Below, piece after piece: positions 1 to 64,000 of a stretch of 64,000 nt of DNA. Under the pieces are notes generated by a model, which was not told where the DNA came from, did not search any database, and was given only the letters and a program-made list of their open reading frames with translations. The DNA comes from Centroberyx gerrardi (taxonomy: Eukaryota > Chordata > Actinopteri > Beryciformes > Berycidae): the NCBI RefSeq assembly GCF_048128805.1, contig NC_136012.1, positions 11,779,725 through 11,843,724 on the forward strand. Reading direction: 5' to 3'. Made by a program: the position numbers and the translations under genes. Every line of letters begins with the position of its first letter. Position 1 is the first letter of the stretch.

Positions 1-522
1 GTAACGTAGACTGGGGGCCAGTAGCGAGAGGACACCAGCAGGTCAACGTGGTCTCGAGCCGTCTCGCCCCTCACCATGTACTTAGAACCACACACCACCT
101 GCATACAGGCAGGGGACAGGAGTGGACAAGTAATGGTGAAAGCCCTTCCCAAAAGACTTACAGAGTGATGAATTCAAATATAACAGAAACATCTGAAACA
201 TTTGAGTGTCAGAGCTTTACAGTGCATATGTAACCCACTCTGATGACTGGGTGACTGGTTAAAGAGGAATTTACCTTGTGGGGGCAGACCTTGGACAGCT
301 TGCCAGCGGTGAGGTGTGGAGGGGGCTGGGGGGCGGTGGAGAGGCCGGTATGAACACGCGTGTACAGGGAGATCAGAGAGGTCAGCAACTCATTCTAACA
401 CAGAGGGAAAGAGGAGGAGGGAAGCTTATATTTAGACAAACACCCAGACAGACACAAAGAAATCAGAGTAAGCAGACAGAAGAACATTAGTTGAGAGGGC
501 AGCAGAGCAGCCTGCGTCCAGC

Positions 523-589
<67 letters not shown>

Positions 590-3500
590 GGGTGGAGTCC
601 GGTGCGGCGGTCTCCCCGCAGCAGTCCAGCAGGCTTCTCAGCTCCTCCTCACTGTGCTCTTCGATCCTGTCGAGTCTCAGCTGGCCCTCGTGGATCAGAC
701 GCACCACGACTGACGGGTCTCCTGAAACAGACAAGCATTTTAGTTAATGGGGAAATACGTTCTATTGAAGAAGTAAAAATATGTTTGTTTATGGTCTATA
801 TAAGCCATTCCAATCAGAACAAAGTTAATATGAATAAATCTGTCTCTAGAAATCAATGAACAATGTCTACAGGCAATAAGTGGGAGACTAAATTAAGGCT
901 AATGCAATATTAGTTGGAACTGTGACCCCTGTATAACATTTATATCATCCTACTGCTAGCTCTGTGGAGCTATGTGATTATATGACAGATTAGGAAGGGG
1001 AACAAACTCTTCTCTCTTGTTTCTGGCTTTCGGGGAAAATACTGAATGTTCGCTACTGAAACCCAAACGGAGGTCATTGGATTAACACATTTAAAAGCTG
1101 AAGTCCAGCAGTAGTTTGACAAAGCGGGTACCTGAGGGCTGCTGCGCGTGCGAGAGGACCTTGTCCTTCTCTGTGTTGATGACAGTGGGGCTCCTCATCA
1201 GCGGGGGGATGAAGGGGGCGATGATGGAAGCATCTACCCGCGTGATGGGGATGTCCGAGGGGAAAGCCGCCTGCTCGATGGCCTCACTCTCCATGGTCAG
1301 CCAGAAGTCGTCCACGTGCACCTCGTCCGAGACGGAAAACTCGGGCCAAGTAAACTGTGGTGAGAAAAAAAAAACTGTGTAAGCATGTGGAGGTTTCATA
1401 ATAATATGGAGTACAAGGGCATGCAGGCACACAAACACATCTGACATGTTCCCAAGCTGAGGTGTAACGTGTGTCAGAGATCTGTATGACACCGTCACTG
1501 CTGGATAGCTCTCAGTCTGTTGTCTCACTTTATTTATGGGTTTCATTTTCCCCATTTCTTTCTGTCATTAGCGCATCACCGTCTCTCACCTCCACATTCT
1601 TGAGCTCCAGCACGTTGTGTGTGTTGCGCTGGGCAATCTCCAGCTTGGGCGCGATGCCGCACACACCGCAGATCATGTCGTTGTAATCTCGTACTGTCGT
1701 GCACTCAAAGGCCCAGTAGCCACTCAGCAGGAGCTCTTGGATTTGGGACGACTCCTCTGGACTCAGAGCGTGGACTGATGGACGGACGGAGAGAGGCAGA
1801 GGCGGATAGAAAGACAGAAAATATGAAAGACAGAAGGAAAGAAAATGGCACATGCAGAAAACTTAAACAACCGTTCCAAAAGCCAGACAAAATCAGACTG
1901 AGACAGTAGCAGAATCCAGCCGGGTTGGGTGTTTACCGGGGTGATTGGGGACATGGTCCAGGATGGTCCTGACAGCCTGAGGTGGGTGATGGCCCAGTTT
2001 GATGTTGGCCCGGATCTTTAGGAACAGGTCAACACTCACCAGCAGTCTGTTCCCAATGTTGAACAAACCTGCGGGTACAAATTCACACCAAGCCAGGGAA
2101 AAATAATTAATAGTAGTTAGCTAGTAACCCGGCTATAGACCATAATGCAATTAAGGTTACGCTGTTTACATGCACCTTTGTTATACTGCAGTTGAGTATC
2201 CCTGTTACCACGAATTAACCAATTAACAGCATATCCCTGTCCACCTGCAGTGTCCTCACCTGCCCACAGATAAAGAGGTCCACCAGCAGCAACATATGTT
2301 CTCTTAGACTAAGCAGTAGTAAGCTTCTTGTAATACATGGGAAATAAATCATGATCCCAATAGCTATACTAAGTATTGCTTGCCGACATGCTTTCTGTTG
2401 ATGTCAAAATGCACCATAACACTGTGCAAGTCTGAGTTTGTGCAGAAGGCACAAACCAGACGTGAAAGGAGTATGAAGTTTCCATGACACAGTAACCTGT
2501 TTAATGCTGGAGTAAGCCAGGCATCTCAACCTGGTTTCTCATAATCAGAGTACGAGTTTCCATCCATATCGGGTAATCATTTCAAATTCTTCAGCTGATA
2601 TTTGTTGACATTCTCCAAAAATTCGCGTCGGAAAACGAACCAAAAGCAAGGAAAGACCGCCAGGCTTGGAGAGATTGATAGAAAAAGTCGATAAAAGAAT
2701 ATACGACATGTTGTGGGTGGTGTAGTTTACCTGGGTGCAGGTCAGTGAAGCTGTGCAGGGCCAGACACTGAGAGTTGAGACACACCTTCAGCTGGAGAGA
2801 GGCCGTCTGGATCAGAGTCTCAGTAAGCAGCCAGCAGTCCTCCTGTCCTGCAACAGTACTAGAGCAGACGGACACACACACACACAACAAAGCAGACATT
2901 AGTGAAGCAGAGACCAACAGAACACCACTGTATCGGAGTAATAAAAACAGAGGCAGGGTATAAAATGAAGAAATAATAATCAGGAGAGGAGAAGCCAGGT
3001 AGCCAAACAAGCCAACTGTCAAGACACAGAACAAACATCAGACTTTCTTCATAAACCAACACCTCTCCTCCTCTTCCTCCAGTAGAACACAATATCTCCC
3101 GCTCCTCCCCTCCCATCTCATCCCACCTCCTCACCTCTGACCTCCTTTGAACAGAGGATAGTGACAGAGGCCACAGTGAGTAGCAGCCGACTCATAGAAG
3201 CGGGGCCACCCAGACTGGACCAGCGTCTCTGTCTCCACGGCGTCTGCCTGGTCCTGTTCGCCTGGATGAATAAAGACTATCTGGGGAGTGTTGAGCTCCT
3301 GGATGAGGACCAGCGTTTCCTGGAGCTCCGTCTCACTCTCGGGGATCTGCAGGACCCGCCGCAGCAGCTGCAGGGTGGACTGGCGCTGCAGGTCCTTCTG
3401 GGCAGGACTCAGGACCTGGTATGGATCCAACAGAGCGCCAGACTGAGGGAGAGATGAGATGATGAGAGAGATGAGATGAGATGAGAGATGAGGAGAGAGA

Positions 3501-4610
3501 GGAGCTGTATTGATCCCCAAGGAGAAATTGGGTCATTGCAGCAGCAAAGAATAAAGGTATAGGTTGGTGAACAAGGAGTAAAAGGTACTAAAGGATTAGG
3601 CTGAAAAGGTAATAAGCAATATAAAATAGTACAATAATATAAAAAATGTGTCTTCATTAGCATCTCCATAAGTTTCTACTGGCTAAAAAGAATTCTTGCT
3701 ATGATGGCTACTGACAGATTTCGATGTGTCAAGCAAGATATCAACTAGAGAAATAGAGAACTAGATTCTCAGAATGTAATACTATTATTACTACTTCTAA
3801 CAACAATAATAACAATAAAAACTATATTTATAGCACTTTTCAAACAAAGAAGCAATAGTGGAAAGAGAAACATTATTATATAACAGCACGTGTGAATTAA
3901 AAGGTCTTAAGAAGGGATTTAAAAGACAACGCTAATTCTGAGCTCCTCAGGGAGGGAATTGCAAAGAGTAGGTGCCCTGACAGCAAGGGCCCGGTCTCCT
4001 TTAGTCCTTTAAGTCTAGATTCAGGAATGACCAGAAGGCACCCAGACTCACAAGGGGTCAAGAGGTCAGAGATACAACTGGGAGCTATTTAAAAGTGATG
4101 AGCAAAATGTGAAGGAAGACAGCCTTAACCTTGGCTCCTACAGCGTTCTTCCGGGACAGGTCCCAGCCACATTTAGGGCACTCGGCAGGTTTGTGTCTGT
4201 TCTTATACACATAGTCGCAGGACGGGTTCTTACACCGGCCCCTGCCCCGCGCTGTAGACAGACCCAAGTCCTGAGACATAAGAACAGAGAAACAATTACC
4301 CAAAGAACAAGAAACAAGAGACATCCAGAGACAAAACTACATCTGAAAGGAACATTGAGCTAAAATGAATCTGCCTGAGTGTCAGTAAAGCCCAAATGAT
4401 GCAGGCTAAATTGTGCAGGTAATAGCAGTATACTGACAAAGCTGGAAATGGTGTTCTGTTTGAAAGGCATGACTGACAGGATATTCACTCCCTTATCAAT
4501 CAGTGAAGCAATATGCTGGCTGCCATCTGCTGAGGCAGGGGAGTCCTGTGAAAAAACATACAGAGAGTGAGAAAAACAGACAGAGAGTAAATTTATAGCA
4601 TTATTACTTT

Positions 4611-4651
<41 letters not shown>

Positions 4652-7600
4652 ACCTGCTTGGCTGTGGTTGCTGGGACTGTTTGGCCGAGCTGTTTCAAAG
4701 TGCTGGGTTTGAGACCTGAGAAACTCTCACTAGGCACTGTGGTCAGAAAACAACAACCACATCAAATGAGAGCAGAAACCTCAGAACGTACAAACACACC
4801 TGCAAACATTTCACTTCCCCTCACATAATGAAGACATAACTTCCGCCGTATCGTGTCGATAATAAACAGTCAGTGAACATGCAATGAAGTCATTCTGAAC
4901 TACTGAACTGAATGGAAAGGAAACCCTAAATTCACTAAAAGTTGCAAGAAAGACATCAAATAAAGTATAATTACAGGAAATCAAATGATATACAGTACCG
5001 ACGGCTGATTTGTTGTTGACACTCAGAGATTTCCCTTTGTCAGGTGGGACAGTTATGAACTGGAGCAAGGCACGGCCTAGGAATAGGTATAAATCCATAA
5101 GACAACAGCTTATTTTATCATTGCATCACACAACATTGGTTGTTCATGTGCTGTATGCTGTGTCTGACCTGTGCTGCAGTAGGCAGGGAGGATGGGTCTT
5201 ACGGGTCTCTTCTGCACAGCAGCGTTGCTTCTGTCTTGACCTTGGGCTGTGGCGCCCTTAGCACTGCCTTTCAACGCTCTGCTGGTTCACACAGAGGAAG
5301 TATTCATAAAGTAAGATATAAACCAATTTGTAGGTAAGGCATTGTTATTACGTGCAATAAAATTCATTTGCTATAACAATACAGTAAGGAGTCTATACAA
5401 TCTTATTCCATCCATATTTTCAGGTTTACAATAGGTCTGGGTCTCGCACTTTAATATATTTCAACATTTCAAATAGAAATATTGTTAATGAGGCCAAATG
5501 CAAATGACTGAAAATGATGTCAGTACCTATATTTACTGCCACTGGAATGTATAACAATTTTAAATAAAAGGTGTCAAGTTATCACACACATAACAAACAC
5601 AAGTTATCCATCTATACTGTACATACACTGAAAGCCAATAACAAAGCTCTACAGCTGCTCACCTTGTTTGTGCCTGTGTCTTGGTGCTGCTGCCCTCTAG
5701 TGGCGCTCCTGGTAGAACTGCACGCTGTTTCCTGGAGCTCCGCTGAACTCGCCCTTCTTTCTTGCCTCCAGTGGCGTTTGTGTTACTGACAGTGGTCGTC
5801 TTCTCCTCAGCAGCAGACAAAGTGGGTTGACCGCTCTCATTAGAGTTGGTTTCAGCTTTCTGTGGAGTTTGCTTAGATGCAGCATCTTTCGCATGGGTCT
5901 TCTTTGCCTAATATGGAAATATGGAAGACTTAGCCATAGCTAAGCCATAGCTAAAATGACCTGTACCACTGTACCCTAAATCACTTCAATCCCCTTATAT
6001 ATTCATAATAGATGCAACAGCCCTAATTTTTCAGGTACAGATATTGCTTGTCACTTACAGCAGGCACCCACTTGCCACCCAGGTGGCTCCCACATTCGGG
6101 GCAAGTCGGTGGTTTGTGGCGGGTGACATACACGAATGAACAGCCAGGAGTTGGGCACCTCCCCCGACCTCTCCTGGTGTAAGTCTTTACAGTCTGCAAA
6201 AGAGGGAAAATGTTTAAACCTGTGGCTCTCAATGTCCATTACAATGACCCACTCAAATGATTTCTCAAATTTATTCAACTGGGTGTTGATATTCTTGGAA
6301 TTTTTCTGTAAATAGCTTTGAAATCTGCCTCTTTCTAAATCTACATTTTTATAGTGAATGAACATTTGTGAGTGGTTACCATTTTATATGAAGGTTTGGC
6401 ACTCTGTTCTATGCTGGTTCCTACAGAGACCATCATCATTGGGCCAACAGAGCTGGCACCTGCCAAAGACTTGGGCTCCAGCAGGTTCTGAAGAGACGGA
6501 GAAATCACATCACAACATCATCCAGAACACTGTTTGTGAGTAAAATGGTCAGCTGCATTGGTTTTTAACTAGTAATTTCATGCTCTAAAAATCCCTGAAT
6601 GAATGAGTGAATGAATGAAGCACACTGCTACTTGGCAGATGGAAGTTTAGGTCTCACCTGGGTGGGTATGATGGCGACCACCTGTGTAGTTTCGCCTCGC
6701 ATCTGCTGCACCATTGCCCCGCCCACGTCCCCTTCCTCAGATGCCATGCTAATGACGCTATAACCACTACCAACGACTCTCGACTCGTTCCCCCTCAGCA
6801 GCGTCCCATCTGCTGTGAGGGCAGTGGAGCTCTGTGTGTCTGTGGGTGCCATCATACAGGCAGAGGCTTTGGGGTCAGAGGAGGGCAGGAGTCCCTGGAG
6901 GGCCGTGGGATGAGACACCGCAGCCGTTACCTCGGCCAGGCCCTCGACGGCGACGCACTGCTCGCCGAGCTCCACCTCGCTGCCCAGCCCCAGAGGCGGG
7001 AGCTGGGGCTCTTGGGGGAGGGAGAGGGAGGGCAGGCCTCCTTCCACCGGGGAGTCCAGAGACTCCACACACACCTCTGGCTGGGAGCCTCCTGCCTGGT
7101 GGTTCGAGGAGGAGCCTTTGGGCAGAAGGACGTAACTGGCCCTGGGGAGGATCTTGCGGAAGCCCGGCAGGTCCTGGGAGGGGCCGAGTGAGGGCTGAGG
7201 GAGGTACACAGATGGGAGAATTAATGCTCTACGACTACGTTATGACTCACTATGCTGACACTGAGATTATACTAGACACCAGTGAACAAGGCTGGAGCAG
7301 AGATAAAGGGCTGAGTGAAACTGTGAGAATGGGTCTTCTTCACTCTGATACAGATAAACCAGATGCATGGGCTTGCTCACATGTTGAGGATGTAACTTAC
7401 TGTTTCTATGCCCTCCTTCTCCAACTTGGCCTTCTCCAGATAGTAGCCTTTCTCAGCCACACTGAGCCGTTTCCAGCTCTCACTGATGCGCTTGTTGATC
7501 TCTGACTGCGGCAGGTTCGGGATTTCCTGCTGCATCATCTGGTGGACATCAAAGTAGTACAGCAGGTAGGCAGACCTAAAGACAGAGGGGATTCAGTGTC

Positions 7601-7857
7601 AGCAATCCGTAATGGAGACTGATAAGAGAGACGGAAAAGAAGAACCTTTCATTTGTGTGTTAAACTGTGTGTGAAAGTAGTTTGGGTCTGATACATTACC
7701 TGGGCTTCTTGGGTTTCTCCACAGTGTCTTCCTGAGCTCTGTTCTTCCTCTTCTTGGGGGAGGTCACTTCCATCAGGGTGTAGCAGCTCTCCACCTCCTC
7801 TGTCATTTTCACATTGTCATACACCTCCACCGTCTCCATGGTTTCCATGGTCTCCAT
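1..7857 (-). CDS. hmgxb3: HMG-box domain-containing protein 3 (HMGXB3), 3' end beyond window
   Basis: Nineteen coding exons in transcript order: 7700-7857, 7401-7575, 6658-7194, 6380-6487, 6059-6193, 5663-5907, 5169-5278, 4999-5076, 4654-4715, 4434-4545, 4130-4251, 3135-3442, 2731-2858, 1937-2068, 1590-1774, 1132-1354, 588-721, 275-325 and 1-80 (cut by the window edge). All joins have GT-AG sites and keep one frame for about 1,027 codons. The start is the first of three closely spaced ATGs (residues METMETMETVE). Residues about 48-115 form an HMG box (KPKKPRSAYLLYYFD, then SEINKRISESWKRL). An HMG box is a DNA-bending fold, so nuclear action is likely. Two similar four-cysteine modules follow: residues 327-371 (RGRGRCPTPGC, later CPECG) and 574-614 (RGRGRCKNPSC, later CPKCG). 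The rest is not a domain I recognise. The biochemical role of HMGXB3 is poorly known. The HMG box plus duplicated zinc module and the 5q32-like neighbours make the identity firm. Exon 80-1 is the least certain. Confidence 0.9.
524..587. repeat. Compound (CT)n(CA)n microsatellite abutting an hmgxb3 exon
   Basis: About 36 bases of CT followed by 28 of CA run directly into the exon at 588-721. In the sense of hmgxb3, the GT of the 5' splice site is the first unit of the (GT)n run. Confidence 0.9.
3485..3655. repeat. Interspersed repeat relic in an hmgxb3 intron
   Basis: The string TGTATTGATCCCCAAGGAGA, then AATTGGGTCATTGCAGCAGC and an A-rich run of AATAAA-like units, matches the general form of a very common teleost repeat end (TTTATTGATCCCC, then GGGAAATT, then CAGCAGC). 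It is diverged and incomplete. The family cannot be named without a repeat library. Confidence 0.45.
3775..4085. repeat. Second interspersed repeat relic in the same hmgxb3 intron
   Basis: A block opens with TATTTATAGCACTTTTCAAA and later reads GGGAGGGAATTGCAAAGAGT, AAGGGCCCGGTCTCCTTTAG and AGATTCAGGAATGACCAG. These phrases recur in many fish genomes as an interspersed repeat. It has no coding frame and stops before the exon at 4130-4251. Confidence 0.45.
4615..4650. repeat. (TG)n microsatellite beside an hmgxb3 donor
   Basis: About 17 TG units on plus, CA in gene sense. The repeat begins 4 nt past the 5' splice site of the exon at 4654-4715, whose donor reads GTTAAC. Confidence 0.9.
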
Positions 7858-8257
7858 GGCTGCAGATCTGGGACCAGCTTGGGGAATAGTAAAATATTTG
7901 TTTTATAGTCATGTTTGCTGTGTTTGGATGGTATATCTCTGATGATGGGGGGCAAATGGAGATGCTTTGAATAATAAAACCCATTGAAAGCAAGACAGTC
8001 CAACCAAGGGCTGCTGTGACATATCAACTCTCTGCAGACTAGAGAGGAAGCAGCACGAATAATGACTTTATTCGATAACTAAATATAACGAAAATACACA
8101 AGCCATGAATGGGTATCACTGACAGACTAATGAAGTGACAGCATGTCAAAAGTATTGGTCCTTCCCTGCTTTAAAATGTAGAGTTATTGGTGTGTGTTTA
8201 TACTGACTGCACACTCGGTGAGTTATCCAATGAGGTGCCTTCTTATTGAAGCCTTAC

Positions 8258-8430
8258 CTCTGGTGTCCCGGGGCTCTGCAAACTGCGCTGCACAACCCTC
8301 AAAAGATGCCGAAAATATCAAGCATTGTACCGACGACCAAAAATACGGGTATTTTTCTACGCTCCATATCAAATTAGGGATTTGTGGTTCATAAATGTCC
8401 AGTACAATAGCTTGGTTTGTCCTCGCCTTG
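8258..8430 (-). other. hmgxb3: hmgxb3 5' untranslated exon (right edge approximate)
   Basis: On the minus strand a strong donor (CCAGAG followed by GTAAGG) ends at 8258. No acceptor-like join or coding frame is needed, so this is best read as the first, noncoding exon, joined to the ATG exon across an intron of about 0.4 kb. The transcription start is not visible. The right edge is a guess, set by the CCAAT boxes just beyond it. Confidence 0.45.
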
Positions 8431-9107
8431 CAGAAAACATGGCGCTTTGTTGCTATGGTCTTCAACCAATCACGTCTCGGAATAAACAAGCACAGGCCAA
8501 TCACAGAAGACGTTTTTGACACGTGAAAGTAATGCGTGCGCCCATACACCTCTGGAGGACATGTTTTGACAGATCTAGGCTCAGTTTTATCTCGATACAT
8601 TTCTGACAAACTACTGACATGACTGACATTGTGGACTTTGGGAACAGTGTTTATAGTGCGACACAAAGTACAGTTCACACAATTAACCACAACTCTGTGT
8701 GTAATAAGCTCAGATGATTCAGCTAATCGATATCCCAAGTATATTTGAGTCATGAGTAGAGTCTTGAAGATGTTTTCTCCATACACCCCATGCTTAAATC
8801 GTGTGTAACCCTCAGCGCCGTCTTGCAGACAAGCGGCGTTGTCATGGAATTAAATCAAACCGCAACTCTGCCAAATATGTCTCTTTAGATTATGCTTGTC
8901 TTTCAGACAGGTTGCTCAATACACCTGTCTCCAACCATATGTTCACTGTCTTGTTTTCTTAAATTGCAATACTCATCTGTAAGACGATGCTGAGGGCTGA
9001 AACACCCTTTGAGCGAATAACTGCCAGGCCAAAGTAATCGCGCTGAATACAAGTAGCAGACTGTCCCAGGCTTATGAGTCAAGCGCAGATCATTCCATTG
9101 AGCAAAG
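8431..9107. promoter_or_regulatory. Probable bidirectional promoter between hmgxb3 and slc35a4
   Basis: The two genes are divergent. Their first exons are separated by roughly 0.7 kb. Two CCAAT boxes lie at 8466-8470 and 8497-8501, 31 bp apart in the same orientation, which suits NF-Y binding. An RFX-like half site (GTTGCTATGG) lies near 8449-8458. No TATA box is obvious for either gene. The slc35a4 5' UTR probably begins within the last few hundred bases. Confidence 0.4.
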
Positions 9108-10021
9108 ATGGCGGATGACAAGGTGAGTAAGTTACTGTGCTCTGACTTTAAACTTATTAATTTCACGTGTCCTGTCAGATGACAGTCCTTTCTAGGGCAG
9201 GAGGAATTAACTCCTTTCCTCTCTGCAGCAGCTGGCTTTATGTTGAGATTACACGGGGAAGGTTAGATGCTGTACGAATTTCATCGCTCCTTGTGCTTGC
9301 TAAGCTTTTGCTATGTAGCTAGCGTTAGCTAGTGAGGACAGTTAGCAAACTTTAAGAAAACTAAGTAATGTAACTTGGTTGCTAGAGAAGCTCTTGTGGA
9401 GCGATTCTGTATTCTATAGTCAACAAAAATCTATCGTGTATGGAGCAGCGTTAACTGTGTTATCCACAATAAGATGTTAATTTAGTAAAAGTGTTATAAC
9501 ATCACTGTTACCTAATGCTCATGTGATCCCCCACTTACATTTTAGGATCCTCTGAAACAGTTGAAAGATCTGACCCAGCTCAAGAATCAGTTAGAAGAGA
9601 TCCAGAGGCGAGTGGAGAACGAAGTTTCCGTAGGAATTCCTCAGGTAAGTTGCTCATGTTTCTTTGATCATTGAATAGATCCTTTAAGCTACTGTGATTT
9701 TCTCTTGTCTACCAAGTGAATGCACCAACCTTAGTTTGATTAGTTAACCTAATTGTATTTCCTGAACCCCGTTCCTGTGTTGGGACAGTGATAAAAGTGT
9801 TCCTGTTAATGTTTCTGTTGTAGGGAGGCTCTGTGTTGGGATCTCCGTTCCTGAAGGGGTTTCTGGCCGGCTATGTGGTGGCCAAGCTCCGCTCCTCTGC
9901 CATCCTGGGGGTGCTGCTGGGAACAATCACTGGCATGTACGCAGCACAGAGCTATCAAGTGCCCAACATTGAAAGGACTGTGAAAGATTATTTGAACAAC
10001 ATGAAAAAAGGACCAAAGTAA
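9108..10021 (+). CDS. slc35a4: SLC35A4 upstream open reading frame microprotein (103 aa)
   Basis: Three coding exons, 9108-9122, 9546-9644 and 9824-10021 (stop TAA), join with GT-AG sites to give exactly 103 residues, beginning MADDKDPLKQLKDLTQL and ending YLNNMKKGPK. This is the length and character of the known vertebrate SLC35A4 microprotein (SLC35A4-MP), encoded upstream of the transporter on the same mRNA and reported at the mitochondrial inner membrane. An amphipathic, coiled-coil-like N-terminal half (about residues 6-30) is followed by one hydrophobic segment (about 62-80: SSAILGVLLGTITGMYAAQ). The start codon has a strong context, with A at -3 and G at +4. The protein is so well kept that it must be a real product rather than a purely regulatory upstream frame. 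The transporter frame starts 631 nt downstream. Confidence 0.93.
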
Positions 10022-10652
10022 TTTGGACTGACTACTAGCCCACATCTTCCTTTGCCTGTGGTATAGGGGCACAACAGCAGGAGACACTGTTGCAGCTGCT
10101 GGTTTGTCAGTGGCTCATGAACAGAGAAGCCTCGAGGCTCTCCTGATATCCTATGGATGTCATGATATAACTGGAATTTCATTGGGGACTCAAAGTTTTT
10201 TTTCATTTTTGTGCAAGTTTAGGGTGATGCTTCAGTTACAGACTCTTGTATTTCCTTTCCATTGATAAATGTTAGATGTACTCACTCAATACCAGACTTT
10301 GTGCCTACAAGGTTTTAATTGTTCCCTCAGATTTTGACTGCTGTCTTAGTATTGTTGCCTGGAGCAGCTGTCTAAGCCAGTTTGACTTTGAATCAGGGAT
10401 GTGTATAACAGCCAGTTATCCCTGCAAATGCTTCTTACACCCACATGATTCAGCTCAAAATACACGTTTACTGAAATAATTGTGTATCAGTATTTAATAA
10501 TTGACATTTGGTTGGGATTTATAGCTTTGTTTATTTTTAAAATGGCCTCATTGTGATTATTTATGACTTGATGTGAGGTTTTTTTTACACTATTGGTATT
10601 ATTCACAGATTTGTTTAGGAGTTATTTAAGTGTTTAGTTTGCAGTATTGAGA
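10022..10652 (+). other. slc35a4: slc35a4 intercistronic region
   Basis: This 631-nt stretch lies between the microprotein stop and the transporter ATG. It is AT-rich and contains about ten ATG triplets (for example in 10115-10165 and near 10230, 10274 and 10400), so simple leaky scanning or short-distance reinitiation would be difficult. It ends in a pyrimidine-rich splice-acceptor-like sequence, TTTAGTTTGCAG, at 10633-10644. That is only 8 nt before the transporter ATG at 10653. Confidence 0.6.
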
Positions 10653-11630
10653 ATGATCGTGATCCAGAATGTGGGGCCCAGTTCCCCAGCCAGGCGCAGG
10701 AGACAATGGGTGAAGAGGCTCGAGTGGGGCGTCCTCCTGGGGCTGATGGTCCTCATCTATGGCTCCCACGCACCGCTCATCGCCCTCACCAAGGTCGATG
10801 GTCAAGTCCCCTTCAGCCCCTCTTCTTGCGTTGTCATGATTGAGTTAGTCAAACTCCTGATCTCCCTGGCGACCCTCCTCCTGACTGGGGACCCGTCTGC
10901 CTTACGCGCCGCTCCCTCCCTGGTCCTCGTGGCTCCCTATGCAGTCCCCGCCGTCCTCTACGCCCTCAACAACAACCTGGTAGTTCTCATGCAGGCCTAC
11001 ATGGACCCCAGCTCCTACCAAGTCCTCAGCAACCTGAAAATCGCCTCCACTGCCCTGCTCTACTCCTTTTGTCTGGGCAAGAGGCTTCGGTCCGCTCAGT
11101 GGTTATCGCTGGGGCTCCTCATGGGGGCCGGGGTGTGCCACAGCTACAGCAGCCTGGATCTGGGGGACCTGGAGAGGGCTGAAGCTGAGGCAAGTCCCCG
11201 GCTTCATGTCACAGCCTGGGGCCTTTTCCTGGTGCTGGTGTACTGCTTTATTTCAGGCCTGGCAGCTGTTTACACAGAGAGGGTGCTGAAGAGCCAGCAG
11301 CTGCCGCTCAGCCTGCAGAACCTTTACCTATATGTGTTTGGAGTGGCCATCAATGGGGTCTCCTCTCTCTCCAGTGTCGCAAGTGAAAAGGGTTTCCTGG
11401 AGGGATACTCAGGGGCTGTGTGGGCCATTATAGCAGGGCAGGCAGCTAACGGACTCCTGATGTCTGTGGTGCTGAAGCACGGCAGTGGGATCACCAGGCT
11501 GTTTGTCATCTCCTGCTCCATGCTGGTCAACGCTCTGTTGTCCTGGGCCATCTTAGGGCTGCAGCTCACCCCTCTTTTCCTCCTGCCCGTTTCTATGATC
11601 GGTCTGGCAGCTTACTTGTATTACAGGTAG
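10653..11630 (+). CDS. slc35a4: Solute carrier family 35 member A4, nucleotide-sugar transporter
   Basis: A single-exon frame of 325 codons, close to the roughly 324 residues of the mammalian protein. It begins MIVIQNVGPSSPARRRRQWV, an Arg-rich cytosolic head, followed by about eight to ten hydrophobic segments. The family signature is visible at about residues 110-170: NNNLVVLMQAYMDPSSYQVL, then SNLKIASTALLYSF and LGKRLRSAQWLSLGLLMGAG. The SLC35A family moves nucleotide sugars into the Golgi lumen in exchange for the nucleoside monophosphate. SLC35A4 has been linked to CDP-ribitol transport and UDP-sugar handling, but its substrate is less settled than that of its paralogues. An in-frame TTG lies two codons upstream, but the ATG at 10653 is the natural start. 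The codons are rich in G and C at third positions, unlike the flanking AT-rich UTRs. The 3' UTR runs to the AATAAA at 12207-12212. Confidence 0.95.
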   Translation: MIVIQNVGPSSPARRRRQWVKRLEWGVLLGLMVLIYGSHAPLIALTKVDGQVPFSPSSCVVMIELVKLLISLATLLLTGDPSALRAAPSLVLVAPYAVPAVLYALNNNLVVLMQAYMDPSSYQVLSNLKIASTALLYSFCLGKRLRSAQWLSLGLLMGAGVCHSYSSLDLGDLERAEAEASPRLHVTAWGLFLVLVYCFISGLAAVYTERVLKSQQLPLSLQNLYLYVFGVAINGVSSLSSVASEKGFLEGYSGAVWAIIAGQAANGLLMSVVLKHGSGITRLFVISCSMLVNALLSWAILGLQLTPLFLLPVSMIGLAAYLYYR

Positions 11631-12292
11631 TGGAGTCTCCACCGAAACAATCACGAGGTCCCTTTAACCAGAACAACGTTGTATTTCTTCTTCTGTAGGA
11701 AACTTCTGTTTCCTATTTTTTTTTTTTTTTTTTATTGAAGTGGTGTTTGTGTGTTTGCTCCTGCCTCCTGTCTGTAATGTTTTCTTTGAGTCTTGTTGCT
11801 TTTCATCTCATTTCAAATGGTCAAGGTTGGTTGTTAGTTGAAAATGATCAGCCATGATCAGACAGTAGAAACTGCACTTTGACCTCCAGACTCCAACACA
11901 CATTTATTTGTTTTGCAATCATTTACCATTAAATGTGTACTGTCCAGTCATCAGTTGCCTTGATTTTGCCAACTTGCATCAAATTTTAAAATGTAACTAT
12001 TTACTATTTCTCTTACACTATTACAGGTGAACTCAAATTTGAGGTGTTGGTAATGATTATTATATCTTTATGGTTACACATTTCTCAAGAGTGGTGCTAT
12101 TGTTAGCTTGATGATATTTTCTGTATCACAGTCTCTGCCAAGTCGACTGTCAAAGATAAAATACAAGTGACACACAAAGTGTTATTCGGTCTGTCAATAA
12201 CTAACCAATAAATACATTGTCAAAAAAAGTGTTTATTTTCTCATGATTTACAGTAAGCTCATCTACTAATTAAAAATATTGTTTCTTTTTTT
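11631..12292 (+). other. slc35a4 3' UTR and convergent intergenic junction
   Basis: There is no coding frame here. The stretch holds the slc35a4 3' UTR, with a T-run at about 11717-11734, and then the very short junction with the oppositely oriented kinesin-like gene, whose stop codon is at 12293-12295. Confidence 0.6.
12207..12237. promoter_or_regulatory. Facing polyadenylation signals of slc35a4 (+) and the kinesin-like gene (-)
   Basis: AATAAA on the plus strand at 12207-12212 serves slc35a4. TTTATT at 12232-12237 is AATAAA on the minus strand and sits 56 nt beyond the kinesin-like stop codon. Cleavage usually falls 10-30 nt past the signal, so the two mRNAs should overlap tail to tail by a few tens of bases. 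Confidence 0.6.
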
Positions 12293-15200
12293 TCATTGTT
12301 GTTGGGATAACAGCTCAGCCTTGGGATCACCTCGCACAGCTAGAGAGTCCTTTAGCTCTCCCAGTGCTATGGAGAAAATGAAAGAAAATTATTACATTGT
12401 AGATAAACCAATTTATGAAGACCAATGGCAGTGGAAGTACAGAGTTCACATCAAGGAATACCTTTCACATGTTACTTAAGAGGTAAAGGCAAAAACAGCT
12501 ACAAGCATAGCCCAAATCTGATAGAGGTCAGAAATAAGTGATACACATGAGCTCACCCGTGCGGAGTTGCTTGTTGTCGGCCTGCAGCTGCTGGTTCTGG
12601 GCAGACAGGTAGACGGCGTCCTGCACGGCCTCCAGCAGCAGAGCTCTGTATCTGCCCTCCGATGTCTTCCTCTGCTCCTCACTGACCTGACGAAACACTC
12701 TGAACACCTAGACAGGAAGCAACAGAGACGCAGAACAGCATGGGGGTGACACAGCAGCTGAACATGGGTCTTCATGTAAACACACATGCACAAACTAACG
12801 ATGGTATAACCAAATTGTCTTTGTTTGCCGTCTTTGGCACTTTTTTGTTTTGCGCTTTTTTATACACTTAATGTAATCATCAGAGACTGTTTGGAGATTT
12901 TCCTTTTTCCTGACTGTGTGAATTCCATTTATCTTCCTGATATACTGTATAGAATTGCTTAACGTGGTAAACTGTAGGATCCTTGTTTTCTTTTTATTTT
13001 CATTTTAGCGAAGCGGTAATTGCTGTGATGTTTTAGCATTGCACTTCCCAGAGATCACAACACCAGTGATGTGATGTCTTCTTCCTTAGATTTCCTGTTG
13101 ATGAACTTTGAGCTGTCTGTGCTAACTACCTAGCTCTTCTTCTGTTTATCCCAAACAAACTGCTGTTGCTGCTGGAAACATAAAGCGCTTCACTTCCTAT
13201 GTGGCAGAGGATTTTCCCTGGGAAAGACGTACCCAAACACCGGGTGTTCAGAACAGCAAATGTAAAATGTTAAAACTTTCATTACCTGAGTATGTGTTGA
13301 ATCACTGTTGTTTCATATCAATCGGCAACTGAGAGTAGCAAAATGGACATTTATTTATATGAAAATGTGGCAGATACTCGTTTTTCTCACATGGACCCAA
13401 GTAATTCCCACCTGGAGGCTCTCCTCCCTCAGACAATGCAGCTCCATCTGGTGTCTGCGGTATTGATCCTCCATGTCTCTCTCGGCCTGCTGGGCCTCAG
13501 TGCGCAGCGCCTCCATCTGCAGCACCAGGACCTGCCTCTCTTTGGCCAGCACCAGCAGCTCTCTCTGGGGACCCTCCGCCTAGCAGAAAAGTAGATGAAA
13601 AAATACAGAAAATGCGAGGAAAACAACAGAATTAAGTTGCATATGCAGGAGTTCCACTGTTCCACTAAAATAATAGGCTTGCATGAATTTAAACAGACTC
13701 AGCAACCTCAGCTAAGATAGATCAGAATCAGAATCATGTTAAACAATAGTGCATCTCATTATCCCACCGGTACCTGTTCATGCTCCAGTTCTCTCTCCAT
13801 CTTCTCCACCTCCTGCTGAATTAATCTCCCATGATCCTCCTTAAGTCGCCTCCTCCGCTCCTGTGCTTTGTTGTATTCCAACTGAGACTGATCATTAAAT
13901 TGCCAAGATGGATGTCTTAGTATGGGATGCCCATTTGTACACATACAAATGTCATTAATAGGGTATTAACACAGCATTGCAAACATGGTGCCACACTGGA
14001 TGTACAGGTGTTCAGTATATCTAATACAAAATGACTGGGTTCAGATGAAGTGCATTACCTGTTGTGAGAGGTCAGATTTCTCGGCAGCAGGCCCCTGCTT
14101 CACCATCTCCTCTCTGAGAGTCTCCCTCAGCTGCTGGATTCTAGCTACCCTCTCCTGGACCTTCTCCACATCCCCTTTACCCTCTGAGGATAGGACCAAC
14201 ACACGCAATATAGGGGTAATGGTAGTCCCTATATCCACAATTTAACACATTTTTTTCTTCAATTATCACAGCATAATACCTTTGATGTGTTCTTCCATTT
14301 CCTGTCTCAACTGGTCCTGTAAATATTTCATCCTGTCTGTGGTCTCTCTTTGGTCAATGCTGCGATCACCAGAGAGGTGCAGATTGCTGTTTGGGGACTG
14401 ACATCCCTGCCAAATCAATGCAACACATGACACCCATGACATCATTACATGCAAAGGGAACATAGTTTGTTGTCATTTTGGTAAATTTGTGGGCAAAATT
14501 CCACTTTTAGGTAGAAACCTTTATTTTGTCTTTTATCTTCTCTGACCGTTCCCTCCTCTTCTCCCATGACTGATCTTTCACAATCTGGTGGAGAGGTTAC
14601 AGAATGCAGATCAGCTGTAAAATCAAGAGGTTCCTACGAAAGGCGGCGGGAAACCACAACTGTGTCATTTAGCCATAAAGCGCCATCCCATAAATTACCT
14701 GCAGATTTTGAGTCAGCTCTGCTAGCCTATAGGTGGTCTGCTCTCCTTGTTCCCCCTGTGACATCATCGTGGTTCTTAGATCCAGGATGTTATCTCGGAT
14801 CTCTTGCTCGGTTGCCCTTGGACACCACCGACCAACGGCTGCCTTAGTTACCAAACCTCTCACCCTCTGGGCCAAAGCTAAGGCAGAGGGGGTCTCGTCA
14901 TCCAGGAGACCTGATGGGTTTGGGAGAGACAAGGTTAAATCAATTCAACCTCTGTGCTCATTGTGTGCTGAAAGGAATATAATGTAACCCGGTGGGAATT
15001 GGCCCAGAAGACCGACTGACCACTGACCTTGTGGTTGGATGCAGTAGAGGAGGACTGTCCTACTGTTTCCCGTGAAAGCGTCCTTTAGGAGGAAAGGGAG
15101 GAGCTTGTCGCTAGTCGTGGCTTCAAGATGGATTTGGTCCAGAACCTTTACCAGTGGGCTGACTCTGGGTGGGGTTAGGCAGTGACCGTTGAATCCAACA

Positions 15201-17690
15201 CATACTATTAACAGCTGATGAATTCAAAAATGCTGCTATAACTAATTTAAAGGACTTCTCTTTGGGAGTTTGGCCCATTGGTCACTGTGCCCAATATGTG
15301 ACGAGAGGATTGGCACTAAAATCATCTCTGCATGTGTCTCTGTCTGGTGCGTATGCTAACACTAGCATACAAAATGTTAAGTAATCGTTGGCGACTAGCA
15401 TTATCCTAAAAGTAAGAAAATTAAAACTTGTAGCAGCTCTAAGGCTGGATGTTAGTTAATTTTAATGATGTGTCTAAACCTGTCAGGCATGTTTAGGGGA
15501 TTGGTAAAACAGACATAAAATATGACAAAAAGAATGAACTTTCAATGGCAGAAGATCTATCTTCTCCCGAAACTTGTTTACACAGGAAGTGAGTGAAGTT
15601 AGCCAGACAACTGAAGTGTTTTGCACTGTTGATTCGTAATGGACTTATTAATGATGAAGATTGAGATTTTGTTTTCAGAAGTTATGAATCTACCGGCGAT
15701 AGAGTAAATAACAATACCAACTTTGGATTACTAAAAGGTTTATCTTTATACTTTGAATAAAGCTAATTGCCTACAATTACTTAACATCCTGTAAGCTAAA
15801 GTGTTAGCATGCGTACCGGACAGAACTATCTACCGGAGACAGAGATGATTTTGGTACCAATCCTCTATTCAGATATTGGTAAGATGACCAATGGGTGACC
15901 ACAGTTGGTGTAGGCCTTTAAGGCTTAGGAGGACATAGTATATTGTTTCTAGTTCCTTCAGCCCATGTAATAGATAGCTAACTGACCCTCTGAGGTCAGT
16001 CATGCTGGCCCCTCCTGCCAGGCTGAACAGCTGCAGTCTGCTGCGGCAGAACTCAGACTCCACCTTCTCCGCATGGAGTCTCCACTCAACGGCCACCGAG
16101 AACAGGGAACTGCATCTGAGGAACACACATATCATGAACATGTAGAGAGACACATACTCATCCTCAAATTTCAAGAAAGGGAACATGAATGACACCGTGT
16201 ACAACAGCCAGGAATCACAGTGACATATCTGCCAAGTGACAATCCAATCACTCATCCTACAGTTATACACTTAAGTCTATTGTGATTAGCCAGTGTAATT
16301 AAGTCATTCAAAGTAATTGAGTTCATGGATTACATGGCCAGTTTGCTTGACCTGTGCTCTAAGTGACCTACCTGCTAGAAATAGTTCCTGGATTGGCTTT
16401 CAGTGTCTCCCTCCCTGTTTCATAAAGACCACAGGCCTCTTCTGCTGAGCACACACACACTTCACACACCCCTCCTACAAGACTGAGACAAGAAGAAAGG
16501 TATTAAGCGCTTGTTTGTTGTTGTTATTGCGTCAATCTCGATACATGGCAGTGGAAGAAACTTCATCTGTGCTCACCATCCAAGGACTGGGTGAGACACA
16601 GGTTTTAGATCCTGTCTTTTGGGGCTCAGGAGATCCAGAGGACTGCCATCTGGGTGAAACTGGCAACACACCAGAAGTTAGTTGGCACGATATTGTGTCT
16701 AAGATGATTTTTGATCAGGGGGTTGTGAATGTAGAGAGACATACCTGAACGAAAGACACGGAGGTGAACAATTCTCCTTTCACTTCTGTTGATATACGAC
16801 CAAACACATTGGTCAAAACCTAAAATAGAGTTGGCTTATGTCATCACTGAACAGTCAATGAAAGCTGCTACTTTTTGGGTGTAGTTTTGTTTTGGACTCC
16901 ACCTGTTTGATGATGCCATGGTCTATCAGAGTGCCTGTCTGGTCTGACCTGGAGCTTCCACCAATCAGCAGCGCTCCATTATAACCACAGGATACAGACT
17001 CAGCGAGGGGCTGGAGGAGCTCAGGGTGGAATTTCTGCAGATTTATATTAAATTAGGAAATTTCCAAACATCATAGTACTTAGTACTGATTGAAAAACTG
17101 TAAGGAGTAGCTCAGATAGAACAGTTAGACCGCTGTAAATTACTGATGATCAGAGGTTCTTTAATACCTGAATGTTGTCCACAGTTGCAACTTGATCAAA
17201 TGAGAAAGACTTTGTTTCCTAATTGAAACACACATGGCTCATTAGAACAGTAAAAGCAGTAAAAGCTTCCTGAGAGCAAATTACTTTCTAGTTCTAGTTA
17301 AATACATAATGTTTTACCTCATCCTTTCCCGATGTGTAGTCCACACTATGTCTGTCTTCACTAACAACTACACAATTTCTACCCTCTGTGTCTGTGATTA
17401 AGACAAAGAAACACAGTGACGGTTGGAGGTGAAAATCCCCAGGGACAGCAATCCAATTTACACATTTTTGTCCTTACTTTACCTGGGATTTTAAATACAA
17501 CTCCCACTCTTACAGCTCCTTCAGATATTATCTGCACAGAGAGGGAAACCAGTCAGAGACTCAGAAAATACAATGACTTTGCATGAGACAGTCTGAAATT
17601 CCCTTAAAGTCTCATTACTGTCATTAAACACCACTATAGTCTCTACACTGCAAATGGTGACAAACAGTCGGTACTTACGGGTACGTCCAT
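12293..17690 (-). CDS. Divergent kinesin-like protein with degenerate motor domain (627 aa)
   Basis: Eighteen coding exons in transcript order: 17679-17690, 17483-17531, 17318-17391, 17168-17218, 16903-17034, 16745-16819, 16577-16659, 16372-16482, 15987-16115, 15028-15164, 14699-14910, 14519-14584, 14280-14406, 14059-14183, 13774-13881, 13412-13579, 12557-12707 and 12293-12366. They sum to 1,884 nt with no frame break. Residues 1-305 follow the kinesin motor fold: an N-terminal VRVGVVFKIP strand; a P-loop position at about 79-92 reading CGYNGALLIGGSSRS, with no GKT/S; switch I SSRCSS in place of SSRSH at about 194-199; switch II LFSLAGGAS in place of DLAGSE at about 226-233; then KLLPFLLKDAFTGNSRTVLL, matching the KLT-LLQDSLGGN region. 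Residues about 340-600 are charged heptad-like coiled coil. The key ATP-binding residues are missing, so it is probably a non-motile, pseudo-motor kinesin. I do not recognise the exact family member, so no symbol is given. Confidence 0.85.
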
Positions 17691-18149
17691 GTTCACAGAG
17701 GAAGAGATCTGTGGCCATGCATCCCATGCTTATGTCTACCATTGGCACTGGGTCACCTGGATTTGATTACACTGGTCTGAATTATTAATGAGCCAGACTC
17801 TACTTTCACTGGTCTGAGTGATGGGGGGTACGGTTACCAAGATGGACAGAAAGTTCAAAACTGAGGTCATCCGTGAACAATGATCCTTTGTAAAAATGAC
17901 AGGGGGATGTTTTGCTTTAACCATCTTCATCATGTCATTTTGGAACGTGATACAGTAAGGGATAAGACGAATAAAACATTACAAGCAAGTATGAAGTAAT
18001 CAGATTTATTTTAATGTGGTACATTATGTTCAAATCCTGTTGATAGATGAAGACATTATGTCTCAAATGTATTTGAGACATTAGAAACTGGTTCATTTGT
18101 TAATAACGTTCTGTATTATTACAAACAAGGATGCTGTCTCATGTAAACA
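17691..18149 (-). other. Short gap: kinesin-like 5' UTR and cd14 3' UTR
   Basis: Both flanking genes are on the minus strand. The kinesin-like 5' UTR starts somewhere right of 17690; a possible acceptor at 17758-17759 suggests a further noncoding exon. The cd14 3' UTR runs left from 18149 to a minus-strand AATAAA (TTTATT at 18005-18010). No other gene is seen. Confidence 0.45.
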
Positions 18150-19402
18150 TCAAAGAACATAAATCAGGCATGACAATAAACCAATAGAGAATACCAAACA
18201 GAGAGGGGAACCAGGGCGTTGTGTCCCACTGGCAGGTTTCACACATCGTTCAAGAGGCAGAAAGTCATCTAGCCGAGTCCCCTGTCGGGCCGCTGGTGTG
18301 GCGCACACAAAGCCCTTGGGCCGGTCCTCCACAGACACAGTGTCCGTGTCCTTCAGGAAGACGACAGTCTCTTTCAAGGCGCAGTCGCACTGATAAGGGT
18401 TCCTCCCTGCAAGGAGAACCTGAAGCCGCCTGAAACCGACTCCTGGCTCAGTCTCAGTCAACAAGACGGTCAGCCGGTTACCATCCACCCTGTGGTGGGC
18501 TGTGGAACGCCTCCAGAGCATTATAACTGAGATCCAGTACTTCCAGTGATGTAGGGAAGGCCGAGCCGACCTTGGTGATAAATTGAGCGTCCCGAGGGCG
18601 CTCACCCCCTGGAGGCAGAGGGGATAGTGGAGCGTGGAGAAATGGTTCCCGCTGACATCGAGTTCGGTGAGGGCAGGGCTGAGACTCGGCAGCGTGCACA
18701 GTGCCTGCAGGGAGGTGAGGTGGTTGTCTCTCAGACTAAGAGACTTCAGGTCCTGCAATGAAATAGATGGAGAGGAACAGTGCGAGATGTTCTGCAGGCT
18801 GGTGTCAGAGAGGTGGTCCTCTGACAGATCCAGATGAGCCAGGTTCCCTACCATTCCAGCCCAGCGGCACTCAATCTCCGCCAGGCCAGAACGGGCGATA
18901 GCAAGAGTTTTCAGGGGCCCAAACAACCAGTGGTGGAGAGCCTGGATGGAGGGCTGGAGGAGAGAGGAGTCTGCTGTTACATCCTGAAGTTGAAGGACTT
19001 TGATCTTAGAGGCTCCAGCTGGAGAGAGGAGAGGGCCGAACACCGGACGCTGCAAAGACTGCACACCTTCTAGAGTTGATGAAGCGATGCTAACCTCATT
19101 TATGTTAGACAGTGGCAGAAGTAGGATCAGTGCAGAGATGAATGGAAAGGATATAGTGACGTTGTTGAAGATTAGTTTATGTATCTTGGGAAACTGTAAA
19201 GCAGCACCTGTAACCTCCATGAAGCCATCCAGCCTGCCGTCCCTCAGCTCCAGTTCCAGAGCCTGGAAACAAGTCACCAGATGTTTTGGGGTGTGGATGA
19301 CCACAGCGCTGCATACACAATGGGTCCCATCCTCGCCAATGCTACAAAAGTGAAGATATGTCCCAAAAGCAGGAGTAGACCCACTGTCTTATTCGCCGTC
19401 AT
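18150..19402 (-). CDS. cd14: Monocyte differentiation antigen CD14 orthologue, with three apparent 1-nt frame breaks
   Basis: One coding exon. An ATG at 19400-19402 opens a signal-peptide-like start (MTANKTVGLLLLLGHIFTF). After a 1-nt slip near the TTTT at about 19347-19350, the body continues in another frame with CSIGEDGTHCVC, which resembles the cysteine-rich start of mature mammalian CD14. Leucine-rich repeats follow (LHHWLFGPLKTLAIARSG, LAHLDLSEDHLSD, LKSLSLRDNHL, LTELDVSGNHF), collinear with mammalian CD14. Between about 18585 and 18490 the repeat LEVLDLSYNALEAF lies in a different frame, entered and left by two compensating slips. The C-terminus has a cysteine-capping module (NPYQCDC to ERC) and a hydrophobic tail (LCLVFSIGLLSCLIYVL) that suits GPI attachment. 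CD14 binds LPS and hands it to TLR4-MD2 in tetrapods; the ligand in fish is unknown. The neighbouring slc35a4 matches human synteny. The slips could be assembly errors or early pseudogene decay. Confidence 0.85.
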
Positions 19403-20520
19403 GGTAGAGGACAGTCAGGAACACCTGATAATGCGTAGATCCAGAGATAAGAGAATGTTAGATATATATTAGGCTGATTACATAAAACCAGCTCACATTT
19501 AGGCAATGGTGAAAGAAGAGGTCTGGCATTTTTGCAAATTTGTAGAAACATATTGCTCCCTATATTTCCCTGAAGTATAATGAACAAAGAATTGAGAACT
19601 TGACTTTGTTTCTATGAATTTTGAATATTGTTTCCAGTGTATTCCAAATTCCACAATTCCCAAATTGTGTTTAAATCCACTCCATACATCTACTATTCAA
19701 CATTGCTCTATATTCTTAAAATGCAAAAAAAAAAAAGCTAAATTATCCCATCTGAGAACTGCTGGGTTCATTAAAGTTCCATGATCTCCAAAGTCTAGAC
19801 TTTTATCAGTACCAAAAAGACATGGTTTTAACATTTTCATTTCAATGTCAAAAAAATCATCAATGATGTGAGATTCAGATTCTTCAAATCAGGCACTTAC
19901 CCTCAAGTCATTTTAGCTGTAGAAGACTGGCTGCTGCTAGTGCCAATGTCCCGTTAACAAGTGGAGGTGATGACAAGCTTCACTGACTTTATTTTCACCT
20001 TACGTCTGTTTTTCTGCTGTTGGTTAGTGTTCACTTCTCTTTCCCCCTCACATCTCCACAAAAGTCAAAACATGGACAAACATCACCCTCTAAAACCCCC
20101 GGCCTCCAGGGATTTGAGTTAACGCTGGCAGCCACACATCCTCCAGCTGGAGACACTCTCACACCAGCAGCTCCTCAGGCTGGGCCAAGGACAGTGGAAA
20201 TACCACTGAAGGAGTCAGCCGGGGAGAAAGCAACACGGTTTTCCGTTGGACTCTGCCTATAATTTGATTGCTATTTTAGTTTTTAAAGATGTCACCTCAT
20301 TTGAAGTTTTGGGTTGAGTGCCAGCTTGGTAGTTTTGCATCTCTTGTGTCTTGTGTCTCTCCTTAAAGACAATCTTAGAACAAGGATTAACTTTGGGAAA
20401 CTGGGACAGATAAAGGTCTAACAGTGGGTTGTCATGAAATCATATCTGCCTGAGAATGCCTCGTTAAAATTATACTTCAGAATTGCTGTATTCTCCCAGA
20501 CACAGACACAAAAGGCAGAA
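19403..20520. other. Intergenic DNA between cd14 and cd74
   Basis: This holds the cd14 upstream region. A candidate acceptor TATCAG lies 23-28 nt upstream of the cd14 ATG, at about 19425-19430, so a noncoding first exon further right is possible. The rest is AT-rich, with a short A-run at 19727-19736. I see no other gene. Confidence 0.4.
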
Positions 20521-21287
20521 TGTATTTATTAAAGTGATATTTATTAAAGTGATAGCTTCTACCTTCTATAGATTATTGTGCTGCTGGACATATAGTGAAA
20601 GAATGAATTAATCAGTGTAATGTTTTATTCTGTAAATTCATTACAATTCAATGTCACCAACCAACTTTAAACTAGAAAAAACAAAAAGAAAAGTGAAACC
20701 TCCCAATTAGGAATAAGTGAGCAATGTCACCATATCTAATCAGATGTAGGTTTATTTAGATTTCAGTGTTAGCTTTTACAACGAATTGATCTTGTTTAAC
20801 ATTCTCCAATTGTATGTCTATTTCAAGTCACAGGTATAACAATATAGTCTTTGTCAGGGAAACAGCATACTTTACTCATCCTTCTCGACCAACACCTCTA
20901 CGCAGAAATCACTTCGTCACACAGTCACACTCTTAAAGTATGCTTCAGAGACACGATTACACAGGTTTCACACTCATAATATCAGAATATCTAGACAGAG
21001 ATTTTAAATGTCAATGAGAACACCCCCAAAATAAGTCTATTAATGAAGAAAAATGTAATAAAAATAGCAACATGTAACAGGCCTCTTAATATGATTTCAT
21101 AAGGCTATGCGTAAAATGAGAATAGCAAAAATGTTACATTTGACAGATTACATGATAGAATGATTGATGAATCACAAACAGCATTACTGCGTGGAGGACT
21201 GCATGAAGACATCCTGCTCTTAAAATGTATAGCTGACTTCTGATGCGTCTGGAAAGATCAGCTGATGAAGAGAGACACTGCTTTGGT
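20521..21287 (-). other. cd74: cd74 3' UTR
   Basis: AT-rich noncoding sequence follows the cd74 stop codon at 21288-21290. Two minus-strand AATAAA signals (TTTATT at 20525-20530 and 20540-20545) mark the likely end, giving a 3' UTR of about 0.75 kb. Confidence 0.5.
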
Positions 21288-24200
21288 TCAGTTCTCTTTC
21301 TTGTCTGGAAAAAGAAAACGCAAAGAATCAATGATGTGTATCCACCAACAAATACAAGCTCTGTTGATCTTTAAAAGCTGATCTGAGACGCTCACCCTCC
21401 TCGGTGCTGAAAGACTTCAGCTGCATCATCCTGGGTGCGGCCATCATGCGGCGAGGGGCTAAGAAAGAAAACGGACAGAAAATGAGGAAAAGCCGTCAAC
21501 TGTTCTCGGCACACGCAAAGACACAGGTGCAGTTTTCATTCGGCGGGAGCGTGTCCTCTACCTCTCTGGCATTCGGGCCTGCCGCGGATTTGAGTGCCCT
21601 CGATGGGGTTGCCGTTCTCGTCCACGCACCAGCAGTAGCCGGTGCTGTGCCAGCACTGCATGGGCTTGTAGCGGCCCTGCTCATCACACTGCGGCGTGTA
21701 GTAACCGGGCCTCACGCCTGCAGGAGCCGCCTCCGTCTGGCACTTGGTCAGGATGACAGTGGCTGATGAGGGATGGAGAGAGCAGAGGACGTTAGGACAT
21801 TAAAGGCCCGTTTCGACGATGTTAATTACCGCTAAGCGTAGCGCAGGACTAACATGATTTTTTTCTACTGAGATAAGAAGGAACTGAAGAACTGAGGTAG
21901 AAGGATCGAAAGAAGGAACTGAAACTAGTCTGACTCTATGTTTGTGAATATGGCAGGAGATGTGGTGAGGTGAAGAGAAAGGCTAAACTGTGACCTAAAA
22001 ATCCAAATGATATTCTCCTGTGGCTACTGCCAAGCTCCATACTCCATACTCTCTCCTTAGCTCTTATTTTATTTCTTTTCCAGCACTTCTCTCTTACATG
22101 AATATTGTCACGGTACTGTGGCCGTGACCCTGGCACTCCTTCCTGTAGGCTGCTGGAAATCTGATGGTAATCTAGGGAAATTAATCTTATTCTACTGTTG
22201 CACTCATTGTAAATTGCTCTGGATAAGAATGTCAGCTAACAAATGACTAAAATGTTAATGTAATGCTGGGGGGAAAGGTAGATTGGCTGCAGTAACCTGT
22301 CTCAGGTGTGGGGGGTGCAGGCGGCTTCTCCTGGGCCATCTGGAAGATCAGCCAGTGACGCATCCAGGACTCAAAGCCCTGAGGAATACACAGTATTTAG
22401 ATACAGAAGCTATACAACTGACAAGATGGTTTCTGTGTGCGTGTGTGTGTGTGTGTCTTCACCTTCCACTCACTGTCCTCCATCTGTTTCTGCAGGCTCT
22501 GCAGGTTGGCCAGGAAGGTCTCGTTGAACTGGGGCAGCTGGGAATTCTGGGCAAAACATAACCGTAGCTTAATGACGACAACTCACATCCACAGAGCTGA
22601 TAGTGATGCTTATGGATGGCAATGTGGTGAGACACAGGATACTGAGTGCAACATACCTGCAGGAGGTCCTTCACCAGTTTCTCCACATTCACAATAGCAG
22701 TGTCCTGCAGCTTCTGGTGGGACGGGAGAGAGGAGTCAAACATTCCGAATAATAAACACTGATCGGTATTCAGTGTTTTCTCATGTTTGTTTTCATTCAC
22801 ATTTTAATGAATTCTCACGTCCGAGGAGGTGTCATATATTATGAATAATCCAAGACGACATTTCGAGTCTCTTTTTTTTTTTTTAATGTGAGCTTGTTGT
22901 TGAGCTTGCACCTAGACACAGTTTAATGCCAGCTGTCATGGAGGCAGAAGGAGACCTACTGTCAGAGGCTGCTTCTTGGCCGTCTTTGGGTCTTCATCGG
23001 AGGTGAAGTCCATCAGCAGGGGCAGGCTGTTCATGGGCATGTGCATCTGCATTGGAGCCGCTGCAGGGGACAAGGGGAAACTGATGAACCAGTCTGGGGA
23101 TTTTACACCAGAGTACAAGATGGTGGTAGCTGCTCTAAGAACGGCAACCCTGTTTATTATCATAAACTGAAACTCAAACTAAGATGAAAACTAAGTGTTA
23201 AAAAACATTGTTGCAAGCTGAAATAAAATAAAAACTTTGTGGAAAAAAAACTTAAAATAGAAGTAAAATGATCTTCTCTACTTGTAAAACAAAGATAACT
23301 GTTTTTACTGAACACTAATTGAAAAATTCATGTTAATAAATTTGGAAAATAATTCATGATTTATTGTTTAGTACCAAAAACACTAAAACTAGAACTGAAA
23401 CTGAGAAAAAACCCCACCTAAAACTACTGAACCCACACTAAAAACTATCTAAACTGAAATTGAAATAAAAGCTGAGGACTACAGAAATATAAAAACTAAA
23501 TAAAAATATAAAAAATATATATATATAAAAATCCAAAACTATAACACTGCCGGCAACATATCATTAAACCAAGCTCACGACAAGATGTTTTCATACCAAC
23601 TCACCAGCCACATCTTAAATAGCCCTGATGAATAGACTGCTAGATATTATATTAAACTAAATCTAAATGAGACTGTTTCAATGCTTATGATGATTAGAAT
23701 ATAAACGTAGCGCACAGCTGATTTCTTATACTTTTCTTTCCTTCTCATTTTTCCCCTCTGTAGTCTGTACAGTGTTACACCTTCTGGTGCTTTCTCTTTT
23801 CACATCCTTCCTCAAAGCGAACTCTCACTTCCCTCTCCGCCTCCCAAGTCCTACAGCCTCCTCTTCCTCCTGTCTGATGAAGATCACTATTGGCAGACGA
23901 CGCATTTCTGAAGATGCACGCCTTCTCACACCTCTATATAAAGTCAGATAAACTAGACTATCATTCCCACCGGCACTGCCCAGCCTCCCAAAAGACCATT
24001 TGATCATTATGAGTTTATTTCCTCCCCCCCCTCACCCTGGGCTCTGCGGGTCAGCTGCTTGCGCATGTTCTCCGAGTTCCTCTGCAGCGAGTGGATCTCC
24101 TGCTTCTGGTTGAAGACCAGGTAGGCGGTGAAGACCTGGCTGGCCAGCAGCAGACAGGCCAGGGTCGTCAGCCCCGCCACCTTGAACGCACGGCTGTTGG

Positions 24201-25178
24201 AGGCCCTAGTCGGACGAAATATGCATGTGACTTGAAGAGGATGAAACAGTGGGGGAGAGGGGGGCAACCATGAGGCACAAGCAAGTTCACAGAAAGTCTT
24301 AGTGGGAAGTAGTGTACTAACTTTTACAGTATCTAGGTTTGGGGGAGTCCCTGTTTGTGGCATTTCCAAAGCATGTGTGGGTGTTTTGATTTGCCTTTTG
24401 GACAGTCCAGAACACAAAGAAATGCCCCTTATGTAAACCTAGAACTATGGGATTATCCAAAATATGCATTTAAAAAAAAAGCAAAACAATACTGCAACTC
24501 TGTGTTTAAGTAGGTCGAAAATAATCCAAAATATCCCAAATAACTTAATTAAACCCTAATATGTAAATACAGCCCAATGTTTTTGTCTGCTGCCCATTAT
24601 GAGCCAATAGCATGAGAGCATCACGAGTTACTAGGCAGACGCCTTCTGCTAATGCAAGGGGAAGTGTCAGGATTTCTGAGTACTAGTTATTAAACATGTA
24701 TAAACATCTTTTAAACGGTATAAATTATTTAAATAAGTATAAAAAGGCGCAATGCAATAACGACATTCAGTTATTAATGAACTGTTCCGCCTCATACAAA
24801 CTTTACTCTCTATGTTGTCTATAGGTGCTATCTAAATGAGTCATAGGTTTAAAAAAAAAAAGGAAAAAAAAGTTTCACCTGTAGTGTTGCATGTCAGTTA
24901 CCTTAAATAAACAGTTTTAAGGAGACTTTTTTTTTTTTTTTTTAACATTTACAGTTCTATATTTAAATTAAATTTCAGAATTTTGTTAAGCCATATATGC
25001 AATGGGCCGTGATTTACTAGCAAAGATTAAACGAAGGAATGACTGTTGCATTTAGTCTCATGTGTGGCAGCAGGCTGCTCGAGTCTCACCCTCGGGGTCT
25101 TCCAGGGAGAACCAGGGCCTCCTCACTGCCCGCCAGGCTGCCCGTGGCCAGAGGAGCATCTTCTGGAGAGCGGTCCAT
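21288..25178 (-). CDS. cd74: MHC class II invariant chain CD74, thyroglobulin-domain form (287 aa)
   Basis: Nine coding exons: 25090-25178, 24036-24205, 22960-23060, 22657-22713, 22463-22546, 22297-22378, 21562-21762, 21396-21458 and 21288-21304. They sum to 864 nt with intact phase. This is a type II membrane protein. The cytosolic tail (residues 1-38, MDRSPEDAPLATGSLAGSEE then ALVLPGRPRG) carries acidic-Leu sorting-like motifs. The membrane span is residues 39-61 (VAGLTTLACLLLASQVFTAY). A CLIP-like segment at about 87-104 is Met-rich (AAPMQMHMPMNSLPLLMDF). The trimerisation region at about 120-190 has an NET glycosylation site and the conserved FESWMRHWLIFQM. Residues about 200-261 are one thyroglobulin type-1 domain with CWCV and six cysteines. 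The protein chaperones class II in the ER, blocks the groove and directs it to endosomes. The thyroglobulin domain can inhibit cysteine cathepsins. The thyroglobulin exon is in-frame skippable (201 nt, phase 1-1). Confidence 0.96.
22130..22265 (+). repeat. Teleost SINE/LINE-type repeat tail inside a cd74 intron
   Basis: The segment ends in a sequence common at the 3' end of fish short interspersed elements: CTCATTGTAAATTGCTCTGG, then ATAAGAATGTCAGCTAACAA, then a degenerate AAATG-rich tail. A second, diverged copy of the same tail lies at 61005-61060. The 5' part is not identifiable, so the family cannot be named. Confidence 0.55.
22434..22456. repeat. (GT)n microsatellite beside cd74 exon 5 donor
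   Basis: A GT repeat on the plus strand, CA in the sense of cd74. It begins only about 6 nt downstream of the 5' splice site of the exon at 22463-22546. Confidence 0.85.
23170..23560. repeat. A-rich degenerate tandem repeat in cd74 intron 2
   Basis: Many loose variants of AAAACTGAAAT and CTAAAACTA follow one another, ending in an AT-rich (ATAT) stretch near 23512-23525. It looks like a decayed simple-sequence array. No coding frame. Confidence 0.5.
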
Positions 25179-25245
25179 TACTCTTGCAAGTTCCTCTCAC
25201 CTTCTTCAACACAGATAACTGGACAGTGTCCGCACCGAGAAGCCG

Positions 25246-25420
25246 ATAAATAGCCTGTAAATAAGGAAGGACTGTGGACACAGACAGGTTCCTGGGAAAT
25301 ATGAAGTGAAAGGTGCTGAGCAGTGGAAAGCCCCAGATTTTAAGGTGCTGTGGGCTGGGTCACTTTCTAGCAGCTCTGCGCTGCTATTGGTCAACCGGCG
25401 CCAGCATCACTTGTTGATAG
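25246..25420 (-). promoter_or_regulatory. cd74: cd74 core promoter with TATA-like box and candidate X/Y-box region
   Basis: In the sense of cd74, a TATA-like TATTTAT lies at 25246-25252, about 70 nt before the ATG. Further upstream are a Y-box-type CCAAT (ATTGG on plus, 25386-25390) and, 14 nt beyond it, an X-box-like CTATCAACAAGTGATG (25405-25420). Class II and invariant-chain genes are normally driven by an S-X-Y module bound by RFX, CREB and NF-Y with CIITA. Here the X match is loose and the X-Y spacing is shorter than usual, so the assignment is tentative. Confidence 0.35.
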
Positions 25421-26349
25421 AGGCAGACAACTGTGAAATGATAAAATGAGATTTATGCATCTTCAAATGTCTTTAAACTGCTTGGAAATGTAAGCCTTAA
25501 TAATGAAAATAAGAAATACTTTTACTACTTTTTGTAATACATTTAGTACTACTACTGCTGCTACTGATAAAATGCACTTTTCTCACAGTTACTCCAAGTT
25601 ACATAGTGCTGTAAAATAAAAGGCTGTTATAACTATGAGAAAACATGCTGCTGCTCCTTCAAATCTCAGTTCATAATGGGATTCAGAAACATTTAGAAAT
25701 TATATTGGACTGGGCAAAAATGAACTACTAGAGTGGAGAAGGAGCTTAAACTCTAAACTTTAATTTAACATGTAGTCCAGAATACAAAGGATGATTAAAA
25801 AAATAACAATCCTTTGAGACAAGATCTTTCTTAAGGCTGCCTGCTGCTCAGCTTTACTAGAACTGCAGAGAATTCCTTTCCTCTGCTGTGAATGTTGGGT
25901 ATTTTCCCCACAAGGAAGTGAGGATTCCAAAACCAGAAAAACAGGAGCGACAACTAGATGTTCCTTTAGTTCAAAGTTAGGTGCAACGCGACAAGCATCA
26001 ATAAATTGCCAAAAGAAACTAGGCAATATTCTATTTACTGGCTTATATGCTGCATAAGGGTTTGTAAGAGGTTCAGGCTGTATTATATTTCATATCGAAC
26101 GAGTACTGCATTACAAAATGAAACCAAAAGACAAATTAAAACTCTCATCCAGCCTTCAGCCAATTTCTAGCCAGATGGCAGAAAGCAGCCACCTATTTGA
26201 GTTCTCAGCCCTTTAGAAATCCCCTCTGTGTGCTTTTGGACTAAAACTGGCTTACCTGCATCTCCCTTTGAAGTGAGTGTGACCCTGAATAACAAAATAG
26301 ACTCTGGGTGACTGAGAAAAGAAAGCCAAAAAAAAAAGATCCAACTACT
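25421..26349. other. Intergenic DNA between cd74 and ndst1
   Basis: AT-rich sequence with no coding frame, RNA gene or clear repeat that I can support. The part nearest cd74 may hold further promoter elements. Confidence 0.4.
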
Positions 26350-28378
26350 GAAAAATACAGTGGTGTTTTATTTGCAAATTAAAAAGCACCGACAATATTA
26401 GTTACACTGTAAAAATTATTGACAACAATTACAAATCTTTATCATACAGTCCAGGAGATTAGTACCATCGTTGCTGTTATGTGTTATCACTTAATACTTT
26501 ATATGGAGAGATCCAGTACCTCTGTACAATAGTTGGCAGTGAGAGGATGTGAGAGGGAACAATCTTATCGACATACCTCCATACAATGAAATAATCCGAA
26601 CGGCAACAACGCACTCCCCCCCCCTCCCCCTTCGCACAGCACGGACACTTCACACTGTGAGAAGGGGCTGATGGAGAGTGTAAACCCAAACACATTCATA
26701 ATAATTTAGGTCTACCAAGGGTTGCGTATTATGTACATTACAAAGTCAGGAAACAAAAGGACCAACATGTGCATCGTTATTACGTCAGAACATTGTACAA
26801 AACTATTGCAATAAGAGCAGCTTTTGTTATCTATGCTTGACATCTAGTTGCAGTGGTAATACCTTGACCGGCAACCAAACGCCCGTATGGTCTACAAGTC
26901 ATACTGTTGGTCTGCCTGGCATCTTTACACGTTTTTCCCAGAGACAACATTTTTTCCCCCCAAAACTTAAAAGATCATCTGCTAAATGAAATGAAACAGA
27001 GGACAAAATCTACAGGTTTGACATAAAAACCCAATGTTGATACTGCGGTACTAGATGGATGATCTTGCTCTGTACACTCTACTTGAACCTCTTGAACCAG
27101 AGTGCTTATTTAACATAGCTAGCTTATGGTCATCTTCACAGATTGTAGTAGGATGCATTTCGTGAGTGTGCTTTCCGATAACCGGTATGCTGTGAACTGG
27201 TGTTCACTCGCGTGCCTTAAATAATTGTGCTTTCGACATTTATCCGACCGTTCCTGCTTTAGCCAGTTCCATGGTCCTGGAAATGACTAAAGGGAAGAAT
27301 AAAACAACAGTTTAACAAACCAGCCTACTGTACATCTGGCCTCTATGACGAAACTGAAACTAACATGTTTTGTTTTGTGGTACATTCTACAATAATGCGT
27401 TACCAACAGCATCATAGAAAAAGTTAAAACAAATAAAATCTGAGTAAAAAAAAAAAAAAAACTATCTTTAAAAAAAAAAGAAAAAAAAAAAAGAAAAGAA
27501 CCCTCAAATGTCCATGTAATAATATTTTGATGAAGATTCTGTCCTGGCACTTGTAAATGCGATAACTAGATTCTACCAAGGCCTATCAAATAAGGCTACA
27601 ACATGTAGCCTGAGTCAATACTCCAGATGTCCCATTCTGCTCCCACACAAATCCTTTAATTACCAAAGGCATCTGCAACTAATGCCTTTCTGTCAATCAA
27701 GCTCTCATCTATCTCCATACATTTTACACTGCCTGTTCTAATGTGCTCCATACAACACAACTCATGGCTGGAGACACAGATGGTTGTGTGTTCAAGTGTA
27801 TTCCGCTCCTTTCCTCGGAGCTGGCACTGTGACGACCGGTCAAGGTTCAGACTTCTTTCCTTCCTTAGATTTCAAGCTGAAGCTTTGAGTTCATGTGAGG
27901 AAGAGGCGGCCTGATTAAGGAGAGCAGGGATATGATTACTGAACACTTAACCTCCGCCCTGTGTGTCACTGTGCCTTCCCCTCTGCTTGAAAACACGGTG
28001 GAGGCCGTCATGTGGCTTCCACGTTTCTGTTTATTCCTTTGTGAGGATGGAGGCATCTCGAAGGACAAGGGAGAGCGGGGAGTGCACTTAGAAGCTGAAA
28101 GCAACTATGCTCCCTTCCCCCACCAGTTATTATGCTCTCTTCTCCCTTACCACCCACTTGTGCCCCATCCATCTTGTGAAGATCACAACAAGTTTTGAGT
28201 TCTGGGTGGGCAACCCATGTTCAAATCTCCATTTTGATAGATTTCAGTCTCTTTCAAAACCGCTTGGGATCTTCGACTTCTTGGGCTGCTCCCGTCATAC
28301 ACGGCCAAATTCCCCCGGGGGGGGGGGGGGCTGAGCTGTGGTTCAGTCTGTGGAGCTGTGGTCTCCCGCTGGGTGCTG
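26350..28378 (-). other. ndst1: ndst1 3' UTR (left edge approximate)
   Basis: About 2 kb of noncoding sequence follows the ndst1 stop codon at 28379-28381. It reaches a minus-strand AATAAA (TTTATT at 26370-26375). A run of 14 G (28317-28330) and several A/T runs near 27440-27500 lie inside. A long 3' UTR suits NDST1, but the end point is inferred only from the signal. Confidence 0.45.
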
Positions 28379-36890
<8,512 letters not shown>

Positions 36891-37607
36891 CGTCTCACGC
36901 CGCACCGCCCCACCGGCCCAGCAACACGCCCTGGGAACAGTCTCTCTTGGTTTTGGGTAGAAAAAGGCGAGCAGGAGTAATTCACAACAAAGTCAGTCTT
37001 GTTATTGAGCTAAACGCACAGCGGGTCAAGGTAGCAGCAGCAGCAGCAGCTACTGGAGAAAGAAATGAGACGGTCTCACGTTGGCTCTCCCTCATATTGT
37101 AGCACTGCTTATGTCACCATGGCAGAGAAGTAGGGGGCCTTGGACCACTGGTACACACTTAATGCCTCAGAGGGAGGGGTGGCGGGCCAAGTCACTGGTG
37201 GAGAAAGGTGTTGGACGACCCCATCACCTGGCCATCATGTGAACCTGCCAACCACGTCCCAGCTAGGTTCTGCTCCACTCTCTTGATTGGAGGATGATCT
37301 CTAGGGGAAAGTGAGGTCACACAGGTCATCTCAGCAGCACCATTCCCCCCGGACAGAATCTGCTGACCTGGAAAGACAGTAGGAAAAACAAAAAAACACA
37401 TGAAAAATGAATGAATAAAATGTAAACAAAGAGAGAAAAACAGTATCCACTCCTATAGAACAAGCCACAATGACACATGTTTTTATTGTGTGGGGTTTAG
37501 TGGTGTGTGGGAGATGTGTGTGTATTACTGGTGCCAACACTTCAAAAGTTCATTCGAAAGTAGTCCTTGCATTCACCTACACACACTGTCAGAGCTGCCA
37601 ATTCCTC

Positions 37608-37643
<36 letters not shown>

Positions 37644-39600
37644 ACCCCCATGTACACAAACACACACACTCACGCAGCCGCCACGCAATCAATAGGCAGA
37701 ATGTGAGTGACAACAAAGCCCCGAGGCGAGCCAATTCCCCGATTCAGTCCAGTAGGACGGCACGACTGCATGTAAAGTGAAGCCATCACCCGCGGGGACA
37801 CTCGCCTTCTATTTCCCTCAAATCCTCAGAGTATCAAGACCAAAATTGAGTACAGGAGAAAGAAGAAAAACAAGCTGACAGAGAGGAAGTGATCCAAGAG
37901 CAGAGGAGTGGATGATGGCAACAGACAGACCCGGCAACAATAGGATCCTTACACTGGGACCTATCACACTGAATGCACATTTCCATACGTCCGGCAGACG
38001 CAAACCAATTGTAGTATAGCAAACCCTTAGTCAATCTCCAATTGGCTCTTAGCAGACCTTCTGACAAAGACACCACAGTTGGCAAAGGTGCTGAATATCT
38101 GATTACATCAAGTGGGAAAAGTACAAGACGTGGTATGAGAATGGTGCGAGCTAGTCACTCAGAAAAACATCATTTCTCCATTTAGAGCCTTGGCAGAGAA
38201 ATCAGGCAGAGCAGCACTACCTTTGCATGGAAATGCTCTGTCCATTATGAGGGAGAGCAGTTGAGGTGCAGGTTTATAAAACCCTAGATACCACATTAGA
38301 GAAGAGTCACAGCCCTCTTAACCCAAAGACATTCAATAATGACCGCTAGATCCATCAAGACTCATCAAATACACATAAAATGGATTTGATAATGCTGAAG
38401 GGTTTATTAGTAAGACCATAAAACAAGGTTTAATTAAAGTGGTGAATAAAAGAGTTAAAAAATACAACAGTGACCACACTAAGCTTGATATTGTGCATCC
38501 CATGGGCGGCTATCAGCCATCTGACACATATTACATTTAATGAGTTATTGATTTTTGACAGCCAAGGCCTGATAGGAGAAAAGCCTCACATCATTCCATG
38601 CATTATTTCTAACAGTATTCCATAGAGAAAATCCTCATATCATTTAATATATCATTTGATATACGCACAGCATTACATGGTGGAAAAACCCTGGTCGTAT
38701 AGTTTCCTTTTAACGTAATCAAGGTCAACATTCTAGTGGAGCAGCTCTCTCTCTAGCCTTCCAGCTCGGGTTAAAAACGATGCCCAAATCTTCCTGTGAG
38801 CGCAGCAGAAGAAATCACACTTCTGTTTCTCTGAGCCGCGTCCAAGTTTCCTCTTCACAGGGAGGCAGATTCTAATGTAAAGAGCGGGCGTGAAAAAGCA
38901 GTGGGCGTTCAGAGAATGTATCGCAGCGGAACAGACAAAAACCCACAGCCCTGGCCGCTTGAAGATCCCCCATACCTTGTTTGTTCACTTCTGAAGGAGC
39001 CAGGGTCCGTGCCACGGCATATCAAAGCGCGATTAGCCACAGGAAGAGACAACGCAATGTGCTGCTGATGAGAGTGAAACGGAGCAGAGGGGAGGGGATG
39101 ACTTTCTCAGAGAGGCAACTTTTAACACGACACAGAAGCCTCTCAGGCGTCGGGTTTGTGTCGCTGCTTCGGGGGAATGACCCGAGGGACCTGCAGCGAT
39201 GAGGTTTCTCAACGCCAAATCCTCTCTCAAAGAAGAAAAGTTATTTCAAAGTAATTTTCTGTTGATGATTAATCAGAATAAAGACCTGTGTTATCTTCAG
39301 CCAAGGTCTGCGGGGAGACAAAGGCTCTGCCATGGCTCTAATGACACTGATGACAGGGCTTGGGAGCAGATTAAACGGTGAGGCAACACAAACAGAGTTG
39401 GGGCACGCGCAATCTCAGGTCTTGCCCAACTCTCAGCAGCGATGACCGCCCCCCAATGTTGACCTTCAGACTGTGTTACAAAGAGCTACAATCAAGCTAC
39501 AATCAAAGGAGGGAGCAGAGAGGGAAAAGTAAAGGGAAAGGGGGAGAAAAGGAGCGATACACAAAAGTGCAGCCCACAAAGAAGAGCTCAAGGCCTTGAG
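36891..39600 (-). other. ndst1 5' flank or first intron, no gene seen
   Basis: An acceptor-like GACTGTTCCCAG at about 36928-36939, in minus sense, suggests that the ATG exon has a short UTR part and that noncoding exon(s) lie further right. A (CAG)n of six units lies near 37033-37050 and an (AC)n at 37610-37640. The rest is unique-looking DNA without a supportable coding frame. Confidence 0.45.
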
Positions 39601-40569
39601 TTTGAGGCTACAGTAGTGAGATCAGGCAAGCCAGATAGAGAGTACATTACATTAGACTATAATGGAGATGAGAGTATGTACTACAGAATTGTATTAGCGC
39701 TGAATAGAACAATGGCTAATGGATCTCAAATCTCTGCACGCTGTTCTCGCCAAACATGCCCTCTACTTCCCCCCCCCCCCCCCCCCGTGCATACCTTCGA
39801 GGAAGCCAAGATACAACTGCCAAAGCCCCCTTCCCCCTTTCTCCAAAATAATAAAATAAATGCAAAAGTGCGGAGCAGGAAGAAGAAAGGGGACATGAAT
39901 ATTTCATGTTTAGAGGAAGCTGATGGGAGGTATAGCCAGCAGACATATCAGTAAGGTAAAGAGCAGCCAAAAGGTGCACACCAGAGTCTTGCAGTCTGCC
40001 AAAGAGAGTCAGTGTCTTTACTCATGCATAAGGGAGAGGCAGATGGAGACTAATGCGTATTTGATAGCCAACCTTTTCATTCTCAGTGATGGAAAGAGCT
40101 CAGACTGAATATGAGCTCTGTAATTGCACACGTGGACTGGAAAGCCTTCCTAAACGGAGGACAAACGAGAAGAAGAAAAGAAGCAGCAAAGGGAGAAAAG
40201 AGTATGAGCGGGAAAGGGAGAAGAAAGAAGAGGAAAGAACAAGATCAAGTACCAAAGCATGTGAGTAAAATAGGAAGAAAAAAAAAAGACACAGATTGGT
40301 GGGAGAAATGAGCAAGAAAATCACCCCTAAGGCGACAATCAATCTCAAGTCTTTGAAAACATCAATTAACATATTTCCCTCATTATTTAATAGCAGCTGA
40401 ATGATGGTGACAGAATGAAGTGGCGGTATAAACAATGGCAGGTGACGGCGGAGAGGACAGAGTAATGTTTTTCCTCAGGGTGGGTGGTCACTCAAACCTG
40501 CTCCCTCTACATCATGGGAAGCAGGCCAGAACCACACGGCTAGATTAATGAGCGAAGATGAGGAAGGGA

Positions 40570-40606
<37 letters not shown>

Positions 40607-42090
40607 GGAGAGCGCGCGCGCGCGAGAGAGAGAGAGAGAAGCCTGGACCTCAGCTGTAAAAACTCTCTGGATAAACAACGCTAAGGTTGGCCATATGCAG
40701 CCTCACACGTCCTGTCCCCTCTTTTCTCTCACTGCCTCCCTCCCTCCCTCCATCCCTCTCGCCGTCTCCCTCCGACAAAGCTGTTGGATTTCTCTCTGTG
40801 TTTAAAGTGTGAATAAGACTAAGTGTTCCAGGGATTTGTGAGGGGAGTCACTACATTAACACTAACAACCAGGGCCGGACTAGCCAGAGGTGATCCCTTC
40901 TGCAAATAAACTTTTAAGGAGGTGGGCCTCCCAACCCTGCAGGACCCAACAGAGCCCCTTCTCCCCAGCTACCCCTCTCCCCCGATCCATCCCCTCGGCG
41001 CTGACTGACAGACATAAATGATGACCCTCTGTGTTCAATCTCCAAGTGCCTTGGCAACCACACATTCTCCATGGAAACGCCAATGTTACGTTGTGTTCAG
41101 AGGCCACTGCCTGGAAACTGTGGAGTAGGAAGGGTATGGAGGGTGGCGGTCAATAGGACAGGCCTCAAAAGGCTACTGTTGTCGTTACTGTTAGCCCTTT
41201 GTCTTACAGTGCATTGATGTGCATGTACCAAAGTGACTGGATCACAGGAGAGAGTGTCTGACCCGAGACGCTCATTAGAAGATCCACAAACCAAACTCTC
41301 TCAATACAAACCGCATCCGTTCTGCTTGTATTTATTCCTGACAACAACAGTTATTGTGCCTAATTTGTGTCAACTTGCAGGCCTCAACGAGAGTGGACAA
41401 AATGATTTTGGTGTGTCCGTCTGAATTGTCCAGGGCAGGGGTCAAGGTGAGATGGGTCAGGTCACGGCCAATGTAATCCCTAATCTGTAATCCTGTTAAT
41501 CTCAACACTGCAAACAGTACCAAATGTGCTTATGCCAGCTCTGTGACTATGCGGGGTGCCTTGAAGGGATTAACGAGACGAGAGACAATAGAGATGAGGA
41601 TGAAGGCCAAACGTTATGTTGGAGAAAAGGTGAAAATATTACAAACGTGTCATTACTCCTAGTTTGTTTGGAGATGGATTCTTAACCCACTGATGTGTTA
41701 CTCCCTTGGATTCCTTCACCTAAATACAGAACAAACTCTGCAGTTTGAGAGCTGTTGTGACCACTGAAGACTACACAACCATTGTGTTATAATTCCCTAT
41801 CATGCAATGAGCAGCGAGGAGCAAAGCTAAAGCAAATTTCTCCATTTGCATTCATCCTCCTACCCCTTTTTTTTCTTGCTGGAGATTAAACTTCAAAAGA
41901 AATATGAAAATTCCAGCTTTTTGAAGCACATCTAAAGAGGAACAAACAAGCGCATGAGAGGAGCAAGGACTCGCCTTCTTAGACAGGTTACGTTTAAAAG
42001 CCACAGACGCAGGTTTTTCCTTAAGCCTGCCTTGGCATTCATCAATATAGAATCAATCAATCTGAAATTCAAATTCCATTTCATGCATCC
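39601..42090. other. Noncoding region with simple repeats
   Basis: This holds a C-run (39769-39786), A/G-rich stretches at 40150-40300, and a compound (GA)n(GC)n(GA)n at 40568-40640. No coding frame is supported. Confidence 0.4.
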
Positions 42091-43260
42091 ATTGTGGCTG
42101 GTACGATTAAAGGCTTAGGCCGTGAAATAGCGCGGAACGCGGCGCCGCTTCCTCTCTCCAGCTTCCTCCTCTCACCCTACAGCCAATCTGAATGCACAGG
42201 CAGGCAGCTTCATTTTAGCCGCACCGCAAACATTTACGCCGACACTTCCTCTCTCTCAGTCTCATCAATTCATTTCATGCCTCTGTGTGAAGGACAGACG
42301 ACTCGGGGAGGAAATGTAGTTTTGCCTTCTAATTCTCCAGAAAGTGACTTTCAGACCATTTCCCCCCGCCAAACCATGCGGCTGAATTATCACATCATTT
42401 TTCAGCACCTCAATTTACTGTCCCCAAGACTGAGGCAATTTCACAGAGGAAAAATGCCTTCCCTCAATTCGCCCATGCCCCTCCAATTACATCTCAGGGC
42501 CGCACTTGAAGACCCTGATCCCCGCGCTGTCGTAATTGAAATGATTGCAATGTTATTCGTTGACGCGGTAATGGGACAGAGAGACAAAGACTCATCTTCA
42601 AGTCCAGAGAAGAGAGTGCAATCTTTTCCTAAGAGCAATTATGAACAGAATGGGAAGACAGCAATGTGTTCAATGAAAATTACTGAGAGAGAATTGGTCC
42701 ATTTCTGTACCTGCATATTCAGTGCTAGATAGAGCTAGATTCCACCCTCAGACTTCCATTAGAAGGATCATGTCAGATCCCATCAACACAGATATCATCC
42801 TCCATGAGGATAAACTGAACAGGCACAGGCATAATGGCATGATTACACATTCATATTATGTGGGGGCGATTAGGACCAAGATGGATAAAAACACGGAGGA
42901 TAGAGGATAAAATATACATGGCTCTCGCCGCCTTTCTTTCTCTCAGATAGGCTCCCACACCTCCAGTCTTCTTCAGATCTGGGATCTCCAGCAGGAACTG
43001 TGGGGACAGCGGGATCTGAGAGCGGCAGAAGTGTGAAATGGATTACCTCACAGTAGGAGAAGCAGCGCGGATGAGCCGCGCGCGCCATGGGAAAACCGCG
43101 GCAGGATGGAGGCGAGGTACGGAGAGTCATTAGGGAACGGTGGAGCCGAGATGTGAAATGGAGACTTTCCTCAGTGGGATTACCCCCCTGGGCAGCAGAG
43201 AGGAGAGAGAGGAACCAGCACCTTCATCAATGGCCTGCATCACCAACGCACGGCACTTAA
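42091..43260. other. Candidate conserved noncoding region, longest open frame in the right half
   Basis: The plus strand is open from 42094 to 42732 (212 codons), but the translation shows no family motif, has no splice-site support and no codon bias like the real genes. The sequence mixes CpG-containing patches (GCGCGGAACGCGGCGCCGC) with AATTA-type motifs, a pattern more like regulatory DNA. I treat it as noncoding. Confidence 0.35.
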
Positions 43261-43265
43261 AAGCA

Positions 43266-43266
43266 C

Positions 43267-43295
<29 letters not shown>
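43266..43295. repeat. (CA)n microsatellite
   Basis: Perfect CA dinucleotide run in unannotated DNA. A second run lies at 44031-44055 and a G-run at 44192-44206. Confidence 0.9.
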
Positions 43296-43297
<2 letters not shown>

Positions 43298-46205
43298 TCG
43301 CACATATACACACCACACATCTCCTTCTGGTGATAACCACCAGCAGCTTGCTACTACAGTATGTCTATTTATAGACACTTAGTGCTCCATTTACAGACAT
43401 GGGGACACAGGTTCTGTGCAATAAAGGACCAGTAGATGAGTAAATGGAATAGATTATTTGTATACTACCGAGCTACATTAGCAGTAGGGGGAGTCAAGGG
43501 CTGAACTGGCCGGAGTGGCACAGAGAAAAGATAAATGGTGGATTACGGAAAATACTGGAGCACATGTGTTGCTAAAGCTGCAGCCCCATTAGAAGGGACA
43601 GCCAAGCCATTATCACTCACAAATGACAACAGATCCAGCGCGGAGCGAAGGTGTCATGTCTAGATTAATTGCAATCTGATGAATCTGATTACATGGCAGA
43701 TAGATTAATCAGATACACAACAATCAGAGAATGGACTGATTAAGCCAATGAGAAGGGGAAATAAATGACCCCTCTTTGGAGGCTTTCCATATGGTTCTCT
43801 CTCTGTTTAATCTTTGAGTGACAGCACAGACTATTAGCCAGCAGCCACAGGAGGGCGGGTCCTATGGTGTGTGCTGTGAAAAATACATAATATTCTTTTT
43901 TTGCGGATGGTTCGACGTCATGCATATGGATGCCCTGCAGTGCTGGAATAACGCCATTGACATGTTTATGTGTGGAAATTAAAGGAAGGACCTCGGGCAA
44001 TGAATAACACCCCTCCCGCACTTCCACCATCACACACACACACACACACACACACGCCCCCACTGCCGAAATTACGTACATGCAGACACACTTCCGAGAA
44101 AGGGTAGTTGACTCTATTGGATTTCTGAGGGAAGAAATAGGCTTGTAGTCCCTCGGACAGCCAATGGAAGGCAAAGGGAGGTGGTGGCAGAGGGGGGGGG
44201 GGGGGGCGGCGGAGGGATGGTGGTCATTTATCATTTTTGTCAGTCCTGGTAGAAAAGGGGGATAAGGGGGGGCTTTCATATAAATTGAGTGTAGGTGGAA
44301 TCAATGTGGTGCTGTTGGTGAGGGCAGGGAGGGGAGAGAGACCCAGATCAATGCTGGTGGGAGTGACTGTTTGTTCCCATTGTTTATCTACTGTCATCTC
44401 AGGACGCCACTGAAGGACAAGGGAGCATGGCGGGCAGCACAATGTCTCCACTGGGACAGAGCATTCGTAATGGGTCTCTCCTTATACAGACAATAGGCAT
44501 CACTCAGAAGTGAAAGTCATACCGCATTATGGGTAAGAGTCATATGTGTGTGTGTGTGGGGGGTGGGGGGTGGAAGGGGCAACCGGAGATAACAGTCGTT
44601 TTCAGTTGTGGTTTCACGCTGCAGGGTCGGCCGATCAAATGAACTGCCTGTTCAACTGAGAAAACTTATCTGGAGCTCCACAGAACCTCTGACCAAAGCA
44701 CGGCAGTTTTATTACGGCCTTTATGCCTGCAGCAGAACAGCAATAACAGATTTGCTGACCTGAACTGAACCAAAGATACTATCAAAAACGACAACAATGT
44801 TCTTGATGACCTCAAATGAATAAAAAAAATGGCTGTAATAATCATAATGAAATCCCCAGGCAAGCTGTAACACGGGCTGCGGCACTCACATAAACAATAT
44901 GGCTGTCCAATCTACTCAATCAATCTGGGACAGGCGGAGGGAGAACAGCAGACCAGATGATGTATCTCAGACTGCAATAGGCAGAAGTACAATACCTGCT
45001 CATGAAATGATGATGAGCTGGATTTAAGAGGCCGCCCAGTGAAGTTCAGGTACCAGAGTATTATCACCCCCTCGGGAGCCTCGCCTCTCCCCTCCTCTTT
45101 CCCTTTCTCCCTCTCTCTTCCATCTCCCCTTCTTTCATGTCCAGATAAGAAACGGCCCGCACTGATCCGACTGTGATTCGCGCAGCAGAAATGCGTTCCC
45201 ATGGGAATATCACGGCAAGGCAGAATAGCTGACACAAGAGGAGATGAGATTCTGTTGTGCTGCCCATATTTTTGCCTGCGAGATCAAACAGATAGGATTT
45301 TTCCTCCTGCATGAAAACGCATTCAAAATCATCAGCCTGCTTTCAAAGCATAATCAACAACAACAGATAAATGGATGGATGGAAGTGGTAATTTGTCTAG
45401 AGGGCCGTATATGTTTTGCATAAACAAACAGAGCACACTTGACACGCGCCCTCATCATGTTAATTTTATTCACTAAACTCCTGAAAATCCCAACTGTGTG
45501 AAAAATACTCCATCCTCGTGATTGGCCTATTACAATGACACTAATTACACTCCCAAATCTAGCTCTAGTCATGAATCCTATTATAGATCCTACGGTTTTT
45601 GAAGTCCCAGTCCCAGTGCCTTCCCTCCCGTACACCTAGCCTCGGTCGCGGTCTAAAAATCAGCCGGCCTAATTTCTCTCCACCACAACACACAGCCCCG
45701 CTCCCAGGCTGCTCTGCGCTCCCCGCTTTTCCGATGTGGCGGGCCAACTGCATTGCGATCTGTGCTCCCATGTGCTACAGCGTCCTCCTCTGTCTCGCGG
45801 CCGGCCTCGGCTCCAACTCCATCCCCGGCCAAAGCCTTGTTCCTTGATCTCCCCAGCCCCCAGGATTGCCAACCCCCGCCCCCCCCCCTCTCCCCTCCAG
45901 TCTCCCCGTGTTCCCCGACTCAAACACAGCTCCGCCACGGCTCACCGTTATCCCTTCCTCGGCTCTAGTGTAAACCCTGCCACCGTCCCGGACTCTTCCA
46001 ATCGCAAAACCCTCTGGCTCCGGCGCTCTGCCTGTTCCCCGGCCAACTTCCTTTCCCTTCCCCTCCGCTCATCCTGGACCAGCAGGTGAGGCATGCGTGG
46101 GTGTCACGGAGTTGACAGGTCTATCTGGGCTCTGTCTACTACGCTGGCTCTCCCCATTTCCCCCCTTCACTGCTCTCGCTACAGCTGCTGTGTATCCTAC
46201 CGTGA
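43296..46205. other. Noncoding region including a GC-rich block
   Basis: Mostly unique-looking DNA. From about 45600 to 46090 it becomes C-rich, with many CpG dinucleotides and short open frames on both strands. No gene can be supported. Confidence 0.4.
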
Positions 46206-46207
46206 CA

Positions 46208-46242
<35 letters not shown>
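46206..46242. repeat. (CA)n microsatellite
   Basis: Perfect run of about 18 CA units. Another CA run lies at 46935-46964. Confidence 0.9.
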
Positions 46243-46244
<2 letters not shown>

Positions 46245-46364
46245 GAGATTGGTTTACAGAAGGGGGCTGCTGGAGCCAGGGCACAGGGACAAGCCTCCAC
46301 AGTGATGCATGCATGGTGTAACTGGAACACAACATTTTTGAAATTTGAACAACTTTTAAAATTA

Positions 46365-49670
<3,306 letters not shown>

Positions 49671-49678
49671 CTCTGCAC

Positions 49679-50370
49679 CAGGGTCAGACATTAACGGGGG
49701 CTCAGGGGGGGGAAAAATGCACTTTAACGTTTATAAAATGCTTGTGAAATAAAAAATGAGGGGTCAAAAAAATTCCCCCGATGATTGCGAGTACTCATTT
49801 TTGCATTTCACCCTGTTCATTTTATTTTGTTGAGTCGTCATACATTCGTGCATGAATGCGACTACTGTCCCCCGTGAGCAATTTGTGGGTGCCTATGACC
49901 GGGCGCTTCTTTCCAGTGCGTGTGGGCGAAAAAACATTGTTTTGATCAGTTTTTCATCAGAAAACAAGCAAGAACGCAGCCTGAAGTAGTTGAAAATGTT
50001 GGCACCAAAACAGCCAGCAGTAGAAGAAAACGCTGATCCCACAAAATCTACTGTAGCAACAAAAAAACATAAAACAACCAATATTGTAAAAAAAAAAACC
50101 GTAACAATCGAGGGGTAGAAGATGGACTGTTTGGGGACAGAGAGTTGGGGAAAGTGGCACCATCCTCTTCTATAAGGCCTGCCATGAATGCGAAAGAAGC
50201 TAAAACAAATAATAGTGGCACTGATTGAGTGCTTATTTGCCCATATTCAATGATTAATTCATAGTTACATAAAATTGTCCCCGAAAATGACAAAAATGCC
50301 CCTAAAAATCAGGATTAACAGGGCAAATAAGGCCTTTTGAAAGAAAAAAAAAAGTGAATTTCTTCCCCTG
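49679..50370. mobile_element. Non-autonomous hAT-type DNA transposon, 692 bp
   Basis: The element begins CAGGGTCAGACATTAAC and ends with the complement of CAGGGGAAGAAATTCAC, so 13 of the terminal 17 bases match as inverted repeats. It is flanked by a perfect 8-bp direct repeat CTCTGCAC at 49671-49678 and 50371-50378. CAGGG ends with an 8-bp target duplication are the hAT superfamily hallmark. The interior has no transposase frame, only short broken frames (for example near 49996-50100 on plus), so it would need enzyme from elsewhere. Confidence 0.8.
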
Positions 50371-50378
50371 CTCTGCAC

Positions 50379-52074
50379 CCCCCTGGTTACAGAGAGACAG
50401 AGACATGCTGTGCCTTCTCCTGCTTGACTAGCTGTGTCTGCCCAGAGCAGAACAGCTGAACCAACGGAGGGTCTGCATCTGCCCCGCATACCACAGAGGA
50501 CACAAGTTTCCACCATATACCCCTAAGGTGACAGGACCTAGCTCTCCCCCCCCTAACCGAGACGGACGCGGGGAGACGGGGCGGTGGGCAATGTGGCGAC
50601 AATTGACACCGGCAGCCTGCAGGATGTGGGGATTGTGTGAGCTAATAGCTGTCAATACAGGGAATGAGCGGTGTGTGCGTGTGTCATTGACAATAGGTCA
50701 GAATTCAAAACAAAATCAAACGAGGCCTCAGGCGGTTTTTAAAAAAGCCTATCGGGGTATGACTCGGCAGATTTTTTCGCTGGCATAGTACTTCCCAACC
50801 CAAGTGGGGTGTGACAGCTCAAAAAGTAATCTTAATATATTATAATTTGATCTCCACACCTCCGAGCACCGGAGTCATAAAACATTATGAGCTGCAGCGA
50901 GGCTTGAGGCCCGGCCCGGCGCTGCGCAGCAGTTGACCACTCCTCCCAACAGATGACTTCCAGGTCACACAAGGACAGCGTGGCGGAGCCGAGGGTTAAT
51001 GTTACTGTCAGCGGCGGCCGGAGGGGGAGAGACGAGGACCCAGAAATGAAGAGAAAGAGAGAAGGATAGGAGGAGAGAAAGAAAAAGAAGAGAGAGAGAT
51101 CCAAGGCATTTCACTTGTACTCCACAGGACTCCAAATTACCTACTCTGCAAATTGCAAGGCAAGAGCAGTCCACCTCCTCCTGACAGCCCTCTAATGGTG
51201 TTGTCTTTGAAACCTTTATCACTAATTCATTACCTCTGATTTTCCAGCAGTAAGGGTTGAAGCTTTGTCTTCTGTCTAATTGAGAGCCGGTGGCTTCGGG
51301 CCCTAATCAATCAAACTTACTAACAGCTTTGGTCGGGAGAGGATGAAGTCAAAAACAGCATTATTATAGCAATAGGCCATTTACTGTGTGTGCACCTTTC
51401 AAATTGATTTGACTCCAAACTCTCTAAGATAGTGATTTTGTGAGGTGGGTAAAATGTCAGGCTGCAATGAATGTTGAGATTTCCCCAAGTTGTCCATCGT
51501 TAGAAAATGTCTGCTGCCGTTAACCTGCACAACATTCAAAGAATACATATCCTCAAAAGCCCTCTTTGCATCTCACTTCACCCTCACCGCTCTCCTCACA
51601 TATGGAGGCGCACACAAGTCTAATTAGCAGAGCCATATCCCTTGATGACTCCGCTATTTCCTGTCACACTGGGAAGATTAACCACCACAACACTAATATC
51701 AGCCTCCCCATCAACACAATTAGGTGAAGAGTGAAATGTGTGGCGTGTCGTCACATCTCCTCGGCTTCATTAGGGCACACAGGAGACGACTCGACGACAG
51801 ACAGGCCGTCGCGGCTGCAGTTCGGGGAGGCACAGAGCAGGTGTTCTCAGCGACAAGGCTGTTGCCATGGGATGTGGTAAGAACTGGTGTCCTAGATACT
51901 ACAATATGGCCAGGTTTATTGTTAGAGATAGAGGTTATAAAAAGAGCTCAAAGGCCATTTCAAATTAATGATAGCCTATTGTAGTCTTCACTGCCTGCGT
52001 ATCTGTTAATGAGCCCAAGCTGTGAGTGTCAGGGTGCTCATTTACTCACAGCTCCTCCTGGGCTTAAAACAGGG
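50379..52074. other. Noncoding region between two mobile elements
   Basis: No gene is supported. A GC-rich, CpG-bearing patch lies at about 50905-51030, and a TAATTGAGAGCC/CTAATCAATCAAAC cluster at about 51278-51317, which could be regulatory. Confidence 0.35.
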
Positions 52075-52080
52075 TTGACA

Positions 52081-53729
52081 CTCGGGGTGGGACGATATGC
52101 TTATTCTCACAATACGATTCGATACGCGATATGGGGTTCACAAATCAATACAACCACGATACAATGTAATAAATAAAAGTTCAATGGCAACAAATTATGC
52201 AGAATTATGTTTATTTCTGCGCCACAGATCTTTCTAGCGATGGCATTGGCTTGCTAGAATGTAAACAATTTAAAAATGTCATTACAAAGAGCAAATTTGG
52301 ATGGAGAGTTTGTGAAATTGTTATAGGCAAGCCGTCTCATTTGTGATTACTACAGCAGAATAAAATGGAGCTAATATCACAATTAATTTTTTCGCCCCAC
52401 GATACGTATCGTCAGATTTTTGTATCACGATATATTGAATTTTGATATATCATATAGAACATAACATAAAGCAAAGTGGCCAAATTATGAAGGAAAATAC
52501 CATAATCCCTTTTTTAGCAATGAAATCTGAGTTCAATTTGGATGATAAGTCTTTTCTCTCCTACTTACAGTTAAAATCTGTTATTACAAAAATCATTTCA
52601 AGGGGTATGCAATTAGGCTGCCATGAACACCTGGATAGCAGCCTAAAAGAGCTTACTTAGGGGAGGGGAATAGTATCTGGAATATACTGTATAAACTTCT
52701 ACTCTTATCCTCTCCCAATTGCAACATACAGACACAGAAACGATGAGAGCAAAACTTAGGTATTTCACTTACACCAACAGAGGGGGTAGAATTTGGAAAC
52801 AATCAATATCACTGTCCAAATGTGTAAGATTTAGAGTAATTCAAATGAAAATATTGCATAGAACATACATTAGCCCCTCTAGACTTAAAAAATGGATCAA
52901 ACCCGTTCAGATTTATGTTGGCATGGTTGTGGGGAGGTAGGCACCCTCATGCATATATTATGGCATTGTCCAGCTGTTAAGGGCCTTTGGGATGCAGTAA
53001 GAAATATTCTTTCAACTATCTTGAACACAGATATAACTCTATGTCCGGCTACATGCTTGTTGGGTACTCAGCCCAGTGGCATTCATTGTAAATCTGTGCA
53101 AAAAATTATAGCACTGGCTGCCCTTACAACGAAACGCACAATTCTTATGAATTGGAAATTCAGGAAATGGAAAAGGAAATTGTTTTAATATGAATAAGTG
53201 GTTGGAGGATTTTCTGAACCTTTTAAGCATGGAAAAGGCGGCATCCTCTCTCCTATCTTTGGATCGGGGAGAGAATGGCTTATGGAACATAAGATCATTT
53301 CTGGACTCACAACATTTTGCACTTCTCCCTTTGTAACCCAACATGACTTTTGTGGTTGCTTTTTGTCCTGCTTTTGCAATAATGTAATGGGCGGGGGAAT
53401 GGAAGAAAGTGGAAGGAAAAAAGAAGGGGAAAAAAAGGGAAAGAAGGGGAAACCTATATTCATGGGGTGGAGTAATATAGGTTCTGCTTTTTGGATCATG
53501 TGCATGCAGGTGTGACTATGTGCATACTATGTGTGCGGATAGTTACACTTGCATTAGAAGTAGAAGTTTTGCACTGTAAACCCCCCCCCCCGTCCCCCCC
53601 TCAGTTTAATGTATTGTCTTGTCTCTAGTTGATAATGTAGTGTCATGTTGTCTTTATTGTGTCTGTTTTGTTGTGCAGAAATAAATAAAAAATTTAAATA
53701 TGAATTTTGATATATCGTCCCATCCCAAG
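52081..53729. mobile_element. Terminal-inverted-repeat DNA element (MITE-like) split by a LINE insertion
   Basis: The left end CTCGGGGTGGGACGATAT and the complement of the right end, CTTGGGATGGGACGATAT, agree at 16 of 18 bases. TTGACA flanks both sides (52075-52080 and 53730-53735). Without the inserted LINE and one copy of its target duplication, the element would be about 384 bp. It has no coding capacity. The superfamily is unclear: the best-aligned ends give a 6-bp duplication, and an 8-bp TTGACACT can also be read if the left end starts 2 bases later. Confidence 0.75.
52452..53700 (+). mobile_element. 5'-truncated L1-like LINE, 3' part of ORF2, inactive
   Basis: The insert is bounded by a 16-bp direct repeat TGAATTTTGATATATC (52436-52451 and 53701-53716) and ends in an A-rich tail (AAATAAATAAAAAATTTAAA). 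Within it, frames at about 52720-52930 and 52890-53190 encode the end of a LINE ORF2: RFRVIQMKILHRTYISPSRL, then the Cys-His module CWHGCGEVGTLMHILWHC followed by PAVKGLWDAV. This arrangement is typical of the C-terminus of L1/Tx1-clade reverse transcriptases. The frame is broken and the 5' end, including endonuclease and polymerase, is missing. Confidence 0.85.
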
Positions 53730-53737
53730 TTGACACT

Positions 53738-56700
53738 GGGCATTCCCGGTGCTAAGAACATAAGCCACTTTACATTTTACACCCCCTGAATCTTTTGGAG
53801 AGGCTACTGAGGGGTTTCCATTTACTACTTTTTTTAAGGCTTGAATGCTGCTAGTTGTGTGGGTTTCATCTGAACATGGAGGGCTGAACAAAACGAATTG
53901 CACACAGCAACCTTTAAGAGCCACCTGAACCCATTCAAAAGCCTCATGACAGGATATGACACGATTGAAAGTTCAGTCAGAGGCCTTATGCATGTAATAA
54001 CCTAGATAGCACACAAATTATTTAGCATGACCTTTTTTGGGTATTTGAATATTTCACATTAGGATTAGATCGATATTGGCCTTTCAATAAAAAGTTATCG
54101 GCCAGTCAATGTTGCCCACCACTGATACGATGGAGGTGAGGACATGATTTTACCCAACCAGCTTTAGTGGTGACAGTCTGTAAAACCTTCGGGGAAGCCT
54201 GCCTCACCCTGCCTTACGGAGCTGCCAACCCACCGAAAAAGATTTTCATTAGTTTGGGTTTCAGTGGACAGTTTTAAGGTGAATATCAACTCCAGGAATG
54301 CCAAGTCGGTTGCAGCTTGTGTCCTTGAGGAGAAAGTTCTTCCTGAGTTGTCTTGCGGAGAACGATCTTCTCAAGGAAGTGAGCACAGAGAAGCGTCCCT
54401 ACAGTCTGAGATGGACTGTGTGCTTGACGTCCTCCGTGCAATCAATTAAGACACACAGCTGTCCATTTTCCCATCTGTTTCAAAATGCTCTGTACTGTAG
54501 ACTACAGCGCTGCCTGGACGTGATGCGTTGTTCTCACAATGAATCTTAGGGTTTCCCCATTCGTTCTCGTCGGCCAAGTCATTCAGTACATCCTTGGCTG
54601 GCAAGTAAACTCCTGGGACCTTTAGCCATCCTTGAAATTCTTTTGTTTTGGAATCATGCTTTGGCTATTAGATATTATGTCCTACGTGCTATAGAACAAC
54701 ACACAAGAACACAAACTGAGAAAGACCCATAGTGTCCCCTGATCTAAATGCTGTTTCAGAGGCTTTTCCAACCTGCCAAGAAAAACATTTGGGGATAAAC
54801 ACTGAATCCTTTTAATTTTCTGGAATTTGTTGGCATCAAAATGACGTACACCTAATACTGCCGCAAAAAAACAACTGCTATCAGGAGCTTCAATCCAACA
54901 AGAGGTGCTTAGGTGCCTAATGTCCCACCACAGTCACCATGATATATTCAACATAACCAGTTATGCTAATGTGACCATTAATTAGGCTAATGAATGTGTT
55001 AATTTGAAAATATTTCTATGTCAACATACTTGTCTTCACATAACATATGGATGGTATGAGTATGTACTCTCTCTATGCACTAAGGGGTTACAGTAGTTTC
55101 AGTTGTTCCTCATTAACATACAAATTTATGCATCGAGGTGCGCCAAAATCTAATCAGATCATCTACTCTATAGGAGGAACCTGTGGTGTGAAACTGTGGT
55201 GCGGTGTAGTTTCGATCATGTACTGTTCTTGAGTTGTGTTCACAAGAATGTGTCTACACAGACACAGACAGACAGACAGAGAGACAGACAGACGCCACCA
55301 GATGCGGGACATAAAAATATCGGTATCGGCCTTCAAGACTCCATATTCGTCTATCCTTATTTCACATTTTCATGTTGGCCTTCAGACCGCCTAAAGGTTT
55401 ATAGGCAGGGAAAACTGTATTCACTGCATGAAGAAAATACACACGGACAGGAAGACAGAGATATCCTTATGATCGGAAATGCTGTCAACTGACATTAGAA
55501 CACAGAGCGCATATTTACAGTTTTGTGGAAACATCTGTGGGCTCATAGAGGACTGTCAGGCAGGGAAGGTAAACAACGTGCTTACTACCCTCTCACACCC
55601 CCATGCTAACCAAGCCTGTCAATCACATGAATCAGGCTGGTGGCTGGGATTCAGAATGGGATGAAAGAAGGCTGTGCAACGGATGGCACAACAGCCCAGA
55701 AGGCAGCTGCACCACATGAGCACAAAATATGGCTCTTTATGGCAAAAGATAGAGAGGAGAGAGTCTACGTCTTAAAAAGAAAAACAAACAAATAAAAATG
55801 CTTGGCTAATTGAGATGATTTTCTAAAAGAGCTGCAGTGGATCATTTGGTGATAGTTTGAGCAGCCAGTTCAAAAATATGCAACAGAACAAAAAGATGAC
55901 GGAAAAAAAATCTGCCTCTGAACTGAGGCATACAGAACAGAGCCGAGAAGAAAGGCGCAAAGGGGAAAACAAGGGAGCTAGAACAGAAGAAATCTAACAA
56001 AAGACAACAGAACATAGTCAGAACAGAGTGGAGCTGAGCACAACACACCAGAACAGGCTGTAATTGTGTTGTGCGGGACTGACCCCAGCGCATCCCAGCA
56101 GGCATTGCATGATGAATGGGCCTGGCGATGACTACAACCCACATCCCTCCTCCTCCTTCTCACATGCTCTTTTCTCTCCCTCTCTTCTCCGCCACCACTA
56201 TTAGCCCTCCCTCTGTCCCTCCCTTCTCTCCCCTCCGTTGCCACTCTCCCTCCTTTCCCCAAACCGCACTCTATTCAGCTGCTGCCATCCCACAAGATTA
56301 ATTTGCATTCAGTGCACTTAGGCCTCGTATTGTGCTCTGACACAATGACATATTACAGTGCACAGCACACCTATTAAACATATAGTCTAGCTAGAGGGAC
56401 GATGCTTTTTTTGCAAGATGGTTATGATAGAATACAAATGTGAAGAGCGAGACACGCTCAACAAGGGGAGGCATTAGGGTACAACTTGATCGGTAAGAGT
56501 GCAGAAAGGCTCTGACACATGAGTCACAGAAGAGTCATTATAGGAACAGTTAGATAACCTCGATTAATGATTCACTAGACCCAAACTAATAAACTGGGTC
56601 AGATTGTGGTAGCAGCAGTAGCAAGAGCAGAGAGACCTTCAGATTAGGCGGTGGGAGTATAGGAGCAGCGGCAGTAAGAGAGAGAGAGGGAGAGGTGGTG

Positions 56701-59700
56701 GGGAGAGAGCAAGAAAACCAGGGAGAACAGGACAAAATGAAAGAGCGAGAAAAAAGTGAGAGAGGTGTTGGTGTTGTTCCAGTATAGACCCTGAGGAAAG
56801 AGACAGTAATGCATGAGAAATGGGCTCTTTCCTCCAGCCTTCCTTACTCCCATTCTCCTTCTCCTGTTCCATCGTGTCCACGTCCAAGGGGAGCAAAGAG
56901 GGAGACCAAATTTAATTTGCCACACCGTCTCTTGCCATCACCCCCAGCGCCTGGGGGCAAATGAAATGGATTCTGGAATTTAAAAAGATGACTTAAATAA
57001 AGAAATAAAACAGGGCACACGGGAGAGGGTGTCGGAGACAATAGCACAGAGGGTGGCAGAGAAATGAGAGCAGGGTTTGTGGGGCTCGGGGGGGTGAGAG
57101 AGAGACGGAGAGGAAGATGGGAGAGCTTTATGTAGGCCAGATATCAACTGTATGGTTATAATATACCAGGTCTGAACCCTGGCCATCTGGAGAGGCCACA
57201 GGGTTAGACAAACAATCAGAGATCAGCGTGGCGATAGCGGCTACTGCTGACGGTACGACATCCCAACATGGAGGTGCCTGGGAGGTTAATGACCCATTAC
57301 CTCACCCTGCTGCACTCCCTAGGGAGGTACCGTTCTTAGCATGGGGCCGTGGGGTGTGTATGTGTGTGTGCGTGTCTTTCTCAGAGCCCAAAGCACACCT
57401 TGGGGCTGTTACTCAACACCGGAGTGACATCACCACGGAGACGAAGCCGGTGTGGGGGAGACGGGTGGGAGACTTGGAGACGAGGGCGTGGAGGATGGAG
57501 ACTGTGGAGAGTCTGTGGACTACATGGGAGTCACATTACTCCCCTCCAGCTCTTCTCTTCCTGTCACATAAGCACTTTGAGGACTCAACAGCAAAGCCGG
57601 AGCCTTGACAACTTCAAACGGCTGCTTTGCTGGGGGAGATCAGAGACAAAGAGGGGATGGAGGGGAAAATAAAGAAAGCGAGAGGAATGAATCTAAAAAA
57701 GCACCAGGCTTGCTCGATGTGTAGCTCTGACATTGTGTTGCGGGATGTCTTGAATTTCATTATCAGAATCTTGCCTCAAGTTCCTCCACACTGCTCAGTC
57801 CCACAGTAGAAGAAAAAAAAACCACGGGCCTCCACCCGGTCCATTGAGAGCCAATGAGCTCTGGTCCAGCTGCAGGAGAGACTTGGGGGCCATTAAGAAG
57901 AGAAAACAAACATAGACCTCTGGCCAGGCACACACAGCCCAGCCCAGACACCTGTGTCCCATTCACCAAACATATCCGGCCACTTAACACTTCATTGAGG
58001 GGGTAGGGTGTTGTTTGTGTTTGCAGGCTTGCACACCCCACTATGTTTCCTTTAGTTTAGCCCCTACACCCAAGCAGCCTCGGAGCCCCTCTCTAAAGAG
58101 CAAATGCTCGCGGCTCTAGCCCAACCCGCCGGGTGCAGCCAGCCGTGGCACCACCTGACCGTCACAACTGACCCCATTCTAAGCTGAACCCCCTGAATAA
58201 AAGTCCCTAAAACCTCTCAAAACAAAGCTCATTCATCCTGCTGTCATCTGCCGTCTCCAGCCTTCCTCCCGTCTAGGTGCCCCAGCTGCGTCTGCCCTGA
58301 CCTCCGGGTTGCCAACACCTGTCCTGCACAGACAGGGACAAGCACACACACACACACACACCTCTCTACTACACAGGATGGTTGAGAGACACAGACAGCA
58401 GGCTGGGCAGACGTGGCACTGCCTCGGATCAGTGGAGGGGCACACTTGGAGCTGCCAGCAGCAAAGCTCGGGTCGGCACCATTACAATTCTTTCCACCTC
58501 AGCAATTCAAAATGGAGAAGAGGTATGCATGGGCCGTGGTCAATTTGCTATGGTAGATTCTCAATGCCTCGATGCAATTTACTGAATTGAAATGGAGTTG
58601 ACCCCCAACCCTGGCAATGTGTTCATAGTTTCCACCCAAAGATTAAGTTAGATAGCGGGGCTGAGCTGTTTAGATACAGCGGGGGCCGTTTGCATGCCGC
58701 AATGCCTTGTTTGCAGCGAGGCCAAATGCACTCACAGATGGGAGCCGACTGGACACCAGATGACTTGCTACGGTGTGGTGGGGCGGCCTGCTTTGGGGCT
58801 GAGAGACAGGGGAGAGAGGGGAAAGAGAAGAGAACAGGGCCATCGGGCACCAGATGCCCTGTTCCAGTTTACTCGGTCCTGCTGTCCTGGTGGGACGCCA
58901 CGACGCTCCGGCCTGGCCTGGCCTCGAACATCAGGAGGGTGAACAGAGAGATTCTGCCACAGATGCTCCTGTTTTTGTGTTATGCTGTGGCCCTGGGTAA
59001 CAACTCTCTCTATCATCATAGACTAAAACAGGAAAGCTGAAACCTCCAAGTGACCTTGCGTAGGTGTATATTCCTCAGTTAGCTCAACAGATCTATGACA
59101 GGGCTGTAAACACATACTCTAGTTGGTAAACACTGAACACTGTCTTCCTGACTGCATCAGGGCACAGCTGCGATCTGTTTAACCTTCAGGAAGAACAGCA
59201 ATGAATGGAAAGTCAGACAAAAAAGCTCAGCTACAATTATTTCTGCTACAATGGAGATTTTTAGAGGTGCTTCTTATCTTTGACTATCTATTAATATTGG
59301 TCAATGCTGATACGATATTAATAGTCTACAGTATGCCTGTTTTAAAATCTTTTACACAAATATATTGTTGTGCATACCTTAGGAAGATGTTTCTAGGCCA
59401 GATATGCCGTTTCCACATGAAAATGACTGAATTGCATTTTTGTTAACAATCATTGTTTTCTCACATTTCAAAATACATCATTTTGAATAAAACACTAAAA
59501 TAAAACTGAAATCCTCAACACCGCCCCCGAATAAATACTTACACTGATATGTGCAAAACTGTAAACCGCTATTCTGCACTCTGCATGTTTTTCCCCAAGC
59601 GAAGCAGCAGATTCAATTTATAGGAAAATTTTAATTTACGGTTTGACTCTTGGTGAACAACATGCTCATATTTTCATTTTGACAAACTATGCATCTGGAA

Positions 59701-61004
59701 CTGGGGTATCTGAATTGTCCAATAACATCAAGTCTGATCACCTCATTTCTCAGTACATGGCTTCTGACACCCTACTTACTACAACATGGAAGGAGGATAT
59801 GCACGTTCCATGACAGGGAAAACACGGTAAACCGAGGCTTCTCGAGAGCCAGTTACTTGTAGGTGTGCATGACTGTGGGCTGCACATGGAGGCCAGTCCT
59901 AGGTGAGAGTATGTGTGTGGTATCAGTGTTGCAGCCAGGGCCAGCCAAGGCTACCAGACAACTGAGTAAACAGACAGCCCCCCTCTCCACCTGTCTGCCC
60001 TCCATGCTCACATCGGGGAGAGCTTTCAGCGCCGGTAGTCCTTACGATACGAGGCTAACACCTACCGACCCCAAATCCACTCGTGTGATTCATAACAGTT
60101 ACACAAATTGACACATAACATTCACACATACACGGTCATCAACCTTCACCGTGGGTTTCCTGTTTGGATAAATAGAGGGTAATAGTACGAAGTCCTGACC
60201 CCGGTACAGTATAGTGTGTCAGGATTGTAGGTTCCCAAATGCCTTGTACATCTCAATGCAACACAAAGGCAGAGCAGCACACACACACACACATCTCAGA
60301 GTCAGAAAGTGAAGCCTCCCGAATGGCTAAATGGATGAAGGAGAAAAAAAAAAAAATCTAATCATATCTGGTGACTGATAGCACTTATGATGAGGACAGG
60401 GTTAGAATATCCAGCAGTGGAGTGGTGCGTTCCCATTACTGCATCTCCCCTTCTCTGAAAATGGCTTCATTAACAGGCCAGCACCGAGAGCTCCCATGCC
60501 GAGCGTATGAACGCGCCGTGCCCCGAGGGTCCACCGGAATGGCTGAGGTGAAGTCCATTAACACCCGGCAGCTTGTTTTTTGACCACTAAATAAAACAGG
60601 GTATTTCTCTACATCCACAGTATAAACAGCCCTCAGCTGAGGAGCTAAGGAGCACAAAATGGGGTTTAAACACACAAAAAAAAAAAAGATTAAGCCCATA
60701 AACTATACTGTTCATACTGTACAGATGCATCATTTCAGGTCATGATCTAGACCCATGTGAATTCACAACACTCCTTATGAAAAGCAATTTCACACGGTTC
60801 TCGGAAACACATGGGCTTAGAAGACAGCGGCGTGCCATAACATGCCTAGAAAGTAGGGAAGCAGGCTCTGATGACGTTTTGGTGATTCATCAAAGAGTCA
60901 TCCGAGTGGCAATTTATATTCAACGTTAACTGCCACTATGGGCCTAAAATAGAGCATAACAGAAGTATAATATACCCAGGACAATTGAAGCTTACTCGAC
61001 TGTT
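53738..61004. other. Noncoding region, no gene seen
   Basis: Mostly unique-looking sequence with scattered simple repeats: (ACAG)n at about 55258-55290, GA-rich at 56670-56700, TG at 57357-57370, (CA)n at 58343-58361 and 60278-60293. Short open frames show no family motif or splice context. Several AT-rich, TAATTA-type patches could be regulatory, but nothing is decisive. Confidence 0.35.
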
Positions 61005-61060
61005 GCTCTCATTATAAGTTGTTCTGGATTAGAGTGTCAGATAAATGCCTAAAATGTAAA
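61005..61060 (+). repeat. Second copy of the SINE/LINE-type tail
   Basis: CTCATTATAAGTTGTTCTGG, then ATTAGAGTGTCAGATAAATG and CCTAAAATGTAAATG, closely parallel the tail at 22185-22265 and lie in the same orientation. Only the last 50-60 bases are recognisable. Confidence 0.5.
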
Positions 61061-64000
61061 TGTTGGTGTCTAAACAGAGAGGGGGGGTAAGCAGGAGAGC
61101 TATAAAAGCCAGGCGGTCTCTTGCTGTGGATAAAACCATATCTCATATAACCTGTACTGCTCATCTGGCATACTTCCCAATCCCTCAGGCAACCAGAGCT
61201 GGCTACCTCTGAGCCTATGACATTGCTCTCACTTTCCCAGCACTTATGCTCCAATCATGTGTCATCTGATGAAACGCTACACCCTAGTCACCATTATTCG
61301 TCTGGATACAGGAGCCTCTGGAATGTATCGGATTCCTGCCTCAGGGGGTAAGCACCTTGGAAACATAGTCCTACCTCCACCGCCGCGCCTCTCCCTCCCC
61401 CTCCCGCTTTTCCTCCCTGCTCTCTCCGGCTAACTTTCCGTTGAGCAAAATTCCACGAGAGGCCTACTTGAATCACATCGCTTGATCGCCCCTGTGACAT
61501 GTGCTCGCATTTTTGATGTCCGTCTGACAATAGAAGGACATGCAAGGGACGGTTTAGAGTTTCGAGGCTGTTCTCCGACTTCACGCAGCCTCTTTCATGC
61601 CAACACCGAACAAGGTTGAAAAAGTACTCCGGCACAACTTCGCCCGCTGACAAGGTGCGTGGATCGGGCAGGTAACACTGGGAAAGAGGAAATTCCAGCA
61701 ACACTTGCAGTACCGAGCACAAAGATGTATTATATTGGCTTTACTAATAAATCTTTGTTCTCAGTACTGCAACACCAAACAAGGTCCAAGCCCGAGGGAA
61801 AACACCACAATGAACCATCCCCTTTCCCCTTTCCGCTGATGAGGGGACACACTATCTAGCCGTGCTTGAGCATAAGCACTGGAGCACAACCCGAAATTCA
61901 AATTACAACCACTGTGGTGCTCTAAAAGATAATTTACTTGTCCATTTTGTCCTCTCCAGTGCAACAATGGTACAACTCCTCTCAGCTCATCTCCCTTCTC
62001 CAGAGAGCAACAGTTATGCCGAGCAGTGTCCAGGCCCACAGTATTGAGTGTCTCTGAGTCACTGGCCTGCGTAATTCAGTCTAGGGAATTATGACAGTGG
62101 AAAATCATTTCCCTGGGCTGGGGATAGGAGGCCATGGCTAATCGTTCAGTAATCTGATCTGCCTGCATACTGTAGCATTCAGCCGCGCCGCTAGCTCAGC
62201 CAGCCAGTCACACATGTGGACACCCCCAGTGACTGCCAACTATCTGATGGAGGCTAGCACTATTCAAAACAACTCTCCAGGTTTTCCCGAGGATTACAGA
62301 TGCTATCGGATCATTTGCTAATACTCAGTTGTGCTGTGCTGTTTGAAAATGTATTTACTCTGCTCCCACTCTCGCAGTCCAATATCACTCACGATATCAC
62401 GGCCTAAGCCAAAAATGCTACAGCTACATTCCAGGCAGAACGAGGCACTTACAACAGAAACGACTTCCTCTCAAATACCGACTTTACAGGCTAAAATAGT
62501 ACAATCTGCCTCTTGCATTCTGGCATATTAAACCGAAAGCTAGGCTTAATGAAGAACATTTGAGTTTGTTTGTCCAATAGCGGGCTATTTTGGACACAGT
62601 TTCCATTATAGATTCCAGTATCTAGTGTAGCCAGTGGTGTTGTAGTAGTGTATGAATAAGAACCATAGGGAGCAGTATTGTCGCACAAAGCCGTGCTTAT
62701 ACCCAGCAGAGAGGGTTGGGGGGCTGGTGTTTTGGAAAGATGCCTGGCTTCAGCCCCACTCTAAAGAGAGGTCTGCCCCCCACACACTGAGTGTGGCTCC
62801 AAGGGGCACTGACATGGAAAAATACAAGAGCTGGCATGTTGTTGGGCACTGCAGTTCCCATCAGCCTACAGTTACCTTGCATAACATTACATGCGAAGGG
62901 ATACCTACTGCTGCACGATCAGATTCTCATCAAAATGCCTTGTAATGTATGTAGGGATGGTGTAATGGTAGCAATAAAAAAACAAAACAACTCAAGTTAT
63001 AATGACTGACAGCAAACAACAATACCTTACTGTTCGCCATACAGACCTAAATCTAAAATGATGAATCGTCTGTGATCATGTCTCCTACTGATAAACGGCC
63101 AAACACTGATCGGTGACACAAGCTGTCATACACTGTCAGGCCTATATTATCAACCTCAAAGTATATGTCGCGGCAATGTAACCTAGTCACGGCATTCCAG
63201 AGGCATATCTAAGTGAAGAGATGCTGATATATGATCAAATGGCGGCGGCGGCAGTGGCAGCCTTCATCAACTCAAAGCACTAGATCACAGCATGTTTGGC
63301 AGCCAGTGGGAGCAGTCAGATGGAGGGTTAGAACAACCAGACAAACAGTTGGCACAGACAAATACAACGCAAGGGAAGATTCAACTCTCCACAAATTTGA
63401 TAGAGAAAAACAACAGCAATCACACTCTTCTTTATATCTAATCTGCAAATGGAATAAGCCCTGCTTTTTTTCCCCAAATGCACAGGACAACATGTGATGA
63501 ACAACACATGGCTTGGGGACAACAAAAATGTGAAGCAATGGTCAAATAACTTTCTCATGATACATAAACAAGGAGCACAGCGCTCTTTAGTTACAAGAAT
63601 GTTTTCTGCAGCTGAGGCTAAAATGCAGGGAAAGTCCTTACCACTTTGCCAAACACGATCTGAGTGTGAGTCATTCTCTTTTACTAATCTCTTACTCACG
63701 TATGTGCACGCATGCACGCGCACACACCCCGAGGCAATAGATTTCGGGCAGGTCTGGACTGCCCCTTTTCCTACCGAGGGGAGTCAAATGTTTATAGTAT
63801 TTAATAGATGCAGCTATCTTGGTGGAGAAGGACATTTGCTCCATATTACACCACAAACAGCAACAGACAGACTGATACAGTGAAGACATGGACCACATTA
63901 AAAAGGCACTGCATCATTGGTGCATTATGCAACAGCCACCAAGACACGCATGAACAACAAATTAAAACAATTAAAGCTGAATGCATGCATTGTGATGTCT
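61061..64000. other. Noncoding region to window end
   Basis: No coding exon, RNA gene or clear repeat is supported. A short CpG-containing C/T-rich patch lies at 61377-61432 and a (GGC) cluster at 63240-63252. Confidence 0.35.

Follow-up and report, generated by a model that had tools for sequence, protein, structure and literature searches.

We found in Centroberyx gerrardi an LRR gene that is likely to be a single ray-finned-fish orthologue of CD14, present in the assembly as a disabled copy. The gene lies on the minus strand of a 64,000-nucleotide stretch of DNA (the window; C16:11779725-11843724 of an assembly of 779 Mb in 278 contigs), where it runs from an ATG at 19402-19400 to a stop codon at 18152-18150. 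It very probably descends from CD14. Given that descent, we have good reason to regard the assembled copy as disabled, and it is probably a pseudogene of recent origin or a null allele.

That fish tolerate LPS is commonly attributed to the absence of CD14, MD-2 and TLR4. CD14 has indeed often been described as missing from fish, as the first-pass annotation of this DNA had remarked: passages in papers from 2018-2025 state that it is not known outside amniotes (PMC5826337), that it is absent from zebrafish (PMC12689318, PMC12469797) and that it was not found in teleost genomes (PMC6277787, PMC9533005). An Atlantic cod paper labels CD14 putative (PMC4850435), while an antibody-based goldfish paper terms its signal CD14-like, and papers on lumpfish, salmon B cells, PhyloFish and seahorse held nothing on fish CD14. 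No report of a fish CD14 gene appeared among the papers, mostly the top-ranked ones, that our literature searches listed; the literature took in few subscription journals and left gene annotation outside, and an unpublished database entry is possible. In mammals, LBP supplies CD14 with lipid monomers, which CD14 hands to MD-2/TLR4 or to TLR1/2, according to a passage of PMC9533005. With its conserved neighbour, a CD14 locus in fish would tell where to look in every fish genome; it would also place the origin of the gene before fish and tetrapods diverged and make its loss or use directly testable.

The encoded LRR protein comprises a signal peptide, a C-x8-CVC-x13-C N-cap, CD14-like repeats, a TLR-like LRRCT cap and a GPI-like tail, but it is split over three frames, and a single frame from start to stop is absent. 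Its parts are as follows.

19349..19402, minus strand: start codon and signal peptide MTANKTVGLLLLLGHIFT, with a best 12-residue hydropathy of 2.42
18582..19346, minus strand: mature N-cap and first repeats in the second frame (CSIGEDGTHCVC...LGTLN), from frame reading
19269..19346, minus strand: CD14-type N-cap C-x8-C-V-C-x13-C, which fits CD14 and not the six TLRs compared
18490..18579, minus strand: repeat LEVLDLSYNAL in the third frame, between breaks 2 and 3, from frames and alignment
18153..18488, minus strand: C-terminal part, in the second frame again, with the stop at 18150-18152, from frame reading
18243..18401, minus strand: LRRCT cysteine cap NPYQCDC...FVC...ERC, TLR-like and not in mammalian CD14
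18153..18242, minus strand: tail with its final 18 residues hydrophobic and its end uncharged, a putative GPI signal
18010..18015, minus strand: ATTAAA, possibly a poly(A) signal, at a distance of 137 nt from the stop codon's first base

The order of frames is thus MTANKTVGLLLLLGHIFT in the first, CSIGEDGTHCVC to LGTLN in the second, ITKVGSAFPTSLEVLDLSYNALEAFHSPPQ in the third and, from VDGNRL to the stop, a return to the second. Since the LEVLDLSYNAL repeat, which falls within ITKVGSAFPTSLEVLDLSYNALEAFHSPPQ, is read in a different frame from the main body, and the signal peptide in yet another, the gene contains three breaks, at about 19348 (break 1), about 18580 (break 2) and about 18489 (break 3). 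The first-pass annotation had placed a gene at 18150..19402 on the strength of the motifs LHHWLFGPLKTLAIARSG, LAHLDLSEDHLSD, LKSLSLRDNHL, LEVLDLSYNAL, a CxxxxxxxxCVC start and NPYQCDC. All of these are present on the minus strand, and the start and stop codons stand, but the frame is not continuous, the three breaks having been overlooked.

The main frame (f0) extends over 412 codons from stop to stop without an internal stop, a length with a chance of (61/64)^412, or about 3e-9 per start. Its Pfam LRR_8 match just reached the cut-off (27.1 bits against 27), and an AlphaFold2 model of this single frame was uninformative (mean pLDDT 37). The stop codon follows directly after the hydrophobic tail. 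No TIR family was seen in a Pfam scan of the f0 frame, which ends at 18150, and the gene lacks the transmembrane helix and TIR domain of TLR1/2 receptors. The tail proposed earlier as suitable for a GPI anchor does have the hydrophobic, uncharged end that this suggestion calls for, and no TIR; from these features the protein is predicted to be GPI-anchored. The cap around NPYQCDC had been called TLR-like and unlike mammalian CD14, and both PDB matches and the alignment show it as an LRRCT.

The first 60 residues align globally with human CD14 at z 6.2 and with mouse CD14 at z 4.7, with 0 of 2000 shuffles as good in either case, whereas z ranges from -1.0 to 1.5 against six TLRs (human TLR1, mouse TLR2, mouse TLR6, human TLR4, fish TLR1 and fish TLR14). 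The N-cap region of human CD14 itself reaches z 2.7-3.1 against TLR1/TLR2. The fish gene has the CD14 N-cap pattern C-x8-C-x-C-x13/14-C, so that the description of its mature start as CD14-like is well founded. In the 12-row alignment, column 227 (human GVCAAL) holds a cysteine in 3 of 3 CD14 rows and in 0 of 9 TLR rows; seven of the eight cysteines of CD14 are aligned in the fish gene, and the remaining one is shifted by one residue. The repeats follow the order of mammalian CD14, as had been noted, in comparison with the human and mouse sequences.

Similarity over the whole protein is divided between CD14 and the TLRs. We fitted mature CD14 at full length to five fish proteins: human CD14 scored 125 with the read-through of the CD14-like gene versus 49 with TLR14, 41 with TLR1, 1 with TLR4 and -13 with a TLR2-like protein, and mouse CD14 scored 130 versus 96, 48, 22 and 26, respectively. 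In BLAST searches among fish proteins, human CD14 ranks the CD14-like gene first, and mouse CD14 matches fish TLR14 best (52.4 bits versus 47.0 for the CD14-like gene). By phmmer totals a TLR is ahead for both queries, narrowly so for human CD14 (fish TLR1, 30.8 versus 30.4), while the best single stretch puts the CD14-like gene ahead for both (30.0 versus 18.5 and 35.7 versus 30.9). The unjoined f0 frame is missing from the match list of human CD14. The repeat core reaches z 10.3 with human TLR1 and 10.8 with mouse TLR2 versus 6.0 and 7.4 with human and mouse CD14; a PDB search with the f0 frame lists TLR2 first (1.9e-11) and mouse CD14 far lower (0.003), and BLAST of the fish gene gives 80.9 bits for human TLR1 and 45-47 bits for CD14. 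This preference of BLAST and the PDB search for TLRs arises in part because mammalian CD14 has no LRRCT. Identity amounts to 23% over about 250 aligned columns with CD14 and to 25-28% with TLR1 and TLR2. No relatives were found in the genome-contig and viral-contig collections scanned.

The protein thus combines traits of both groups. With CD14 (human 4GLP, mouse 1WWL) it shares the N-cap cysteines, the repeat order, the absence of TIR, a GPI-like tail and the slc35a4 neighbour with its orientation, and it differs by its added LRRCT cap and three frame breaks. With the ectodomains of TLR1/TLR2/TLR6 it shares the central repeats and the LRRCT, but it lacks their N-terminal repeats, one C-terminal repeat and the transmembrane and TIR parts, and carries the N-cap and cysteine of CD14. 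Chicken CD14, compared by description only, is a further non-mammalian likeness: a passage of the review PMC7157566 assigns it eight conserved cysteines and reports it as transmembrane, whereas the fish tail looks GPI-like.

The neighbouring genes in the window are the following.

10653..11630, plus strand: intact 325-aa ORF, which we take to be slc35a4 (Nuc_sug_transp, E 3e-45)
12300..17766 (approximate), minus strand: coding-like exons that separate slc35a4 from the CD14-like gene and include a single weak match to a kinesin motor (E 0.033, under Pfam's cut-off)
21330..24440 (approximate), minus strand: cd74, from domain matches (MHC2-interact and thyroglobulin-1 exons)
28180..36890 (approximate), minus strand: ndst1, 720 aa of selected exons against human NDST1 (8cd0), 1273 bits

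The order in the window is an HMG-box gene, presumably hmgxb3, to the left of slc35a4 (+), followed by the coding-like exons (-), the CD14-like gene (-), cd74 (-) and ndst1 (-). Outside the window lie a csf1r-like kinase, whose best PDB matches are a near tie (CSF1R 64.4 bits, KIT 63.5), rbm22, a myozenin and a haem-NO-binding gene. In human and anole the order is Apbb3(-) Slc35a4(+) Cd14(-) Tmco6(+) Ndufa2(-) Ik(+), as given in a table of PMC2764143. The CD14-like gene lies 6.5 kb from slc35a4 on the opposite strand, in the human/anole orientation. On its far side tmco6-ndufa2-ik, which is a tetrapod gene order and not a property of the protein, is absent, cd74-ndst1 stands there instead, and IK, located via its RED_N exons, is on C11 and not on C16. 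The earlier statement that the gene sits next to slc35a4 as in mammals therefore holds for the slc35a4 side and for orientation, but not for immediate adjacency, since exons intervene, nor for the other flank.

Maximum-likelihood trees bear on whether the gene could instead have arisen independently by truncation of a TLR1/2/14-type receptor, for instance as a soluble or GPI-anchored decoy, an explanation we consider improbable. The best trees join the fish gene to mammal CD14, with support of 78/90 for 12 rows and 66/91 for 11 rows, but most of the TLR alternatives are not rejected by the AU test: grouping with TLR2 (p 0.09), with the TLR1 clade (0.12), with TLR14 (0.16) and with the TLR2-like frame (0.26) all persist, as does a tree that leaves mammal CD14 outside (0.14). 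The one placement that the test rejects is as sister to fish TLR1 alone (p 0.004). A derivative of this kind would account for the TLR-type LRRCT and for a core closer to TLR1/TLR2, and a TLR1-type gene lies on the same chromosome, about 275 kb off. Yet it would need convergence in the N-cap, the CD14-only cysteine, the missing N-terminal repeats and the position and orientation beside slc35a4. Since LRR proteins match one another generically and the mammalian CD14 branch is long (1.7-1.8 in the trees), we give the N-cap, cysteine, truncation and position more weight than the similarity of the repeats. Orthology with CD14 is hence the best reading, as the first-pass annotation had proposed, although placement within another LRR family is excluded only weakly (AU p 0.09-0.26).

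Whether the breaks belong to the fish or to its assembly is a separate matter. An intact, working fish CD14 with three assembly errors seems to us unlikely, though clearly less so than a TLR derivative. Break 1, just upstream of the mature N-cap, is a frame change within a short T run, the 412 codons contain no internal stop, and breaks 2 and 3, across both of which the f0 frame stays open, together restore the frame. At these two breaks, however, the gene lacks 5-6 and 8-10 residues that are found in 11 of 11 other rows of the alignment, which makes deletions likelier than base-call slips. The long coding frames used as controls in this assembly count against errors too: slc35a4, eleven NDST1 exons and frames for TLR1, TLR14 and FLRT-like proteins are unbroken, and among 19 TIR-bearing frames eight are open over 746-1071 codons and one has a stop. 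If breaks were evenly spread over the gene and about 10.1 kb of control frames, a non-random sample that includes hand-picked NDST1 exons, the probability that 3 of 3 fall in the CD14-like gene would be about 0.0013. Splicing was also considered as a source of the frame changes, but no GT/AG pair seen around breaks 2-3 restores the frame. Least probable of all, in our view, is that the breaks are real in the species and that the f0 frame is used from another start or exon, yielding a protein with one altered repeat. The open frame across breaks 2 and 3 would permit this, and in mammals an intron follows the first codon of CD14. Our analysis revealed no exon upstream, though, the good signal peptide sits in another frame, and excising the third-frame stretch at GT/AG-like ends leaves the frame unrestored. 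We therefore favour a disabled CD14 copy, whose decay, if real, is recent given the absence of in-frame stops in 412 codons; broken in three places, it marks the former site of the gene rather than its use by the fish.

For such a decayed orthologue, CD14 would have arisen from a TLR1/2-type ectodomain by loss of the first repeats and of the transmembrane-TIR part, and the fish gene would retain an ancestral LRRCT that was lost in mammals; the presence of a TLR-type cap in a CD14 would show the origin of CD14. The ancestral protein may have been GPI-anchored on myeloid cells, and its N-terminal pocket, by analogy with mammals, could have taken up bacterial lipid and delivered it to TLR partners, for which TLR4- and TLR1-type genes are at hand in this genome. 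The gene would since have decayed in this individual or lineage. We are evenly divided on a broader scenario, in which CD14 dates back to the first bony vertebrates, derives from the ectodomain of a TLR1/2-type receptor and persists, in an ancestral form with an LRRCT cap, in some ray-finned fish beside TLR4 and perhaps MD-2. Fish would then have lost the LPS co-receptor step by step, and this lineage would have been caught soon after the loss.

A search of the whole genome with the f0 protein gave no second CD14-like copy among the matches listed, which were its own locus and six weak ones (E 0.003-0.8); several of the weak ones are frames of TLRs or other LRR proteins. TLR4 is encoded on the minus strand at C9:25834000-25843900 by an open 746-codon exon. 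Its TIR domain is 54% identical to that of human TLR4 over 145 residues (157.7 bits versus 101.4 for the next frame), and the exon matches the human TLR4 ectodomain with 33% over 545 residues at 241 bits (best non-TLR4 51.6, in a small set); upstream of it lies an exon-2-like match (42% over 57 aa). This adds a TLR4 in a fish genome other than the usual zebrafish example. A stretch of 42 residues on the minus strand at C14:18184903-18185037, which has 43% identity with human MD-2, three cysteines at the matching positions and a genome-wide E of 2.45, suggests an MD-2 exon; no further MD-2 exon was found in the 4.4 kb downstream of it, and a weak PF02221 match on C21 showed none. A set of CD14 partners may thus exist in this genome, but this copy of CD14 is probably not serving them.

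Several further loci came to light in the same assembly. The TLR1-type frame on C16 is intact over 819 codons at about 11.52 Mb; near it are a family-1 glycosyl hydrolase (klotho-like) and a nicotinic receptor subunit, surroundings that we take to resemble the human 4p14 TLR1 region. At C3:15981289-15981513, a TIR match belongs to a 621-codon frame that a single TAA interrupts. At C4:9369722-9378952, four TIR-bearing frames that resemble one another, each of 424-425 codons, follow at intervals of about 3 kb, and C17:15216474-15223760 holds three near-identical tandem copies of an ML-domain (PF02221) gene, presumably NPC2-like.
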